From Segatella paludivivens DSM 17968 = JCM 13650 (GTDB lineage: Bacteria; Bacteroidota; Bacteroidia; Bacteroidales; Bacteroidaceae): a stretch of 64,000 bases of DNA. The position numbers and the translations under genes were made by a program. The stretch is taken from NCBI RefSeq assembly GCF_000373185.1, contig NZ_KB890627.1, forward strand, positions 1 through 64,000, read 5' to 3'. This document shows, piece after piece, positions 1-64,000 of this stretch (position 1 is the stretch's first letter; each line of letters begins with the position of its first letter). Under the pieces are notes generated by a model that saw only the letters and a program-made list of their open reading frames with translations, had not been told where the DNA came from and did not search any database.

Positions 1-546
1 CTTCGCGAAGCCGTTGTAGACATCATCAAGAGCATCGACGTAGTCAACGGTCGTGAGCGTGAAATCCAGAACATCGGCCACGGCATGCCCTATGAGTATA
101 TGAACCGCTTCATCTTCCCGAAGGTTTATCGCATCAAATATACGCTGACGTTCCGTCACGATGGTTTCGACAGCAACTCTGCTATGCAGCATCTGGGTTC
201 AAACCCTGCAACGATGACGCTGGGTGAACTCTATGCCACAGCCGGATTCTATAAGAAGGGTTCTCGCGAATACAACGATATCGTGGACCTGACCGCCCGC
301 CTCTTCCCTGATAATGCCGAGGCAAACATCAATGCAGCGGGCGTAGCTTTGACACGCAATGACGTAACCCTTGCCCATAAGTATCTCAAGCGTTGGGAGA
401 CAGATCCAAGAGCCTACTGCAATATGGGCCTTCTTTACCTTAGCGAGGGCAACCGTGATAAGGCAGAGGTTTATCTGAAGATGGCAAAGGCAGCAGGAGT
501 GAAACAGGCAGACAACGCCCTGAACGAACTCATGAAGCTCAAATAA
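1..546 (+). CDS. C-terminal part of a DUF3868/TPR-type fimbrial-locus protein (5' end outside window)
   Basis: The reading frame is open from the first base and ends at TAA 544-546, so only the last ~181 residues are present. The visible part has helical repeats with TPR character: the segment around 'AEANINAAGVALTRND' and 'AYCNMGLLYLSEGNRDKAEV' alternates small and large residues as TPR hairpins do. Proteins of this kind, with an N-terminal DUF3868 domain and a C-terminal TPR part, commonly sit just before fimbrillin genes in Bacteroidales, and a lipoprotein fimbrillin starts 37 bp downstream. A role in fimbrial assembly or in the outer membrane is inferred from that position. The family name rests on context and the C-terminal pattern only, because the diagnostic N-terminus is missing. 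An internal ATG at 85 is not the true start. Confidence 0.6.
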   Translation, partial: LREAVVDIIKSIDVVNGREREIQNIGHGMPYEYMNRFIFPKVYRIKYTLTFRHDGFDSNSAMQHLGSNPATMTLGELYATAGFYKKGSREYNDIVDLTARLFPDNAEANINAAGVALTRNDVTLAHKYLKRWETDPRAYCNMGLLYLSEGNRDKAEVYLKMAKAAGVKQADNALNELMKLK

Positions 547-583
547 CAAAGCAATTAAAACGATTGATCATAAATATAGCCTT

Positions 584-2398
584 ATGAAACATACATTATA
601 CATATCATCAATGTTGGCGGCATGTATGCTTCTTTTCTCCTGTGCGGCGGATAATACCGCCATACCGGAGAACGGCTCCTCTAAGTCTGCCGTTGTGAAC
701 CTCTCGCTTTCCACGGGTGCCGATACGCGTGCCAACGGTGCACTGCCAACGGACAAAGGCTCAGTAGTGGGAAGTAACGAGGGAACACTGAACCATATAT
801 GTGTGGGACTCTTTGATGCCAATGACAAGCTGGTGACCCTGTATGAGTATAATTACAGCGGAAATGAGAACGTTCCTACCCGTACTGATGCGGTAAAGAT
901 GCTGGTCTTTGCCAATGTGCCTGTGGGGGCATTTGCAGGGAAGTATGTGTTGAGTGACTTTTATACAGTGGCTCAGGACTTGGGGTATACAACTTCAGCT
1001 GACGGTAAGACAAAGACTGCCGTTACCACGGCAAACTCACAGAGTATGAAGTCGCTACCGATGATGTCGGATGTGCAGACATTAAACTGGGCATCAGGTA
1101 CAACCCTGAATCCGTCTGTAACGCTGAACCGTCTGGTAGCGCGTGTTGCATTGACTAATATCAGTTATAGTTTCAGTGGTTCATACACAGGCTGCTCTTT
1201 CACTCCCAAAGAGATATTCATGTATAATACAAGCAATCAGCTTACCAACTGGAATACAAAGGCTGTCAGCGGCAGTGTGAGTGGTGAGAACATTGCAGCG
1301 AATGCGAACACAGCCTATCTGGGCAGTGGAACAATCAGTTCATTCAGTAGCACTAGTCCCTATTACTTCTATGTGTTTCCTAACAGCAACACAACGGCAC
1401 CGACGAAGTTGGTTATAAAGGGAACCTTCACCACAAAGAGTGGCACGACATACACAACATATTATCCGATAACGGTAAACAGTAGTTCAGCAACAGGTAA
1501 TATCATATCAACGATAACAGGTGGAACAGGCGACTCAAAGATAAGTGCTAATACTACCTATGGACTGTCTGCGACCATATCAGGAACAGGAGTTAACAGT
1601 GTATCTGATGCACTTACTTCCACCAGCATTACCGTAACCACAAGTGTTGATAACTTCACGAATGCGACAATCGCGGAACATTTTGGTCCGGCTGTAGGTG
1701 ATATATATTATTCAGATGGCACATATAGCAATAATTATTATGCCAGCAAGACACCTATAGGCATCATAGTAAGTACTAATCCGGTCTATTGTGAGTCGAC
1801 AAATGGATATGGTCATGGACTTGTAATGGCGCTAAATGAAGCAATAAGTAGTGGCTGTTCATGGGGGGATGCAAGCGTTAATGAAAGTGTGCTGAGGGAT
1901 AACCCTACTTTAAATATCGCTTATACCGATTACAGTGGATTAACAAATACAAAAGCTATAGCAAGTTCCCATACATTATCAACGACTGCTCAAACGGGAT
2001 ATCCTGCTTTTTATTATGCGTATGTGGCGTATAAGAGCAGTGTTCCTGCGCCGACAAGTAGCAGCGGTTGGTTCTTACCAAGCGTAGGACAATGGTGGGA
2101 TGCTATGGAAAAAGCAGAAAAGAAATGTGGTTATACAGCTGATTTATTGAATCAGCATTATAATACAGGCATAGCATATATGAATAGTACGGAAACTGAT
2201 CAGGCATATAGTTCTTTGATTACATTAATGAGTAATTCTGGTGCTAATTATACAGCTTTGGTTAGGACCTTTTATTGGTGCAGTTCGGAAATGAATGGTG
2301 ATATATGGCGATATAATTTTGTCAATACTGATTACTTATTATGTAGTGGAAGTAAAAATAATTCAAATTGGCATGTTCGCGCCTTTCTAGCCTTCTAA
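584..2398 (+). CDS. Fimbrillin-type tip lipoprotein with C-terminal DUF1566/C-type-lectin-like variable domain
   Basis: This 604-residue protein has a lipoprotein signal with lipobox LFSC (Cys20). A Thr-Arg pair lies at residues 48-49, at the place where FimA/Mfa1-type fimbrillins are usually cut during maturation. Residues ~50-360 form the beta-rich fimbrillin part. From ~365 the protein changes to a DUF1566-like domain, with 'GDIYYSDGTYS', 'HGLVMALNEA' and 'GWFLPSVGQWWDA'. The last ~40 residues start at 'YWCSSE' and end in 'VRAFLAF', as DGR variable regions in Bacteroidetes C-type-lectin-fold proteins do. I infer a tip adhesin with a ligand-binding face. Base composition drops in GC where the lectin domain begins (near 1670), suggesting a joined domain. 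It lies 80 bp upstream of the shaft fimbrillin. Confidence 0.75.
   Translation: MKHTLYISSMLAACMLLFSCAADNTAIPENGSSKSAVVNLSLSTGADTRANGALPTDKGSVVGSNEGTLNHICVGLFDANDKLVTLYEYNYSGNENVPTRTDAVKMLVFANVPVGAFAGKYVLSDFYTVAQDLGYTTSADGKTKTAVTTANSQSMKSLPMMSDVQTLNWASGTTLNPSVTLNRLVARVALTNISYSFSGSYTGCSFTPKEIFMYNTSNQLTNWNTKAVSGSVSGENIAANANTAYLGSGTISSFSSTSPYYFYVFPNSNTTAPTKLVIKGTFTTKSGTTYTTYYPITVNSSSATGNIISTITGGTGDSKISANTTYGLSATISGTGVNSVSDALTSTSITVTTSVDNFTNATIAEHFGPAVGDIYYSDGTYSNNYYASKTPIGIIVSTNPVYCESTNGYGHGLVMALNEAISSGCSWGDASVNESVLRDNPTLNIAYTDYSGLTNTKAIASSHTLSTTAQTGYPAFYYAYVAYKSSVPAPTSSSGWFLPSVGQWWDAMEKAEKKCGYTADLLNQHYNTGIAYMNSTETDQAYSSLITLMSNSGANYTALVRTFYWCSSEMNGDIWRYNFVNTDYLLCSGSKNNSNWHVRAFLAF
2271..2398 (+). 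repeat. Putative DGR variable region 1 (3' end of tip gene 1)
   Basis: The last ~42 codons of the first tip gene encode a C-type-lectin-fold terminus of the kind diversified by DGRs: an aromatic-Trp start, 'SSE', a run of Asn, Ser, Tyr and Trp residues, and the closing 'VRAFLAF'. Many codons are AAT or one or two substitutions away from AAT (TAT, GAT, CAT, AGT, ACT, GTT), as expected if adenines of a template were randomised. It aligns with the end of the second tip gene at the protein level. No template repeat was found in the window, so assignment rests on pattern only. Confidence 0.5.
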
Positions 2399-2478
2399 AC
2401 CTCAATGATAGAACTTGTTAGTAATGCATTAAATAACAAAAATATAGAATAAGAATTAATAATAAAAAACGTGAGACT

Positions 2479-3576
2479 ATGAATAAGAATTATTTACTTA
2501 TTGCAGTACTGATGTCAGTCGGAATGATGACATCCTGCTCTTCTTCCGACACGGAAGAAACCCCAACCGTCGGTAATCCAGCAGTTGTAAGTCTGCAGCT
2601 TAACGGTAAGTCTATGACCCGTTCTGTGGCTTCTACTGACGAAGCTAAAATTACTGATGGTCAAGCTGCAGCATTTGATGCTTCCGGTGCCATAGTCGGA
2701 ACTGTGCAGAGCTTTTTAACAAGCACTTCAGCAACTCCGACTATCAGTACCACAACCCAGGCCACTCAGGTCAGCGTAGTTGCCAATCCTGGTTCTACTT
2801 CTGCATTTACTAGCATTGTAAATAAAACAAACCTTGAAGCAGTAACAACAGACTTGGCCAGTACAACTACATCTGCTACGACCGCAAATAGTCAGGATCC
2901 GACGAAACTTCCAAAGTATGGTAATACAACTCTTACTTTTGGCACCGATTCAAAAGCAAATCCTACGGTTGATATGTACAACCTTGTAGGGAAGATAAAG
3001 TTGAGTTCTATCAAAACAAACTTTCTCGGAACAGGTTATGCTGGAGCTACATTCGTGCCGAAGGAAGTCTTCCTGTATAATGCTAATACTACTAGTACAT
3101 TCGGTGGTACAGGTTCTGCTCCACAGACTGGTGAAAATACTGATAATACAAATTATGCAGTTACCACTCCGAACAATTACTATTATTTGAGTTCTGGTGT
3201 AATTGCAAGTTATAATGAGTCTTCACCTACGCCTTATACCTTCTATGCATTTCCTAATACAAGCACAACGACACCTACAAAGATTGTCATAAAGGGTGCA
3301 TTCACTCCTAGTGGGGGTACAGCAGAGTATGTTTATTATCCAATTACTATAAACAAGTTTCAGGACGGAACAACCATTACAAAGGGTGGAAGTGCACTGT
3401 CCTCAGCTGATGCAAGCGACTCAAAGATCGTGCAGAGTACAAGCTATGATGTAAGTATCACAATCAGTGGAAAGGGTGTAAAAACTCCAGACAGCAATAT
3501 CACTCCTGCTACGGCAACAATCACAATGAATGTCAAGGACTGGACCGATTATACTCAGGTCGTAACTGTTAAGTAA
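2479..3576 (+). CDS. Major fimbrial shaft subunit (fimbrillin, lipoprotein)
   Basis: This 365-residue protein has a lipoprotein signal ending in MTSC (Cys20) and a Thr-Arg pair at residues 47-48, followed by a beta-rich, Thr/Ser-rich body. The C-terminus 'NVKDWTDYTQVVTVK' is typical of fimbrillins that polymerise by strand exchange, where a terminal strand near a conserved Trp fills a neighbour. In the FimA/Mfa1 family the lipidated precursor reaches the outer membrane and arginine-specific cleavage frees a strand-accepting groove. The gene lies between a long tip gene and the FimB/Mfa2 anchor, the usual order of such operons. It has no C-terminal lectin domain, which separates it from the two tip genes and supports a shaft role. 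Confidence 0.8.
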   Translation: MNKNYLLIAVLMSVGMMTSCSSSDTEETPTVGNPAVVSLQLNGKSMTRSVASTDEAKITDGQAAAFDASGAIVGTVQSFLTSTSATPTISTTTQATQVSVVANPGSTSAFTSIVNKTNLEAVTTDLASTTTSATTANSQDPTKLPKYGNTTLTFGTDSKANPTVDMYNLVGKIKLSSIKTNFLGTGYAGATFVPKEVFLYNANTTSTFGGTGSAPQTGENTDNTNYAVTTPNNYYYLSSGVIASYNESSPTPYTFYAFPNTSTTTPTKIVIKGAFTPSGGTAEYVYYPITINKFQDGTTITKGGSALSSADASDSKIVQSTSYDVSITISGKGVKTPDSNITPATATITMNVKDWTDYTQVVTVK

Positions 3577-3608
3577 AAATATAGGATACAATAAAACGAA
3601 ATCGTATT

Positions 3609-4514
3609 ATGAAGTTAAGATATTACCATCATCTACTGTTGTTCTCGCTGTTGTTGTTGCTTGCCTCGTGCATCAATGATGACTATTCCGACTGCGTTCA
3701 ATGCTCTGTGATTGTGTCGCAAACGGACAGTGTTGGCAACGCCTTAACAGCAAATGTGAAGGGTAATATGATGGCATATCTCTTCATAGACGGTAAGTTT
3801 GACCGTATCGTCACATCAGATCCTGACAGCAGTTATAAAATTAGCTATGACGGCAGAAATGGAAATGCGTCCTTAGTGACTATAGGCAGTTCGGATAAAG
3901 ACAGTGCTCAGATATTTACACCTGCAGTAGGATCAGACATGAATTCTATATCTGTAAGTGTAAAGCCCGATCCTCTCACGGGGGAATATATTCTCCCGTC
4001 TTCACTATATTATGGTACTTATGCCATCAGTTCTCAAACAGCAGGTGTAAGTACCGTATACGGTAATATTGTTATGAAGAAGAAACCTGCAACGGTTCAT
4101 GTTGTTATCAGACAACTCAAGGAGTATTTCGGAGACAGGGATTATAAGGTTGTCCTGTCAGGATTCCGCAGTACCATGACCTTTGCAGGACAGATAACTG
4201 GAGATTCTATAGAATACTCTCCCTCAGCAGTTTTTGATACATCTAATCAACTGGTGACAAGCCGCGTTCATACTTTTCCAACTATGCAGAATGAATACGT
4301 GACAGTATCGGTGTTCAGTAATCCCGACGGATCAGCTAAGTCTCGTTCTTCAATGACGCAGCTTATCTGGAGTACCAACCGTGACAGTTATGGCAACAGA
4401 GTAACTCTAAATTCTGGTGATGACAAGGTAATCATCGTAGACTGTAGCAGCAAGCAGTTGACTTTGAATGTCATGCCTTGGAGTGATTATACGCAGCATG
4501 TCTTTATACCGTAA
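3609..4514 (+). CDS. FimB/Mfa2 family fimbrial anchor lipoprotein
   Basis: This 301-residue lipoprotein (lipobox LASC, Cys21) has the Cys-rich start 'INDDYSDCVQC' typical of the FimB/Mfa2 family, followed by 'MMAYLFIDGKFD'. These proteins sit at the base of the fimbria, anchor it to the outer membrane and limit its length. The C-terminal half contains strands of the two-domain transthyretin-like fold and ends in 'LNVMPWSDYTQHVFIP'. It starts 32 bp after the shaft gene and ends 25 bp before the second tip gene, so it belongs to the same operon. Unlike the neighbouring fimbrillins, it has no obvious Thr-Arg maturation site after the lipobox, consistent with an anchor that stays lipidated. Confidence 0.82.
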   Translation: MKLRYYHHLLLFSLLLLLASCINDDYSDCVQCSVIVSQTDSVGNALTANVKGNMMAYLFIDGKFDRIVTSDPDSSYKISYDGRNGNASLVTIGSSDKDSAQIFTPAVGSDMNSISVSVKPDPLTGEYILPSSLYYGTYAISSQTAGVSTVYGNIVMKKKPATVHVVIRQLKEYFGDRDYKVVLSGFRSTMTFAGQITGDSIEYSPSAVFDTSNQLVTSRVHTFPTMQNEYVTVSVFSNPDGSAKSRSSMTQLIWSTNRDSYGNRVTLNSGDDKVIIVDCSSKQLTLNVMPWSDYTQHVFIP

Positions 4515-4539
4515 CCTATAGAATTAGGCATAAACAATT

Positions 4540-6291
4540 ATGATGAGAAGAATATCATATCTACTATATATATTATTTACATTGGCATTCGTTTCTTCTT
4601 GTAACACGATGGACGACATGCTTGATGAAAACAAGGATGCTGCTACGCTGACTGTAAAGATAGCGCAGCAGGATCCGAAGACGGTAGTCACACGAACGAT
4701 CAGTGATGCGATAGAGAATGTGAATGTACTTGTCTTTGATGCTCAAGGACATTTAATAGGTAGTACGTACGCCTCAAGCAGCCCCACATCGGTTTCTGTT
4801 TCAGCGAGGGAAGGTAGTGGCTGTACTGTCTGTGCCATCGCCAACACAGGTAGTAGTTCCTATTTTGACGGTATAAGCACACTTACTGAACTACAGGCGA
4901 AGGTAACTTCAACATTGGCATCAGCGGATGCACTGGGAGCAAAGAGTAATGAGATATTATACGGTACGATTCCTGGTGTAACGCTGAGCAGTGGAATAAA
5001 TACTCAGGCCGTTTCTTTAAGACGATTATACAGTAAATACACATTTACGATAACACCTTCAAGTGATATTGCAATAACTGCTTATCAGCTTTGCAATGTA
5101 CCCAATGAATGTTATATTGCATCGGGGAATACATCAAATCCCTCTACAGGATTTTCTGGTTTGAGTTTCGGTTCAGTGACAACTTCAGGTTCTATCGGTT
5201 CCCCCGTTACAGCAGGACCGTATTATATCTATGAGAACTTGGCTGGTACATCCTCAGCATCAAATACTGCAGAATTGAGAACTGCAGCGAATGCACCCAG
5301 CGGTGCTTCTTATTTGTTGATAACAGCAACAAGCAAGGTTGGAGTAGGAGCAGGATGGAAGTCAACATATAGAGTGTTTTTGGGCGGGGTTACTAATGCA
5401 ATAACTCCAGTTGTGGATTATACGAACTTTAATATTAATAGAGATTTTGATTATAAATGCAACATATCCATTGTTGGAAGTGGAATAAATGATGTCAGAG
5501 TTACTTATACTCCAAATAGTACTCGCACTCAATTATACTATACAGGCGATGCAACAGTCGGAAACTATTTGTATAACGATGGTTCTAACGGAACTACATT
5601 CAAGTCAGGTCAGACGGTTGGCATAATCTATTCAAATGAACTGACGCAGGCCCAATATAATGCAGGTTGCCGTCATGGTAGAGTGCTGGCACTTAAAAAT
5701 GCAAATAGTAATAATTATGGCACTTGGTGTGACGATGGTTCATCATCTCCTTATACAGACCACAGCAGTACTGGTCACCCTTATGTATCAGATTTCAAGA
5801 CATGCTTTCAAGATGTAAGCAGTGGTTATGATGCCCTGAGCGCCAACAGTAGCTACGTAAATACCAGCAGTAACTATGCTTGGTATTATTGTAATAATTA
5901 CAGCGATGGTACTACACATAGTAATGACTTAGTGGGTAAAAATTGGTATCTTCCCAGTGTAGGTGATTGGTGGGATATAACGGAGAACCTCGGAACTTGG
6001 TCAGCTTCAGACAAGACAACGTTAACAACTAATCGTAGCAGTACAACTGGTTTGGAAAATTATATAATCTCAACTTCTAGTGGATCGTACTTTGATGCCT
6101 TGAATGTGAAATTAAATGCAGCGAGTGGCAATCCTATAGTTCCAAGTAATGGTGCGTATTATTTTTGGTCAGCCTCAGAGGCTGGTAGCGGTGCTGCGGT
6201 ACGTTTCTACTTAGGCTATGAAGGCGTCTACTTGGGCGGCTACAGCAATAAGACGAATGTCAATTTCTACAGGGCCGTCCTAGCTTTTTAA
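4540..6291 (+). CDS. Second fimbrillin-type tip lipoprotein with DUF1566/C-type-lectin-like variable domain
   Basis: This 583-residue lipoprotein (lipobox VSSC, Cys21) has 'VVTRT' with Arg52 at the presumed maturation site and 'NVLVFDAQGHLIGS' as the first fimbrillin strand pair. The N-terminal ~330 residues are fimbrillin-like. The remainder matches the layout of tip gene 1: 'GNYLYNDGSNG', 'HGRVLALKNA', 'NWYLPSVGDWWDI', then a final segment from 'YYFWSASE' to 'YRAVLAF'. That final segment has the residue and codon pattern of a DGR variable region. A surface adhesin with a diversified binding face is inferred. The start could be either of two adjacent ATGs (4540 or 4543). A short Avd-like gene follows 100 bp downstream. 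Confidence 0.78.
   Translation: MMRRISYLLYILFTLAFVSSCNTMDDMLDENKDAATLTVKIAQQDPKTVVTRTISDAIENVNVLVFDAQGHLIGSTYASSSPTSVSVSAREGSGCTVCAIANTGSSSYFDGISTLTELQAKVTSTLASADALGAKSNEILYGTIPGVTLSSGINTQAVSLRRLYSKYTFTITPSSDIAITAYQLCNVPNECYIASGNTSNPSTGFSGLSFGSVTTSGSIGSPVTAGPYYIYENLAGTSSASNTAELRTAANAPSGASYLLITATSKVGVGAGWKSTYRVFLGGVTNAITPVVDYTNFNINRDFDYKCNISIVGSGINDVRVTYTPNSTRTQLYYTGDATVGNYLYNDGSNGTTFKSGQTVGIIYSNELTQAQYNAGCRHGRVLALKNANSNNYGTWCDDGSSSPYTDHSSTGHPYVSDFKTCFQDVSSGYDALSANSSYVNTSSNYAWYYCNNYSDGTTHSNDLVGKNWYLPSVGDWWDITENLGTWSASDKTTLTTNRSSTTGLENYIISTSSGSYFDALNVKLNAASGNPIVPSNGAYYFWSASEAGSGAAVRFYLGYEGVYLGGYSNKTNVNFYRAVLAF
6163..6291 (+). repeat. Putative DGR variable region 2 (3' end of tip gene 2)
   Basis: From about 6205 to the stop, the codons are strikingly enriched in NNC: TTC, TAC, GGC, GTC, TAC, GGC, GGC, TAC, AGC, GTC, TTC, TAC. 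The rest of the gene prefers NNT. This is what adenine-specific mutagenesis of AAC codons gives: the two adenines become any base while the final C is kept. The protein end aligns with tip gene 1 and both finish RA(V/F)LAF. A template repeat is not present in the window. Confidence 0.6.
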
Positions 6292-6391
6292 CTATTTATC
6301 TATTTAATAATTTATCTATAAAAAATATTATGTGTATACAACATTTTAAACACCGCCTGTGACGGTCGACAATCTAAAAACGAAAGTACCT

Positions 6392-6583
6392 ATGGCATTA
6401 TCACATGACTTACCAATCTATCGTGATACAATGAAGTTATTGAGTTTAATAATCGAAAAGACTAAATGTTACCCTCGCTTCTACCTTTATACGGTTGGCG
6501 AAAAGATGGTGAATATCAATCTGGATATGTTGTCTCTGATATATAGAGCAAACAGCAGTTACGAAAACAAGCATGATGATTGA
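6392..6583 (+). pseudogene. Truncated Avd-like (DGR accessory variability determinant) gene
   Basis: The 63-residue product starting at ATG 6392 contains 'LPIYRDTMKLLSLI', 'YLYTVGEKM' and 'LSLIYRANSS'. These are hallmark segments of Avd, the four-helix-bundle protein that works with the reverse transcriptase in DGRs. Family members are usually ~110-130 residues long; this one stops after the second helix. In the next frame the bases after 6570 read 'MMIELLIKYNNDA' before a stop, which loosely resembles the third helix and may point to a frameshift. An upstream GTG at 6359 is also in frame, but the family match begins near 6392. The place directly after a variable-region gene is where Avd normally lies. 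I call it a decayed gene; a functional short form cannot be excluded. Confidence 0.6.
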
Positions 6584-6734
6584 ACTTCTAATTAAATATA
6601 ACAACGATGCTTAATAGCATTAGATAAAAAGATATAACTCAATTCGGATGCCTGTCAATGATTCAGCAATCGCTGCATCATGAAGAAAAAAGATTCGTGA
6701 GAACCGATGGCGTCTAATAATTATCACTATAATT

Positions 6735-6760
6735 AGATAGAATACTTTATTCTATCTTTC
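6735..6760 (+). terminator. Hairpin with short T-tail, first of a tandem pair
   Basis: AGATAGAATA (6735-6744) pairs perfectly with TATTCTATCT (6748-6757) across a 3-base loop, followed by TT. It could be the first terminator of the fimbrial/Avd transcript. Confidence 0.45.
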
Positions 6761-6816
6761 CTCGGATTGATGATAAATTGATTTGAGGAATTCACACAAG
6801 CGTGTGTGTCTTTCGA

Positions 6817-6848
6817 AAGCCTTTCCCCGTGAGGGGAGGGGCTTTTTT
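6817..6848 (+). terminator. Rho-independent terminator of the fimbrial operon
   Basis: The stem 6817-6828 (AAGCCTTTCCCC) pairs with 6833-6844 (GGGGAGGGGCTT), with two G-T pairs, over the loop GTGA. A run of six T follows at 6843-6848. It is the strongest terminator between the fimbrial genes and the convergent rhamnosidase operon. A GC-rich mini-hairpin (CGCCCA/TGGGCG, 6854-6868) follows at once. Confidence 0.7.
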
Positions 6849-6884
6849 GGGTTCGCCCAGCATGGGCGGTGGTGTGAGGGGACA

Positions 6885-6925
6885 AAACTTAAAGTAGGAG
6901 AAAACTACTTTAAGTTTCTCCTACT
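6885..6925 (-). terminator. Composite inverted repeat downstream of the rhamnosidase gene
   Basis: AAACTTAAAGTAG (6885-6897) and CTACTTTAAGTTT (6905-6917) form a 13-bp perfect stem. AGTAGGAG (6893-6900) can alternatively pair with CTCCTACT (6918-6925), so two exclusive structures are possible. It lies about 40 bp past the leftward stop codon, but no strong T-run follows on the minus strand. Terminator function is likely but not certain. Confidence 0.45.
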
Positions 6926-6962
6926 CGATGGTAGTTCTATGCTATTGTTAATCCTTGATTTA

Positions 6963-9692
6963 TTATTTTAAATATGGACATTCAAAATAATAATGTCCCG
7001 AACCAACATTGACTATTGTCTCATTGCCGATTACCTGTGATTTGTCTTTTGATAAAGGCATTCCATAATCTGTTATTTTGTCTGTCTCTGTTGTCGGCAG
7101 ATGTACCACAGCTTTACTGTTTGCTGGAATGTTTATTTCCAAGGTGTACTTAGCACCGATAACTTTCCATTCACATGTTATCTTGCCATAAGGTGAAATG
7201 AAAGACGTTGTAGCTTCGTTTACGCTGCTGACAATTTGTGGATTGATGCAAACCTCTTTCCATGCAATAGAATTGTCTGTCTGACTAATTCCGCCTATGC
7301 CATTGAAAAACCATTCCTGAAGGTGGCCCAACATGAGGTGATTGTTGGATACAAAACCATAAGCTTGCCATGATTCAGTGAGTGCTGTGGCACCATGAGA
7401 TAATTGCCAACCATAACCTGGTACGTCATATCTGCTGTTCATGTCGTTGATAACTTGTGAATATCCATTATCTTTTAACGTTTGAACAACATATCTGTAG
7501 CCTACGTCACCAGCAGTAAGAGAGTTTCCTCTTGACTGAATGTCTGCAACAAGATGCTTCATCACGATGTCTTTCTTGTTTTCAGGAACAAGCCCCATAT
7601 ATACAGCCATTGCGTTTGCCGTCTGACTATTTCGGTCATAATATCCATCACTGTTCAAATAACGTTTGTTGAAAGCCTGTTTGATACTTTCAGCCTTGTT
7701 ATTGTAAAGTGTATAGTCATCTTGCTTATTAAGCAGTAAAGCTGTTTCTGCCATAATCTTTGTGTCGTAATAATAAATAGCAGTGGCTGTTACTCCATTT
7801 GATGTGAGCTGTGCCACGCCAGGTCTATCTGGTCCAATGTCAAACCAGTCTCCAAGACCGTAAGCCACAATTCCATCTTTATCTTCTCTTGAAGACAGAT
7901 AAGACAGCATGCGTTTCATACTATCGTAATATCTACTGAGCAGACTTTTGTCTCCATACCATTTATAAACGTACCATGGACAGATGATAAATGCGCTTCC
8001 CCATTCAGGTGTGTCTTCAAAGCCACTGTCAAAATGAACATACTCTGGTGCAATTGTCGGAATATTCCCATTTGAAGTTTGCGAATCTTCCATGTCGCCC
8101 ATGATCTTATGATAAAGCATTTCCAAATCATAGCGATATTGCATTGAATATTGCATGAGGTGGGCTTCTTCCAACCAACCCAACTTCTCCCTATGTGGAC
8201 AGTCGGTGAGCAGACTTTGCATGTTGCTTCTTACTGCCCAGTCGATAAGTTCAAAAGTACGATTAAATAATCTGTTAGAACAATTGAAAGTACCTACTTC
8301 TGGAGAAGAACTGCACGTGTGAAGACCGATTAAATTTTCAACAATTGGTAAGCTGTCTGTGTTACTCTTATCTTGTGGAACAGCATCTTCTAATTGTACA
8401 TATCTAAATCCATAATAAGTGAATTTAGGGCTCCATTCTTCGCTTTCTCCACCTTTAAGCGTGTAGGATAAAGTATATTTTCCAGTCGCACTTTGATTAA
8501 CAGTACTGTCAGAATTTAATAATTCAGCAGGACGGAATGTAACTGTTTTACCTCTTTCGCCACGTAGTTTCACACGAATGATTCCAGAAAAGTTCTGTCC
8601 CAAATCATATACCCAGTTTCCTTTCGCATTTTTAAATACTCTGTTTACTGCAATTTCCTCATGAACTTTAACAGGAGGATTTTTCTGTGATTCTAATAAT
8701 CCGTTATATGATGTGATTATAGCTTTGCGCCAAGGCGTATCCTCTTTTGTCGCATCATAGTCTTCACCGCTGTATATGCCAGAGTGAGTGATGGCACTTT
8801 GTGATGCTTTCCAAGTGTTATCGGTAATAATGTCTTTTACTTTGCCGTCTGCATATTCAAGGCGAAGCAGCATTCTAACTTTTGGAGCACCAAATGAGCC
8901 CAACCATTTAAAATATCCTTGTCTTGGAATGTTGTAAAATCCGTTACCTAATGAAATACCGATTTCATTATTTCCTTCTTTAATCTCTTTGGTTACGTCG
9001 AAAGTCACATAAAGTGCTTTCTTATCGTATTTCGTCCATCCAGGATCAAGGAAATCATCACCTACCTTATTTCCATTTATGCACAGTTCGAATTGACCGA
9101 GTCCGCAGACATAAGCCAATGCTCGTGTGATTTTTTTATTAGCGATGAAAGAATGTTTGAACTTCGGTAGCATATATTTGCCGAAGTCTTTATCGCTAAT
9201 ATGTTTCTTCACTAAAGGAGCGTGTATGCCTGGAACGACATACCAGTCTTTGCGATCTTTTTCAAGAGCAATCCATTTAGCTCCAGCCCAATCTTTGTCA
9301 GTAAACAAACCTGTGGTGAAACTACTTGGTTGACTCCATTCTGAAGTTTCCCCATTAGCTGACCAAATCTTTACTTTCCAAGTATATTGGGTTGCAGGAT
9401 TTAGTTGTGGTCCATTGTATGGAACTAAAATAGATTCAGAACTATTAATTCTACCACTATTCCAAATAACTTTATCGTTTGATGAAAGTTCAATTTGGTA
9501 TGCTTTTTGGTTAAATCCCCTTTTCTCAGAATTTATATTCCAACTGAAGCATAAATGTTCTGTGTTATCATAACCAAGTGAAGTGTTGTTTATCCGTAGA
9601 TTATATGTGGAAGGATTTTCCTGTGCAAATGTCATGTTTGGCATAAGCATAAATAATACAATTGCGAATAATGTTTTGATAGCATTTTTCAT
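6963..9692 (-). CDS. Glycoside hydrolase family 78 alpha-L-rhamnosidase, secreted
   Basis: This 909-residue protein has a signal peptide (to about 'TFAQ', residue 24). An N-terminal fibronectin-like part, an alpha-L-rhamnosidase N-terminal domain ('ELCINGNKVGDDFLDPGWT', ~203-221) and a jelly-roll domain follow. The (alpha/alpha)6 barrel carries the GH78 acid cluster 'DCPHREKLGWLEE' (~497-509), and 'HGATALTESW' (~775) holds the likely general base Glu. The full set of catalytic acids seems present. GH78 enzymes release terminal L-rhamnose from plant glycans or glycosides, acting here in the periplasm or at the surface. It is the last gene of a leftward operon with a PCMD lipoprotein and a beta-barrel protein, 23 bp after the latter. 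No SusC/SusD pair is nearby, so this is not a classical polysaccharide utilisation locus. Confidence 0.9.
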   Translation of the reverse strand: MKNAIKTLFAIVLFMLMPNMTFAQENPSTYNLRINNTSLGYDNTEHLCFSWNINSEKRGFNQKAYQIELSSNDKVIWNSGRINSSESILVPYNGPQLNPATQYTWKVKIWSANGETSEWSQPSSFTTGLFTDKDWAGAKWIALEKDRKDWYVVPGIHAPLVKKHISDKDFGKYMLPKFKHSFIANKKITRALAYVCGLGQFELCINGNKVGDDFLDPGWTKYDKKALYVTFDVTKEIKEGNNEIGISLGNGFYNIPRQGYFKWLGSFGAPKVRMLLRLEYADGKVKDIITDNTWKASQSAITHSGIYSGEDYDATKEDTPWRKAIITSYNGLLESQKNPPVKVHEEIAVNRVFKNAKGNWVYDLGQNFSGIIRVKLRGERGKTVTFRPAELLNSDSTVNQSATGKYTLSYTLKGGESEEWSPKFTYYGFRYVQLEDAVPQDKSNTDSLPIVENLIGLHTCSSSPEVGTFNCSNRLFNRTFELIDWAVRSNMQSLLTDCPHREKLGWLEEAHLMQYSMQYRYDLEMLYHKIMGDMEDSQTSNGNIPTIAPEYVHFDSGFEDTPEWGSAFIICPWYVYKWYGDKSLLSRYYDSMKRMLSYLSSREDKDGIVAYGLGDWFDIGPDRPGVAQLTSNGVTATAIYYYDTKIMAETALLLNKQDDYTLYNNKAESIKQAFNKRYLNSDGYYDRNSQTANAMAVYMGLVPENKKDIVMKHLVADIQSRGNSLTAGDVGYRYVVQTLKDNGYSQVINDMNSRYDVPGYGWQLSHGATALTESWQAYGFVSNNHLMLGHLQEWFFNGIGGISQTDNSIAWKEVCINPQIVSSVNEATTSFISPYGKITCEWKVIGAKYTLEINIPANSKAVVHLPTTETDKITDYGMPLSKDKSQVIGNETIVNVGSGHYYFECPYLK

Positions 9693-9715
9693 AATAATGG
9701 TAGAAATTGTTTATA

Positions 9716-10483
9716 TTAGAATCTATATCCCCATCCGAGATTTAGGTAGATAGGATACATATTAAATGTAACAGTTTTGAAATTACTTTCAAATATATTG
9801 TTTACGCCAAACTCCATGTCGGCATTTACACAAAGATGCTTATTGGCTAACCATGATGCACCGAATTGAACGCCCGGTTGTAGTTTTCTAAGATTACCAG
9901 AAAAATCATACGTGCCACGTTTGCCGTCGGTGAATTGTAGCTTCTGACCGATTGGTGTTCCTTCTCTCAGATATCCGTCGGTAACATATCCTGTAAATTC
10001 TCTGTTCAAAGCATAAGAAAGATACATTCCTGCTCTGAATTTCCATCTGTCATTAAGGCGATAGTTAGCCATTATAGGAACAGACACAAGGGTGGTGCTA
10101 TATTTTGTGTTTACATATCCTGTCCAATATCCGCTAACCTTGCTACCGTCGTCGATTACTTCCGTCTGATAGCTTTTTACTTTGGCACCAGCATTCATAC
10201 TCTTAGCTTCTATTCTAATTCCGGTTGATATACCCCAATGTGAATTAGCACTCATCCAATGTGTGATATCACCTTCGATAACACCATTGAAGCGTGGATT
10301 GTAACTTTCTATAGAACGAATTTCACGTGGCATAGACCAGGGAGCAGTACCTCCGATATTGATGCCGCATTTCAGTTCATATTCCAAATTATCTTTTACG
10401 ATGCTGTCTGTTGGAATTTTACTTGCATTTGCGAGCATGGTGCAAGAAATTAATATATATATTGTTGATATTATCTTTTTCAT
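9716..10483 (-). CDS. Small outer-membrane beta-barrel protein (porin-like)
   Basis: This 255-residue protein has a signal peptide (cleavage near 'MLANA'). It shows alternating amphipathic strands throughout and a final aromatic 'YLNLGWGYRF', the usual C-terminal insertion signal of outer-membrane barrels. Segments such as 'SVPIMANYRLNDRWKFRAG' resemble the OMP_b-brl/PorT-like barrels common in Bacteroidetes. It lies 12 bp after the PCMD lipoprotein gene and 23 bp before the rhamnosidase, so the three are almost surely co-transcribed. A role as a partner of the lipoprotein or as a small pore is inferred. No specific substrate can be read from the sequence. Confidence 0.7.
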   Translation of the reverse strand: MKKIISTIYILISCTMLANASKIPTDSIVKDNLEYELKCGINIGGTAPWSMPREIRSIESYNPRFNGVIEGDITHWMSANSHWGISTGIRIEAKSMNAGAKVKSYQTEVIDDGSKVSGYWTGYVNTKYSTTLVSVPIMANYRLNDRWKFRAGMYLSYALNREFTGYVTDGYLREGTPIGQKLQFTDGKRGTYDFSGNLRKLQPGVQFGASWLANKHLCVNADMEFGVNNIFESNFKTVTFNMYPIYLNLGWGYRF

Positions 10484-10495
10484 CTTATCTTTATC

Positions 10496-11605
10496 TTATT
10501 TATAAAACAATTGCATTTCGTCTACATACAGTGTACTGCCTACAGCACCGTTGAATGTCGCTCCGTCAATACTTGATGACATGATTATTGAAATGTTGTA
10601 TTTACCGTTTTTAAGTTTATCGGCATCAATAGTTTTACCGTCTTTCATTACAAACGGAATTGCAAATCTTGTCCAAGTGTCTGTTTCTTTCTTGTTTTCC
10701 AGTCTTGCTATTGATACGATATTGTCACTGGTAAGTGAGTTAGTCCCGTCAAGATATTGCACATCATCAGTTACCTCATACAGTATTGCATAGATGTCAA
10801 AGTTATCTCTCTTTCCTTTCACTTCATTGCTGTTAATGTCTGTATATACATCTCCAGCTTTGTATTTATAGTAACCTACAAGTTCTGTCGGCGTATTTTT
10901 GAAAGGTACACCGAAGTGTGTAGATTTAGCTGCGTTAGATAAGTCTATTTGAAATGAACCGATGAATAGATTTCCTGCAGCTATTGGTGCCTTAAACATA
11001 GCTCCTAATGTGCCTGTACTTTGAGTTGTGAGCTTTGCACATTTGCCAATATATCCATTATCATCCTGACATGTAGGGTAGGAATTTGCTGGTCCGTTAT
11101 AGTTTGTAATCATGAATCCTGCGTTTCCGCTTCCCCATTCAATAGATGAACCGTCAGGTGTGTCACTGTAGAATATTTGGTAAAACGGTCTTGTCTCGTT
11201 TGTATTATAATCGGTATCATAATAGTATTTCACGTTATCAAAGTTGTACGAAGTAAGAAGATTCGAGAATGTGTATTCCACATTGTAAGTCTTCTTCCAT
11301 TTAGCGTCTTGTGATGTGACAACATAAGTTTGTGGTGTTAAGAAGTTACGTGTTGTTCCGCTTTCTGGACTTATAGTAGCTCCTTCCGTGAGACTGAATT
11401 TTGGTGATTGTTGGCTAATATCAGTAGAGTCTTTTACGTAAAAAGTTACTTTCTCGTTTGATATTACCGGGTCACGAATAAGAATGTTTTTGTCAACTTC
11501 GCATGATGTGATGTCGGCTTCACTGTTAAGTGCTTCTTCTGAAATACAAGAAGTAAAAGTCATAAGTGTTAAAAGGCTTATGGCCATAATAAATTTTAAC
11601 TTCAT
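10496..11605 (-). CDS. PCMD domain-containing lipoprotein
   Basis: This 369-residue lipoprotein (lipobox TSC, Cys20) has an N-terminal Ig-like part (~35-115, 'YNVEYTFSN'). A C-terminal PCMD (putative carbohydrate metabolism) beta-sandwich follows, recognisable from 'YNFDNVKYYYD', 'WGSGNAGFMI', 'LFIGSFQIDL' and the closing 'GSTLYVDEMQLFY'. PCMD proteins are Bacteroidetes surface or periplasmic proteins with a lectin-like fold and probable glycan binding. It is the first gene of the operon, with a good promoter 30-60 bp upstream, and the rhamnosidase at the operon end fits a glycan role. Domain identity is from recognised sequence pattern; the ligand is unknown. Confidence 0.75.
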   Translation of the reverse strand: MKLKFIMAISLLTLMTFTSCISEEALNSEADITSCEVDKNILIRDPVISNEKVTFYVKDSTDISQQSPKFSLTEGATISPESGTTRNFLTPQTYVVTSQDAKWKKTYNVEYTFSNLLTSYNFDNVKYYYDTDYNTNETRPFYQIFYSDTPDGSSIEWGSGNAGFMITNYNGPANSYPTCQDDNGYIGKCAKLTTQSTGTLGAMFKAPIAAGNLFIGSFQIDLSNAAKSTHFGVPFKNTPTELVGYYKYKAGDVYTDINSNEVKGKRDNFDIYAILYEVTDDVQYLDGTNSLTSDNIVSIARLENKKETDTWTRFAIPFVMKDGKTIDADKLKNGKYNISIIMSSSIDGATFNGAVGSTLYVDEMQLFYK

Positions 11606-11634
11606 CTTTTACCTTATTATTTATTTCTAGCTTA

Positions 11635-11665
11635 CAAATGTAATATAACTAAGGTTAAACTCAAA
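11635..11665 (-). promoter_or_regulatory. Promoter of the PCMD-barrel-rhamnosidase operon
   Basis: On the minus strand a -7 box TACATTTG (plus 11635-11642, CAAATGTA) is preceded by TTTG (plus 11662-11665) with a 19-bp spacer. This matches the Bacteroidetes consensus. The predicted transcript starts about 20 nt before the ATG. Confidence 0.65.
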
Positions 11666-11713
11666 ATTATTTAATTCTTTTTATACCGTGAATATAAAAA
11701 AAAATTGCTTAAT

Positions 11714-11746
11714 ATTGATGTTTTATAAAAGAAAGAAGTATATTTG
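11714..11746 (+). promoter_or_regulatory. Promoter of the AlkD-flavodoxin-CDF gene group
   Basis: TATATTTG at 11739-11746 matches the -7 consensus and ATTG at 11714-11717 stands 21 bp upstream as a -33 box. The ATG follows 20 bp downstream. It is divergent from the PCMD operon promoter. Confidence 0.65.
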
Positions 11747-11765
11747 CAGATTAAAACTAAAGTGA

Positions 11766-12512
11766 ATGGGCATTACTGCTGACGTCATATTATCCGAACT
11801 AAAATATCTTGTTGATGAAGATAAAAGGATTGTATTGCCAAAATTCTTCAAGACTGGTAAAGGCGAATATGGAGAGGGCGATAAGTTCCTCGGAGTTGTC
11901 GTACCAAATATTCGAAGTGTAGCAACATCACATCTTGATGCTGCTGACAGTGATATTGCTATTTTGCTTTCTTCACCATGGCATGAGATGAGAATGTGTG
12001 GTCTGCTTATTATGGTGGAAAACTGCAAACAAACACGAAAAAGATCGTGGATAAAATCGCATTCTGATGAAGATGCAGAAAACTTACGTAAGCAATATCT
12101 AGATATTTATCTTTCGCATACTGATAGAATAAATAACTGGGACTTAGTTGATTTGTCTGCGCCAACGATAGTCGGTGAATATCTTGCTGATAAAAAACGT
12201 GATATTCTGTATAATCTAGCAGAAAGTCGTTTGCTTTGGGAACAGCGCATCGCGATTGTTTCTACGTATGCATTAATACGCAATAATGATTTAGACGATA
12301 CTTATATGTTGGCAGAAAAACTTCTTCAGCATCCTCACGACCTTATGCAAAAGGCTGTTGGTTGGATGTTGCGTGAGGCTGGCAAACGAGATAAGCCACG
12401 ACTCATGGATTTCTTGGATGAACATTCTACTGATATGCCACGTACAATGCTTCGCTATTCCATAGAGAAGTTCACTGATGGAGAACGTGAATATTATATG
12501 AAGAGGAAATAG
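11766..12512 (+). CDS. AlkD-like DNA alkylation repair protein
   Basis: This 248-residue all-helical HEAT-repeat protein belongs to the DNA alkylation repair (AlkD/AlkC) family. 'GEGDKFLGVVVPNIR' near residue 37 is the typical N-terminal signature, and 'NNWDLVDLSAP' (~122-132) contains the Trp and Asp that in AlkD lie at the lesion-binding cleft. These glycosylases excise positively charged alkylated purines such as 3-methyladenine without flipping the base. Length fits the family (~230-250). The gene starts a group with a flavodoxin-like reductase (16 bp downstream) and a CDF transporter; a functional link among them is not evident. Confidence 0.85.
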   Translation: MGITADVILSELKYLVDEDKRIVLPKFFKTGKGEYGEGDKFLGVVVPNIRSVATSHLDAADSDIAILLSSPWHEMRMCGLLIMVENCKQTRKRSWIKSHSDEDAENLRKQYLDIYLSHTDRINNWDLVDLSAPTIVGEYLADKKRDILYNLAESRLLWEQRIAIVSTYALIRNNDLDDTYMLAEKLLQHPHDLMQKAVGWMLREAGKRDKPRLMDFLDEHSTDMPRTMLRYSIEKFTDGEREYYMKRK

Positions 12513-12528
12513 TTTTATTAATGAAAAT

Positions 12529-13101
12529 ATGAGAGTTTTGGTTATTAACGGTAGCCCACGTAAAAAGGGCAATGTTGCAACAATGCTTCATGCTGTATCC
12601 GACACTATAAATGATGCTGATGTACATTGGATTGATGTAAACGACTTATCTATTCGCCCATGTATGGGCTGCATGAAATGTAGAGATACAGGAACTTGCG
12701 TGTTGCCTGAAGACGATGGTCACCGCATGGCTAAGGAAATTAAGGATTGTGATGCTATTATAATCGGAACACCTGTATATTGGGGAAACATAAGTGGACA
12801 GATGAAACTGATGTTCGATCGTATTGTTCCATCAATGATGGGGGAGTCTAAACTTGGAATACCTATCGCTCTGCATAAGGGTAAGAAGGCTGTTATCGTA
12901 AGTGCCTGCACTACGATGTGGCCGTTTAGTTGGATTGCTAGACAAACTAGTAATGCAAATCACGCTATGAAAGAGATATTGGGCTATTCTGGTTTTAAGA
13001 TTGTTGGTAAATTAGTCTTACCAGGTACTAAGAAAAGAAGTGGCGTTCCGCAAAAAATAATAAATAAAGCCAGACGGTTGGCTTTAAAATTATATAAATA
13101 A
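12529..13101 (+). CDS. Flavodoxin-fold NAD(P)H-dependent FMN reductase / iron-sulfur flavoprotein-like
   Basis: This 190-residue protein starts with 'VLVINGSPRKKGN', the phosphate-binding loop of the NADPH-dependent FMN reductase/flavodoxin-like superfamily. It has 'CMGCMKC' with a further Cys downstream (residues ~45-56), as in iron-sulfur flavoproteins and related NAD(P)H oxidoreductases, and 'GTPVYWGNISGQMKLMFDR', the FMN-binding loop typical of the family. It is cytosolic with no signal peptide. The spacing of 16 bp to alkD and 7 bp to the CDF gene suggests one transcript. The physiological electron acceptor cannot be told from sequence. Confidence 0.8.
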   Translation: MRVLVINGSPRKKGNVATMLHAVSDTINDADVHWIDVNDLSIRPCMGCMKCRDTGTCVLPEDDGHRMAKEIKDCDAIIIGTPVYWGNISGQMKLMFDRIVPSMMGESKLGIPIALHKGKKAVIVSACTTMWPFSWIARQTSNANHAMKEILGYSGFKIVGKLVLPGTKKRSGVPQKIINKARRLALKLYK

Positions 13102-13108
13102 TTAAATT

Positions 13109-13957
13109 ATGATAGATAAAAAAGAGGCTGCTTTATCGTCAATTATAGCCGCCGTGTTCCTTACGACGATGAAGTTTGTTGTGGGTATTCTCACATTTAG
13201 TTTGGGTATTATATCAGAGGCAATTCATTCACTGCTTGATTTGCTTGCCGCTATGATTACGTATTTCTCTGTGAGCATGTCTGATAAGCCAGCAGATAGG
13301 CAACATCAATATGGACATGGTAAAATCGAAAATCTTTCTGCTTTCCTGGAGTCTGTATTACTTGTTATTACATGTGTTTGGATTGTTTATGAAGCTGTAA
13401 AGAGGTTGTTGACTAATGAGTCTAGTGTTACTGTCACTGTATGGAGCTATGCTGTGGTAATAGTTTCTATGATTATAGATATCAGTCGTTCACGTATGCT
13501 ATTTAAGGTTGCAAAACGTGATAACAGTCAAGCTCTGGAAGCTGATGCAATACATTTCTCAACAGACATATTGAGTTCCGGTGTGGTCTTGTTAGGTTTG
13601 ATTTGTGCTCATTTCGGATATTATAGGGCTGATGCTATATCAGCTATAGGTGTGGCAATAATTGTATTGTTTATTTCATATCGTCTTGGAAAGAGTGCCA
13701 TTGATGTATTGCTAGATCGTGTACCAGACGGATTGACGGAGAAAGTTGAGGCTAAGTTAAAGTTAAATACAGATATTGTTGGTTTTCATGATTTAAAGAT
13801 ACGTGTTGCAGGACCTGATACTTTTGTTAAGGTTAATGTGCACATCGGACATGACTTGGATCTCGAAGCAGCTCATGACATCTGTGATAGAATTGAAAAA
13901 GATATATGTACTATGATTCCAAAATGTGAAATCATCGTACATGCAGAACCTGAATAA
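13109..13957 (+). CDS. Cation diffusion facilitator (CDF) family metal exporter
   Basis: This 282-residue membrane protein has six hydrophobic segments. The two metal-site motifs of the family are present: 'EAIHSLLD' (HxxxD, helix 2) and 'DAIHFSTD' (HxxxD, helix 5). 'QYGHGKIENLSAF' is the conserved cytosolic loop after helix 2. A cytosolic C-terminal domain (from ~205) ends with 'CEIIVHAEP', which contributes the dimeric metal-binding site. CDF proteins exchange Zn2+, Fe2+, Mn2+ or Cd2+ for protons; the His/Asp pattern at both sites fits Zn2+ or Fe2+ more than Mn2+, but this is inference. A clear terminator lies about 100 bp downstream. Confidence 0.88.
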   Translation: MIDKKEAALSSIIAAVFLTTMKFVVGILTFSLGIISEAIHSLLDLLAAMITYFSVSMSDKPADRQHQYGHGKIENLSAFLESVLLVITCVWIVYEAVKRLLTNESSVTVTVWSYAVVIVSMIIDISRSRMLFKVAKRDNSQALEADAIHFSTDILSSGVVLLGLICAHFGYYRADAISAIGVAIIVLFISYRLGKSAIDVLLDRVPDGLTEKVEAKLKLNTDIVGFHDLKIRVAGPDTFVKVNVHIGHDLDLEAAHDICDRIEKDICTMIPKCEIIVHAEPE

Positions 13958-14053
13958 TATAATGTTGGAGGTGTCCTTAAAAATACCTCCGACATAATTG
14001 TCTGCTCCTAAATTTATTGATTTGAGAATTCAAAAACTTACCTATATTATTTC

Positions 14054-14085
14054 ATCCTGATTATATTACTAATCAGGATTTTTTA
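14054..14085 (+). terminator. Rho-independent terminator after the CDF gene
   Basis: ATCCTGATTA (14054-14063) pairs perfectly with TAATCAGGAT (14070-14079) over a 6-base loop and is followed by a run of T. It ends the alkD-flavodoxin-CDF transcript. Confidence 0.75.
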
Positions 14086-14196
14086 TTTCATAATCCACTA
14101 AAGCCTTTCTTTGTGAGTGTTTTTTATTTTAAAAATCTTTTTATTATGAAATATCCTACATGTTTTTGCATAACCATTTATTATTCAGTGTATTAG

Positions 14197-14228
14197 TTTA
14201 TGTATGATTATCTAAAAACATACATAAA
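14197..14228. repeat. 10-bp inverted repeat of the TATGTATG type
   Basis: TTTATGTATG (14197-14206) and CATACATAAA (14219-14228) are perfect inverted copies separated by 12 bp. The core recurs in the other repeats of this spacer. Confidence 0.5.
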
Positions 14229-14231
14229 ACG

Positions 14232-14298
14232 GAGTGATAAGGGCCTTATTACTCTGTAATCCTACATGCTTTGCTGAGTAATATGGCCCTTATTACTC
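14232..14298. repeat. Two tandem 23-bp palindromes
   Basis: The segments 14232-14254 and 14276-14298 agree at 20 of 23 bases, and each is itself palindromic (GAGTRATA...TATTACTC). A 21-bp spacer separates them, so like positions are 44 bp apart, close to four helical turns. They could be paired operators or two RNA hairpins. Confidence 0.6.
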
Positions 14299-14555
14299 AA
14301 TAGCGCAACGAAAAAGGTGTTTTTGTATTTAGTGCGTTAACCATAAAACGGAATCGGTATGTACATTTTAGTTATACTTACCGGATCACTATACATCTTT
14401 CCAAAACTATTACGATTGTCTTTACATATTCTTATATTCTATACTGAAAAGGTTGACATCGCGAAATGTTATTACAAATTAGTTTGAGATGCATTTTTCT
14501 TTTAAAAACTTAAATTAAAATCGCTGTATCTAATATCCTGTATTAATGTAGAAAA

Positions 14556-14588
14556 CATGTAGGAAGCATGTATGAAACATGTATGATA
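14556..14588. repeat. Three tandem 11-bp iterons
   Basis: CATGTAGGAAG, CATGTATGAAA and CATGTATGATA follow one another without a gap (14556-14566, 14567-14577, 14578-14588), one helical turn apart. An inverted relative CATCATACATA lies at 14595-14605. Confidence 0.6.
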
Positions 14589-14642
14589 TGGCAACATCAT
14601 ACATAAGTAAACTTACTGATATTGAATGACTTAATCTAAAAG

Positions 14643-14660
14643 ATGTATGTTATGTATGTT
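14643..14660. repeat. 9-bp tandem repeat ATGTATGTT x2
   Basis: ATGTATGTT occurs twice in direct succession (14643-14651 and 14652-14660). It shares the ATGTATG word with the iterons 60 bp upstream. Confidence 0.5.
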
Positions 14661-14878
14661 TTTGCTAAATATTTTTTAAGTAAATCTATTTAGGTTAACA
14701 TAAACTTATGACGATAATTTTATAAATCTATAAATTTATGAAGCATTATAATACGTAATATACAAAACGTAAAAAGCCTACTTAACATAAGAGACAAACA
14801 ATTATTGGTATAAATGCTCATTTCGTATGCTAGGTAAGCCTCAATTCTTTATGTCTTTTAACCAACAGCTATGTTGGC

Positions 14879-15319
14879 TTATTTATCAAACTGAATCTTT
14901 ACGGCAACCATATCCTTCTTTCCTTGTTCCAGTTCAAAAGTCACGGCATTACCAGTCTTTATTCCCTCAGGTGCGTTGCTAATATGGAAGAAATATTTAT
15001 TACCATTGTTCTTATCTTTAATGAAGCCATATCCTTTGTCATCATTAAAGTAGTCTACAACTCCTCTCATCGTAGGATCTTCTTCAACCTTCTTTGGCGT
15101 AGCGATTTCTATTGAGTTTACATCAATATCCTCTTTCTTCTCTGTCAAATCTGGTGGAGTATCCACAATGTTTCCGTTGACATCAACATAGGCAATCATG
15201 TCGTCCATTGAATTGCCACCGTTAGCTTTGCGCTCATCCTTACGGTGTTGCTTCTCTTGTCTCTTTTTTTGTTTCTGTTTTTGAATTTCTCTTTTGTTGT
15301 TTCCTATAAAACTTCCCAT
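14879..15319 (-). CDS. Cold-shock domain protein with basic N-terminal extension
   Basis: The 146-residue product has a Lys/Arg/Gln-rich N-terminus (residues 8-34), an acidic linker and a C-terminal cold-shock domain (~83-144). RNP1 reads 'KGYGFIKD' and RNP2 'KYFFHIS', both intact for single-stranded nucleic-acid binding. Such long CSD proteins next to a DEAD-box helicase are common in Bacteroidetes. The gene follows the helicase gene by 30 bp and has no separate promoter that I can see, so both are probably expressed together, plausibly for RNA remodelling at low temperature. The basic extension may add RNA or ribosome binding (inference). Confidence 0.85.
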   Translation of the reverse strand: MGSFIGNNKREIQKQKQKKRQEKQHRKDERKANGGNSMDDMIAYVDVNGNIVDTPPDLTEKKEDIDVNSIEIATPKKVEEDPTMRGVVDYFNDDKGYGFIKDKNNGNKYFFHISNAPEGIKTGNAVTFELEQGKKDMVAVKIQFDK

Positions 15320-15349
15320 AAATATAATTTTAATTTAGATCATTAAGCC

Positions 15350-16474
15350 TTAGGCTGATTGTTTTGCTACGACATTCAGTTTTTTTCCTGTAAGTTTTTG
15401 TATGTCACGTAGCATGACACGCTCATCAGACGAACAGAAAGTTATGGCCGAACCATTATGTCCCGCACGCCCAGTACGTCCGATACGGTGTACGTAGGTC
15501 TCGGCAACATCAGGTAGGTCGTAGTTAATAACCAGTTGTAGGTTGTCTATATCAATTCCTCTTGCGGCAATGTCAGTGGCTATAATAACATGAGTCTTGC
15601 CTGCTTTGAAATTCGTAAGCGCGCGTTGGCGTGCATTCTGTGACTTGTTGCCGTGTATGGCATCACATTGAATTCCATTTTTATTCAATATCTTTGCAAT
15701 CTTATCAGCTCCGTGTTTTGTTCGTGAGAAGACAAGTGTTGATTTTATACCATCTTGTTTCAGCAAGTTAAGCAAAAGTTTGCTCTTATCTGTTTTTTCT
15801 ATCATATACAAGCTCTGCTTAATTGTGTCAACAACTGATGAAACAGGTGCAACTTCAACTCTTGTAGGTTTGTATAAAATCTTTCTTGACAGTTCTGCTA
15901 TTGATGATGGCATTGTTGCAGAGAACAGCATTGTTTGGCGCTCTTTTGGCAAAAGTGGCAATATGCGTTTTATGTCATGTACAAATCCCATGTCAAGCAT
16001 GCGGTCTGCCTCGTCAAGAATAAAGTGCTTTATGTTGTCAAGATGAATAAATCCTTGACTAATAAGGTCTAACAGTCTGCCAGGTGTGGCTATAAGGATG
16101 TCAGTACCTTGCTTGATTTGTCTAACTTGTGGATTCTGATTAACTCCTCCGAAAATAACTGTGTGTCTCAATGAAGTATGTTTTGCATAGTCTGAGAAGC
16201 ATTCGTCTATCTGTATAGCTAGTTCGCGAGTAGGAGTGAGAATAAGTGCTTTAATATTGTGTTTGTTGTCAGTTGCATTTTCCGTAAGCAGTTGTATGAT
16301 TGGAATAGCAAATGCTGCTGTTTTTCCGGTTCCTGTTTGTGCAATACCAATTATGTCTTGGTTTTTTAGTGCAACTGGTATAGCCTTTTCCTGTATAGGT
16401 GTTGGATTTTCGTATTTTTTTTCTATTAGAGCTTTTAATATCGGCTCTGTTATATTTAATTCCTTAAATGTCAT
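15350..16474 (-). CDS. DEAD-box ATP-dependent RNA helicase (RhlE-like)
   Basis: This 374-residue helicase core has all the family motifs in order: Q motif 'NPTPIQEKAI', motif I 'AQTGTGKT', Ia 'PTRELA', II 'DEAD', III 'SAT', IV 'STLVFSRTKHG', V 'ATDIAARGID' and VI 'HRIGRTGR'. It ends shortly after the second RecA domain without the long basic tail of some RhlE proteins; the separate cold-shock protein encoded next may supply RNA binding. It unwinds short RNA duplexes in the cytosol, in ribosome assembly or mRNA turnover. A -7 box about 200 bp upstream implies a long 5' leader, as seen for cold-induced genes. Confidence 0.92.
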   Translation of the reverse strand: MTFKELNITEPILKALIEKKYENPTPIQEKAIPVALKNQDIIGIAQTGTGKTAAFAIPIIQLLTENATDNKHNIKALILTPTRELAIQIDECFSDYAKHTSLRHTVIFGGVNQNPQVRQIKQGTDILIATPGRLLDLISQGFIHLDNIKHFILDEADRMLDMGFVHDIKRILPLLPKERQTMLFSATMPSSIAELSRKILYKPTRVEVAPVSSVVDTIKQSLYMIEKTDKSKLLLNLLKQDGIKSTLVFSRTKHGADKIAKILNKNGIQCDAIHGNKSQNARQRALTNFKAGKTHVIIATDIAARGIDIDNLQLVINYDLPDVAETYVHRIGRTGRAGHNGSAITFCSSDERVMLRDIQKLTGKKLNVVAKQSA

Positions 16475-16672
16475 AAATGATTTATTAATATATATAATAC
16501 TACTTACGAATAGATAATTTTTCTATCCGTAATTGTACGTAAGTATTATGATGGGAGAAGAGGGTGCTAAAAGCCCTGCACAATAGTAGTTACGTTTAAC
16601 GATAATGTGCTATAAGGTTTTTAAACATTCTCATATAATTGTTTTGTTACCTTAAAACACCAATTTCGTTTG
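16475..16672 (-). promoter_or_regulatory. Long, potentially structured 5' leader of the helicase-CSD operon
   Basis: About 190 nt separate the predicted promoter from the helicase ATG. Within it, ACTTACG (from 16500) and CGTAAGT (about 16540) can pair around an inner hairpin, and an AGGG/CCCT pair lies nearer the promoter. A temperature-responsive leader is plausible given the genes, but this is inference. Confidence 0.35.
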
Positions 16673-16680
16673 CAAAGGTA
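16673..16680 (-). promoter_or_regulatory. -7 box for the helicase-CSD operon
   Basis: CAAAGGTA on the plus strand reads TACCTTTG on the minus strand, an exact match to TAnnTTTG. A matching -33 TTTG at the usual distance is not obvious. Confidence 0.5.
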
Positions 16681-16800
16681 ATATTATTATTTGGATAAAC
16701 CTAATATTTAATATTACTTTTTAATTACGAGACAATCTAGACATTCGGATTAATGTTACTATTCTGCTAACCACGGAAATTGTTAACCTAGGAATATTAC

Positions 16801-16846
16801 CTAATAAAAATATCCCAAGTCCTTTATTTATTGGACTTGGGATATT
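16801..16846 (-). terminator. Rho-independent terminator of the LTA-synthase-like gene
   Basis: AATATCCCAAGTCC (16809-16822) pairs perfectly over 14 bp with 16833-16846. On the minus strand the stem is followed by TTTTATTAG. It lies 70 bp past the stop of the leftward gene. Confidence 0.75.
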
Positions 16847-16915
16847 GAAATATTATTGATATTGAAAAGGCTATATTATAGTGATAACTATTTATAGCAT
16901 AACTATAGATAATAA

Positions 16916-18970
16916 TTATTTAACTTTTGTCTTGCCGGCACATTGATAATTGGCAATAGCTCTATGTAACAATGTGTTGTTAATAGTATGTTGCTCAGCA
17001 CCTGTATTCAAAGAGTATTTATCGTGTGATAACTTAAACTGTTGTTGTTTATGTCCGGCACTGAGAACAATCATATTGTTGTTTTCTATATAACCAAGAT
17101 TCTGGTATGTCGCCGCAAATGCACGTTGATGATACAATGGCGTTAGGACGTTCTGACCGAAGAAGCGAGACACATAGTTGAAATGCAAAATACCAAATAC
17201 TGTTGGCATCAAGTCAATCTGGGAAACAAGCTTTTCGTTTACCGATGGAGCTATTATATCTGGTGCATAAATGAGTCCTGGAATATGGTATTCGTTTAAA
17301 GGAATAGCCATGCTTCCTGCACTAGATGCGCAGTGATCAGCTGTGATAATAAAAATTGTATTCTTAAACCAAGGTTGCTTCTTTGCCATTTCGAAGAACT
17401 TGCCAATTGCGTAATCTGTATATTTCACACCACCTTCACGACATTTCTTAGATGATGGTATATCTATCTTTCCATCAGGGTACAAGTATGGACGATGATT
17501 GCTTACTGTCATGATGTGAGTAAAGAATGGTTTACCCGTTTTTGCATTGTTATTCAATACCTTAATAGACTTGTTGAATAAGTCCTCATCGCAAACACCC
17601 CAAACAGTACCAAATGTCTTTTCGTAATCCTTAAAATCAGATTGATCGATAACCTTAAATCCATTTCCACTGAAAAATTCCTTCATATTATCGAAGTAGC
17701 TATCACCACCATATATGAAATCAACATTATATCCCTTTGAACGCAATACATGGGCAGTAGAGAAAAGATTTTCGTTATTTTTTTGCTTAATGACACTTTC
17801 TCCAGGACTAGGTGGTACACATAGTGTAACAGCTTCGAGCCCACGAACTGTGCGATTGCCAACAGCATATAGATTGTCGAAACACATGCCCTGTTTCATT
17901 AATTTGTCAAGATTTGGCGTGAGATTCTCTGTGTTGCCATATCTTTCAAGGAAATCACCGCTCATACTTTCAATGGTGATAAGTACGATGTTCTTGTGAA
18001 CTTCAGGGTGTTTAGAGTGGATATGCTGCACATGATCAGCCATTCTCCAATACATAGAGTCTAGTATTTTGTTAGCTTCCTTGTTTGGAATCTTAGTGTA
18101 AAAGTCCTTATACGACAAGTCGTTATTAAAATATGCTTGACAGAATTTCACGCATCCATTAGCCTGTAACTCATTTACAAAACTATTTGTGTTGTGCTGA
18201 AATGAAAAATTGAAAGAAAGAAGTGCGTATGAAGCACCGGATAAAATGCAATAAACAAATGTAAAGATTATCTTGTTGCGAATAGTCATAGTATTCTTGA
18301 AGCAATCTTTCTTTATGTCGTGGAGTAGGAATATAGATACAACAATAGCAATTAATACGACTATTGATATAAGTGGAATCATAGGATATGATTCAAAGAA
18401 GTTTCCAATGACTTCATTTGTATATACCAAATAATCAACTGCTATGAAATTATAGCGCAGTCCAAATTCACTCCAGAAAAAGTATTCTGCAAAAGCGTTT
18501 ACTATAATTAATAATACGTAGATGAAGAATAGAGCATAATATGTGTATTGTCGCCATATATTCCTAATAGAAGGAACTAACAGACGTATAGAATAACTTA
18601 TTATTCGATATAGTATAATGTAACTTATTATTCTTGTAAGTGCGGCATTGAATTCTTTCAGTGGTGTGTTGAAGAATTGCAATACTATAAATGTGATGCC
18701 AAGCAATCCATAGATAATGAATACCCAAGGCTTATTATATTTCTCTTTCGAGAAGAATAATAGAAATACCCAGAAAAAAGAAAAGCTGAGTGTTGCGAAA
18801 AATAGGTCGTTAAAAGTACCTAGAATGAATATTTGTATCCATTCGATAAAAGAATAGTTGACAACTGTAGTAGGGTTAAACAGTAGAACTATTCTTAATA
18901 GTAATCCCAGTACAATAATTAGACCTGAAATTTTAAGAAATGCAGATCCTATAAGTTTTAGATTTTTCAT
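16916..18970 (-). CDS. LTA synthase family membrane sulfatase-fold enzyme (phosphoglycerol transferase-like)
   Basis: This 684-residue protein has about five transmembrane helices in the first ~250 residues and then an extracytoplasmic sulfatase/alkaline-phosphatase fold. Metal and nucleophile residues are visible: 'ITIESMSG' (Glu334), 'GNRTVRGLEA' with the Thr374 nucleophile, and 'TADHCASS' (~548). 'SNHRPYLYPDG' is the His-containing active-site loop typical of the family. LTA synthases and OpgB/EptA relatives transfer phosphoglycerol or phosphoethanolamine groups to lipids or glycans. In a Gram-negative Bacteroidales the acceptor is more likely a periplasmic glycan or lipid than lipoteichoic acid. 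The gene stands alone with its own terminator. Confidence 0.85.
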   Translation of the reverse strand: MKNLKLIGSAFLKISGLIIVLGLLLRIVLLFNPTTVVNYSFIEWIQIFILGTFNDLFFATLSFSFFWVFLLFFSKEKYNKPWVFIIYGLLGITFIVLQFFNTPLKEFNAALTRIISYIILYRIISYSIRLLVPSIRNIWRQYTYYALFFIYVLLIIVNAFAEYFFWSEFGLRYNFIAVDYLVYTNEVIGNFFESYPMIPLISIVVLIAIVVSIFLLHDIKKDCFKNTMTIRNKIIFTFVYCILSGASYALLSFNFSFQHNTNSFVNELQANGCVKFCQAYFNNDLSYKDFYTKIPNKEANKILDSMYWRMADHVQHIHSKHPEVHKNIVLITIESMSGDFLERYGNTENLTPNLDKLMKQGMCFDNLYAVGNRTVRGLEAVTLCVPPSPGESVIKQKNNENLFSTAHVLRSKGYNVDFIYGGDSYFDNMKEFFSGNGFKVIDQSDFKDYEKTFGTVWGVCDEDLFNKSIKVLNNNAKTGKPFFTHIMTVSNHRPYLYPDGKIDIPSSKKCREGGVKYTDYAIGKFFEMAKKQPWFKNTIFIITADHCASSAGSMAIPLNEYHIPGLIYAPDIIAPSVNEKLVSQIDLMPTVFGILHFNYVSRFFGQNVLTPLYHQRAFAATYQNLGYIENNNMIVLSAGHKQQQFKLSHDKYSLNTGAEQHTINNTLLHRAIANYQCAGKTKVK

Positions 18971-19377
18971 GTCCCAATTATAATATATTTTAGTCGAATA
19001 TGTAGTATTATATACTAGCTATTCATTCTAACATTTATATCTATTATGCAAAGATAAGTCTTTTATTCCAAAGATTAAAATAATTTTTCATTAATTGAGT
19101 ATTTTCTTTCAGAAATTGCACAATTCTGTGTTTAAAAATGTGAATACTTTTGTTTAGTAAAGCCTTTTTATATGAAATAAAGTTGTTTATGCTAGAAAAA
19201 GTATGAATACTTTATTTCCATTCTTATTTTAAATAAGATAAGTTTGTGTCATGAATAAATAGCAAAAACTTCCTTATTTATTTTGTTCTTCTCTCATCTT
19301 ACTGTATCTTTGCATTATAATGTTCGCTCCAAGCAAGTTTTCGCCATTGGATTCATTTTGACTAAAAAACGGAAAGT
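18971..19377. other. Divergent intergenic region between LTA-synthase-like and macroglobulin genes
   Basis: This 407-bp AT-rich region holds a minus-strand -7 box (plus CAAAGATA, 19049-19056, reading TATCTTTG) for the leftward gene and the rightward promoter at 19282-19312. No further gene or clear structure is seen. Confidence 0.6.
19282..19312 (+). promoter_or_regulatory. Promoter of the macroglobulin-DUF1573 operon
   Basis: TTTG at 19282-19285 and TATCTTTG at 19305-19312 are separated by 19 bp, an exact consensus match. The ATG is 65 bp further on. Confidence 0.75.
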
Positions 19378-22300
19378 ATGAAAAAGACATTTTTAATTAT
19401 TGTATTAATAATACTAATACCTTTGGTAACTATAGCTGAAAGCTATACGTCCTTGTGGAAAAAATATCAGCATAATATAGAAATAGGTCATCCCGTGGCA
19501 GCATTTTCTGTGCTTGACAAGATCATCTCAAAGGCTACTGTAGAGAAGAAATACGGTGATGTTATCAAAGCCGAACTTGAGAAGTCTAAAAATCAAATTG
19601 ATATTTCTTATGACTCCTTGAATGTTGTTATTGCTAATTTAAAGCAGAAAGCAATCAGAGTAGAGAAAAGTAATAAAGCTATGGCTTCAATATACTATAG
19701 TGTGCTTGGAACAGTGTATGAAAATCAATTTAGTGGAAATAACGATTCTTTAGCGGTAGGAAAAGAATATTTCCGTAAGTCGTTAGCACATCCTGAAGCC
19801 TTAGCAAATGAACAGGCAAAAGACTATGAACCAATAATGATAGAAGGAAGCGATAGCCGTATATTCTATAATGACCTTTTGCATGTTATAGGAATTGCTG
19901 CTAAAGACTATAAAACTCTTCATGATTGGTATCAGAGTCACAATAATAGAAGTGCAGCATGTCTATGTGCATATTATATGAATAAACGAGATATTAACGA
20001 AGATTGCTCTGAAATGTGTAAATCTGCATATCTCCAAAAGATAGATTCTTTAATAAATGTTTATAAAGATTTAGATGTTGCAGGTGAGTTGGCGATAGAG
20101 CATTTTAACTTTATGGATAAAGCGACTGATGCTACCGCAGAGGAAAAAATCGATTTCATCAATTATGCACTGAGCAGATGGGGAGGTTGGAATAGAATGA
20201 ATATCCTCAGAAATGCTCAAAGCAGACTTACGTTGCCTAGTTATTTGGTAGATTTAGGAAGTCGTGTTCAAACACCAAACACGGAAAGAATAGTAGAAAT
20301 ACGACAGATTACTAATGTTGGTGCTATTACAATGACTGTAACAAAACTAGATGCTAAAGGGACTTTGAAGTTAAATGCTGCAGACAATGACGATTATTCT
20401 AAGATTGCCAAGATGCTGATGCGAGAAACTGCTGTTTCTGTGACGCATAAATATATTGGTGTGCCTAGTTATAAAGTGAGTTGTGATTCTATGAAGATGC
20501 CAAAACTTGATAAAGGTGTTTACCTTGTTGAGTTTAGTACAGATAATAAGAATATGCGACCTGAAAGAATGTTGCTGCATGTATCAGATATGTTTGCACT
20601 TACCGAAGGATTACCAGATAATAACTTGAGATTTGTTGTTGTAAGTGCTACAACAGGACAACCAATTCCTGGTGCGAAGATAAAACTCACGGCAGATTTT
20701 GGGAAAGATAGTCGTAAAAACAATAAAACATTGGCAACTCTGGTTGCTGATAAACACGGCGAAGCAATATTTCATTATGTAGATGGAAGAGCTCAACTTA
20801 AAATGTATGTTTATACAGACCAAGATGGGTTCTGCCCCGAAACATATACAACCTCAAGTTATTACTATTATGATGGGAATGAAGACAACAAGGATGAGGA
20901 TGTAATAAATTTATATACCGATAGAAGTTTGTACCGTCCTGGGCAAGTTGTATATGTGAATGCAATGGCTTATTCCGTGGAGCATCATAAGGATAAGGTT
21001 TCTGCGAATGCAAGAAAGAATATTACTCTTAAATTGCGTGATGCTGATTACAATATTGTTAAGGAAATTAGTGTCATTACTGATGAATATGGTAGTGCAT
21101 CTGCTAAGTTTGAACTTCCAAAGACAGGACGTACTGGGCATTTCTCAATATCAACAGAAAGTGGAAGTGCGTATTTTAGAGTAGAGGAATATAAACGCCC
21201 AACTTTCAATGTGGAATTTGATAAGTTAAGTAAAGCATACAATAGTGGTGATACTGTAAAGTTTGTTGGTATAGCAAAAACTTATGCTGGAGTTCCTGTG
21301 CTGAATGCCCAAGTTAAATATACAGTTACACGTCGTCCCAACAGATTTTGGTGGAGACTTGGTGCCGATGATGATGTTGTAGTTGCAAAGGATACCATAA
21401 AAACTGATGCCAATGGAAAGTTTGATATTCCAGTGTTGTTAACTCTTCCAGAGCGGAAAGGTAATGCTGCTCGATATTATACTTATAATGTCAATGCTCA
21501 GGTTACTGATGCTTCTGGTGAAACTCATGAGGCTGAAACTTCAATACCTTTGAGTAACAGAAATACAGTCTTTAATATTGATTTGCCACAGCGTATAGAA
21601 CGTGATAGTTTGAAGACGATAACTTTTGATTATAGCAATATTGCAGGTGAAAAAGTGGATGCAAAGGTATATTATAAGATTGATGAAACCCCATATACAG
21701 CAAAAACAAATATTGTAACAGACTTTCCCGCAATGAGTTTAAAAAGCGGTGCTCATGAACTTGAGGCTATATGTAATGGTGATACCATCATGACAAAGTT
21801 TACAATATTCTCAATGAAAGACAAAAAACTCGCTGAACCTACATGTGATTGGTTTTATCTAAGTGATCAACACTTCCGCAATGACGACAAACCAATTTAT
21901 GTTCAGTTGGGATCTTCAGACGATAATGTGCATCTTGTATATTCAATTGTTGCAGGCGACAAAGTAATTGATAACGGAACTCTAGAAATGTCTGCTAATG
22001 AAGTCTACACACGTTCATTTAAATATAAAGAAGAGTATGGTGATGGCATAACAATTGATTATGCTTGGGTAAAAGATGGCAAGATGTTTCAACATTCTGC
22101 TAAAATACCAAAGGCTTTGCCTGATATGAAACTGAATGTTAAGTGGACAACATTCCGTGACAGATTGACTCCCGGACAGAAGGAAACGTGGACTTTGTCT
22201 GTGACAGATGAAAAGGGGAAACCAGCTAAAGCGCAGCTTATGACAACAATGTATGACATGAGTCTTGACGCAATATATCCACATAATTGGAACTTTTATT

Positions 22301-24744
22301 TAACGTTAGATAGATTTGTTGCTGCTCTCTCATGGCGTGGTACCATATTTGAAAATAGTTCGCTGTATGGAGAAATGCCTATTAAATATTTGAATCAGAA
22401 CGATTTGGATTTTACACATATGGTTGATTTGGGTATGGATGGCTCTAGTGAAAGTTGCTTTGCAACACGTTCTGTAATGATTAGAGGGGTCAACTCCACT
22501 AAAAGAATTGGTGTTGTCGGATCAGTAACAATGTCCAAAGCAAATTATGATATGCTTGCTGAGACTATGGTAGTTGGTCCAACATTAGCGAAATCAGCAA
22601 CTGGTAACACTACAAATAAGAAACCAAATAATGATTATGTGCGAGATAACCTAAACGAGACAGCTTTCTTTTATCCAGCACTTCAAACTGATAAAAATGG
22701 AAACGTGGCATTGACGTTTACTTTGCCAGAAAGTGTTACTACATGGAAGCTTATGGGACTTGCTCATGACAAGAATATGAACAGTGGTATGATTACTGCT
22801 GAGGCTGTGGCAAATAAAAACTTGATGATAATGCCTAATGTTCCTCGTTTCGTGAGATTGGGTGACAATGCCACAATCGCTGCTCGCGTTATAAATAAAA
22901 CAGATAAAAGACAGATTGCCAAGGCGTATATGACAATCCTTGACCCAGAAACAGAAAAGGTCTTGTTGGAAAATCATGTTCCTGTAACAATAGAACCTAA
23001 TAGCAGTAGTAATGTAAACTTTAAGTTATCTCCATCTGAAATTAAAATTAATGATATAACGTCTCCGCTCATTTGTAGAATGACGATTGAAGGAAAGAAC
23101 TTCAGTGATGCTGAACAGCACTACCTGCCTATACTTTCTGATAAGGAACATGTTGTTAACACCATTGCTTTTAGCCAGAATGTACCTGGTACATATAAAC
23201 TTGATATAGATAAGTTGTTCCCTGTAAAAGAGAATAACAACAAGTTAACTGTGGCATACACAAACAATCCTGCATGGATGATGATTGAATCATTGCCATC
23301 TGTTGCTAAATCTAATGTAAAGGATGTAATGAGTTTGGCTGCTAAGTATTATACGAATAGTATTACTGCATATTTGCAGAAAAATATGGGTAATACAGAT
23401 TCGCTGAAGTTGTTGAATACATATAAGGAAGATGCACTTTTCGCAATGAGACAGTTGCAGAATGGTGACGGTTCTTATAGCTGGTGGCCTGGTATGCATG
23501 GTAGTTTTTACATGACAGTAGCCGTAACAGAAATGTTGCAACGACTTAACGTGATGATTGGTGAACAGAATGCAACTAGCAGTATGATAGATAGCAGCAT
23601 GAAATATCTATCTGATAGAGTTGCAGAAAATGTTGCTGATTTGAAGAAACTTGAGAAACAAGGTGTTAAGAAACTTTTGCCAGATGAAACTTCTGTAAGA
23701 TACCTATATATATGCGCATTGAGAAACAGGGGACTGGACAATCCAAACAGCAAGTATCTTTTGAAGTTACTTGAGAAGCGCGACAATGTTTTCACGATAT
23801 ATGGTAAGGCAATGATGTCTGTAATCTTTGCAAAAAGTGGAAATATGGAACTCGCAAATCAGTATTTGTCTAGCGTAAAAGAATATTCTGTTTACACGGA
23901 TGAAATGGGACGTTACTTTGATACTAGAAGAGCCGAATATTCATGGTTTGACTATAAGATACCTACAGAGGTGGCTGCGATAGAAGCTCTTAAGATAGTT
24001 ACACCAAATGATAAGCAAACTATCGCTGAGATGCAGAGATGGTTGTTGCAGAGTAAGCGTACCCAGAATTGGGACACTCCAATAAACTGTGTTGAGGCTG
24101 TATATGCATTCCTTCAGGGGGAAACTCGTGAAAGTATTATAGGCTATGGCGATAATACGGTCCTAAAGCTTAATGGAGAAATACTAAGAACCACAGAACC
24201 TACTACTGGAAGAAATGTTGTTAAGGCAGAGGTAACCGGTAAGCATTTCGGAACTTTAACAGCAGAAAAAAAATCTTCGAATATCAGTTGGGGTGGTGTA
24301 TATGCAGAGTTTGACCAGAATATTTCTGATATTGAAAGTAATTCTATGTCACTTTCTGTAAAGCGTGAAATTGTTGATGCGTCAGGTGCTGTTATAAAAG
24401 ATAACGGAAGTCTGAAAGTGGGCGATAAGATAAAAGTTAGACTCACAATAAAAGCTAACCGTGACTATGATTTTGTTGATGTTCAGGATAAACGAGCTGC
24501 GTGTATGGAACCGGTAGACCAAACAAGTGGATATGGTTGGGGATACTATTATGCTCCAGGTGATAATACAACAAATTATTATTTTGATCGTTTATCTAAA
24601 GGTATTCACGTCGTAGAGACCGAATATTACATAGATCGCGAAGGTGAATATATGAGTGGTATATGTACAGCACGTTGCACATACAGCCCAGAATTCAGCG
24701 GGCGTGACAAGGCAATGAAATTAAATATTAAAGATGAAAAGTAA
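19378..24744 (+). CDS. Bacterial alpha-2-macroglobulin family protein (thioester lost)
   Basis: This 1788-residue protein has an N-terminal signal peptide ('LVTIAES') without a lipobox. An N-terminal helical part (~25-270), a carboxypeptidase-regulatory-like domain (~415-490) and the MG2 domain with 'LYTDRSLYRPGQVVYV' (~514) follow. The A2M domain ('AFFYPALQTDKNGN', ~1095) and the alpha/alpha-toroid thioester domain ('MRQLQNGDGSYSWWPG', ~1357) come next. Where thioester members have Cys-x-Glu-Gln, this one reads 'SNVKDVMSLAAKYYTNS' (~1310), so the covalent trap is absent. Bacterial A2Ms guard the periplasm or surface against proteases. A non-covalent or structural role is inferred here. It overlaps the DUF1573 gene by 11 bp. 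Confidence 0.85.
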   Translation: MKKTFLIIVLIILIPLVTIAESYTSLWKKYQHNIEIGHPVAAFSVLDKIISKATVEKKYGDVIKAELEKSKNQIDISYDSLNVVIANLKQKAIRVEKSNKAMASIYYSVLGTVYENQFSGNNDSLAVGKEYFRKSLAHPEALANEQAKDYEPIMIEGSDSRIFYNDLLHVIGIAAKDYKTLHDWYQSHNNRSAACLCAYYMNKRDINEDCSEMCKSAYLQKIDSLINVYKDLDVAGELAIEHFNFMDKATDATAEEKIDFINYALSRWGGWNRMNILRNAQSRLTLPSYLVDLGSRVQTPNTERIVEIRQITNVGAITMTVTKLDAKGTLKLNAADNDDYSKIAKMLMRETAVSVTHKYIGVPSYKVSCDSMKMPKLDKGVYLVEFSTDNKNMRPERMLLHVSDMFALTEGLPDNNLRFVVVSATTGQPIPGAKIKLTADFGKDSRKNNKTLATLVADKHGEAIFHYVDGRAQLKMYVYTDQDGFCPETYTTSSYYYYDGNEDNKDEDVINLYTDRSLYRPGQVVYVNAMAYSVEHHKDKVSANARKNITLKLRDADYNIVKEISVITDEYGSASAKFELPKTGRTGHFSISTESGSAYFRVEEYKRPTFNVEFDKLSKAYNSGDTVKFVGIAKTYAGVPVLNAQVKYTVTRRPNRFWWRLGADDDVVVAKDTIKTDANGKFDIPVLLTLPERKGNAARYYTYNVNAQVTDASGETHEAETSIPLSNRNTVFNIDLPQRIERDSLKTITFDYSNIAGEKVDAKVYYKIDETPYTAKTNIVTDFPAMSLKSGAHELEAICNGDTIMTKFTIFSMKDKKLAEPTCDWFYLSDQHFRNDDKPIYVQLGSSDDNVHLVYSIVAGDKVIDNGTLEMSANEVYTRSFKYKEEYGDGITIDYAWVKDGKMFQHSAKIPKALPDMKLNVKWTTFRDRLTPGQKETWTLSVTDEKGKPAKAQLMTTMYDMSLDAIYPHNWNFYLTLDRFVAALSWRGTIFENSSLYGEMPIKYLNQNDLDFTHMVDLGMDGSSESCFATRSVMIRGVNSTKRIGVVGSVTMSKANYDMLAETMVVGPTLAKSATGNTTNKKPNNDYVRDNLNETAFFYPALQTDKNGNVALTFTLPESVTTWKLMGLAHDKNMNSGMITAEAVANKNLMIMPNVPRFVRLGDNATIAARVINKTDKRQIAKAYMTILDPETEKVLLENHVPVTIEPNSSSNVNFKLSPSEIKINDITSPLICRMTIEGKNFSDAEQHYLPILSDKEHVVNTIAFSQNVPGTYKLDIDKLFPVKENNNKLTVAYTNNPAWMMIESLPSVAKSNVKDVMSLAAKYYTNSITAYLQKNMGNTDSLKLLNTYKEDALFAMRQLQNGDGSYSWWPGMHGSFYMTVAVTEMLQRLNVMIGEQNATSSMIDSSMKYLSDRVAENVADLKKLEKQGVKKLLPDETSVRYLYICALRNRGLDNPNSKYLLKLLEKRDNVFTIYGKAMMSVIFAKSGNMELANQYLSSVKEYSVYTDEMGRYFDTRRAEYSWFDYKIPTEVAAIEALKIVTPNDKQTIAEMQRWLLQSKRTQNWDTPINCVEAVYAFLQGETRESIIGYGDNTVLKLNGEILRTTEPTTGRNVVKAEVTGKHFGTLTAEKKSSNISWGGVYAEFDQNISDIESNSMSLSVKREIVDASGAVIKDNGSLKVGDKIKVRLTIKANRDYDFVDVQDKRAACMEPVDQTSGYGWGYYYAPGDNTTNYYFDRLSKGIHVVETEYYIDREGEYMSGICTARCTYSPEFSGRDKAMKLNIKDEK

Positions 24745-25798
24745 AATAATTATAAGTACGATGTTTCTGTTGGCTGCATTAGATGCGAATGCCCAGAAAA
24801 TATCTGTTGATAATGACGTTATTAACGTTGGTCAGGTGCTATATAGAGTTCCTGTTAAGGCAGATTTTAAATTAAAAAACAAGAGCTCGCATTCTTTACA
24901 TATAGAGAATGTTGAAGCATCTTGTGGTTGCACTACAGCTGATTATCCCAAGACAGTTGGAGGAGGAAAAGATTTTGTCATTTCAGCAGAGTATGATGCT
25001 CAGACTTTAGGTCACTTCCAAAAGATGTTGTGCGTGTATAGTACAGGCAGTAAAAAGCCTGTTATATTAACAGTAAAAGGTGTTGTTGTTAGCGAATTGA
25101 AGAGTTTCTCAGGTGAGTACACTTATAAATTAGGCGATCTTAAAACAGATGTGCATAATGTGGAGTTTGATAATGTGAATGTCGGAGATAGTCCTAAACA
25201 AAAAATTTATATATTAAACACTTCCGAAGAAACTGCAGAGCCTGTGTTTATGCATTTACCTAATTATCTTGAGGTAGAAATGTTTCCTGCAAAGATAGCT
25301 CCACATCACACTGGTGTTGCGGTGTTATCTCTTGACTCAAAAAAATTGCATGATTTTGGATTGAACCAGACTGATATCTATTTGGGATTTGCTCCTGGTG
25401 ACAAAGTAGCAGACGAAAAGTTGATCACTGTATCTTCTGTATTGCTTCCTGCTTTTCAGAATCTTACAGCTAAAGAAGTTGCTGATGCTCCTAAAATAAA
25501 ACTGTCAACAGACGTGTTGGACTTGGGAAGCTTTAAAGGAAAGAACAAACTAAAAGGAGAAATAGAAATTAAAAATACAGGTAAGTCAGTATTGGAAATA
25601 AGAAATTTGCAGATGTTCACGATGGGACTAGAAGTAGCTTTAAACAAAACGAAAATAGAACCAGGACAGAGTGCCAAACTGAAAATCTCGGCTTATGCAG
25701 AACAGATTAAGAACATAAGGAGCAAACCTCGTGTTCTGATGATTACTAATGACCCAAGTATGGGTAAGGTAACAATTGAGATAAAAGTAAAAAAATAA
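24734..25798 (+). CDS. DUF1573 domain-containing secreted protein
   Basis: This 354-residue protein has a signal peptide ('LDANAQ'). Two or three Ig-like ASPM/SPD2/Hydin-type repeats follow. The first (~25-120) has the DUF1573 signature 'NVEASCGCTTADYP', and the last (~255-354) has 'IEIKNTGKSVLEI'. Such proteins are abundant in Bacteroidetes and are exported to the periplasm or surface; their function is unknown. Its start lies inside the end of the macroglobulin gene (11-bp overlap), so translation is probably coupled and the two products may act together. It ends 5 bp before ispH. Confidence 0.8.
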   Translation: MKSKIIISTMFLLAALDANAQKISVDNDVINVGQVLYRVPVKADFKLKNKSSHSLHIENVEASCGCTTADYPKTVGGGKDFVISAEYDAQTLGHFQKMLCVYSTGSKKPVILTVKGVVVSELKSFSGEYTYKLGDLKTDVHNVEFDNVNVGDSPKQKIYILNTSEETAEPVFMHLPNYLEVEMFPAKIAPHHTGVAVLSLDSKKLHDFGLNQTDIYLGFAPGDKVADEKLITVSSVLLPAFQNLTAKEVADAPKIKLSTDVLDLGSFKGKNKLKGEIEIKNTGKSVLEIRNLQMFTMGLEVALNKTKIEPGQSAKLKISAYAEQIKNIRSKPRVLMITNDPSMGKVTIEIKVKK

Positions 25799-25803
25799 GG
25801 TAG

Positions 25804-26682
25804 ATGCTTCAAATTGAGATAGACAATGGTAGTGGCTTTTGCTTTGGTGTCACTACGGCAATAAAAAAGGCAGAGGAAGAACTTGCAAATGGTGAGACCT
25901 TGTACTGCCTTGGAGATATTGTGCATAATGGAATGGAGGTTAAGCGGCTTCATGAACGTGGTTTGGTAACAATTGATCATGATCAGTTGGCAGAATTGCA
26001 CAATGTAAAGGTATTGCTTAGGGCTCATGGTGAACCTCCTGAGACGTATGAAGTGGCAAAGCGTAATAATATAGAGATTATAGATGCTACATGTCCTGTT
26101 GTACTGCAACTACAAAAAAGAATAAAAAAGCAATACGAAAATCATGATGTTAAATCTACTGATAACAGGCAGATTGTGATATTTGGCAAGAATGGTCATG
26201 CAGAGGTACTTGGACTTGTTGGTCAAACTCACAGTGAAGCTATTGTTATCGAAAAGTTTGATGATGTAAAGAAGTTGGATTTTAATCGCGATATCTATCT
26301 TTATTCACAAACAACAAAGAGTCTTGATGAATTTCATAATATAATTCAGTATATCCAGACACACATATCAAAGAATGCTACGTTTAAGAGCTTTGATACG
26401 ATATGCCGTCAGGTAGCAAACAGAATGCCTAATATCGCTCTTTTTGCAGGTAAGCATGATGTTGTGCTGTTTGTTGCAGGAAGGAAAAGCTCAAATGGAA
26501 AAGTTCTGTTCAAGGAATGTCAGATAGTGAATAGTAACAGCCATCAGATAGAAAGTCCTGAAGAAATAGATATGGCATGGTTTGATGATGTTTCAACCGT
26601 TGGTATATGTGGAGCTACAAGTACTCCTAAATGGCTGATGGAAGAATGTCGTGATTATATATTAAGGAGACAGATGAAATAA
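25804..26682 (+). CDS. ispH: 4-hydroxy-3-methylbut-2-enyl diphosphate reductase
   Basis: IspH/LytB carries out the last step of the MEP isoprenoid pathway, converting HMBPP to IPP and DMAPP with a [4Fe-4S] cluster. The 292-residue protein contains the three cluster cysteines in 'GFCFGVTTAI' (Cys13), 'DATCPVV' (~98) and 'DTICRQVANR' (~200), plus 'GKNGHAEVLGLVGQT' and 'RAHGEPPE'. Length is typical. It is the third gene of the rightward group after macroglobulin and DUF1573, and faces cmk across a spacer with a candidate small RNA. The product feeds the prenyl synthase encoded at 28986. Confidence 0.95.
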   Translation: MLQIEIDNGSGFCFGVTTAIKKAEEELANGETLYCLGDIVHNGMEVKRLHERGLVTIDHDQLAELHNVKVLLRAHGEPPETYEVAKRNNIEIIDATCPVVLQLQKRIKKQYENHDVKSTDNRQIVIFGKNGHAEVLGLVGQTHSEAIVIEKFDDVKKLDFNRDIYLYSQTTKSLDEFHNIIQYIQTHISKNATFKSFDTICRQVANRMPNIALFAGKHDVVLFVAGRKSSNGKVLFKECQIVNSNSHQIESPEEIDMAWFDDVSTVGICGATSTPKWLMEECRDYILRRQMK

Positions 26683-26718
26683 AAAAAGAAGGGCATCTAT
26701 TCTCACGAATAGATGCCC
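26681..26718 (-). terminator. Rho-independent terminator for leftward transcription
   Basis: GGGCATCTATTC (26691-26702) pairs perfectly over 12 bp with GAATAGATGCCC (26707-26718) across a 4-base loop. On the minus strand the stem is followed by TTCTTTTTTTATTT. The ispH stop codon is at 26680-26682, so the hairpin also lies directly behind ispH. Confidence 0.8.
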
Positions 26719-26871
26719 GATTAAAAACAGTAATTAACTCAAAATTTATAATCTTAATTGAATCTATTACGCTTTTTTCGTCAAGGTACCAGAACTAAAA
26801 GTCCTGGTACGTCGAAATTAACATAAACAAAAACTTAATTATTATTAGTATCGCGCTTGATACTCTTCTTT
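26682..26871 (-). ncRNA. Candidate ~185-nt small RNA between cmk and ispH
   Basis: A minus-strand promoter (26877-26909) and a strong terminator (26681-26718) enclose a non-coding segment after the cmk stop. Reading leftward, the RNA would start with a small hairpin (GTATC/GATAC). A 10-bp stem follows (GTACCAGGAC with GTTCTGGTAC, one G-U pair, 5-base loop), extended by an outer CGAAA/TTTCG pairing, then an AT-rich stretch and the terminator hairpin. No open frame is evident. The 5' and 3' ends do not pair as in 6S RNA, and I recognise no known family. It could instead be the 3' untranslated part of the porQ-cmk transcript. Confidence 0.45.
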
Positions 26872-26876
26872 GATTA

Positions 26877-26909
26877 CAAAGATAACAATAATTCTTTCAT
26901 ATCCCCAAT
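26877..26909 (-). promoter_or_regulatory. Internal minus-strand promoter downstream of cmk
   Basis: Plus-strand CAAAGATA (26877-26884) gives a consensus -7 box TATCTTTG on the minus strand. CAAT at 26906-26909 (ATTG) serves as a near-match -33 box with a 21-bp spacer. It points away from cmk into the candidate RNA. Confidence 0.5.
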
Positions 26910-26981
26910 TTTGTTCAACGAACAGGCTGATTCTTTCAGCAAATAGTTCATTGTGCTATGTTAATTGCCTATGCTGATATT

Positions 26982-27680
26982 TTATTGAACTTTTTCGCAA
27001 GCAGCAGTGTATTTCTGCATTAGCCACTCACTTTGTTCTAAAATAGTCATATTACTATTATCTAGCTCTATGGCATCTTCAGCTTTGCGTAATGGACTGA
27101 CCTCACGATGACTGTCAATGTAGTCACGTTCTTCTACATTCTTTAATATATCATTAAAGTCCGTAGGCATTCCTTTTTCTTTTAATTCGTCAAATCTACG
27201 TTGCGCACGAACTTTAGATGAAGCTGTAACAAAAATCTTTAGTTCTGCTTCTGGAAATACAGTCGTACCAATATCACGACCGTCCATAACCAGACCTTTG
27301 TCTTTACCCATGCGTTGTTGTTGTGCCACCATGGCCTTACGCACAAAAGGTATTGCTGCAATCTTACTTACATGACTGCTTACATCAAGAGTGCGAATGT
27401 CTTTCTCTACAAGTTCGCCGTTAAGAAATGTATCAGGACGCCCTGTCTCATTATTGAATACAAATGATATTTGAATATTGTTCATCATTTTTTCCAACTC
27501 AGTAGTCTTTACAGAACCGTCTTCGTTGAAAAGATTATTGCGCATGGCAAATAATGTTACAGAACGATACATTGCGCCGGTGTCGACGTATACATAACCT
27601 ATTTTTCTAGCCAGATCCTTAGCCATGGTACTTTTACCACAAGATGAGAATCCGTCAATAGCGATAGTTATTTTCTTCAT
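26982..27680 (-). CDS. cmk: Cytidylate kinase
   Basis: This 232-residue P-loop kinase phosphorylates CMP and dCMP with ATP. It starts with '[19 protein letters not shown]' (Walker A). '[17 protein letters not shown]' is the NMP-binding signature, '[13 protein letters not shown]' (~132) the CMP-specific Asp/Arg loop, and '[18 protein letters not shown]' the C-terminal lid region. Length is normal. The start overlaps the porQ stop by 4 bp, an arrangement of porQ and cmk often found in Bacteroidetes, so both share a transcript. Confidence 0.95.
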
Positions 27681-28624
27681 AAAGAGTATGCTATATTTAT
27701 TATTAATGAATTACTACTGATATGATATTTGCCGTAAGCAATATTCAGTTTGAAACGTTCTAGATTGATACCTCCACCTAAAGAAAAACCAGCTCCGTGG
27801 CTGCTTTCATCATTGTTTGTATCCATAATCTTCATCTCGTTTGCACGTCTGAAGTTGTATCCTGCACCAACCCAAATGTTTGGTGACAACATTACGTCTA
27901 CTCCAGCGACAAAATGATTGATAAACTTATAATTCCATTTAGTAAGATCAACTATTGTTGCTGAAACTCTGAATGGGGTATTGGTGAGTTTCTTGCTTAA
28001 TCCCGCCTGCAAGTCAAAAGGCATTTTCTCAAATTCATCATTATATGCTTTGAGTTGTCCGCCAAGATTCTTGGCAACAAGAGACAGAGACCATTCATAA
28101 TCAGGATCATAATAGTTGATGCCAAGATCAACACCCATAGCGATAGAGTTGTAGTTTCCAATATACGACGTGATAAATTTTGTTGTGATTCCGGCTGCAA
28201 GTCTATCTGTAAGAAGATATGAAAAATAAGCTCCAAGAGAAATATCCTTTGCAGTGAAGTCACCATTCTGAACATTATTTTCATCAACTTCCTTCATCGA
28301 ACCATAATCAATATATTGTGCTGAAACAGCCCAAGATGCACGTTCCTTCACTATTCTGTTGAAAGTTGCACTTGAAGTGTTGACACCTTGCATATAGTTC
28401 ATATAGTTTAGGTTGATGGTTTTATCACTTACACTTGATAATAAAGCTGGATTATTGAAAATCATTGATTCGTCGTCTTCAATTATCGTAATATTGTCAC
28501 CACCTAAAGCTGCAGCATGAGCACTTGCTGGAAGACGCAGAAAGTTGTATCCGGTCTGGCTTTCCTGCGATATTGCTGAAACACAAAAAAGGCCCATAAT
28601 AAGTACACATGCCGTTTTTTTCAT
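27677..28624 (-). CDS. porQ: Type IX secretion system protein PorQ
   Basis: This 315-residue outer-membrane barrel of the PorV/PorQ (FadL-like) kind has a signal peptide ('VSAISQ'). '[17 protein letters not shown]' is the typical N-terminal plug-like start, '[10 protein letters not shown]' follows the family pattern, and the end '[10 protein letters not shown]' has a terminal hydrophobic residue. PorQ belongs to the attachment or shuttle complex (PorU, PorV, PorQ, PorZ) that anchors type IX substrates on the surface. The pairing with cmk supports the call. With porE at 57 kb it shows that the organism has type IX secretion. Confidence 0.88.
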
Positions 28625-28985
28625 TTATTTTTCCTAATTATTTGGCAAAGATAATGCTTTTTTCAAATATAAGCATTACTTTTGCGTCACAAAGTTATAA
28701 CGCTATTTGAAAAGATATATTTTCTAAAAAGTGGAAATAAAGAAAACGCATAGTGCTGATATCGCAAACAAGTTGGCTGCTAATTTCCTGCTTGTACTAA
28801 TACTTTTTTTGCTATGATATATTTGGCTTAAAATACCCTTCACGCCTTTCTGATATAGCAATAATGATGAAATCCTTGATGGTATAAGTTATTATATAGA
28901 TATGACGCATGAATGTAAACTCGGAATAGAAAAGACAAACCTTGTTGTACAATGTTTGCTATACCGATAAACTTTAAATTATAAT
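28625..28985. other. Divergent spacer between porQ and the prenyl synthase gene
   Basis: This 361-bp spacer has a minus-strand -7 box for porQ (plus CAAAGATA, 28646-28653) and a plus-strand -7 box TACTTTTG (28677-28684). If the latter drives the prenyl synthase, its leader is about 295 nt. Neither has a good -33 match. No gene is seen. Confidence 0.5.
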
Positions 28986-29957
28986 ATGACCGCAGACGAG
29001 ATTCTAGTTAAGGTTAATGAATTTTTAGATAACCTTAGATATGACAGAAAGCCTAATGGCTTGTATGATCCCATAAAATATGTATTGTCTATGGGTGGTA
29101 AGCGTATACGTCCAACGCTAATGTTATTGGCATATAATCTTTATAAGGATGATCCTGAGAGTATTCTGATGCCAGCGTGTGCTTTAGAAACATACCATAA
29201 CTATACGCTTTTGCATGATGACCTAATGGATAATGCTGACGTGCGTAGAGGAAAAACCACAGTTCACAAAAAATGGGATCCTAATACTGCTATTCTAAGC
29301 GGTGATTCTATGTTGGTGCTTGCCTATGAACGTATGACTAAATGTGGTAACAAGTATCTTAAGGACGTATTAGATGTGTTCACTGAAACCGCATTGGAAA
29401 TTGGTGAAGGACAGCAATATGATATGGATTTTGAAACTCGTAACGATGTTACTGAAGACGAATATGTAGAAATGATTCGTCTCAAGACTAGCGTATTGTT
29501 AGCTTGCGCCATGAAAATAGGTGGAATCCTTGCTGATGCTCCAAAAGAAGATCAGGAAAATTTATATAAATTTGGTGAACTTATCGGACTTGCATTCCAA
29601 CTTCAGGATGACTATCTTGATGTATATGGAGATGCTAAGGTGTTTGGAAAGAAGATAGGTGGAGATATCACCAGCAACAAGAAGACTTACATGCTTATCA
29701 ATGCCTTCAATATGGCTAATAACATTCAAAGAAAAGAACTTGATTCTTTGATTGGAGCTGAAGAGTTTGATAGAGATGAAAAGATTGCGTCGGTTACAAG
29801 GCTGTATAATGAAATAGGTATAGACAAGTTGGCGCAGAAAAAGATAGAATATTATTTTGAGCAGAGTCGTAGATATCTCGACGCAGTAAATGTTGAGAGT
29901 TCAAGAAAGGCTGAATTGGCACTCTATGCACAAAAGATGATGAAACGTAAATATTGA
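28986..29957 (+). CDS. Polyprenyl diphosphate synthase (short/medium-chain trans-prenyltransferase)
   Basis: This 323-residue all-helical enzyme condenses IPP with allylic diphosphates. The two Asp-rich motifs are 'LLHDDLMDNADVRRG' (~77-91) and 'FQLQDDYLDVYGD' (~205-217). 'MGGKRIRPTLMLLAY' is the substrate-binding start. The first motif is DDxxD without the two-residue insertion of bacterial FPP synthases, and a Tyr stands five residues before it, which usually limits product length to C15-C20. Exact chain length cannot be settled by reading. The gene overlaps the TatD gene by 4 bp. The product could feed quinones or polyprenyl carriers. Confidence 0.87.
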   Translation: MTADEILVKVNEFLDNLRYDRKPNGLYDPIKYVLSMGGKRIRPTLMLLAYNLYKDDPESILMPACALETYHNYTLLHDDLMDNADVRRGKTTVHKKWDPNTAILSGDSMLVLAYERMTKCGNKYLKDVLDVFTETALEIGEGQQYDMDFETRNDVTEDEYVEMIRLKTSVLLACAMKIGGILADAPKEDQENLYKFGELIGLAFQLQDDYLDVYGDAKVFGKKIGGDITSNKKTYMLINAFNMANNIQRKELDSLIGAEEFDRDEKIASVTRLYNEIGIDKLAQKKIEYYFEQSRRYLDAVNVESSRKAELALYAQKMMKRKY

Positions 29958-30742
29958 TAATGATTTCTTTTACTGATACACATACTCATTTAGATGGAGA
30001 GGAGTTTGTTAATGATTTCCCTGATGTCGTCCAGCGTGCAAAGGATGCTGGTGTGGCAAGAGTGCTTATTCCCGCAATTGATTTGAAGAATGTTGGTTCA
30101 GTAGTGAAATTATGTCATAACTATTCTGGTTATGCCTATCCAATGATAGGACTGCATCCTGAAGAAGTGAAAGCTGATTGGGAAAGCGTACTTCATGAAA
30201 TGAAAAAAATATTGAATTCCAATACTGATTTCATTGCTATTGGTGAAGTTGGATTGGACTATTATTGGAGCCGTGAGTTTGAAAAAGAACAACTGATGGC
30301 TTTTGAAGAACAAGTTAAATGGGCGGTAGAAACACAGTTGCCATTGATGATTCATTGTCGAAAAGGGCAGAATGAGATGGTGACGATACTGAAAAAGTAT
30401 GAACATGATTTGCCTGGTGGTGTATTTCATTGTTTCACAGGCAATCAAAAAGAAGCAGAACAGTTGTTGCAATTCGATAAGTTTGTACTTGGAGTAGGAG
30501 GTGTGCTTACTTTCAAAAGCAGTCATCTAAGAGAAGATCTTCCAGCTGTTGTTCCACTAGAACGTATCGTACTTGAAACAGATAGTCCTTATATGGCACC
30601 TGTTCCACATCGTGGAGAGCGTAATGAGAGTTCTTATGTAAAACTAGTTCTGGAAAAATTGGCAGAAGTGTATGGTGTTTCTGCAGAAACGGTAGCCGAG
30701 ATAACAGAAAATAATGTGAGGAGAATATTCCCCAAAATATAA
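29954..30742 (+). CDS. TatD family metal-dependent deoxyribonuclease
   Basis: This 262-residue TIM-barrel hydrolase shows all TatD metal ligands and signatures: 'FTDTHTHLDGEEF' near the N-terminus, 'PMIGLHPEEV', 'IAIGEVGLDYYW' (Glu ~94), 'LMIHCRKG' (~130), 'GVFHCFTGN' (~155) and 'VLETDSPYMAP' (Asp ~207). TatD enzymes are 3'-5' exonucleases or deoxyribonucleases in DNA repair or degradation. The start codon may be either Met of the initial pair (29954 or 29960-29963). It overlaps the prenyl synthase stop, so translation is likely coupled. Confidence 0.92.
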   Translation: MIMISFTDTHTHLDGEEFVNDFPDVVQRAKDAGVARVLIPAIDLKNVGSVVKLCHNYSGYAYPMIGLHPEEVKADWESVLHEMKKILNSNTDFIAIGEVGLDYYWSREFEKEQLMAFEEQVKWAVETQLPLMIHCRKGQNEMVTILKKYEHDLPGGVFHCFTGNQKEAEQLLQFDKFVLGVGGVLTFKSSHLREDLPAVVPLERIVLETDSPYMAPVPHRGERNESSYVKLVLEKLAEVYGVSAETVAEITENNVRRIFPKI

Positions 30743-30747
30743 ATAAT

Positions 30748-30795
30748 AGTAGCAAGTATTATAGATGTTGTAATTTTTTGCTACTGCTTTAATTT
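30748..30795 (+). terminator. Probable terminator after the TatD gene
   Basis: AGTAGCAA (30748-30755) pairs with TTGCTACT (30778-30785), with a 22-base AT-rich loop and a T-rich tail. The large loop lowers confidence. Confidence 0.45.
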
Positions 30796-31213
30796 TATCT
30801 TTTATATTCTAACAGATATTGATGCTACAGATAGTATTGTCGAGAATTTATGTTTTCAAAATTGTTGAAAATAAAGTTCTTTGGTAATAATTTGGTGAGC
30901 CAATTTGTTATAAATCTTCAATAGTAAACATGAGCTATTCATGTTTTGTACATCCAATTTGAAGTCATGCTTCTATGACTTCTATCGAAGTTGTTTATTA
31001 CGTTTCTGAAGAAAAAACAAAATGTCGTCAGAATTAATGTAATTGAAGAGTGTATCAATAAAAGCCTATAGAAATACCAAAATGAGTGTGATAGCTGATA
31101 TAAAACAAGCATTACGTCAGATGAAAGGCTATAAAATTAACTATTCGTTAGTTGAAACAAAATAAATGTTATTCTTAAAAAGAATTACAGTTTAATACAA
31201 ATGTTATTAATTT

Positions 31214-31245
31214 GTTGCAAAAGTCAAACATTTATACTAACTTTG
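31214..31245 (+). promoter_or_regulatory. Promoter of the Lrp/AsnC-type gene
   Basis: TAACTTTG at 31238-31245 fits the -7 consensus, with GTTG at 31214-31217 as a weak -33 box 20 bp upstream. It places the transcript start near 31252, after the upstream in-frame ATG at 31212 and before the ATG at 31266. Confidence 0.55.
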
Positions 31246-31265
31246 CAACCAAATTAATATATAAT

Positions 31266-31775
31266 ATGTCACATCACAATTTAGATTCACTTGACAAGAA
31301 AATTCTTCGTCTAGTTTCAGAGGATGCTAGAGTTCCTTTTTTGGAAGTCGCACGTGCGTGCAATGTTAGCGGTGCTGCCATTCATCAGCGTATTCAAAAA
31401 CTAACAGCACTTGGCGTGCTTAAAGGTTCTCAGTTTATCATTGATCCAGAAAAAATAGGTTACGAGACTTGTGCTTATGTAGCATTGTATCTTAAGAATC
31501 CGGAGAAACATGATGTAGTTGTTGCTGCTTTGAAGAAGATTCCTGAGGTAATAGAGTGCCATGCTACAACTGGTGGTATGGATCTTTTTATTAAGATGTA
31601 TGCTAGAAACAATCATCATCTGATGGAAATTATCCATGATAAGTTGCAGCCATTGGGCTTGTCACGCAGTGAGACAATAATCTCATTCAACGTTTCAATA
31701 GATCGCCAGCTTCCAATCCTTGATAATCCTGTAGAAGAAGAGGATGACACCGATGAGGATGTTGTTACTGATTAA
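31266..31775 (+). CDS. Lrp/AsnC family transcriptional regulator
   Basis: This 169-residue regulator starts 'MSHHNLDSLDKKILRLVSED'. It has the Lrp winged-helix domain (~8-55, 'FLEVARACNVSGAAIHQRIQ') and the RAM ligand-binding domain (~75-150, 'TTGGMDLFIKMYARNNHH'). An acidic tail ends 'EEEDDTDEDVVTD'. I chose ATG 31266 over 31212 because the predicted promoter lies between them and homologues begin here. Lrp-type regulators sense amino acids and bind DNA as octamers; the effector is not readable. Its terminator lies inside the 3' end of the convergent folA gene. Confidence 0.88.
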   Translation: MSHHNLDSLDKKILRLVSEDARVPFLEVARACNVSGAAIHQRIQKLTALGVLKGSQFIIDPEKIGYETCAYVALYLKNPEKHDVVVAALKKIPEVIECHATTGGMDLFIKMYARNNHHLMEIIHDKLQPLGLSRSETIISFNVSIDRQLPILDNPVEEEDDTDEDVVTD

Positions 31776-31779
31776 AATT

Positions 31780-32259
31780 TTATTTTATAAATATTTTAAA
31801 GGCGAATGCATAATCATTGTATTCGCTTTTTTTGTGTTCTTCAGATGAAACGCATTTCCATTTGTTGTAATCAGGAAAAAATGTGTCGGCATTACCAGGA
31901 CAGTCATCTATTTCTGTGATATATAATTTGTCGGCAATATTAATAGCCTCGTTGTATATCATGCTGCCGCCAATTATAAACACTTCTTCTTCTTTTCTAC
32001 ATGCGTCAACAGCTTCGTTGATAGATTTCATGCATTCGCATCCGTCAATGTGTTTTTTGCTATTGGTGATAACTATGTTTCTTCTGTTGGGCAATGCTCC
32101 GAAAGGTAATGACTCAAAAGTATTTCTTCCCATAATCACGGTATGTCCTGTTGTTATGGATCTAAATCTTTTCATGTCATCATTAATTTGGTATAAAAGT
32201 TTGTTCTTATACCCGATGGCCTTGTTTTTTGCTACTGCTGCTATTATGGATATAGTCAT
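31780..32259 (-). CDS. folA: Dihydrofolate reductase
   Basis: This 159-residue enzyme reduces dihydrofolate to tetrahydrofolate with NADPH. Family signatures are 'ISIIAAVAKNKAIGYKNKL' at the start, 'MKRFRSITTGHTVIMGRNTF' (NADPH binding), 'EVFIIGGSMIYNEAI' and the terminal 'YNDYAFAFKIF'. The substrate carboxylate, usually an Asp near residue 27, appears as 'QINDDMKRF'. It starts 4 bp inside the end of the rRNA methyltransferase gene, so the two form an operon. The gene converges on the Lrp gene with only 4 bp between stop codons. Confidence 0.93.
   Translation of the reverse strand: MTISIIAAVAKNKAIGYKNKLLYQINDDMKRFRSITTGHTVIMGRNTFESLPFGALPNRRNIVITNSKKHIDGCECMKSINEAVDACRKEEEVFIIGGSMIYNEAINIADKLYITEIDDCPGNADTFFPDYNKWKCVSSEEHKKSEYNDYAFAFKIFIK
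31802..31833 (+). terminator. Terminator of the Lrp-type gene, inside the folA coding end
   Basis: GCGAATGCA (31802-31810) pairs with TGTATTCGC (31818-31826), with one G-T pair, followed by a run of seven T. It serves rightward transcription and also encodes the last codons of folA on the other strand. Confidence 0.7.
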
Positions 32260-33524
32260 TCAATAATGGTTATGTTTTCTTCTGGAATATGTGAACTTTT
32301 TATTCTCCATTCCTGTGGATAAAGGTTGTTGGCTCTGTTACCGATATTCTTAGCAAATCCTAAAGGATATTTCTTGTATGTGAGTATCACAATACCTTTT
32401 GGTGCATTGCTGTCAAGAGTTATAGCTTCTTTTCTTAAATAAGCTATAGCTTGATTATAGTCTATCTCCACGTTTGGGTATTCCTTTTTGTTTAGTGTTG
32501 TAGATATAGCTTTTGAATGATGTGGAATCGCCTGTTTACCCTTTATTGTGTCAGCCGGTATACCATTATATAATATATTTAAAGGCTTTAGAGTTTTTGC
32601 GTCGATATTACTGGTCGACATGCTGCCATCATAGTTTCCATGCTTTTTCAGTACTGCCATGAAAATGCCCTCTCCACGAGTTTTGCCAGGAATGAAGCGA
32701 TACACAGGATTATTGTCTATAAGACTTCCGGTAATGTTCCATTCCTTTTTTGTGTCTATGCTAATGAAGCCAGCTCCAAGATTTTCTGCTATCCAAGCAA
32801 TATTTTCCTCGTCTTCATGAGCATTAAAAGTGCAAGTAGAATATATCAGTATTCCCCCAGGTTTTAGGTTGCCCCATATATCACTTACTATTTCTCGTTG
32901 TAGCCTTTGACAGATCTGAACGTTATTAGTACTCCATTCGTTTATAGCCCCTTCGTCTTTTCTGAACATACCCTCGCCCGAACATGGTACATCAGTAAGA
33001 ATTACGTCAAACATCAGTTTGCTTTTATTGTAATCTTTTGCGTAGTTATTAGTTACACATATATCGGTAATGCCGAATTTTTGAATGTTTTCGTTAAGAA
33101 TCTGTGAGCGTTGTCTTATTGGTTCGTTGCTGAACATCTTGCTTCCTTTCGGCAAAGCCGACATAGCGCATGTGGTCTTTCCTCCAGGAGCTGCACATAA
33201 GTCGAGCATTAGCACCTGATTGTTCACAACCTGCTTCAATACATGATATACAAACATTGATGAAGCTTCCTGTACGTAATAAAGTCCAGCATGAAGCAGT
33301 GGGTCAAAAGTGAAGTTAGGACGTTTCTTTAGATACATTCCATATTCGCACCATTCAATGTTCTCACTTTTCAGCGGAATATTTATATTGTCTATGTCTG
33401 TCTTGAAAGGGTTTATGCGTATGCTTACAGGAGGCTCTTCTAACATCCCTTTTTCAAAAGTAGCATATAGTTCTTCGCCCATAAGACGACGGGTATAATC
33501 GGTAAATTCTTTCGGAAGGTTCAT
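32256..33524 (-). CDS. NOL1/NOP2/Sun family RNA m5C methyltransferase
   Basis: From ATG 33524 the protein has 422 residues ('MNLPKEFTDYTRRLMGEE'). The SAM-binding core shows 'LDLCAAPGGKTTCAMSALP' (~100), 'DVILTDVPCSGEGMFRKD' (~168, with catalytic-type Cys after the Pro) and 'LIYSTCTFNAHEDEENI' (~226, second Cys). A C-terminal PUA-like/RNA-binding part follows. These match RsmF-like 16S rRNA C5-methyltransferases. A longer frame opens at 33587, but the predicted promoter lies at 33546-33577, so that start would be upstream of the transcript. It overlaps folA by 4 bp. Confidence 0.88.
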   Translation of the reverse strand: MNLPKEFTDYTRRLMGEELYATFEKGMLEEPPVSIRINPFKTDIDNINIPLKSENIEWCEYGMYLKKRPNFTFDPLLHAGLYYVQEASSMFVYHVLKQVVNNQVLMLDLCAAPGGKTTCAMSALPKGSKMFSNEPIRQRSQILNENIQKFGITDICVTNNYAKDYNKSKLMFDVILTDVPCSGEGMFRKDEGAINEWSTNNVQICQRLQREIVSDIWGNLKPGGILIYSTCTFNAHEDEENIAWIAENLGAGFISIDTKKEWNITGSLIDNNPVYRFIPGKTRGEGIFMAVLKKHGNYDGSMSTSNIDAKTLKPLNILYNGIPADTIKGKQAIPHHSKAISTTLNKKEYPNVEIDYNQAIAYLRKEAITLDSNAPKGIVILTYKKYPLGFAKNIGNRANNLYPQEWRIKSSHIPEENITIIE

Positions 33525-33545
33525 ACTTTCTATTATATAACAGTG

Positions 33546-33577
33546 CAAATTTAAAAAAAAAATTGTTCCTTTGCAAC
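33546..33577 (-). promoter_or_regulatory. Promoter of the rRNA methyltransferase-folA operon
   Basis: Plus CAAATTTA (33546-33553) reads TAAATTTG on the minus strand as a -7 box. CAAC at 33574-33577 (GTTG) is a near-match -33 box 20 bp away. A plus-strand TTCCTTTG (33566-33573) overlaps it and may be a weak -7 box for the gene at 33630. Confidence 0.55.
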
Positions 33578-33629
33578 TAAATAACAATACGTTTCGTCTA
33601 ACATTCAGAAATAATAAAAAAAATATATT

Positions 33630-34298
33630 ATGAAACAGATTTTAATGGCATTAACAGTTGCCCTTACGCTTAGTACATCTATGCAAGCAGGAGTTCGTTT
33701 GCATCGCCATACACCTCGTACAGAGGCTGCGGCTACAAAGGCTGATTCTGCGAAAAATCAAGGAGTTGAGGCCTTCTCTGATACAACATCAAATTATAAT
33801 CAGGCGGCTGATGATACAACTTATACAAGTTCACCGGCCAAAAGTTATGACCATGATTATGACATTGATGGTAGTAATTGGTTTTTTAAGGCAATAGGAG
33901 GAGCATTGGGCGTTGGAGGCTTCTTCGTAGTAGTATTGATATTGCTTCTCTGCGCATTGATATTCCTAGCTCCTGTAATAATAATAATCTTGGTGTTAAG
34001 ATATTTGCTTAAGAGACATAACGATAGTGTGAAACTGGCAGAAAAGGCTATGGAAACAGGGCAGCCAATTCCTAATACTATTAAGCCAACCAAAATTTAC
34101 ACAAGTGAGGAACAGTGGCAGCGTGGTGTCAAAAATGCTTCAATTGGATTAGGACTTATGATACTTTTCTGGTTTATTGATGCAGATTCAATCATCGGTG
34201 TTGGTGCACTAATATTATGTATGGGTCTTGGACAGATGTTTATAGCACGCACTACGCCCAAAAAGCATAATGATTCAGATGATGATTTAAAGGATTAA
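33630..34298 (+). CDS. DUF6249-like membrane protein upstream of the sigma factor
   Basis: This 222-residue protein has an N-terminal signal segment ('LSTSMQAG') and a low-complexity Thr/Asp-rich stretch (~30-80). A long hydrophobic helix pair follows (~93-122, 'VVVLILLLCALIFLAP'), then a cytosolic loop and one or two further hydrophobic segments (~170-205). The layout fits the DUF6249 membrane proteins found near ECF sigma genes in Bacteroidetes; the family name is from memory. It ends 30 bp before the sigma factor gene, so both are likely co-transcribed. A role in sensing envelope stress or in controlling the sigma factor is inferred only. Confidence 0.55.
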   Translation: MKQILMALTVALTLSTSMQAGVRLHRHTPRTEAAATKADSAKNQGVEAFSDTTSNYNQAADDTTYTSSPAKSYDHDYDIDGSNWFFKAIGGALGVGGFFVVVLILLLCALIFLAPVIIIILVLRYLLKRHNDSVKLAEKAMETGQPIPNTIKPTKIYTSEEQWQRGVKNASIGLGLMILFWFIDADSIIGVGALILCMGLGQMFIARTTPKKHNDSDDDLKD

Positions 34299-34328
34299 TC
34301 GCTTTATTATAACCATAAATTACTTAAA

Positions 34329-34868
34329 GTGAAAGAATTAGACGATATTTCTCTCGTTACGCAGGTGGCTGTGTTTCACAACAGAAAGGCTTTTGATAAG
34401 CTTGTTGTGAAATATCAGTCTCCTATACGTCGTTTCTTTCTTACTCAGACTCGTGGAGATCAGCAATTGAGCGATGATCTCGCGCAAGACACATTTGTTA
34501 AGGCTTATACCAACATAACTAAATTCCATGGACTGTCCAGCTTCTCCACATGGCTGTATAGAATAGCTTATAATACTCTCTATGACTATTTTCGCCGCAA
34601 TAAGATAACTGATGATATAGATGGTGTACCGGCTGTTGCAAGCCGAAACTCTGAGAATGGTGACAGTAATTTAAAAATGGACCTTAAAGATGCAATGCAA
34701 ATACTTTCTGACAAAGAACGTTCCTGTGTTTCGTTGCAGTTAATAGAGGGGCAAAGCATTGATAAAATTGCTGAAATCACTGGTATGAATCAAGGCACTG
34801 TGAAAAGTCACTTGTCTAGAGGAAAACAGAAACTGACGAATTTTCTAAAACAGAATGGATATGATTGA
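34329..34868 (+). CDS. ECF-type RNA polymerase sigma-70 family factor
   Basis: This 179-residue sigma factor starts at GTG 34329. Region 2 shows 'DDLAQDTFVKAY' and 'SSFSTWLYRIAYNTLYDYFRR' (~48-95). A polar linker with the Asn/Ser-rich 'RNSENGDSN' follows, then region 4 with 'KERSCVSLQLIEGQSIDKIA' and 'MNQGTVKSHLSRGKQKL' (~127-173). This is a group IV (ECF) protein without region 1 or 3. Its stop overlaps the start of the small membrane protein gene by 14 bp, as expected for a sigma factor and a partner that holds it inactive. Confidence 0.9.
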   Translation: MKELDDISLVTQVAVFHNRKAFDKLVVKYQSPIRRFFLTQTRGDQQLSDDLAQDTFVKAYTNITKFHGLSSFSTWLYRIAYNTLYDYFRRNKITDDIDGVPAVASRNSENGDSNLKMDLKDAMQILSDKERSCVSLQLIEGQSIDKIAEITGMNQGTVKSHLSRGKQKLTNFLKQNGYD

Positions 34869-35220
34869 TAATAACATAGACGACGAACTCCTTGCGAAGT
34901 TCTTTGAGGATAATAGGATAGGCGACATTCCTGATGATGGCTTTTCTAATAGGGTAATGCATAACTTGCCAAATCATAATGAGTGGATTAATACACTTTG
35001 GACAGCAGCTTGTGCTATCGCAATAGTTATATATTTCATTATTCGTAATGGATTTGATGTTATAAAACTGGCGATACTTAATATATTTGGCGATGTTTCA
35101 GGAGCTGCGGTGTCATTCAAGTTCGGTGACCTCACTCCAATACTTATTTATATAGGCATTGTTACAGTCACGCTTGTTGCAGCATATAATGTAATCATGC
35201 GTGAGCGCCATATAGTTTGA
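34855..35220 (+). CDS. Small membrane protein downstream of ECF sigma factor (DUF5056-like)
   Basis: The 121-residue product has a cytosolic N-terminal part (~1-45, 'DDELLAKFFEDNRIGDIPDD') and two hydrophobic segments (~48-65 and ~96-112). The N-terminus recalls short Bacteroidetes proteins classed as DUF5056 that follow sigma factors. The motif 'IPDDGFSNRVMHNLP' is similar to the linker found in such proteins. It lacks the zinc-binding HxxxCxxC signature of ZAS anti-sigma factors. The 14-bp overlap with the sigma gene suggests coupled translation and a sigma-binding or anti-sigma role, which is inference. Confidence 0.55.
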   Translation: MDMIDNNIDDELLAKFFEDNRIGDIPDDGFSNRVMHNLPNHNEWINTLWTAACAIAIVIYFIIRNGFDVIKLAILNIFGDVSGAAVSFKFGDLTPILIYIGIVTVTLVAAYNVIMRERHIV

Positions 35221-35267
35221 TTTGTTATTTGAGTTAAAATGTAACTTATCAATCATTTTATAGTATT

Positions 35268-35307
35268 ATATTTACAGTTATGAATAGTATGTTCATCCTG
35301 TAAATAT
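35268..35307. repeat. Inverted repeat behind the sigma-factor operon
   Basis: ATATTTACAG (35268-35277) and CTGTAAATAT (35298-35307) are perfect inverted copies. The loop contains a second short pairing (ATGAA/TTCAT). No T-run follows, so it may be a protein-binding site or an mRNA 3' hairpin. Confidence 0.5.
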
Positions 35308-35602
35308 AATGCTGCGTTTATGTACTATATTTGGTCAATGATTTTTTGCTCGCGATTATAAAAGAATTTTGCTTTTATGAAAGCGGTATGATTCAAATGT
35401 AAGTGTAATAATCATTACTTGGCTTTATTAATATATATATTATTGAAATTCGTACACTCAGTTGTCTATAACCGTTGGAATTATGTCTACTCTTAAACAA
35501 TTTTTTATGTATCTAAAAAGTATATTTGGACCGCTTAATATAAAGAATGTTTCAATTAAATGATCAATAGCTTTTGTTTATTCCTTTCGTGGGTATCACA
35601 TC

Positions 35603-35638
35603 GGGACAAGTTTTAATTTACTTGTCCCCTTATTTTGT
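35603..35638 (+). terminator. Rho-independent terminator upstream of the cluster promoter
   Basis: GGGACAAGT (35603-35611) pairs perfectly with ACTTGTCCC (35620-35628), followed by a T-rich tail. It insulates the biosynthetic cluster from upstream transcription. Confidence 0.7.
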
Positions 35639-35686
35639 TTATCTTTCTTAAAAACTCGTGGCTCTAATCGTCGTGATGAATTTTTA

Positions 35687-35718
35687 TTTGGCTGAGATAA
35701 ATAAATGTAGTATATTTG
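35687..35718 (+). promoter_or_regulatory. Promoter of the polyene-like biosynthetic cluster
   Basis: TTTG at 35687-35690 and TATATTTG at 35711-35718 are 20 bp apart, an exact match to the Bacteroidetes consensus. The leader to the first ATG is about 125 nt. No other convincing promoter is seen before 57 kb, so it may serve all 21 genes. Confidence 0.75.
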
Positions 35719-35851
35719 CACTTCTAATAATATCTAGTCGTTTATACTTCTTAATAATACATATACATAAAATATAAGATTGTAACGATGAAATACTAAA
35801 ATGCTGCAATGTGCAAGGAAGGTAAATAATTAAAGTTTAAATACAACAGGA

Positions 35852-36580
35852 ATGGAATATGCCCTAATAACAGGCGCATCGCGCGGAATCGGAAAGGCTA
35901 CTGCCATAAGGCTTGCCAGTAAAGGTTATGGAATTGTTATTAACTATAAAACTAATGACGAGTCTGCGCAGGCAACTCTTAACGAAATAACAACTCTTGG
36001 TGCACAGGCCGAACTACTTAAATTTGATGTTTCGGCGGAATCAGAAATTGAGTCCGCTCTTGAAAAATGGGAACTTGAACATCCTGATGATTACATATCT
36101 GTGCTAGTAAATAATGCCGGCATAAGAAAAGACAACCTAATGATATTCATGCAGAATGATGAATGGCATAATGTCATTGATACCACAATGAACGGTTTTT
36201 TCTATATCACGCGCAGATTGTTGAAGAACATGCTGACTCACCGTCATGGAAGAATAATAAATATCACTTCGCTTTCAGGAATAAAAGGTATGCCTGGACA
36301 GACAAACTATTCTGCTGCTAAGGCTGCATTGATAGGAGCAACAAAGGCTTTGGCACAGGAAGTAGCCAAGCGCAAAGTTACAGTAAATGCTATAGCTCCT
36401 GGATTTATTGAGACAGATATGACTGAGGAGCTTGATATTGCGGAACTTAAAAAACTAATTCCTGCCGGAAGATTTGGAAAACCAGACGAAGTGGCTGCTC
36501 TAGCAGAATTCCTTGTAAGTGAAGATGCTGAGTATATCAATGGGCAGGTGATACAGGTTAATGGTGGTTTATATACATAA
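35852..36580 (+). CDS. 3-oxoacyl-ACP reductase (FabG-like SDR) of the polyene-like cluster
   Basis: This 242-residue short-chain dehydrogenase shows the cofactor loop 'TGASRGIG' (7-14), 'NNAG' (~87-90), catalytic Ser140, Tyr153 and Lys157 ('YSAAK'), and the FabG-like end 'INGQVIQVNGGLYT'. It reduces beta-ketoacyl-ACP to the 3-hydroxy form with NADPH, the step between each ketosynthase and dehydratase round. In aryl-polyene systems one dedicated FabG homologue does this for every extension. It is the first gene after the cluster promoter. Fatty-acid FabG cannot be excluded by sequence alone, but the surroundings favour a dedicated enzyme. Confidence 0.88.
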   Translation: MEYALITGASRGIGKATAIRLASKGYGIVINYKTNDESAQATLNEITTLGAQAELLKFDVSAESEIESALEKWELEHPDDYISVLVNNAGIRKDNLMIFMQNDEWHNVIDTTMNGFFYITRRLLKNMLTHRHGRIINITSLSGIKGMPGQTNYSAAKAALIGATKALAQEVAKRKVTVNAIAPGFIETDMTEELDIAELKKLIPAGRFGKPDEVAALAEFLVSEDAEYINGQVIQVNGGLYT

Positions 36581-36627
36581 GTAGTTGTTTGTACTTTAAG
36601 GATATATCCGAAGATAATAATAGTTAT

Positions 36628-37848
36628 ATGGAAAGAAGAGTAGTGGTGACAGGCATGGGCATTTGGTCATGTATTGGAACAGATAAAGATAAAGTTACTG
36701 AATCGTTAAAAGCAGGTCGCTCCGGAATAGGACTTGATAAAGATAGATTGGAATATGGTTATCAGTCGGGACTTACCGGTATAGTGGAACGTCCGGTATT
36801 AAAAGGCTTACTTCATCGCAGGCTAAGGCAAGGACTGTCTGAAGAGGCAGAATATGCATATATGGCATCAAAGGAGGCTTTTGAACAAGCTGGTATCGAC
36901 GATGCTTTTCTTGCAAAGAATGAGGTCGGGGTGATATTCGGAAACGACTCTTCTGCTCGCCCAGTTATAGAAGCTGCCAATATAATGGCAGAAAAACATG
37001 ATACCCAACTGCTTGGTTCAGGTTTCATCTTTCAGTCTATGAACTCCACGGTAAACATGAACCTAAGTAGTATATTTCATCTCAAAGGCGTAAACTTCTC
37101 CGTAAGTTCTGCATGTGCAAGTGGCAGCCATTCAATAGGACTCGCCTATCTGCTAATAAAGCAGGGATTGCAGGATCGGGTGCTATGCGGTGGAGCGCAG
37201 GAAGTTAACTATTACTGTATGGCTACATTTGACGCATTGAATGCTTTTTCAAAGCGCATGGATGAACCTCAAAAGGCTTCACGTCCGTTTGATCGCGATC
37301 GTGACGGACTTATTCCAAGTGGAGGTGCGGCTGCATTGATGTTGGAAGATTACGAAAGTGCCGTAAATAGAGGTGCTACGATATTGGCTGAAGTCTGTGG
37401 ATATGGCTTCTCTTCAAATGGCGGTGGCATTTCTGAACCATCTGATGAAGGCAGCGTAATAGCGATGACAAGAGCTCTTGACGATGCGGGTGTTACAGCA
37501 GATGAAGTAGACTATATAAGCGCACATGCTACAAGTACCGTTCAAGGTGATATGTTTGAGGCAATGGCAATAGATCGTATGTTTCGTGGAAAGCATGCCC
37601 TTGTTTCATCCACGAAAGGAATGACTGGACATGAGTGTTGGATGTCGGGAGCAAGTGAAGCTGTATATTCAATATTAATGATGCAGGGTGGATTTGTCGC
37701 TCCAAATATAAACTTTGAAAACTCAGATGAATACAGTGAACATTTGAATCTAGCTACACATACTGTAGAAACAGAAATAAACACTGTGTTGAGTAACAGT
37801 TTTGGCTTCGGTGGAACCAATTCGGCACTTGTAATTAAGAAAATATAA
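36628..37848 (+). CDS. Beta-ketoacyl-ACP synthase (FabF/FabB-like), ketosynthase 1
   Basis: From ATG 36628 the protein has 406 residues ('MERRVVVTGMGIWSCIGTD'). The ketosynthase triad is complete: Cys163 in 'SSACASGSHS', His in 'SAHATSTVQGD' (~302), and His in 'TKGMTGHECWMSGASE' (~341) with the preceding Lys. It should carry out decarboxylating Claisen condensation of malonyl-ACP with the growing acyl chain. An upstream TTG (36589) is in frame, but homologues begin at the chosen ATG. It is one of three intact ketosynthases in the cluster, which suggests separate initiation and elongation roles. Confidence 0.9.
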   Translation: MERRVVVTGMGIWSCIGTDKDKVTESLKAGRSGIGLDKDRLEYGYQSGLTGIVERPVLKGLLHRRLRQGLSEEAEYAYMASKEAFEQAGIDDAFLAKNEVGVIFGNDSSARPVIEAANIMAEKHDTQLLGSGFIFQSMNSTVNMNLSSIFHLKGVNFSVSSACASGSHSIGLAYLLIKQGLQDRVLCGGAQEVNYYCMATFDALNAFSKRMDEPQKASRPFDRDRDGLIPSGGAAALMLEDYESAVNRGATILAEVCGYGFSSNGGGISEPSDEGSVIAMTRALDDAGVTADEVDYISAHATSTVQGDMFEAMAIDRMFRGKHALVSSTKGMTGHECWMSGASEAVYSILMMQGGFVAPNINFENSDEYSEHLNLATHTVETEINTVLSNSFGFGGTNSALVIKKI

Positions 37849-37850
37849 TT

Positions 37851-38942
37851 ATGCATCTGTCTGAAGAACTTAAAAAGAGATACACAAAAGATAAGCATTC
37901 TGTACGTGAAGCACAAAGAATAGCTGAATTTATAGCTTTTGGACCTGTCGTATTTCAAGTGTCAAGACTGATGCTTAAATGGGGTATTTTGGAAATGCTT
38001 CGTGATGAAGAACTTACTTCCGATGAGGTTGCTGAACGTGCTGGTATTACAAAATACGCGGCAAAATGTATTATGGAGGCTTCACTTACAATAGGTACAG
38101 TCTTGGTTGATAGTAACAGTGGTAAGTTTACGATTTCAAAGGTAGGATGGTTTCTTGTAAATGATCCTGCAACGATAGTCAATATTGATTTCAACCATGA
38201 TGTAAACTATCTTGGTATGTTTGATTTGGAAACGGCGTTGAAGGAAGGGCGCCCTGCAGGATTGAAACAATTAGGCAACTGGTCTACCATATATGAAGGA
38301 CTCTCAACATTACCTGGTAAAGCTAAGTCTAGCTGGTTCGCATTTGATCATTTCTACAGCGACAGTTCCTTTGAGGAGGCATTGAATATCGTGTTTGCCT
38401 CGTCTCCAAAAACATTAATGGATGTTGGCGGTAATACTGGTCGTTGGGCGATGCAATGTGTGAGCTATGACGAGAATGTAGATGTGACAATTGTTGATTT
38501 GCCACAACAACTAGATCTGATGCGTGAAAATGTTTCAGGCAAGGACGGTGCTGATAGAATACATGTATATCCAACTAACCTTCTTGATGAGAACAATGGT
38601 TTGCCTGATAATTCGCATTGGGATGTTATCTGGATGAGTCAGTTTCTTGACTGTTTTAGTGAGAAAGAGATACTTAGTATATTGAAACGTGCCGTGAAGG
38701 TGATGGATGACGACAGTACGATGTACATAATGGAGACTTTATGGAATCGTCAGAAATATGAACCTGCTGCTTTCTGCCTTACTCAGATAAGTTTGTATTT
38801 CACAGCAATGGCAAACGGAAATAGTAAGATGTATGGTTCTGACGAACTTACTGAGTTGGTGGATAAGGCTGGATTAAAGATAGAAGCGATACATGATAAT
38901 CTTGGACAGGGACACAGTATACTGTGCTGTCGTAAGAAATGA
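37851..38942 (+). CDS. SAM-dependent methyltransferase of the plant-type O-methyltransferase kind
   Basis: This 363-residue protein has an N-terminal winged-helix dimerisation domain (~25-95, 'MLRDEELTSDEVAERAGITK'). The Rossmann methyltransferase domain that follows has 'LMDVGGNTGRWAMQC' (SAM-binding motif I, ~185), 'VTIVDLPQQLD' (motif II) and 'WDVIWMSQFLDCFS' (~262). The layout is that of acetylserotonin/hydroxyneurosporene O-methyltransferases. In aryl-polyene pigments the aromatic head can be O- or C-methylated, so head-group methylation is the natural guess. The usual catalytic His region 'QFLDCF' has Asp-Cys where many O-MTs have 'VLHDW'. Substrate is not proven. Confidence 0.82.
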   Translation: MHLSEELKKRYTKDKHSVREAQRIAEFIAFGPVVFQVSRLMLKWGILEMLRDEELTSDEVAERAGITKYAAKCIMEASLTIGTVLVDSNSGKFTISKVGWFLVNDPATIVNIDFNHDVNYLGMFDLETALKEGRPAGLKQLGNWSTIYEGLSTLPGKAKSSWFAFDHFYSDSSFEEALNIVFASSPKTLMDVGGNTGRWAMQCVSYDENVDVTIVDLPQQLDLMRENVSGKDGADRIHVYPTNLLDENNGLPDNSHWDVIWMSQFLDCFSEKEILSILKRAVKVMDDDSTMYIMETLWNRQKYEPAAFCLTQISLYFTAMANGNSKMYGSDELTELVDKAGLKIEAIHDNLGQGHSILCCRKK

Positions 38943-38969
38943 AAATATAATAAAAACAAACAATATTTT

Positions 38970-39212
38970 ATGGAAAGAAACGAAATTGAAGAAAAAGTTA
39001 GAGAGTTCCTTATTGATGACCTGGAGGTTGAAGAAGAGAAGATTGCTCCAGAAGCATTACTTAAAGACGACTTAGGTATTGACAGTCTTGACTTCGTGGA
39101 TATCGTTGTTATAGTAGAGAAAAAGTTTGGTTTTAAAATCAAGCCTGAAGAGATGGCTAGTGTTAAGACATTGAATGATTTTTGTGACTATATACAGTCA
39201 AAGGTTGCTTAG
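38970..39212 (+). CDS. Acyl carrier protein 1
   Basis: This 80-residue four-helix carrier protein has the phosphopantetheine attachment Ser39 in 'LGIDSLDFVDIVV'. It is acidic as expected. It would carry growing chains for the ketosynthases encoded nearby. It stands apart from the second ACP of the cluster (42647), and having two ACPs is usual in aryl-polyene loci. Confidence 0.92.
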   Translation: MERNEIEEKVREFLIDDLEVEEEKIAPEALLKDDLGIDSLDFVDIVVIVEKKFGFKIKPEEMASVKTLNDFCDYIQSKVA

Positions 39213-39217
39213 AAAAT

Positions 39218-40099
39218 ATGAGTGCAGAACAGGAATGGAAGGGTAGGACATTTGGTGCTAGATGGATGCACCTAAGTCTGATATGGATGATGCATAATCT
39301 TCCATATAGAGGAGTGTACTTATTTGCTTGCATCTTTGTGATTCCTTTCTGCATGTTGTTTTCTCATAAGGGATATATCGCCATATATCATTTCTTCGTA
39401 ATGCGCAGAAACGAGAATATGGCGCTTGCCTTTTGGCATACATATATGAATCATTGCATGTTTGCGGGAATAATCCTTGATCGTTTTTATACATATTCAG
39501 GAGGTAAACTGAATATCGAAGTGGAGGATTGGGACTTATATCATAATCTTGTAGACTCAAAAGATGGCTTTGTTATACTTAGTGCTCACATAGGAAATTA
39601 TGAAGTGGCTGGTTATACTTTAGAAGCTGAGTCAAAACGTTTTAATGCACTTGTCTATGCCGGAGAAGCTGAAACCGTTATGGATAATAGGCGTAAGATG
39701 TTTGAAACCAAGAACCGCCACATGATAGTTATAAAGAAAGACATGAGCCATCTGTTTGAGATGAGCAATGCTCTTGCAAACGGAGAAATACTCAGTTTGC
39801 CTGCGGATAGAATATTTGGTAGTAGTCGTCATTATGATATAGATTTCCTAGGATGCAAAGCAAAGTTTCCGGTAGGTCCGTTTGCTGTTGCCGCACAACG
39901 TGAAGTTGCTGTTTTGGCAATAAATGTGATGAAGACTGGTGCAAAAAAATACCGCATATACATAAAGCAGTTGCAACAGACTGAAGGTAACATAAAGCAG
40001 CGTGCCGAAAATCTAGCATGCCAATATGCTAACAATCTTGAGAATGTTGTGAATGAATATCCAACACAATGGCTTAACTATTTTGAATTCTGGAATTGA
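39218..40099 (+). CDS. LpxL/HtrB-like lysophospholipid acyltransferase
   Basis: This 293-residue enzyme has a hydrophobic N-terminal membrane segment (~33-50) and the HX4E acyltransferase motif His124-Ile-Gly-Asn-Tyr-Glu129. 'LPADRIFGSSRHYDIDFLG' (~197) matches the LpxL family substrate loop. LpxL-type enzymes pass acyl chains from ACP to a lipid or saccharide hydroxyl at the inner membrane. In a polyene cluster it could put the finished polyene chain on a lipid anchor. It follows ACP 1 by 5 bp and overlaps the dehydratase gene by one base (TGATG). Confidence 0.85.
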   Translation: MSAEQEWKGRTFGARWMHLSLIWMMHNLPYRGVYLFACIFVIPFCMLFSHKGYIAIYHFFVMRRNENMALAFWHTYMNHCMFAGIILDRFYTYSGGKLNIEVEDWDLYHNLVDSKDGFVILSAHIGNYEVAGYTLEAESKRFNALVYAGEAETVMDNRRKMFETKNRHMIVIKKDMSHLFEMSNALANGEILSLPADRIFGSSRHYDIDFLGCKAKFPVGPFAVAAQREVAVLAINVMKTGAKKYRIYIKQLQQTEGNIKQRAENLACQYANNLENVVNEYPTQWLNYFEFWN

Positions 40100-40536
40100 T
40101 GGAACTTGAAAAGATTGATATACACGAACTTTTGCCTCAGCAGGAACCTTTTGTGATGGTAGATACATTGACTTTCTTTGATGAAAAGGAAACGTCGACA
40201 ACGTTTACCGTTAGAGAAGATAATATATTTGTTGAAGATGGAGTTCTAAACGAATGTGCTATAGCTGAGAATATTGCTCAGACATGCGCTGCACGCCTAG
40301 GATATATAAATAAATATATTCTAAAGCGTGGAATACAGATAGGTTTCATTGGTGGAATAAAGAATTTGGTGTTTTCAGAAACTCCAAAAGTTGGTGATAT
40401 TCTTGATACCACAATATACGTTACAGAACAAGTGATAGAGATAACGTTAGTCAATGCCACTGTGAAATGCTGTGACAGAATCATTGCTACAGCTGAAATG
40501 AAAATTGCAATGGCAGAAGAAGTAAAATTACAATAA
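40099..40536 (+). CDS. ApeP-like hotdog-fold dehydratase subunit (catalytic His absent)
   Basis: From ATG 40099 the protein has 145 residues. It begins like a FabZ relative ('HELLPQQEPFVMVDTL'). Where FabZ has the catalytic GHFPG loop it reads 'EDNIFVEDGVLNECAIAENI', so the His is missing. The acidic residue in the central helix seems kept (Glu57, 'AENIAQ'). This matches the ApeP-type subunit of aryl-polyene pathways as I know that family. The second hotdog gene (46141) has the His but not the acid, so the two could complete one another in a heterodimer. Translation is coupled to the acyltransferase gene by TGATG. Confidence 0.7.
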   Translation: MELEKIDIHELLPQQEPFVMVDTLTFFDEKETSTTFTVREDNIFVEDGVLNECAIAENIAQTCAARLGYINKYILKRGIQIGFIGGIKNLVFSETPKVGDILDTTIYVTEQVIEITLVNATVKCCDRIIATAEMKIAMAEEVKLQ

Positions 40537-40952
40537 TGGAATTAAAGGCATCTAAAGAGTTTGAAATAAGATTCAGTGAAGTTGATTCCATGCAGTTTGT
40601 ATGGCATGGTTCTTATCCTTTGTATCTCGAAGATGCACGTGAGGAGTTTGGGCGTAAATATAGTCTGGAATATATGACGATATACGGCAATGGATGTTTT
40701 GCTCCTTTGGTGGATATGAATATCCATTACCGTAAGCCTATGAGATATGGAATGAAACCAAGAATCGACATCATATACCGTCCTACTGAGGCGGCTAAAA
40801 TGGTGTTTGATTATGAAATATATGATACTGAGACGGATGAACTACTTGTAACAGGACATACCGTACAGGTGTTTCTTGACAAAGAATACAACTTGATGTG
40901 GGAAAATCCGTTATTCTATCAAGAATGGAAAAAGAAATGGCTAAGTAAATGA
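40536..40952 (+). CDS. 4-hydroxybenzoyl-CoA thioesterase (4HBT/YbgC)-like acyl thioesterase
   Basis: This 138-residue hotdog protein has 'FSEVDSMQFVWHGSYPLYLE' (~13-32), the YbgC/4HBT signature with catalytic-type Asp17. It also has 'VDMNIHYRKPMRYG', the second strand pattern of the family. Such enzymes cleave acyl-CoA or acyl-ACP thioesters, so it could edit stalled chains or release the product. It starts on the last base of the ApeP-like gene (overlap of 1 bp) and ends 4 bp inside ketosynthase 2. Confidence 0.82.
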   Translation: MELKASKEFEIRFSEVDSMQFVWHGSYPLYLEDAREEFGRKYSLEYMTIYGNGCFAPLVDMNIHYRKPMRYGMKPRIDIIYRPTEAAKMVFDYEIYDTETDELLVTGHTVQVFLDKEYNLMWENPLFYQEWKKKWLSK

Positions 40953-42085
40953 TAAGGAAAATCGCTGATAACATAACATCACCGTTAGGTTTTACCACCG
41001 CAGACAACTATAAGGCTGTATGCGAAGGTAAATCATGCCTTAAAATATATGAAGGCAAGTGGAAACTTCCAGAACATTTTGTGGCTTCCCTCTTTCAAGA
41101 TAATCAGATTGGGGATATTTTTGCCTCTGAAATTCATACAGACAATATATATACACGATTTGAAAAGATGGTTTTGCTGTCAGCAACCAAGGCAATTCAA
41201 GACAGTGATATTGACGCTTCTTCTGAAAGGACAATATTTATATTGTCAACCACGAAGGGAAATGTCTCATTGCTCGAAAGAAGTGTACGCGGTGTCGATG
41301 GTGACCGTGTGTTGCTAGGAGTTATGGCGAATGTTATATCACGCCATTTTAATAATACCAATATGCCTGTTGTCGTTTCAAATGCCTGTATTTCTGGCGT
41401 TTGTGCGCAGATTGTTGCAAATAGATGTCTGGAAAGTGGCAAATATGATAACGCTGTTGTTATAGGTGCAGATGAACAGAGTCCGTTTATCGTGAGTGGT
41501 TTCCAGTCATTCAGGGCACTTTCCCCTGAAGTATGCCGCCCTTTCAGTAAAAATAGAAATGGACTGAATCTTGGTGAGGCTGCCGCAACGATTATATATC
41601 AGCACTGTGACAACTTGATTGACGGTTGGCAAGCTGTGAAAGGAGCTATAAGGAATGATGCTAATCACATATCTGGTCCTTCACGGACAGGTGAGGGAAG
41701 TTATCGCGCGTTGAAATACGTGATGACTGATGAAGTTGCGCCTGATGATATCGCTTGTGTTAACGTACATGGTACAGCAACTGCTTATAATGACGAAATG
41801 GAAAGTATCGCAATATCACGTGCCGGACTTTCTGAAACACCGATAAACGGATACAAAGGTTATTATGGTCACACAATGGGAGCAGCCGGAGTTCTTGAGA
41901 GTATCTTGTCTATGAAGGCTCTTGATGATGGACTGATACTAGCCACAAGAGGTTTTGATGAAATAGGAGTAACTCATCCTGTGAACATAAGTAATAAAAT
42001 TCGCCATACAGACAAGAAGACATTTATCAAATTGCTTTCTGGCTTTGGAGGGTGCAATGCTGCAATGCTTTTTAGTAGAAGATGA
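40949..42085 (+). CDS. Beta-ketoacyl synthase, ketosynthase 2
   Basis: This 378-residue ketosynthase is divergent at its N-terminus ('RKIADNITSPLGFTTADN') but keeps Cys147 ('SNACISGVCAQ'), His in 'NVHGTATAYNDE' (~273) and 'YKGYYGHTMGAAGVLE' (~305) with Lys and His. It therefore looks catalytically able. It overlaps the thioesterase and the half-size ketosynthase-like gene by 4 bp each, and the tight packing suggests that it may pair with one of the half-size proteins. Confidence 0.85.
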   Translation: MIRKIADNITSPLGFTTADNYKAVCEGKSCLKIYEGKWKLPEHFVASLFQDNQIGDIFASEIHTDNIYTRFEKMVLLSATKAIQDSDIDASSERTIFILSTTKGNVSLLERSVRGVDGDRVLLGVMANVISRHFNNTNMPVVVSNACISGVCAQIVANRCLESGKYDNAVVIGADEQSPFIVSGFQSFRALSPEVCRPFSKNRNGLNLGEAAATIIYQHCDNLIDGWQAVKGAIRNDANHISGPSRTGEGSYRALKYVMTDEVAPDDIACVNVHGTATAYNDEMESIAISRAGLSETPINGYKGYYGHTMGAAGVLESILSMKALDDGLILATRGFDEIGVTHPVNISNKIRHTDKKTFIKLLSGFGGCNAAMLFSRR

Positions 42086-42645
42086 ATATGAAAAAAGCTG
42101 TTCATAAAATAACGATAACCACAACAGAAGTAGTGGTAGACGGGAAACCGCTTGACGTTACATGTTTGGGAAGTAGTATACTTACAGAAGTGTATCGAAA
42201 ATATGTGAATGACTACCCAAAATACTTCAAGATGGATATTCTTTCTAAGTTGGGATTCATAGCCACAGAATTACTATTGCAAACAGAAGCGAAAGTAAGA
42301 TTTGAACCACGTGAGGACAGAGCTGTAGTATTTTTCAACAGAAGTTCGTCATTGCATGCTGATAAATCTTTTGAAAGCAATATCTGTAATCGTGAAAGTT
42401 TTTATCCAAGTCCAGCTATGTTTGTCTATACATTACCTAACATAGTTACAGGCGAGATTGCAATAAGAAATAAATACTATGGTGAGACTAATTTCATCGT
42501 TATAGAAAAACGTGATGAAGATGTTCTTGAAAACATCATCGACGGAGTGTTTACTGACAATATGACGACTAGTGTCGTTACTGGTTGGCTGGAAGCAGAA
42601 AGTGAAGCAGAATTTAATGCGGAAATCTACATAATAGAAAAATAA
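42082..42645 (+). CDS. Half-length ketosynthase-like protein without catalytic Cys (A)
   Basis: The 187-residue protein contains ketosynthase-like segments, for example 'SPAMFVYTLPNIVTGEIAIR' (~113), which is the region around the helix before the nucleophile elbow. It ends soon after and has neither the Cys nor the two His. A remark on length: full ketosynthases have ~400 residues. The gene is intact, packed between ketosynthase 2 (4-bp overlap) and ACP 2 (1 bp apart), so it is not simply a broken gene. Short ketosynthase-like proteins occur in flexirubin-type clusters. A structural or chain-length role is inferred. Confidence 0.6.
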   Translation: MNMKKAVHKITITTTEVVVDGKPLDVTCLGSSILTEVYRKYVNDYPKYFKMDILSKLGFIATELLLQTEAKVRFEPREDRAVVFFNRSSSLHADKSFESNICNRESFYPSPAMFVYTLPNIVTGEIAIRNKYYGETNFIVIEKRDEDVLENIIDGVFTDNMTTSVVTGWLEAESEAEFNAEIYIIEK

Positions 42646-42646
42646 T

Positions 42647-42904
42647 ATGGAACTGAAAGAAGAACTGAAAGGAAAAATAATTGATGCTCTAAACCTAGAG
42701 GATATAGTAGTTACAGATCTTGAAGACGATGCTCCTTTGTTTGGTGAGGATGGTCTTGGACTAGATTCTATTGATGCGTTGGAACTTATCGTATTGCTAG
42801 AGAAAAACTATGGTATAAAAATCAGTGATCCTAAGGAAGGGAAAAACATATTCAAGTCAGTCAATGTCATGGCTGATTACGTAGAGAAGAACAGAAATAA
42901 GTAA
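42647..42904 (+). CDS. Acyl carrier protein 2
   Basis: This 85-residue ACP has Ser41 in 'GLGLDSIDALEL' as the phosphopantetheine site and an acidic N-terminal half. It differs from ACP 1 in the loop before the Ser ('LFGEDGLGLD'), a form common in aryl-polyene and flexirubin loci. Its TAA and the ATG of ketosynthase 3 share a base (TAATG), so the two are translated together and probably act together. Confidence 0.92.
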   Translation: MELKEELKGKIIDALNLEDIVVTDLEDDAPLFGEDGLGLDSIDALELIVLLEKNYGIKISDPKEGKNIFKSVNVMADYVEKNRNK

Positions 42905-44082
42905 TGAATAAAAGGATATTGATAACTGGTATGGGTGTCGTTTCGGCAATAGGTAATAATGTTGTTGAAAACTATGATTCGCTTAGAAAAGGTGAGTCAG
43001 GCATCTGTAAGGTCAAATATCTTGATACTGAGCATATAGAGTTTCCTGTTGGTGAGGTCAAACTTAGTAATGAGGAGATGTGTCTGTTGCTCAACATTCC
43101 TTATACTGATAAGGAGAGTCGTACAGATCTGCTTGGTATGCTAGCCGTTAGTGAGGCTTTGCAATCTGCCGGATTGAAAGATATTGAGCATTTAGCTTTG
43201 ATATCAGGTACAACTGTTGGAGGAATGGATAGAACGGAAAAGTTTTATCCCGACAATCTTAGTGCAGATATACTTGAAAATCATGACTGTGGATCAGGTA
43301 CGGACCGTATTGCTGACTATTTTGGTAATTTTGACTTTGCCACAACAATCTCCACGGCATGTTCCTCTGCTTTGAATGCTATAATAGTTGGTGCAGAAAT
43401 GATAGAGTCTGAACTGAAAGATATTGTCGTTGTTGGTGGAACAGAGAGCCTAAGTCGCTTCCATCTTAATGGTTTCAAGTCGTTGATGATATTGGATCAC
43501 TCAATCTGTCGTCCTTTCGATGCTGACCGAGCTGGACTAAACCTTGGTGAAGGTGCTGGTTTTATAGTTATCGAATCCGAGGATAGCGCAAAGAGACGTG
43601 GAGCCAATGTGTTGGCGGAACTGAAAGGAACAGGTAACGCATGCGATGCATATCACCAGACTGCATCATCAGAAAACGGAGAGGGTGCTTTCCTTGCCAT
43701 GTCAAAAGCTATTGCTGAAGCTGACATTCAAGTTACTGATATACAATATGTAAACGCTCATGGAACGGGCACTCCTAATAATGACGCATGTGAGAGTACT
43801 GCGCTTATGCGAGTGTTTGAAAATAAAATGCCAAAAGTGTCATCCACAAAGATGTATACTGGTCATACAACGAGTGCTTCTGGAAGTATTGAGGCTATTT
43901 ATTCCATTCTCTCGTTGCAGCATCAATTTGTTCCTGCAAATATCGGATGGTCAAAAGCTGACGAAAGTTGTGTAACACCTTATTTAATTGGTAGTTTAGG
44001 AAGGATAGACAATGTAATGTGTAATTCTTTTGGATTTGGTGGCAACGATTCATCTATAATAATTTCACGATATGGAGAATGA
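42904..44082 (+). CDS. Beta-ketoacyl synthase, ketosynthase 3
   Basis: This 392-residue FabF-like ketosynthase starts 'RILITGMGVVSAIGNN'. The nucleophile Cys153 lies in 'STACSSALNAI', and the two His in 'VNAHGTGTPNNDACE' (~287) and 'KMYTGHTTSASGS' (~321). The KS/CLF-type gate residues cannot be judged without alignment. It is followed with an 11-bp overlap by a half-size, Cys-less ketosynthase relative, the arrangement expected for a ketosynthase and chain-length-factor pair. Confidence 0.9.
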   Translation: MNKRILITGMGVVSAIGNNVVENYDSLRKGESGICKVKYLDTEHIEFPVGEVKLSNEEMCLLLNIPYTDKESRTDLLGMLAVSEALQSAGLKDIEHLALISGTTVGGMDRTEKFYPDNLSADILENHDCGSGTDRIADYFGNFDFATTISTACSSALNAIIVGAEMIESELKDIVVVGGTESLSRFHLNGFKSLMILDHSICRPFDADRAGLNLGEGAGFIVIESEDSAKRRGANVLAELKGTGNACDAYHQTASSENGEGAFLAMSKAIAEADIQVTDIQYVNAHGTGTPNNDACESTALMRVFENKMPKVSSTKMYTGHTTSASGSIEAIYSILSLQHQFVPANIGWSKADESCVTPYLIGSLGRIDNVMCNSFGFGGNDSSIIISRYGE

Positions 44083-44698
44083 TGTGTATGTTATAGCCGA
44101 AGTGGATAATGTTTCTGAAACAGAATATCGGGAATATCTTAATCCAATAAAGACCCGTAGATACGGCACACTTCTTAAACGTGCATTGGTCTCGGCATTG
44201 AAAGCCATAAAGATAAGTGGAATAGGGCAGCCTGATGCTATTATAAATGGTACTGCTTTGGGGTGTATAGAAAATTCAGAGAGACTTCTTACTGCATTAT
44301 CTGTTGAAGGAGAATCTGTAAGTATGCCAACAAACTTCATGCAGTCTACCCATAACACGATAGCATCTCTCATTGGTATGTACACCCATAATCATGGATA
44401 TAACTGTACGTATTCTCATAAGAATATTTCATTTGAGAGTGGAATGCTTGATGCCTATATGCAGATAAAACTCGGAAAGATAAAAACAGCTTTGGTTTGT
44501 GCAAACGATGAGATAACTCAAGATCTTCATTCAAAGGCTGATAAGGTTGGATTTAAGTCTACTATTAAGGATCGCTCTTATGCTGTTATGCTTTCTTCTG
44601 AAAAAACAGATAAAGCCTATAAGGTGATAGAGGATATAAGGATAAGCCACGACCGTATAAATGGTGATGCAGCAGAAATAATATACTCAAAGATATGA
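44072..44698 (+). CDS. Half-length ketosynthase-like protein without catalytic Cys (B), possible chain-length factor
   Basis: The 208-residue protein resembles the N-terminal half of a ketosynthase (Ketoacyl-synt_2 type): 'AIINGTALGCIENSERLLTA' (~65), 'MPTNFMQSTHNTIASLIG' (~92) and 'LGKIKTALVCANDEIT' (~132). At the nucleophile elbow it reads 'TYSHKNISFES', so Cys is lacking. Beta-ketoacyl synthase chain-length factors of aryl-polyene clusters look like this. It overlaps ketosynthase 3 by 11 bp and the SMR-like gene by 4 bp. A role as non-catalytic partner that sets chain length is inferred. Confidence 0.65.
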   Translation: MENDVYVIAEVDNVSETEYREYLNPIKTRRYGTLLKRALVSALKAIKISGIGQPDAIINGTALGCIENSERLLTALSVEGESVSMPTNFMQSTHNTIASLIGMYTHNHGYNCTYSHKNISFESGMLDAYMQIKLGKIKTALVCANDEITQDLHSKADKVGFKSTIKDRSYAVMLSSEKTDKAYKVIEDIRISHDRINGDAAEIIYSKI

Positions 44699-45045
44699 GA
44701 CTGATAATATTATCTATATTGCAAAGCATGTTGTTATGTGGAGGACAAGTCTTTCTTAAGTTTGCCCTGCGTAAGATGGGCGACTTTCACATGTCATTGT
44801 CTTTCGTCTTCGATCAACTCGCCAATATGTATTGGTTGGGATGTGGTATATGCTATGGTGTGGCAACAATACTATGGATGTATATCATAAAGAACTTTCC
44901 TTTTTCAATGGCATACCCAATGATATCGCTAAGTTATATATTAGGAATGTTTGCAGCAGTGATATTCTTTCATGAATCAATTCCATATACACGTTGGGCA
45001 GGCGTATTACTTATTATGGCTGGCTGTGTGCTTGTGGCAAAATAA
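44695..45045 (+). CDS. SMR/EamA-like four-helix membrane protein
   Basis: This 116-residue protein has four hydrophobic helices (~1-20, 38-58, 65-90, 97-115). It resembles single-domain EamA/SMR proteins such as ArnE and ArnF, which flip lipid-linked sugars: 'GGQVFLKFALRKMG', 'ILWMYIIKNFPFSMAYPM' and 'HESIPYTRWAGVLLIMAGC' are family-like. A helper role in moving a lipid-linked intermediate across the inner membrane is inferred. It overlaps the chain-length-factor-like gene by 4 bp; the lolA-like gene follows after 22 bp. Confidence 0.7.
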   Translation: MRLIILSILQSMLLCGGQVFLKFALRKMGDFHMSLSFVFDQLANMYWLGCGICYGVATILWMYIIKNFPFSMAYPMISLSYILGMFAAVIFFHESIPYTRWAGVLLIMAGCVLVAK

Positions 45046-45067
45046 AGAGAATAAAAAAATAAAGAAT

Positions 45068-45706
45068 ATGAAAAAGTTACTGTTTTTTATAGTGTTGCTG
45101 TATTCGACGTTAAGCGTTTCAGCACAAAGAATGCAGAAGGTGAGCGGTGCTCAACAGGCAAAAATGATAAGCATCATAAATGCCACAGCTGCAAGTATAA
45201 AGACAATACAAAGTAACTTCTCGCAGGTTAAGTCTGTTTCTTTCCTCAACGAGAATGTTAAGTCGTATGGTAGGATGTATTACAGCAATCAAGGTAAGCT
45301 TCGTTGGGAGTATAATTCACCTTACAAATATACTTTTGCTATCAATGGTGGAAAGGTTTATATTAAGTCTGGAGCTAAAAGTCAGGTCATAGACATAAGA
45401 ACTAGCCAACTATTCAAAAGCATTGCGCAGATAATGATCAACAGCATTACAGGGAAGAGTCTTAAAGAAAATAATGACTTTAATACTCAGATGTATGTTG
45501 ATGGTAATGAATGGATAGCTGTGCTCACTCCAAAGAAAGCACAGATGAAGAAGATGTTTCGCACTGTTCAACTTCATTTCAACAGTCGTCACAATATGGT
45601 GTCGCAGGTTGTGATGACCGAGACTTCAGGTGATGCTACAGTAATAACCCTTTCAGGTGTACGTACAAATGAAAATATTTCAGACCAAATATTTTTTGTT
45701 AAGTAG
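45068..45706 (+). CDS. LolA-like periplasmic lipoprotein/lipid carrier
   Basis: From ATG 45068 the protein has 212 residues with a signal peptide ('LSVSAQR'). The mature part has LolA-type features: 'IQSNFSQVKSVSFLNENVKS' (~46), 'GRMYYSNQGKLRWEYNSPY' (~67) and 'KKMFRTVQLHFNSRHN'. LolA ferries lipoproteins across the periplasm. Aryl-polyene and flexirubin loci often carry their own LolA homologue, thought to shuttle the pigment lipid towards the outer membrane. A longer frame opens at 44972 inside the preceding gene; the signal peptide fixes the chosen start. Confidence 0.82.
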   Translation: MKKLLFFIVLLYSTLSVSAQRMQKVSGAQQAKMISIINATAASIKTIQSNFSQVKSVSFLNENVKSYGRMYYSNQGKLRWEYNSPYKYTFAINGGKVYIKSGAKSQVIDIRTSQLFKSIAQIMINSITGKSLKENNDFNTQMYVDGNEWIAVLTPKKAQMKKMFRTVQLHFNSRHNMVSQVVMTETSGDATVITLSGVRTNENISDQIFFVK

Positions 45707-46160
45707 TCTGCTGCTATTTTGTGTTTCATTACATGCGCAGAAGCATTATATTCTTGGCTGTACAGATAGTATTGGCAGACAGGAATATAAGATGAACATT
45801 GGTGTAAAGGATGCTGATGTAAGTGGAATACTTATAATGAAATGCGATTCTACCGGAGTCATTAAATGTGCTCTTATGAATGAGTTTGGTATCAGTGCTT
45901 TAAATTTTAGTATCAGTGAAGACAGACGTAAGGTTGAATTGGTAAATGTTATATCATTCTTGGACAAATGGTATATAAGGAAAGTATTGAAGTCGGACCT
46001 TGAATACCTTTTCTCTGCAACTGAAGATGATTTAGAAAAAGAAAACCATAATAGGGTGATAAAGCGTGCTGATGAAAGCGTGATACTAGAAAATAAGAAG
46101 TACAGCATAATATACACTTTGGAACAATTAAAAGGTAAGAATGATGAAGCTGATCAATGA
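45669..46160 (+). CDS. Secreted protein of unknown family (polyene-like cluster)
   Basis: From ATG 45669 the protein has 163 residues with a signal peptide ('LLLFCVSLHAQ') and no lipobox. The mature part is small and beta-rich with an acidic stretch 'ATEDDLEKENH'. I do not recognise its family. By position after lolA it recalls the DUF3261-type lipoproteins of enterobacterial aryl-polyene loci, and the alternating hydrophobic pattern 'IKCALMNEFGISALNFSIS' fits a beta-barrel-like or lipocalin-like fold, but this is weak inference. It overlaps lolA by 38 bp and the ApeI-like gene by 20 bp. Confidence 0.55.
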   Translation: MKIFQTKYFLLSSLLLFCVSLHAQKHYILGCTDSIGRQEYKMNIGVKDADVSGILIMKCDSTGVIKCALMNEFGISALNFSISEDRRKVELVNVISFLDKWYIRKVLKSDLEYLFSATEDDLEKENHNRVIKRADESVILENKKYSIIYTLEQLKGKNDEADQ

Positions 46161-46509
46161 TATGTATTCCATAAAGACATGGAGCGATGACGGTAGGAAA
46201 GCTCACATAGAGTTTAATGCTGATCATATAATATATCATGCTCACTTCCCTGGAAATCCAATAACTCCAGGTGTCTGTATAATAAAGATTATCAGTGAGA
46301 TAGCCGAACTGATTATGAAGAAGTCGCTTCGTTTATCTATGGTCAAAAACTTGAAGTTTGTAAGTCCTATATCTCCTGTTGACAGTCCTTCTGTCTGTGT
46401 AAGTATTGACAGAATAGAAGAAGACGGTGAAATGCTTAAGATAAAGGGAGTGATAGCAGACGAAAATAAGATATATACAAAATTCTCAATAATATATAAT
46501 TGCCTGTGA
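46141..46509 (+). CDS. ApeI-like hotdog-fold 3-hydroxyacyl-ACP dehydratase
   Basis: This 122-residue FabZ-type hotdog has the loop 'YHAHFPGNPITPGVCII' with catalytic His35. At the position of the helix acid (Glu in FabZ) it has Lys49 ('CIIKIISE'), so it lacks the second catalytic residue. Its relative at 40099 shows the opposite state, which suggests a combined active site. The rest fits the fold ('VKNLKFVSPISPVDSPS'). Dehydration of 3-hydroxyacyl-ACP gives the trans double bonds of a polyene. The start may be either of the first two Met codons. The stop overlaps the glycosyltransferase start (TGATG). Confidence 0.75.
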   Translation: MMKLINDMYSIKTWSDDGRKAHIEFNADHIIYHAHFPGNPITPGVCIIKIISEIAELIMKKSLRLSMVKNLKFVSPISPVDSPSVCVSIDRIEEDGEMLKIKGVIADENKIYTKFSIIYNCL

Positions 46510-47264
46510 TGTACGATACAGCTGAGTTTATGAACCATGAGAGGATATGCGTTATAGTTCCTACATATAATAATTCAGGAACCATAGCCGACGTGTTGTC
46601 GCGCATATACAAAGTAACTCAGAATATCATTGTTGTTAATGATGGTAGTGATGATGACACACATAGCATATTGCAGAATATTCCTTTCCCATTGACGGTT
46701 GTGGAATATGACCATAATGGAGGAAAGGGATATGCTCTTAAATGCGGATTTAAAAAAGCATTGAGTATGGGATTTCTTAATGCTGTTACGATAGATTCAG
46801 ACGGACAGCATTTCCCCGAAGATATACCTCTTCTTATTGATGCTTATCGTGAACATCCTGGATCACTGATAATAGGAGTGAGAAATCTATGTGAAGACAA
46901 TATGCCTAGTGGTAACACGTTTGCAAATAAGTTTTCTAATTTCTGGTTTACTGTGCAGACTTTGGTTAAGTTGGACGATACACAAAGTGGCTATCGTCTT
47001 TATCCTATCAGTCGCATTAAAAATTCGTGGATATTTACGTCACGATATGAAGCAGAATTGGAGTTGTTAGTGTTTTCTGCTTGGCATGACATTGATATAC
47101 GTCAGGTTGATGTACGTGTGTATTACCCTTCTCCTGAAGAACGTGTGACGCATTTCCGTCCTGGGTATGATTTCTTCAGGATAAGCATCCTAAATACCAT
47201 GCTGTGCATGGGGGCTTTGTTTTATTATTTACCTAAACTTATATATAAGTGGTTAAGATGTTGA
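46509..47264 (+). CDS. Family 2 glycosyltransferase (dolichol-phosphate-mannose-synthase-like)
   Basis: From ATG 46509 the protein has 251 residues. The GT-A core shows 'RICVIVPTYNNSGTIADVL', 'IIVVNDGSDDDT', 'NGGKGYALKCGFKKAL' and the metal-binding 'TIDSDGQHFPEDI' (~96). It is most like DPM1/polyprenyl-phosphate glycosyltransferases. A hydrophobic end (~228-245) suggests membrane contact. It may attach a sugar to a prenyl phosphate or to the polyene lipid. Aryl-polyene loci usually contain such a gene. It overlaps the exporter gene by 7 bp. Confidence 0.85.
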   Translation: MYDTAEFMNHERICVIVPTYNNSGTIADVLSRIYKVTQNIIVVNDGSDDDTHSILQNIPFPLTVVEYDHNGGKGYALKCGFKKALSMGFLNAVTIDSDGQHFPEDIPLLIDAYREHPGSLIIGVRNLCEDNMPSGNTFANKFSNFWFTVQTLVKLDDTQSGYRLYPISRIKNSWIFTSRYEAELELLVFSAWHDIDIRQVDVRVYYPSPEERVTHFRPGYDFFRISILNTMLCMGALFYYLPKLIYKWLRC

Positions 47265-50200
47265 AGATATACGATATATTATCAAAGAATAAGGTTATAG
47301 CATCACTTATACTGTTTATATTCTGCGTCGTTGCAATTATTCTTGCAACGGGTATGCATTATGAAGAGGATATAGCGAAGTTCCTTCCGCATAATGCACA
47401 GAACGAGAAGTATCAGGATGTCTATCAGCGCATTGCTTTGCAAAACAGAATCGCAGTGATGTTTACGGCAAAGGATTCTACACGTACTGTTGATGCCGAC
47501 AGTCTCGAAGCTGCTATGGAAATGTTTGGTGGAGAGATTAGCCACAGCAAGTTGATTGAAAATTTACAGGTGAGCGTTAACGAGACAAAGGTATTTGATA
47601 TAATTCAGTTTGTCGGACAGAATTATCCTTATTTCCTTACGAAATCGGATTATCAGCGTATTGATTCGCTTCTCAGCGATGATAATTACGTTAAAGACCA
47701 ACTTACTGATAATAAGAAACTGTTAATGCTGCCTACAGCAGGGATGGCTTTGCAGAACATAAAATATGATCCTGTTCATCTGTTTTCTCCGGTTTTAAAG
47801 AGATTGCAGAACTTCCAACTTAACAGTAGATTCCAGATCATAGATGGTTATCTGTTCTCTGAAGACGAAAAAATGTCGATAATCACGATGAACAGTAAAT
47901 ATGGTTCTAGTGAGACACATGAGAACGGTGAGATAGCAGATATGCTTGACCGAGCTATTGCAAAAACTCAGAAGCAGTATCCTAATATTCATATAAGTGC
48001 TATTGGTGCACCTTTGATTGCAGTCAGCAATGCTAATCAGATTAAATCGGATTCATTGCTTGCCGTGTCTATTGCTTCAGTATTGATACTGTTAATATTA
48101 TGGTTGCATTATCGAAAGATCAGTGATATAATTTGGATAGGAATATCGCTAGCTTTCGGTTGGTTGTTTGCAATAGCTGGAATGGCTTTGTTCAATGATG
48201 AAGTGTCGATAATTGTACTTGGTATCGGGTCGGTGATAATAGGTATTGCTGTTAATTATCCGCTACATTTTCTTGATCACATACGTGAAGTTCATGACCG
48301 AAGGGTTGCGTTAAAGGAGATGATTCCTCCTTTGTTAATAGGTAACATCACTACAGTTGCTGCTTTTCTGTGTCTTATTTGGCTTGATGCTCAGGCGATG
48401 AGAGACCTTGGCGTATTCGGTTCACTGATGCTTGTGGGCACAATATTATTTGTGCTTGTATTCCTTCCTTTATATGCTAAACAAAGCAAGGGGAATGATA
48501 ATCATGATACTGGTAGCATTGTAGGTAAACTGATTGAAAAGGTTGAAAACTATATTAATACAGGTGCTACTCGCAAATATGTATTTCCGGCTGTTGTAAT
48601 TATAACTTTGATACTCGGATATTATTCCCTTCAAACCTCTTTTGATAGTGATTTAAGTCATATCAATTACATGACTGCTGACCAGAAGCGAGATATGAAG
48701 ATGCTTTCTGGTATGCAAACCGAGGCTCCTTTATATGCAGTTGCCGAAGGCAGAAATCTTGATGAGGCTCTTAATGCGAATGAACATATTGATAAAGTTG
48801 TTCGGGGCACAGGTTGTAAGATGAGTGGAATAGGTAATTTCGTTCCATCAGAGATGATGCAGCGTGAGGCTTTAGCAAGATGGAACAACTACTGGCAGCA
48901 TGGAAAGGGAAAGGCTTTCGTTGCTAAGATAAAGAAAGAAGCCGCTTTGCAAGGCTATTCATCAGGCGCATTTACGCCTTTCTATGACATGATGAATGCT
49001 GATCATCACGTTAAGGATATCACTTATTTTAATCCGATAATTAATTTGCTCAATGGAACTTTTATCTTGAATGATAATCGTAACTGCAAGATTGTAAACT
49101 ATCTCACTTCTGTAAGCGATACCACAAATATACGGCAAAAGATAAATTCAACGAATTGTTATGCCTTTTCTTCAAAAGACATAGGGAATCAATTGGTAAT
49201 ACTATTAAATAATTCATTCAACTATATAGGAATTGTCTGTGGTTTTGTGGTATTCTTCTTCCTCTGGCTTTCATTTGGAAAGATAGAACTCTCGTTGATG
49301 TCTTTTCTTCCATTAGCTGTCAGTTGGGTGTGGATATTGGGAATTATGCATATTTTCGGTGTTCAGTTTAATATTGTCAACATCATTCTTGCAACGTTCA
49401 TATTTGGACAGGGTGACGATTATACGATATTTATCACAGAGGGTCTGATGTATGAATATGCTACAGGTAAGAAACGACTTGCTTCCTACAAGCGTAGTGT
49501 AGCCATTTCCTCAATTCTTATGTTTATAGGTATTGGCAGTCTTGTCATTGCTCGTCATCCAGCTTTGCGCTCTTTGGCTACTGTCACGATAATAGGCATG
49601 TTTACGGTTGTCGTTATGGCATATTATCTTCCTCCTTTGGTGTTCCGTCTGCTTACCGTTAAGAATGGAAGTATACGTAAAGTTCCGCTTACATTAAGGC
49701 GTTTTGCCTATTCTTTAGGTTCTATGCTTTTCTTCCTTGCTATTATGTATTTCTTCCTTTTACCATATACATGGTTTTATTTCCATATAGGCAGGGATAC
49801 GGAAAAGAAGAAACTGCGCTATCATAAACTCTTGTATAATATGGCAAATATTATAGTTAACAAGATTCCTGGAGTAAAGTTCAGATTTAATAACCTTTTT
49901 GGTGAGAAGTTTGATAAACCAGCTGTAATAATAAGTAATCATCTAAGCCATCTCGACACGCTATGCCTTATGACGTTATGCCCCAAGATAATATTTCTTA
50001 CCAATAAATGGGCATGGAAGAATCATTTTTATGGTGCCGTAATACATCGTGCTGAGTTCTTGCCAGCATCTGATGGACTAGATGCACACATAGATGAATT
50101 GAGGTCTCTTTATGGTCGTGGATATTCAATATGTATATTCCCTGAAGGTACAAGGTCTCTAGACCATAAGGTACATCGTTTCCATAAGGGAGCGTTCTAT

Positions 50201-50734
50201 CTAGCTGAACTTCTTCATGCAGATATCGTTCCTGTCGTTATGCACGGACAGGACCATATACTTCCTAAGACAGATTTCATGTTGAGAGAAGGAACAATGA
50301 GTGTCAGAATATTGCAACGCATATCTTCAGATGACACTTCTATGGGAACTGGATATCGTGAATTGACTCATAATATTCATAAACTCTATGTTGATGAATA
50401 TACAAGAATGTGCGCCGAAAATGAGGACGCTGCATATTATGTCAATTTTGTTAAGTCTCAGTATCGATATAAGGGACTTGAAATAGAGCGTAGATGTATA
50501 AGAAACATAAAGTCTAACGATAGTTATTCTTCTGTTGTTGACACAGATAGTGAGAAAGGTCTTACTGAGCGTACTTTCCATAATGCCGGATTGTGTGAAC
50601 TTCCTTATCTCTATGCACTCGTCCATCCTAGTACATCTGTGAATGCGTATGTTGATAGTGAGGATGACTATGTCGTTGTAAAGAATATGGCATACCTGCC
50701 ACAAAACCTAAATATATATCATAAAGACAGATGA
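47258..50734 (+). CDS. MMPL/RND-type exporter fused to a PlsC-like acyltransferase
   Basis: From ATG 47258 the protein has 1158 residues. The N-terminal ~840 residues are an MMPL (RND) transporter with two repeats: helix 1 (~15-32), periplasmic domain (~35-255, 'EEDIAKFLPHNAQNEKY'), helices 2-6, a second periplasmic domain (~465-650) and helices 7-12 ('FGQGDDYTIFITEGLMYEY', ~720). From ~870 a PlsC domain follows, with 'IISNHLSHLD' (NHX4D, ~890) and 'IFPEGTRSLDHKVHRFHKG' (~960). A C-terminal ~170-residue tail is of unknown kind. Such fusions occur in aryl-polyene loci. Export coupled with acyl transfer is inferred. Confidence 0.88.
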   Translation: MLKIYDILSKNKVIASLILFIFCVVAIILATGMHYEEDIAKFLPHNAQNEKYQDVYQRIALQNRIAVMFTAKDSTRTVDADSLEAAMEMFGGEISHSKLIENLQVSVNETKVFDIIQFVGQNYPYFLTKSDYQRIDSLLSDDNYVKDQLTDNKKLLMLPTAGMALQNIKYDPVHLFSPVLKRLQNFQLNSRFQIIDGYLFSEDEKMSIITMNSKYGSSETHENGEIADMLDRAIAKTQKQYPNIHISAIGAPLIAVSNANQIKSDSLLAVSIASVLILLILWLHYRKISDIIWIGISLAFGWLFAIAGMALFNDEVSIIVLGIGSVIIGIAVNYPLHFLDHIREVHDRRVALKEMIPPLLIGNITTVAAFLCLIWLDAQAMRDLGVFGSLMLVGTILFVLVFLPLYAKQSKGNDNHDTGSIVGKLIEKVENYINTGATRKYVFPAVVIITLILGYYSLQTSFDSDLSHINYMTADQKRDMKMLSGMQTEAPLYAVAEGRNLDEALNANEHIDKVVRGTGCKMSGIGNFVPSEMMQREALARWNNYWQHGKGKAFVAKIKKEAALQGYSSGAFTPFYDMMNADHHVKDITYFNPIINLLNGTFILNDNRNCKIVNYLTSVSDTTNIRQKINSTNCYAFSSKDIGNQLVILLNNSFNYIGIVCGFVVFFFLWLSFGKIELSLMSFLPLAVSWVWILGIMHIFGVQFNIVNIILATFIFGQGDDYTIFITEGLMYEYATGKKRLASYKRSVAISSILMFIGIGSLVIARHPALRSLATVTIIGMFTVVVMAYYLPPLVFRLLTVKNGSIRKVPLTLRRFAYSLGSMLFFLAIMYFFLLPYTWFYFHIGRDTEKKKLRYHKLLYNMANIIVNKIPGVKFRFNNLFGEKFDKPAVIISNHLSHLDTLCLMTLCPKIIFLTNKWAWKNHFYGAVIHRAEFLPASDGLDAHIDELRSLYGRGYSICIFPEGTRSLDHKVHRFHKGAFYLAELLHADIVPVVMHGQDHILPKTDFMLREGTMSVRILQRISSDDTSMGTGYRELTHNIHKLYVDEYTRMCAENEDAAYYVNFVKSQYRYKGLEIERRCIRNIKSNDSYSSVVDTDSEKGLTERTFHNAGLCELPYLYALVHPSTSVNAYVDSEDDYVVVKNMAYLPQNLNIYHKDR

Positions 50735-52227
50735 CAAAGAAGTGTGTTATAATAGGAAGCGGTTTAGGCGGTCTGTCAACTGGAGTCATACTTGCCAAGA
50801 ACGGATATGATGTGACTGTGCTTGAAAAACATTTCCAGATAGGCGGATGCCTGCAATGTTTCTGTCGTGACGGAGTAAAGTTCGAGACAGGAATGCATTT
50901 CATAGGGAGTGCTGACAAAGGACAGACAATGGATGCTATGTTTAAGTATCTTGAAATTGACCGTGATGTCGAATTGAGTCGACTTGATGAAACTGGATAT
51001 GATGTCGTGTCTTTTGCTGGAAGAAAATATCGCTTTGCCAATGGACGTTACAATTTCATCAAGCAGATGCTTGAGTATTTTCCGGATTCAGAAGATGATC
51101 TCAATGCATATTGCGATATCATTGATAAGGTTTCTGCTGCGTCTTCATTGCATAGCCTTCAACACACTCAAACAGATGAGGCGATAAACAATGAGTATCT
51201 TCTTCGTAGCATAGATAATGTGCTCAACGAGACTATTCATAATGATGAACTTCGTAATGTCCTTGTCGGGAATCTTCCGCTTTATGCTGCTGAGAAGGGA
51301 AAAACTTCTTTCTCAACTCATGCTTTTGTTGCTGATTTCTATAACAAGAGTGCCTTCAGAATTGTTGGAGGTAGTGATCTCATCGCCAAGTCTCTTGCTC
51401 AAACTATAGAAAAGTATGGAGGAAAGGTTCTCACTCATAAAAATGTCGTACAAATAGAGTGCGATGACACTCATGCCGTTGCTGTCGTTACTGATGATGA
51501 AACACGATATGATGCCGATGTGTTTATTTCTGATCTTCATCCTGCTCGTACAATAGAACTTACTGATTCGCCATTGCTGAGAAATGCATATAGAAAAAGA
51601 ATAAAGGCTTTACCTAATACAGTTGGCTGCTTTACCGTTTATATTAAGTTCAAGGACAAAACCCAACATTATATGAATAGTAATTTCTATGGCTATACAG
51701 AGCACTCTCCTTGGGACTGTGAAAAATATTCTGATGCCGATTGGCCAAAGGGATATTTGTATATGCACTTTTGTGATACAGCAAGCCATGAATATGCCAA
51801 GAGCGGACTTATCATATCCTACATGCAGTATGATGATGTTGTTAAATGGGAAGGAACTTCCGTCGGACATCGTGGTCAAGATTACGAGCAGTTTAAAAAG
51901 TTGAAGGCTGAAAAGCTTATAGCAAGTGTTGAAACAGAGTTCCCTTGTTTGCGTGACAGTATTGAGTCATATTACACTAGTACTCCGCTTACATATAGAG
52001 ACTACACAGGAACTGAGGTTGGAGGAATGTATGGCATAGCTAGAGACATAACTCTAGGCCCTGCTGCAAGAGTCCATCATCGTACAAAGATACCTAATCT
52101 GTTACTTACTGGACAGAATGTAAACAGTCATGGAATATTGGGAGTACTTGTAGGTACTATTGTTACTTGTGGCGAGTTGATAAGTTCGGAAGAGATAATA
52201 AGACAAATGACTGAATCTACTGAATAA
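50731..52227 (+). CDS. CrtI/retinol-saturase-like FAD oxidoreductase 1
   Basis: This 498-residue flavoprotein has the N-terminal dinucleotide-binding motif 'IIGSGLGGLSTGVILAKNG' (7-25), 'VTVLEKHFQIGGCL' (~31) and 'FETGMHFIG' (~52), as in the phytoene desaturase/carotenoid isomerase/retinol saturase family. The C-terminal FAD part is 'TGQNVNSHGILGVLVGTIV'. These enzymes desaturate, saturate or isomerise conjugated chains, so a role on the polyene tail is plausible. It overlaps the exporter by 4 bp, and a paralogue follows after 1 bp. Confidence 0.87.
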   Translation: MTKKCVIIGSGLGGLSTGVILAKNGYDVTVLEKHFQIGGCLQCFCRDGVKFETGMHFIGSADKGQTMDAMFKYLEIDRDVELSRLDETGYDVVSFAGRKYRFANGRYNFIKQMLEYFPDSEDDLNAYCDIIDKVSAASSLHSLQHTQTDEAINNEYLLRSIDNVLNETIHNDELRNVLVGNLPLYAAEKGKTSFSTHAFVADFYNKSAFRIVGGSDLIAKSLAQTIEKYGGKVLTHKNVVQIECDDTHAVAVVTDDETRYDADVFISDLHPARTIELTDSPLLRNAYRKRIKALPNTVGCFTVYIKFKDKTQHYMNSNFYGYTEHSPWDCEKYSDADWPKGYLYMHFCDTASHEYAKSGLIISYMQYDDVVKWEGTSVGHRGQDYEQFKKLKAEKLIASVETEFPCLRDSIESYYTSTPLTYRDYTGTEVGGMYGIARDITLGPAARVHHRTKIPNLLLTGQNVNSHGILGVLVGTIVTCGELISSEEIIRQMTESTE

Positions 52228-52228
52228 G

Positions 52229-53755
52229 ATGAAAAACGATAATATACTAAATACAGTAACCGTTATAGGTGGTGGACTTGGTGGCTTGTTCGTCGCTGCT
52301 TTCCTTAGTAAGGAGGGCTACCGTGTCACGGTGTTAGAGAAAAATAAAGTTATAGGTGGTGGCTTGCAGACTTTTAATCGTCATGGCGTAAGTTTCGAGA
52401 CTGGTATGCATTTGCTTGGGGGAATGCGCGAAGGCGGAGCTTTGAATAAGATATGCCGTTATCTTGGAATTTATGATAAGATGGATATTCGTGATACCGA
52501 TCATGACTGTATGGACCAGATAACATATTTTTCTGACGGAAAAACTTATCGTGTGCCTGAAGGACGTGAGGCTTTCGCTGAATATTTTGCTTCGGAGTTT
52601 CCTTCTGAGCGAGACAATATACATGCTTATGTTGATGCCATTTATAAAATGGTTGATGAGATTGACTTTTTCTATCTTCGCCCTAATAATGAACATGTAT
52701 ACACCCATTCCGAAAAGTTTATGTGGCCTGCAGATGAGTTTGTTGCTCATTATATAAAGGATCCTAAACTTAGAGATTTATTGAGCTATATGAACCCTAT
52801 GTTTGGTGGTGTCAAGGGTAGAACTCCAACTTATATTCATGCACTTATCAACGTGCTATATATAGATGGACCTAGCAGGTTTGCTGTTAATAGTCAGCAA
52901 ATGGCAGATGCCCTTGCCGATATAATAAGTCAGAATGGCGGTGCAGTTATAGGCGGTGATAAGGTCGTTAATATTGATATTGTCGACAAAATGATGACAG
53001 CTCTTCATACTCAGAAAGGAAACGTATATTCATCTGATTATTATATTTCAGCAATACATCCGTTTGAAATGTTGAAGATGACAGACAGTAAGGTTTTTTC
53101 CAAAGCTTTCAGAGATAGAATTGCCGAAGCTCCAAATAGTTATTCTTCTTTCTGCGCCTATTTCATCTTCAAGCCAAATAGTTTTCCATTTATAAACCAT
53201 ACGTGCTATTGTCAGAATGATTATGGTAAAGTGTGGAACTATTCTGAATATGATGCTGAAGACTGGCCTCGTGGATTCATGTATATGACACCATTTGAAA
53301 AAGAGCAGGGCAAGTATGCCGTGAAAATGGTTGTCAATGCCATTATGCCGTATAGTGTGGTGGAACAATGGAGTGATACTTCTACCGGTAAAAGAGGTAG
53401 AGAATATGAGGAATGGAAACAACAGCATATTAATAAAATACTTGATAGAATGGAAATTCTCTATCCTGGATTTGTCGATAAGGTGGAATATATGTTCGGT
53501 TCGTCTCCGCTCACGATAAGGGATTACTATAATGAACCTGAAGGTGCCTTGTATGGAATGTCCAAGGACTGTAATAACATTGCCCAGTCACAGGTGTCGA
53601 TATATACAAAGGTTAGAAATCTTTTTATGACAGGTCAGAATATAAACCTGCATGGATTCTGTGGCGTACCGCTTACTGCTGTTAATACTGCAGAAGCTAT
53701 CGTGGGGCATAATGTTATATTGAATAAAATCAATGAATATAATGCGTGTGTTTAA
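52229..53755 (+). CDS. CrtI/retinol-saturase-like FAD oxidoreductase 2
   Basis: This 508-residue paralogue of the preceding gene has the same architecture: 'VIGGGLGGLFVAAFLSKEG' (~12-30), 'VTVLEKNKVIGGGLQTFNRH' and 'SFETGMHLLGG'. The C-terminus is 'TGQNINLHGFCGVPLTAVNT'. The pair probably arose by duplication and may act as a heterodimer or on successive bonds. The gene starts directly after its partner, and its end overlaps the esterase gene. Confidence 0.87.
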   Translation: MKNDNILNTVTVIGGGLGGLFVAAFLSKEGYRVTVLEKNKVIGGGLQTFNRHGVSFETGMHLLGGMREGGALNKICRYLGIYDKMDIRDTDHDCMDQITYFSDGKTYRVPEGREAFAEYFASEFPSERDNIHAYVDAIYKMVDEIDFFYLRPNNEHVYTHSEKFMWPADEFVAHYIKDPKLRDLLSYMNPMFGGVKGRTPTYIHALINVLYIDGPSRFAVNSQQMADALADIISQNGGAVIGGDKVVNIDIVDKMMTALHTQKGNVYSSDYYISAIHPFEMLKMTDSKVFSKAFRDRIAEAPNSYSSFCAYFIFKPNSFPFINHTCYCQNDYGKVWNYSEYDAEDWPRGFMYMTPFEKEQGKYAVKMVVNAIMPYSVVEQWSDTSTGKRGREYEEWKQQHINKILDRMEILYPGFVDKVEYMFGSSPLTIRDYYNEPEGALYGMSKDCNNIAQSQVSIYTKVRNLFMTGQNINLHGFCGVPLTAVNTAEAIVGHNVILNKINEYNACV

Positions 53756-54548
53756 AATAATATTCTTACTTTTGCTTATTGCCTGTCCGTTAAATGCACA
53801 GAATAAGATTGATGGTTTCAGCAGTCTTGTTGAATACCAACCCGCATGCAAAACTTCTACTGCCGTTATAGTATGTCCTGGTGGAAGCTATTGTTGGCTT
53901 AGCAAGAAGTATGAGGGAAGTGAGGTCGCTAAATGGCTAAATTCCAATGGTATAGCTGCTTATGTGCTTTATTATCCTACTGCTGGTTGGGCGGGTTTTG
54001 CATGGCACAGTAGGTTGGTCTTTCGTGGACATCAGTATCCCGATCAGATTCAAGCTGTGGAAAGGGCAATGAAGTTAGTGAAAAGTAAGGGATATAATAG
54101 GGTCGGAATGATGGGTTTCTCGGCTGGAGGACATCTTGTTCTATGTGCTGCCGAATATCTGCAACCATGCTATAAGCCTGATTTCGTAGCATCACTATAT
54201 CCTGTTATCACTTTTTCACGTGATGAATTTGTGCATCGCAGAAGCCGAAGGGGATTGCTTGGCGAGCGCATGTGGCGCAATAAGACTATATGTGACTCTT
54301 TGTCTGTTGAGAAGCATGCTGATTTGATGCCGTGTCCTTTGTTTATTGCTAATTGTAAGGACGATCCGATTGTTAATTATCGCAACTCTGAGTTGATGGA
54401 TAGTGCTCTTTCCGCCAATCATAAACCGCATCTTTATATACAATATAAGACGGGTGGTCATGGATTTGGAACTACAGCCTCAAAAACCAGTGCTGAGGCT
54501 ATTATGTGGAAAGAACGTTTCCTTGCTTGGATGAAGGGAATAGACTAA
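53742..54548 (+). CDS. Secreted alpha/beta hydrolase (BD-FAE-like esterase)
   Basis: From ATG 53742 the protein has 268 residues and a signal peptide ('IACPLNAQ'). The esterase triad is visible: Ser in 'MMGFSAGGHL' (~127), Asp in 'NCKDDPIVNY' (~206) and His in 'TGGHGFGT' (~240). 'VIVCPGGSYCWLSKKYEGSE' is the oxyanion region, and the overall form is that of BD-FAE/acetyl-xylan esterase-like proteins. A periplasmic esterase in a pigment cluster could trim or turn over esterified polyene lipids; the substrate is unknown. An ATG at 53733 is also in frame. It overlaps the preceding gene by 14 bp. Confidence 0.8.
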   Translation: MRVFKIIFLLLLIACPLNAQNKIDGFSSLVEYQPACKTSTAVIVCPGGSYCWLSKKYEGSEVAKWLNSNGIAAYVLYYPTAGWAGFAWHSRLVFRGHQYPDQIQAVERAMKLVKSKGYNRVGMMGFSAGGHLVLCAAEYLQPCYKPDFVASLYPVITFSRDEFVHRRSRRGLLGERMWRNKTICDSLSVEKHADLMPCPLFIANCKDDPIVNYRNSELMDSALSANHKPHLYIQYKTGGHGFGTTASKTSAEAIMWKERFLAWMKGID

Positions 54549-54563
54549 ATAATAAAGTAGAAA

Positions 54564-55886
54564 ATGAAAGATATTGAATTTGAGTCAATAGATAATATCA
54601 AGGTTTTTCAAGATGAAAAGCTGCGTAAGGCTGTTCTTTATTTAAAGGAACATTCAACATATTATCAGCGATTATTTGACAAGTGCCATATAAACATTAA
54701 CAATATATGTCAAATAGAAGACTTGGTAAACATTCCGTTTACAGAGAAGAAAGATTTACAATTGTTCAATGAAGATTTCTTGTGTGTACCTAAAGAAAAG
54801 ATTATTGACTATATCACAACAAGTGGAACGTTAGGTGAACCTGTTACCTTCGGTTGTACAGAGGTTGATTTGCAGCGTTTGGCTTATAATGAAAAGAAGA
54901 GTTTTTCGTGTGCGGGTCTTCATCCTGGAAACATATTGCAGTTGATGACTACAATTGATAAACGTTTCATGGCAGGACTTGCTTATTTCCTTGGTATCAG
55001 AGAGCTCGGAGCCTCTATCATCAGAGTTGGCAATGGTATTCCTGAATTGCAATGGGACACCATAATGAGAATAAAGCCCGATAGCATAATGTGTGTACCT
55101 TCATTCATTCCGCGTCTCATCCAGTATGCCGAGGAGCATAACATTGACTATAAGAATTCAAGCATAAGGAAAATCATCGGTATTGGTGAGGGGTTGCGTA
55201 ATCAAGATTTCTCATTAAATCTTCTTGGACAGCAGATAAAGAATAAATGGAACGTACAGCTCTTTGCCACATATTCAAGTACAGAAATGGGTTCTACATT
55301 CAGCGAGTGTGAGTATGGTTGTGGTGGACATGTGCATCCAGAACTTATCATTGTCGAGATTATCGGTGAGGATAACATGCCTGTTGCCGATGGTGAGATA
55401 GGAGAGGTTGTCATAACAACTCTTGGAGTTGAGGGAATGCCACTTCTTAGATTTCGCACTGGTGATATGTGTGCCAAGATAGTTGAGCCTTGCAAATGCG
55501 GCAGAAACAGTTACCGACTTACTCCTTTGGTTGGTAGAAAAAATAACATGATCAAACTGAAGGGTACTACTCTCTATCCGCCTGCTATAAATGATATACT
55601 TGATAATACAGACTATGTGCAGAATTATGTGGTATATGTGCAGGAATCCGAGGCTGGAACTGATGATGTTGTCGTAAAGGTTGGACTTAAATCTGATGCT
55701 TTGGCAAAGCACAAGGCTATTGCCGAGAATCCTGGTGCCATAGTGGAAGACCTTAAAAATAGGTTCCGTGCTCATCTGCGTGTGTCTCCGAAGGTAGAAA
55801 TACATCCTGTTGCCGAAGTTCAGGCGATAAACTTTCCACCAAAGACAAGAAAGCCTGTTAAGTTTATTGACTTGAGAAAGAAATAG
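54564..55886 (+). CDS. PaaK-like adenylate-forming (acyl-CoA ligase-type) enzyme
   Basis: This 440-residue ANL-superfamily enzyme of the phenylacetate-CoA ligase type has the P-loop-like 'DYITTSGTLGEPVTFG' (~86), 'FATYSSTEMGSTFSECEYGC' (~233, with Cys-rich zinc-type start) and 'LLRFRTGDMCAKIVEPCKC' (~294, adenylate-binding and hinge). In aryl-polyene biosynthesis a ligase activates the aryl starter acid (4-hydroxycinnamate-type) and loads it on ACP; this is the natural role here. No ammonia lyase to make that acid is in the window. The gene starts 15 bp after the esterase. Confidence 0.82.
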   Translation: MKDIEFESIDNIKVFQDEKLRKAVLYLKEHSTYYQRLFDKCHININNICQIEDLVNIPFTEKKDLQLFNEDFLCVPKEKIIDYITTSGTLGEPVTFGCTEVDLQRLAYNEKKSFSCAGLHPGNILQLMTTIDKRFMAGLAYFLGIRELGASIIRVGNGIPELQWDTIMRIKPDSIMCVPSFIPRLIQYAEEHNIDYKNSSIRKIIGIGEGLRNQDFSLNLLGQQIKNKWNVQLFATYSSTEMGSTFSECEYGCGGHVHPELIIVEIIGEDNMPVADGEIGEVVITTLGVEGMPLLRFRTGDMCAKIVEPCKCGRNSYRLTPLVGRKNNMIKLKGTTLYPPAINDILDNTDYVQNYVVYVQESEAGTDDVVVKVGLKSDALAKHKAIAENPGAIVEDLKNRFRAHLRVSPKVEIHPVAEVQAINFPPKTRKPVKFIDLRKK

Positions 55887-55914
55887 AATATACATCAAAA
55901 ATATATTATATCTA

Positions 55915-57054
55915 ATGATTACATCCGAATATGACGATATCCGTCCATATAATGATGAGGAGATACCTTCTGCCATGAGGCGCATTGCTACAAGTGATGC
56001 TTTTCCAGTATTGGCTTCATGGATATTTCCTGGTAGAGATTTGGAAGATGTGCGCGGAATGGTGCTTTCATTCAAGACAATTAAGGATTTTCAGTATGGT
56101 GTCATGATACCTGTGAACAGACAGATTATTGAGCGTTCTATGACTGAACTTACCTTTAGGGGTTTTGAAAAATTGAATCCTGATACGCAATATCTTTTCG
56201 TGAGTAATCATAGGGATATAATGCTTGATGCCTCTTTGTTGCAATATCTGTTTGCACAGAGAGGACGCGATACCACAGAGATTACGTTTGGTGCAAACCT
56301 CATGACGAAGGGACTTATTACTGATATAGGTAAGAGTAATAAGATGTTTAGAGTTGAGCGTGGTGGTAAGCTGAAAGATTTTTATATGTCGTCACGACAT
56401 CTTAGCGATTATATACGTTATACGGTAACTGATAAAAAACAAAGCGTTTGGATTGCGCAGCGTAATGGAAGAACAAAGGACGGCGATGACCACACTGATC
56501 AGGGAATTATAAAAATGTTTTGCATGAGCCGTCCTGAAGATAAGATAAAAGCTTTGAGTGAACTCCATATTATTCCTGTCAGCATCAGCTATGAATGGGA
56601 GAGCTGTGATGTGTTAAAGGCTATTGAATTGTATGAGAGCCGTCTGGAGAAATATATAAAAAAGCCTGGTGAGGATTTAACAAGTGTGCTTACTGGTATT
56701 GTGCAGAAAAAGGGTAGAGTGAACTTCTCTCTTTGCGATGAAGTTACAGAAGATGATTTAAGGCAGTATGATAGTTGTACAAATAACGACTATCATCGCT
56801 TGGTAGCCAATCTGCTGGATAAAAGAATCAACAGTGCATATAAACTTTATCCAAATAATTATTTGGCTCATGATATCCGTCATGGTCAGACTCGTTTCGA
56901 TGCATATTACACTCCTGCCGACAAGATGCATTTCATGAAATATATGGATTGTCTAAACGATTATGATGTTGACGAACCAGATATTTTAAAAGATTTATTT
57001 CTTGGAATATATGCTAATCCTGTAAGTAATAAAATCAAATTGGGAGCTATATAG
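55915..57054 (+). CDS. PlsB/PlsC-like glycerolipid acyltransferase
   Basis: This 379-residue protein has 'FVSNHRDIMLDASLL' (~96, NHX4D motif of glycerol-3-phosphate and lysophosphatidate acyltransferases), 'MFRVERGGKLKDFY' (~142) and 'WIAQRNGRTKDGDDHTDQG' (~180). The last replaces the usual FPEGTRS with a glycerol-phosphate-binding loop of the 'Q.GR.kdg' type. No clear transmembrane helix is seen. It is the last gene of the cluster and the third acyltransferase, counting the domain fused to the exporter. It could add the polyene or a fatty acyl chain to a glycerol-phosphate-type backbone. Confidence 0.82.
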   Translation: MITSEYDDIRPYNDEEIPSAMRRIATSDAFPVLASWIFPGRDLEDVRGMVLSFKTIKDFQYGVMIPVNRQIIERSMTELTFRGFEKLNPDTQYLFVSNHRDIMLDASLLQYLFAQRGRDTTEITFGANLMTKGLITDIGKSNKMFRVERGGKLKDFYMSSRHLSDYIRYTVTDKKQSVWIAQRNGRTKDGDDHTDQGIIKMFCMSRPEDKIKALSELHIIPVSISYEWESCDVLKAIELYESRLEKYIKKPGEDLTSVLTGIVQKKGRVNFSLCDEVTEDDLRQYDSCTNNDYHRLVANLLDKRINSAYKLYPNNYLAHDIRHGQTRFDAYYTPADKMHFMKYMDCLNDYDVDEPDILKDLFLGIYANPVSNKIKLGAI

Positions 57055-57093
57055 CATGATGATTAGTAATACATATAGTTGTTGATTTGTCTG

Positions 57094-59145
57094 TCAGAAG
57101 TATATCTCGGTATCTGAATCTTTATTCTTATTCTTTGTCTTAGGTAATTCTTTCAGATTGCCGTTCTTGTCAAACAAACCATAAGTGGTTCTGATGACAC
57201 GAAACTCTGTGCGACGGTTTAACTGGTTGCATATCTCCTGTTTATCGTTGCTTAATTTCTTAATGTATTCTGCTGTAAGTTGGTCGCCTTCTTTCAGCCA
57301 ATCATATTTTTCTGTGATTTTCTTTTTTATTGTCTTTGGATTCTCTTTTCCATATCCTACTGGGGTGAGACGGTCTGCTGCAATACCTTTGCTGATTAGA
57401 TACCTCACAACGGTTTCTGCACGTTTCTGAGATAAAATTTTATTGTATTCATCACCTCCACGATAATCGCAGTTTGCCGACAACTCTATTGTTACATGAG
57501 GATTCTCATTCAGCAAAGTAACTAGTTTGTCTAGTGCTGTTGCTGACTCTGGACGAAGAGATGCTTTGTTGAGATCATAGAATATGTTGTCAATAAGTAC
57601 GGGGGCAGCTATTGATGCCAACGGGAATTGCAAAGTATATTCCTTTGACTCTTTTACATTTCCAATATTTATTTCTTCTTTGTGATTAAGAAATCCATCA
57701 CACGTAGCAAGAAGCACATAGTCTACTCCTGGAGATACGGTCTGCGTAAACGAACCATCCCCCTTGACGCTCAGTTTCAGGTTTGTTCCGTCGTTACCAA
57801 TCATATATACCTGAGATTTAGGTAGTTCATATCCGTCAGTTTCGTATACCCATCCCTTTATTGTCTGTATAATCTCTGGATTTTCAAAACTGTAGATATG
57901 GTCGTATCCTTTCCCGTCATTGCGGTTAGAAGAGAAGAAACCACGATTGTGTGGACCTTCAAAAGTGATACCAAAATCATCGTCGGCAGTATTTAGTGGA
58001 TACCCAGGATGTTCAACCTTTATCTTTCCTGTATTCTTGTCTGTTTTTGCGATGAAGATGTCAAGTCCACCCATTCCTGGATGTCCGTCACTGGAAAAAT
58101 ACAAGTCTCCGTTAGGACGGAATGAAGGAAACTCTTCGTTACCTGGTGTGTTGATTGTTGAATCCAAGTCTTCAACTCCACCAAGTCCGGCAGGTGTTAT
58201 CCTTATTCTCCATATATCAAGTCCACCTTTACCCCCAGGCATGTCTGACGTGAAATATATCCAGTTTCCGTCTGGTGATATTGCTGGATGTGCAAAACTG
58301 GAAAGTGTATCTCTGCTTATGGGCAGTTCTGTGGCTTTGCTCCATGATGCGTCGCTTCTTTGCGATGTTAGTATTTTTGCATATCTTGGATATAATGGGT
58401 CTGTAGTGCATTGTGTGATATACATAGTTTTTCCGTCTGGAGAAAAATCACATGCGCCCTCATCATATTCAGTGTTAAGGCTTCCTGAAATAGCTTCCGG
58501 TTTGCTCCATTTGCCCTTATCATCTTTTTCTGATAAGAATATATCGCCGTTTTTAGCTCCTGTGATTCCACTTAGTTCATTGCCAAGAGCTGTATTCCGT
58601 GTAGATGTGAAATAGATTTGTGAATATCTGTCACCTTGAAGTTTGGGACAGTATTCGCCTTTGTTGGAATTAAACAGATTCATCTTTTTTACAGTGTATC
58701 TGCTATCTTGCTTTTTCCACGATGCAGCCTTCTGTGCAGAAATAAGCCCGTTTTTCACTAGTATATCATTCGGTAGCGAGTCTTTTAGTGATAGAAATAT
58801 TTTCTCTGCATTTTTATATTCTGCGTCTTTAAGCATCATGCGTGCCAACGTCAATTTGTCGGAATTGCTTGCATGATTATATCTTTCTGCATTCAGAAAA
58901 GCTGCTATAGCACGTTTTGTCTGGTTAATCTTTGCATAGCATCGTGCCATCTTAACAGCATATAGTCCTCTTTCATTACGGTTCTTTGCTGGAGTCTGCT
59001 GATATGCTTTTCTGAACATTGTTGCGGCATCATAATATTCGCCTAGAGCCAGATGCTCCTCCGCCTTTTTCAGACTTCGTTCAGCACCGCATGAAGCAAA
59101 TAGGCATAATGCTGTATATATATATATGATGTAAAACTTGCGCAT
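57094..59145 (-). CDS. porE: Type IX secretion-associated lipoprotein PorE (TPR-propeller-CRD-OmpA)
   Basis: From ATG 59145 the protein has 683 residues, starting 'MRKFYIIYIYTALCLFASC' with lipobox Cys19. Domains in order: TPR repeats (~24-130, 'LALGEYYDAATMFRKAYQQ'), a WD40/PD40 propeller (~170-425, 'FSPDGKTMYIT', 'ISPDGNWIYFTSDMPGGKGG', 'SSDGHPGMGGLDIF'), a carboxypeptidase-regulatory-like domain (~430-510) and an OmpA peptidoglycan-binding domain (~530-660, 'ANCDYRGGDEYNKILSQKRA', with the Asp and Arg that bind diaminopimelate). This exact order is that of PorE (PG1058 in Porphyromonas gingivalis), which links type IX components to peptidoglycan. A TTG further upstream is in frame but less likely. 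Confidence 0.85.
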   Translation of the reverse strand: MRKFYIIYIYTALCLFASCGAERSLKKAEEHLALGEYYDAATMFRKAYQQTPAKNRNERGLYAVKMARCYAKINQTKRAIAAFLNAERYNHASNSDKLTLARMMLKDAEYKNAEKIFLSLKDSLPNDILVKNGLISAQKAASWKKQDSRYTVKKMNLFNSNKGEYCPKLQGDRYSQIYFTSTRNTALGNELSGITGAKNGDIFLSEKDDKGKWSKPEAISGSLNTEYDEGACDFSPDGKTMYITQCTTDPLYPRYAKILTSQRSDASWSKATELPISRDTLSSFAHPAISPDGNWIYFTSDMPGGKGGLDIWRIRITPAGLGGVEDLDSTINTPGNEEFPSFRPNGDLYFSSDGHPGMGGLDIFIAKTDKNTGKIKVEHPGYPLNTADDDFGITFEGPHNRGFFSSNRNDGKGYDHIYSFENPEIIQTIKGWVYETDGYELPKSQVYMIGNDGTNLKLSVKGDGSFTQTVSPGVDYVLLATCDGFLNHKEEINIGNVKESKEYTLQFPLASIAAPVLIDNIFYDLNKASLRPESATALDKLVTLLNENPHVTIELSANCDYRGGDEYNKILSQKRAETVVRYLISKGIAADRLTPVGYGKENPKTIKKKITEKYDWLKEGDQLTAEYIKKLSNDKQEICNQLNRRTEFRVIRTTYGLFDKNGNLKELPKTKNKNKDSDTEIYF

Positions 59146-59177
59146 GTAGTAATAACGCAAATACTCTATTTATATTA

Positions 59178-61247
59178 TTATTCAAAAGGTAAAACGAATT
59201 TGCAACCTTCTTTCCAATTGCTGCACCCATAAGCGTTTTTGCCTTTTATGATGTGTCCCTTTCCGCATTCTGGACATACCTTTCCTATTAGTTCATCGCT
59301 TGGAATAAGTGCTGTCTTGCCTTCATTTTCTTGTGTAGCTAGTGTTGTGCTTTCAACCTTTGTCTTCTTTTTTGGAGTAGCCTTTTTCTTTTTGACAGTC
59401 TTCTTCATGTCTTCGTCAGACATAATGGTGACGCGCCTGTTGCTGTTGTCGCACAATACATCGTTGACAATATCTGAAATCTGTTTTTTCAGTTCCTCGA
59501 TAAATATAGCGGCATCATATTTTTTATGTTCTATATCTCTCAATTTCTTTTCCCATATACCTGTAAGTTCGCTACTTGTTAGTAGTTTTTCATGAATCAT
59601 GTCTATCAATTCCACACCTGTGGGAGTAGCCAAAAGATTCTTTCGCTCACGGCGTATATATTTTCTCTTGAACAGTGTCTCAATAATTCCTGCACGACTA
59701 GAAGGTCTACCGATTCCGTTTTCCTTTAATGCAGCACGCAGTTCCTCGTCGTCAACAAATTTACCGGCAGTCTCCATTGCTCTTAGTAATGTTGCCTCGG
59801 TATAGTATTTTGGTGGCGTTGTCTGCTTTTCTGTAAGGGTAGGAGTGTGAGGACCATTTTCACCTTTTGTGAATGTAGGCAATGTTCGTTCTTCGTCACT
59901 CTTCTTCTCTTCATCGTCATTTGTGTTTGTGTCCTTGCTGTAAACAACTCTCCAACCAGGCTCAAGAATTTCCTTTCCTATAACCTTAAATTCAATCTTG
60001 TCAACTTCTCCAAGCACTGTTGTAGTCGAAAACTTGCAATCTGGATAGAATACGCTTATAAAGCGTGTGGCTATGAGGTCGAAAACATTCTGTTCCATAT
60101 TGGTCAACCCACTGACTGGTACGCCTGTAGGAATTATGGCATGGTGATCGGTAACCTTACTGGTATCAAACACCTTTTTGCTCTTTGGCAGTTTGGCACT
60201 TATAGCAGCAAGATTCTTTACTAATTCCATATACTTTGGCTGACTGTCAATCTTGCATTGGCTCACTCCGTTGAGTATCTGTGGACATTTAGGATAAATG
60301 TCATCGCTCAAGTATTGGGTATCAACACGTGGGTATGTGGTGAATTTCTTTTCGTAAAGACTCTGGATTATGTTAAGAGTGGTTTCGGCTGAATAACCGA
60401 ATTTTTTGTTGCAGTCTACCTGCAATGAAGTAAGGTCATATAGATGTGGTGGTGCGTCAGTACCTTTTTTCTTCTGCACGTTGGTGATGAAGAAAGGCTT
60501 TCCTTCAATTGTTTCAAATGCCTTTTCACCCTCCTCCTTACTGGTAAACTTGCCCGATGTTGCAGTGAATTGTGTGTCACGATATATGGTAGCCAATACC
60601 CAATAAGTTTCAGGTTTGAAGTTTTCTATTTCCTTTTGCCTGTTCACAATAAGCGCAAGAGTAGGAGTCTGCACTCTTCCTATACTGAGTACCTGTCGGT
60701 TCTGTCCGTATTTAAGAGTGTATAGACGTGTAGCGTTCATACCTAGCAACCAGTCACCGATAGCGCGGCTTAGTCCGGCAAGATATAATGGTTGATAATT
60801 GTCCTGTTCTTTAAGTTCCTGAAAGCCCTGTTTGATAGCTTCATCCGTCATAGATGATATCCAAAGTCTCTTTACTGGACATTTCACATGAGCCTTCTGC
60901 ATAACCCATCTTTGGATAAGTTCACCTTCCTGCCCAGCATCACCACAGTTTATAATTTCGTCGGCTTGTGAATAAAGTTTTTCGATTGTAGCAAACTGTT
61001 TTTTTATTCCATCATCGGGAATAACTTTTATTCCGAAGCGTAACGGAATCATAGGCAGAGCAGCCAAACTCCAGTGTTTCCAATTCTCACTGTAGTCGTT
61101 TGGCTCCTTTAACTCACATAAATGACCGAAAGTCCATGTGACCTGATATCCGTTTCCTTCCATGTATCCATCTCTGGAACTATTGGCTCCAAGGATGCGT
61201 GCAATGTCTTTAGCTACGCTAGGTTTCTCAGCTATACAAACAATCAT
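59178..61247 (-). CDS. topB: DNA topoisomerase III
   Basis: This 689-residue type IA topoisomerase has the toprim domain 'VCIAEKPSVAKDIARILG' (Glu7) and 'INCGDAGQEGELIQRWV' (Asp103). The catalytic Tyr305 is in 'FTTYPRVDTQYLS', and 'LYEKKFTTYPR', 'AGLSRAIGDWLLGMNATR' and 'GIGRPSSRAGIIETL' are further family signatures. A Lys-rich linker and a C-terminal zinc-finger-like part ('CPECGKGHIIKG', 'YGCSNWKEGC') follow. The second Asp of the canonical DxDxE motif is Gly (Asp-Ala-Gly-Gln-Glu). It decatenates DNA by cutting one strand. It precedes porE by 17-32 bp. Confidence 0.92.
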   Translation of the reverse strand: MIVCIAEKPSVAKDIARILGANSSRDGYMEGNGYQVTWTFGHLCELKEPNDYSENWKHWSLAALPMIPLRFGIKVIPDDGIKKQFATIEKLYSQADEIINCGDAGQEGELIQRWVMQKAHVKCPVKRLWISSMTDEAIKQGFQELKEQDNYQPLYLAGLSRAIGDWLLGMNATRLYTLKYGQNRQVLSIGRVQTPTLALIVNRQKEIENFKPETYWVLATIYRDTQFTATSGKFTSKEEGEKAFETIEGKPFFITNVQKKKGTDAPPHLYDLTSLQVDCNKKFGYSAETTLNIIQSLYEKKFTTYPRVDTQYLSDDIYPKCPQILNGVSQCKIDSQPKYMELVKNLAAISAKLPKSKKVFDTSKVTDHHAIIPTGVPVSGLTNMEQNVFDLIATRFISVFYPDCKFSTTTVLGEVDKIEFKVIGKEILEPGWRVVYSKDTNTNDDEEKKSDEERTLPTFTKGENGPHTPTLTEKQTTPPKYYTEATLLRAMETAGKFVDDEELRAALKENGIGRPSSRAGIIETLFKRKYIRRERKNLLATPTGVELIDMIHEKLLTSSELTGIWEKKLRDIEHKKYDAAIFIEELKKQISDIVNDVLCDNSNRRVTIMSDEDMKKTVKKKKATPKKKTKVESTTLATQENEGKTALIPSDELIGKVCPECGKGHIIKGKNAYGCSNWKEGCKFVLPFE

Positions 61248-61266
61248 ATTTCTTTATTTTAGTCTA

Positions 61267-61297
61267 CAAAGGTAGTGCAAGCCGAACACAATACAAA
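61267..61297 (-). promoter_or_regulatory. Promoter of the topB-porE operon
   Basis: Plus CAAAGGTA (61267-61274) reads TACCTTTG on the minus strand. CAAA at 61294-61297 (TTTG) is 19 bp away. The transcript would start about a dozen bases before the topB ATG, so the leader is very short. Confidence 0.75.
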
Positions 61298-61303
61298 ATA
61301 AAA
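61276..61303. repeat. 28-bp direct repeat, copy 1
   Basis: This segment (starting TGCAAGCCGAACACAATACA) is identical over 28 bp to 61433-61460. It spans the spacer and -33 element of the topB promoter. Confidence 0.75.
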
Positions 61304-61432
61304 AATAAGTTTTTTATTTTTATTACTTATTGTGAATTTCATTCTCACCTCAATATAACTCAAATAAATTCGGTTATATTTCGGTTCGTCGAAATTTGTT
61401 GAGGCGTAGCCTATCTTCAATGCAGTTAAAGT

Positions 61433-61460
61433 TGCAAGCCGAACACAATACAAAATAAAA
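61433..61460. repeat. 28-bp direct repeat, copy 2
   Basis: The second identical copy lies 157 bp from the first. Next to it, where copy 1 has the -7 box CAAAGGTA, stands only a degenerate TTAAAGTT, so this copy is probably not an active promoter. The RhuM-like fragment ends at this repeat. Confidence 0.7.
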
Positions 61461-61570
61461 CCCACTGTAATAATCATGTCAAGGTTGTAGAATGGAATCT
61501 CACTATTCACAGCCAGTATTCCTTCTTGGCGAACCTGTCGGAAATTCCGATAGGTTGCTTCTTCTCGCAA
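61457..61570 (-). pseudogene. Fragment of a RhuM-family ('virulence RhuM') gene
   Basis: On the minus strand, about 38 codons read 'RNFRQVRQEGILAVNSEIPF' followed by 'YNLDMIITVGF'. Chromosomal RhuM-family proteins share a core of the form Q-EG---V-R-I--YNL--II-VGYRV, then a long remainder. Here the match stops exactly where the 28-bp repeat copy 2 begins, and the following frame is encoded by repeat and AT-rich spacer. There is no normal start codon for the fragment. I take it as a relic cut off by a repeat-associated rearrangement. Confidence 0.45.
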
Positions 61571-61676
61571 TTCATGGTGACAATAGCTTCCTTGTAATGT
61601 TTAGATAGCTCCTCCACCTTAAATGTTTAATAGCAAAAAAAGTGAATATATAGCGTAAATAATTGGGATAAATTTG

Positions 61677-61684
61677 TATCTTTG
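61677..61684 (+). promoter_or_regulatory. -7 box of the cytidine deaminase gene
   Basis: TATCTTTG matches TAnnTTTG and lies 29 bp before the cdd ATG. A -33 box at the usual distance is not clear. Confidence 0.5.
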
Positions 61685-61713
61685 TCGCTACAAATAGAAA
61701 ACATCAGAGCAAA

Positions 61714-62196
61714 ATGAAGAAATTGAAGATAGAAATAAATTATGATTTCTGCCAGCCTGAAGAATTAAGCGCTGAGGACAATCAGCTTATAGAACGTGCA
61801 AAAGCTGCTACATCAAATAGTTATGCCAATTACAGCCATTTCCATGTTGGAGCTGCATTAAGGCTTAATGATGGTGATATCGTTATAGGTGCTAATCAGG
61901 AGAATGCAGCATTCCCATCAGGACTTTGTGCCGAACGTTCTGCGATCTTCGCCGCTCAGTCACAGCGTCCTGATCAGCCAATAGTTGCATTGGCAATAGC
62001 TGCATATAATAATCACGGATTTCTTGCTGATCCAATAACTCCATGTGGAGCTTGCAGACAGGTAATTCTAGAAATTGAAGATCGATATAAGCAGAATGTG
62101 CGCATACTTCTTTATGGTACGACAGGTGTATATGTACTGAATAGTGTTAAAGATTTGTTGCCATTTTCGTTTGTTGATGAGAATATGAGGAAATAG
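61714..62196 (+). CDS. cdd: Cytidine deaminase
   Basis: This 160-residue enzyme hydrolyses cytidine and deoxycytidine to uridine forms in pyrimidine salvage. Zinc-site motifs are present: 'FPSGLCAERSAIFAAQS' (Cys and catalytic Glu, ~71) and 'PCGACRQVILE' (two Cys, ~110). 'YSHFHVGAALRL' (~40) is the substrate-binding segment. Length is slightly above the usual tetrameric Cdd (~130-150). The gene has its own -7 box and is followed by lutA after 68 bp. Confidence 0.93.
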   Translation: MKKLKIEINYDFCQPEELSAEDNQLIERAKAATSNSYANYSHFHVGAALRLNDGDIVIGANQENAAFPSGLCAERSAIFAAQSQRPDQPIVALAIAAYNNHGFLADPITPCGACRQVILEIEDRYKQNVRILLYGTTGVYVLNSVKDLLPFSFVDENMRK

Positions 62197-62264
62197 TTTA
62201 TCGAATATTTCTTTTCGGTAAAACTTTAGGTCTTAAATATTTTTAAATAATATCGAGGTATATA

Positions 62265-63002
62265 ATGAAAGTTGGACTGTTTATTCCATGCTATGTTGAT
62301 GCTTTGTATCCGGAAGCTGGTGTAGCTACGTATAAATTACTTAAGCATTTCGGAATTGACGTGAGTTACCCAGAAAAGCAAACTTGCTGTGGGCAACCTA
62401 TGGGAAATGCGGGATTTGAACGTATGGCAAAGCCTTTGGCTAGGAAGTTTGATGACATGTTTAAGGATTTTGATTATGTGGTTGCGCCTTCTGCGTCATG
62501 CGCTGCTTATGTGAAAGTGTTTTATCCGCATATCCTTGAAGGTGAGCATGAATGTGTATCTTCAAAAAAAATAATGGATATCGTAGAATTTCTCCATGAT
62601 GTTCTAAAGATAACTTCTCTTCCTGGTCGTTTCAATCATGTCGTGAGTGTACACAATAGTTGCCATGGCGTGAGAGAATTAGGATTGTCATCACCTTCAG
62701 AACTTAATGTTCCGCAGTTCAACAAGATCATTGATTTATTGAAACTGATAGATGGTATCACGATAAAGGAACCTGAACGTAAAGATGAATGTTGTGGATT
62801 CGGCGGTATGTTTTCTGTTGAAGAAACTGCGGTTTCAATACGTATGGGCGAAGACAAAATAGAACGTCACATGGCCACAGGAGCAGAATATGTGACAGGA
62901 CCAGACAGCAGTTGCCTTATGCACATGGCTGGTATTGCCAAACGTGAGAATAAGAATATAAAGTTTGTTCATGTATCGCAGATTCTTGCTGCCGGACTTT
63001 AA
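62265..63002 (+). CDS. lutA: LutA/GlcF-like (Fe-S)-binding oxidoreductase subunit (lactate utilisation)
   Basis: This 245-residue protein has two Cys-rich CCG-type domains: 'EKQTCCGQPMGNAGF' (~37) with 'VAPSASCAAYVK' (~76), and 'VHNSCHGVRELG' (~129) with 'DECCGFGGMFSVEE' (~173) and 'GPDSSCLMHMAG' (~209). Each set binds an iron-sulfur cluster in heterodisulfide-reductase-like subunits. LutA with LutB and LutC oxidises L-lactate to pyruvate without flavin. The lutB gene starts 17 bp downstream, which supports the call. Confidence 0.9.
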   Translation: MKVGLFIPCYVDALYPEAGVATYKLLKHFGIDVSYPEKQTCCGQPMGNAGFERMAKPLARKFDDMFKDFDYVVAPSASCAAYVKVFYPHILEGEHECVSSKKIMDIVEFLHDVLKITSLPGRFNHVVSVHNSCHGVRELGLSSPSELNVPQFNKIIDLLKLIDGITIKEPERKDECCGFGGMFSVEETAVSIRMGEDKIERHMATGAEYVTGPDSSCLMHMAGIAKRENKNIKFVHVSQILAAGL

Positions 63003-63019
63003 TTAAAAGGAAAGATATT

Positions 63020-64000
63020 ATGAGTACTATTCATTCAAAGAATGCTGAAATATTCAATAAAGACCGTGCGAAGACAACATGGCACGACCAAACATTCTGG
63101 GCGTTAAGGGAAAAACATGATAACATGGCTGAACAACTACCTGAATGGGAAGAACTACGCAGTCATGCCAGTGATATAAAGTGCCATACGATTACTCATC
63201 TAGCTGATTATCTAGAAAAGTTTTCTGCTAATCTTGAAAGCAGAGGAGTGATTGTTCATTGGGCTGCTGACGCAAGCGAGTTTAATGAAACAGTGTTGGA
63301 TATCCTGAAAAGCCATAATGTGAGCAAGATGGTGAAGTCAAAGTCTATGCTTACTGAGGAATGTGAGATGAATCCATATCTGGAAAAACATGGGATAGAT
63401 GTTGTCGAGACTGATTTGGGTGAGCGAATACTACAGCTCCTTAATCAGAAACCAAGTCATATTGTTGTCCCTGCCAGTCACTTGAAACGCGAAGAAGTTG
63501 GAAGAGTGTTTGAGCAAAAAGGTATCTCAAAGGAAATAGGAAACTATGATCCTACTTATCTCACACGTTGTGCCCGTTATAGTTTACGTAAGGAATTTAT
63601 GGATGCTGGTGCTGGAATGACTGGTTGCAACTTTGGTGTCGCTGATACTGGTGATATCGTAGTATGTACAAACGAGGGTAATGCCGATATGAGCACGTCA
63701 ATGCCTAAACTGCACATCGTAGCAATGGGTATAGAAAAACTTGTTCCCGATTATGATTCATTGGCAGTGTTCCTTCGTCTTCTTTGTCGTTGCGGAACAG
63801 GTCAGCCTACAACAGCATTCACATCCCATTTTAGACAGGCACGACCAGGAGCAGAGATGCATGTGGTTCTTGTTGATAATGGCAGAAGTGATATCATTGC
63901 TGATAAGGAACATTGGCAAACTCTTAAATGTATTCGTTGTGGAGCTTGTATGAATACTTGTCCGGTATATCGTCGCAGTGGAGGATATAGTTATACATAT
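63020..64000 (+). CDS. lutB: LutB lactate-utilisation iron-sulfur protein, 3' end outside window
   Basis: The frame is open from ATG 63020 to the last base (327 codons). It begins 'MSTIHSKNAEIFNKDRAKTT' and includes an LUD domain ('TGCNFGVADTGDIVVCTNEG', ~200) and, near the edge, the start of a ferredoxin-like site 'CIRCGACMNTCPVYRR' (~304). LutB carries two [4Fe-4S] clusters and the LUD domain; usual length is ~450-480, so some 130 residues lie beyond the edge. It is co-transcribed with lutA, and lutC is expected next. Confidence 0.9.
   Translation, partial: MSTIHSKNAEIFNKDRAKTTWHDQTFWALREKHDNMAEQLPEWEELRSHASDIKCHTITHLADYLEKFSANLESRGVIVHWAADASEFNETVLDILKSHNVSKMVKSKSMLTEECEMNPYLEKHGIDVVETDLGERILQLLNQKPSHIVVPASHLKREEVGRVFEQKGISKEIGNYDPTYLTRCARYSLRKEFMDAGAGMTGCNFGVADTGDIVVCTNEGNADMSTSMPKLHIVAMGIEKLVPDYDSLAVFLRLLCRCGTGQPTTAFTSHFRQARPGAEMHVVLVDNGRSDIIADKEHWQTLKCIRCGACMNTCPVYRRSGGYSYTY

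Follow-up and report, generated by a model that had tools for sequence, protein, structure and literature searches.

A probably decayed, apparently frozen diversity-generating retroelement beside a pilus tip adhesin of Segatella paludivivens, within a dispersed family of pilus operons

Can the tip adhesins of a pilus operon still be diversified when a piece of the diversification machinery lies next to them, but neither a reverse transcriptase (RT) nor a template is in sight? The question is raised by the beginning of the window, by which we mean the whole 64,000-nucleotide stretch of DNA analysed here, where a type V pilus (Mfa/Fim-type) operon carries two lectin-ended tip genes and a fragment of Avd, a protein of diversity-generating retroelements (DGRs). 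Comparison with a close relative, G024, whose flanking genes are 91-96% identical, indicates that the DGR core of the second tip has probably been deleted, leaving a decayed and apparently frozen DGR within a dispersed pilus family. The open reading frames given by an earlier sequence-only reading of this DNA (584-2398, 2479-3576, 3609-4514, 4540-6291 and 6359-6583) are correct, and the features of the locus, including the putative variable region (VR), are as follows.

1..546, forward strand: 3' part of the gene for the DUF3868/TPR protein of the pilus operon, truncated by the contig edge
584..2398, forward strand: first tip, a fimbrillin body with a C-terminal lectin-like domain; VR-like end, not diversifying
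2479..3576, forward strand: fimbrillin (stalk-type) subunit, 31% identical to a G024 fimbrillin; C-terminal FimA-like matches below cutoff
3609..4514, forward strand: Mfa2-type anchor subunit (Pfam Mfa2, E 2.3e-13)
4540..6291, forward strand: second tip, a fimbrillin body with a DGR-family variable lectin, by homology to the G024 DGR variable protein
6169..6288, forward strand: putative fossil VR of the second tip, by alignment to the G024 template
6352..6366, forward strand: inverted repeat ACCGCC-TGT-GACGGT, located after the VR; contains a single mismatch, whereas its counterpart in the intact DGR has none
6392..6623, forward strand: avd remnant that begins with the start codon and extends to about codon 80; out of frame beyond about codon 58, open reading frame stop at 6583
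6628..6645, forward strand: recognisable stub of the RT gene end, with 10 exact bases at 6636-6645, by alignment to the G024 RT end and to 15 further scarred loci
6691..6850, forward strand: native 3' flanking sequence of the RT gene; terminator-like hairpin, approximately 6818-6847

The identity of the operon is given by its Mfa2-type anchor together with its FimA-type subunits. Above the Pfam cutoff, Mfa2 matches the anchor and P_gingi_FimA the second tip, within which DUF4906 matches as well; FimA-like matches below cutoff occur in the first two genes, 584-2398 and 2479-3576. Upstream, the truncated product of 1..546 has TPR matches and shares 95% identity with the DUF3868/TPR protein of G024 (residues 309-489). 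The tip ends had been called DUF1566-like in the sequence-only reading; that both tips end in lectin-like domains stands, while the family label is a resemblance only, as Pfam gave no DUF1566 match at E<=1, and the first tip matched the NCBIfam family FISUMP very weakly (E 0.41). When the lectin domains of the two tips, candidates for a C-type-lectin fold, were modelled from the window sequences alone, pLDDT reached only 30 and 27, and a search of the PDB by sequence returned no match for the window protein, with a best E of 0.078 for the family profile.

The relative G024 retains a complete copy of what the window has in part: pilus operon, tip, avd, a MutS-like gene, template repeat (TR) and RT. 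The G024 genome, a single contig, has one RVT_1 match, which adjoins a tip, an Avd, a MutS_I protein and a TR; between this TR and its VR, 15/35 template adenines are changed and 0/82 other sites, and a hairpin follows the VR. The second tip of the window is 47% identical to this G024 variable protein over nearly its full length, which places it in the DGR variable-protein family, as the sequence-only reading had held, and it has at least 13 matches in its own genome (13 of the 26 candidates scored). Its VR differs from the G024 template at 20/35 adenine sites and 31/82 non-adenine sites (p=0.042), and we infer that this VR is the frozen product of past mutagenesis. The inverted repeat that follows it we take to be a possible DGR cruciform, a role known from the DGR literature.

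Downstream of the second tip, the 5' part of avd is followed by a short RT remnant and then by the sequence that flanks the RT gene on its 3' side. Remnants of core genes thus lie next to a VR gene, arranged as in a DGR, as expected of a DGR relic. The Avd fragment, likewise noticed in the sequence-only reading, is genuine: it matches phrog_3206, "Avd protein of DGR" (E 2.9e-10), and is 95% identical over 58 residues to the intact Avd adjoining the G024 RT. It likely starts at the ATG at 6392 rather than at the GTG at 6359, and it is not a full-length Avd, since it runs only to about codon 80 and its frame is broken. On the RT side, BLAST aligned 6691-6755 to positions 7365-7296 of the locus L015 with 80% identity over 70 bp, beginning 19 bases past the RT stop; the intervening 6646-6690 has diverged from the intact locus. 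Weighing against this match are its length of 70 bp and the fact that 1/200 random pieces of the window scored higher against the same locus. These alignments argue that the 3' part of avd, the MutS-like gene, the template and the RT were deleted downstream of the second tip.

The same scar recurs across the family. All 16 RT-less loci aligned for this purpose (7 from the window's own genome and 9 from G024) carry the RT 3' flank and ACTCAATTC of the RT end, and tblastn detected a piece of avd in 12 of them. In 8/16, all in G024, the BLAST alignment extends over RT codons, with 84-96% identity over 97-235 bp; in the 7/7 own loci and in L041, no more than a short motif of RT coding sequence is left in the scar, and the alignment starts 19 bases past the RT stop. 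Two avd types are found with the same RT-side tail. In a third genome, G250, which likewise lacks an RVT_1 match, avd is intact and runs on into some 25 codons resembling the MutS-like gene, a truncation of another kind.

Signs of past diversification are seen between several VRs of the tip family. Among relatives, VR cores differ far more at codon positions 1 and 2 than at position 3, with 24/34 pairs at p<0.05 and 10/34 missing that threshold, the pairs being non-independent in that they share sequences and columns. Two examples show 23 differences at positions 1 and 2 vs 4 at position 3 (C45 with G024 tip 2788) and 25 vs 6 (C17 with G024 tip 2808); the window VR against its nearest relative, C31, shows 12 vs 6, which is not significant (p=0.11). 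This test drew on 22 tips chosen by coordinates, and the excess that it revealed is the footprint of a DGR. A column test, which like the template alignment used 9 own and 6 G024 tips plus the RT-adjacent one from a motif-filtered list that left out several tips (including G024 331, 2744 and 3495 and own C57a), found at least three states among the window genome's tips in 26/35 template-adenine columns vs 31/82 others (p=2.8e-4), a result that exposure and selection could partly mimic. The RT-less VRs differ from the G024 template at 19-38/82 non-adenine sites, and this template was therefore not their direct source.

How did scar and footprint come to be combined? It is conceivable, although we would not put it at even chances, that RT-less operons spread first and that their VRs were diversified later, in trans, by a core elsewhere that was then lost here. 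The scar is common to 16 loci, yet scarred pairs with similar upstream lectin domains show DGR-type VR differences, which speaks for such an order of events. However, the scar may have moved between loci by recombination after diversification, as the two avd types with one RT-side tail would allow, and, among the VRs compared, only the RT-adjacent one fits the surviving template. This reading is compatible with deletion of the core at the second tip and extends it. More speculatively, and again with somewhat less than even confidence, scarred operons may be non-autonomous DGR targets that multiply and shuffle and are re-diversified in trans in strains with one intact core, with invertible promoters choosing the adhesin shown; if so, DGR cores and their targets would behave as autonomous elements and satellites.

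No RT is visible near the tips, as had been noted from the sequence, and none emerged from the genome: the family search returned 0 RVT_1 matches, and thus no candidate for the RT of a functional DGR, no protein matched the G024 RT at E<=1e-30, and no DNA similar to the G024 RT or MutS-like gene was found. Matches of the G024 RT/TR/MutS-like DNA were to three VRs (E 4.7e-14, 2.0e-12 and 0.02), the remainder at E<1 being of 18-43 bases each, and an adenine-tolerant template scan of selected loci yielded only other VRs and matches at chance level; a diverged template may lie outside these loci. The flanks of the G024 DGR locus map to own contigs C60 and C13, so that C17, considered as its positional counterpart, was rejected; because the DGR stretch is absent from the uvrA and carB junctions of this genome, the comparison does not distinguish loss from gain there.

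The genome is assembled as a draft of 61 contigs with breaks close to the tip loci, and an RT lying between repeats might have dropped out of it, given that variable-protein loci are near contig ends and that an RT would sit between the avd repeats and the tail repeats. We consider this unlikely: contigs as short as 1337 bp were retained, so a contig of the roughly 2 kb occupied by RT, MutS-like gene and TR should have survived, the RT and MutS-like queries gave zero matches against 56 contig-end stretches, and the window locus is continuous across the scar. Less likely still is the proposal of the sequence-only reading that the tips may still be diversified by an RT and template elsewhere in their own genome. 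Other DGRs do have remote targets, according to the portions of PMC7517822 and PMC4891356 available to us, and avd, VR and hairpin are partly retained here; against this stand the searches above, the avd matches in this genome, none of which passes residue 84 of 119, and the static VR of the first tip.

The first tip had also been read as diversified, which its ortholog does not bear out. Its VR core differs at 6/84 sites (7.1%), less than the domain upstream (14.5%), so this VR has remained stable from the time the species separated; the first tip appears to be an ordinary relative that shows no trace of diversification in recent times. It is highly improbable that the pili are ordinary ones with lectin tips, had no DGR at any time and lie beside an Avd fragment by coincidence: FISUMP/DUF1566-type ends are common outside DGRs and the first tip fits this description, but for the second tip the scar, in which a near-identical Avd remnant, the motif from the RT end and the flank 3' of the RT are ordered and oriented as in a DGR, largely contradicts it, as does the adenine-patterned TR/VR pair of the homologous G024 tip.

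In the reading that we prefer, that of a deleted core, the second tip adhesin would once have been the target of a DGR that then lost the 3' third of avd, the MutS-like accessory gene, the template repeat and the RT, leaving behind the tip, the 5' part of avd, a small residue of the RT gene and its 3' flank. Variation among these adhesins would now come from on/off switching of operons and recombination of lectin domains between them, not from mutagenic retrohoming; in 10/10 sister operons examined, inverted repeats of 17-28 bp flank a segment of about 240 bp beside a recombinase gene. The genome apparently holds a set of once hypervariable adhesins, now frozen. The scar that two closely related genomes have in common at 16 pilus loci, with one intact core found in G024 and none in the window's own genome, would be a physical record of a hypermutation system removed while its products were kept. 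The idea that DGRs invent binders that are then fixed and stored thus becomes directly testable in strains, and RT counts can overlook genomes that DGRs have shaped.

DGRs of the Bordetella BPP-1 type comprise Avd, TR, VR and RT. The G024 cassette resembles BPP-1 in its avd, TR, adenine-patterned VR, RT and the hairpin after the VR, and differs in the MutS_I-domain gene between avd and TR, whereas the window retains only the 5' part of avd and the RT end. Targets without an RT are already known, although a family with a common excision scar was not found in the literature searched. In Treponema denticola, VR-bearing target genes in isolates without RT and TR were interpreted as remnants, with lipoprotein signals in 62% of targets and no shared avd-RT excision scar described in the sections of that source at hand (PMC4891356). 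In cyanobacteria, as far as the excerpted text goes, dispersed variable-protein paralogs occur, one of which retains traces of TR-VR homology and has no RT close by, and the authors propose that diversification components were removed after variant selection (PMC7517822); hosts and proteins are different there and, in the same excerpt, the paralog lacks a nearby RT pseudogene, whereas the window holds a deletion scar. A further parallel comes from the type V pili of Bacteroides, which have DGR-diversified tip pilins according to the part of a review available to us (PMC12632263, citing Macadangdang et al. 2024): there, as probably once here, the C-terminal binding domain is the DGR target, and G024 has the intact cassette, whereas in the window the core appears to have been deleted and the target belongs to a dispersed family.

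The five ORFs of the fimbrial (type V pilus) operon at the beginning of contig C2 of G000, the window's own genome (3.46 Mb, 61 contigs, 99.96% complete), lie where a sequence-only reading had placed them, and its proposal of an Avd fragment 3' of the tips is borne out by a profile match. The assignments are as follows:

1-546: DUF3868/TPR gene, truncated by the contig edge; the same gene precedes the pilins in related operons
584-2398: first tip; FimA-like match below cutoff (Pfam)
2479-3576: FimA-like match below cutoff (Pfam)
3609-4514: Mfa2 anchor (Pfam)
4540-6291: second tip; fimbrillin domains (Pfam)
6359-6583: ORF for an N-terminal stretch of Avd (phrog_3206 match, E 2.9e-10)

The comparison sample comprised 100 genomes of the genus. 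The second tip has at least 13 matches in G000 (13 of 26 candidates scored) and at least 13 in a close relative, G024 (13 of 28 scored), a one-contig genome with a single RVT_1 match; genes flanking the G024 reverse transcriptase (RT) locus are 91-96% identical to their G000 counterparts. This locus, L015, is a complete diversity-generating retroelement (DGR) inside a pilus operon, running from a tyrosine recombinase through DUF3575, DUF3868/TPR, fimbrillin, anchor and tip genes to Avd (119 aa), a MutS_I protein (148 aa), the template repeat and the RT. Across aligned codons, 15 of the 35 adenines of its template are changed in the variable region (VR), against 0 of the remaining 82 positions; two further mismatches both lie beyond the VR coding end. 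A similar order (TPR, fimbrillin-like, anchor-like, tip, Avd, MutS-like, RT) occurs in G077, where Avd and RT were identified by searches and the others by eye from the ORF list. In that draft genome, the tip-gene VR is a run of N (L019, 6057-8120), and a second run lies upstream of the operon; these may reflect either assembly failure at variable DNA or letters that were withheld. The intact G024 stretch (C1, 74.2-97.8 kb; L085 and L015) also carries restriction-, methyltransferase- and HigA-like genes (by eye) and sits between uvrA-like and carB-like genes, which in G000 are on separate contigs, with the stretch absent from both junctions.

We aligned the DNA 3' of the tip stop codon in 16 RT-less loci with that of the intact one; seven of the RT-less loci are in G000 (the window, C17, C31, C45, C60, C8 and C2b) and nine in G024. 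The RT-end bases ACTCAATTC (intact RT end, ...KKENSILRCPW*) are present in 16/16 RT-less loci, and BLAST matched the RT 3' flank in all of them at E 2.4e-8 or better. That match starts within RT codons in 8/9 G024 loci (84-96% over 97-235 bp); in the seven G000 loci and L041, it starts 19 bases past the RT stop, the intervening bases having diverged. An avd piece was detected by tblastn in 12/16 loci and was not found by that search at C8, C2b, L044 and L047. Window DNA aligns with intact avd as far as about codon 80, and the alignment of L016 extends further. The window's RT-flank match (70 bp at 80%, 55.4 bits) was exceeded by one of 200 random 310-bp window pieces (113 bits), the next best reaching 32.8 bits. 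This arrangement implies that the 3' part of avd, the MutS-like gene, the template and the RT were deleted. The one-contig genome G250, with no RVT_1 match, lost its core by a different break, since an intact Avd and about 25 codons resembling the MutS-like gene start (by eye) precede other DNA. Another avd remnant adjoins a recombinase gene in G000 (C19, 2347-2469; L116), with no tip gene match in the 4-kb stretch covered.

The sequence-only reading had allowed that the tips are still diversified by an RT encoded elsewhere, for which the genome gives no support. An RVT_1 search of G000 returned 0 matches and 0 first-look candidates, while control genomes do give matches. G024 core DNA (RT, template and MutS-like gene) matched three tip-gene VRs in G000, at C8, C17 and C57 (E 4.7e-14, 2.0e-12 and 0.02), and beyond these only stretches of 16-43 bases with E above 0.1. 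Loss of an RT-bearing piece of about 2 kb from the assembly is unlikely, because contigs as short as 1337 bp are kept and RT and MutS-like proteins had no match in 56 contig-end stretches.

The VRs themselves point to past mutagenesis across the tip family. The aligned G000 tips carry at least three different bases at 26/35 positions where the G024 template has A, versus 31/82 of the other positions (p=2.8e-4). In 34 tip pairs, not independent of one another, with <27% divergence in up to 154 upstream codons, the VR core had an excess of codon-position 1+2 changes at p<0.05 in 24 and not in 10. Among scar-bearing pairs that span the two species and have similar lectins, the excess was strongest in C17/G024 2808 (25 changes at positions 1+2 vs 6 at position 3) and C45/G024 2788 (23 vs 4). 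Against the G024 template, 15 VRs away from an RT mismatch more often at A than elsewhere in 15/15 cases (p<0.05 in 8/15), but their 19-38 mismatches at the 82 non-A positions mean that they come from other or older templates. Because the codon-position comparison of the window's second tip with its nearest relative, C31, gives 12 vs 6 (p=0.11), its DGR history is shown more by the scar than by its own VR.

The proposed diversification is supported, by scar and family footprint, as part of the second tip's past, and is not supported for the first tip, whose VR is static. Window positions 1-5515 are 81% identical to L043, which holds the G024 ortholog of the first tip; the two VR cores differ at 6/84 sites, less than the 14.5% upstream, so the first tip is not diversifying. 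The L043 match stops at 5515 within the second tip, at the start of the lectin domain, and identity profiles suggest that lectin types were swapped between pilin bodies at several loci. Another first-tip pair, C2b/G024 2804, has a strongly diverged VR (43/84 sites; p=0.0012 for positions 1+2), attributable either to a DGR or to domain exchange. Three tandem lipoprotein-like genes with DGR-type lectin ends, without a pilin body, lie at 137-141 kb of C57 (L040), downstream of a recombinase resembling that of the pilus operons (83%).

In 10/10 loci examined, the gap between recombinase and DUF3575 genes holds inverted repeats of 17-28 bp enclosing about 220-250 bp, the layout of a putative invertible promoter; the window does not include that part. 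Dispersed stretches near operons (L015 5622-5831, C17 1-315 and the C57 end, L091), mutually 86-87% identical, look like interspersed non-coding repeats. One more pilus operon is represented by the 3915-bp contig C43 (L139), which carries its recombinase, DUF3575 and DUF3868/TPR genes and breaks off soon after them, just where a fimbrillin-like gene begins. Across the genus, relatives of the G024 RT (E<=1e-30) occur in 22/398 genomes, and the tip family (E<=1e-20), for which no more than three candidates were scored in any genome, in 5/396, G000 among them. Seven tip matches lie in G250; partial ones occur in G254 (71% complete; no RVT_1 match) and G161 (three RVT_1 matches).

The window's second tip is thus probably a frozen DGR relic within a multi-copy pilus family. 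More tentatively, and with some doubt, scarred operons could serve as non-autonomous DGR targets, re-diversified in trans where an intact core exists. Within the portions of the literature covered by our search, we recognised no description of a pilus-operon family with a common avd-RT excision scar. Passages of a review citing Macadangdang et al. 2024 describe tip pilins of Bacteroides type V pili as diversified by DGRs (PMC12632263); an excerpt of one DGR survey reports multiple VRs in 271/948 DGRs (PMC6642488), and an excerpt of another states that remote targets would escape its own detection (PMC8144416). As presented in parts of the respective reports, the RT-less DGR targets of Treponema denticola (PMC4891356) and the dispersed variable proteins of cyanobacteria, for which the authors suggest later removal of the diversifier (PMC7517822), are close precedents.
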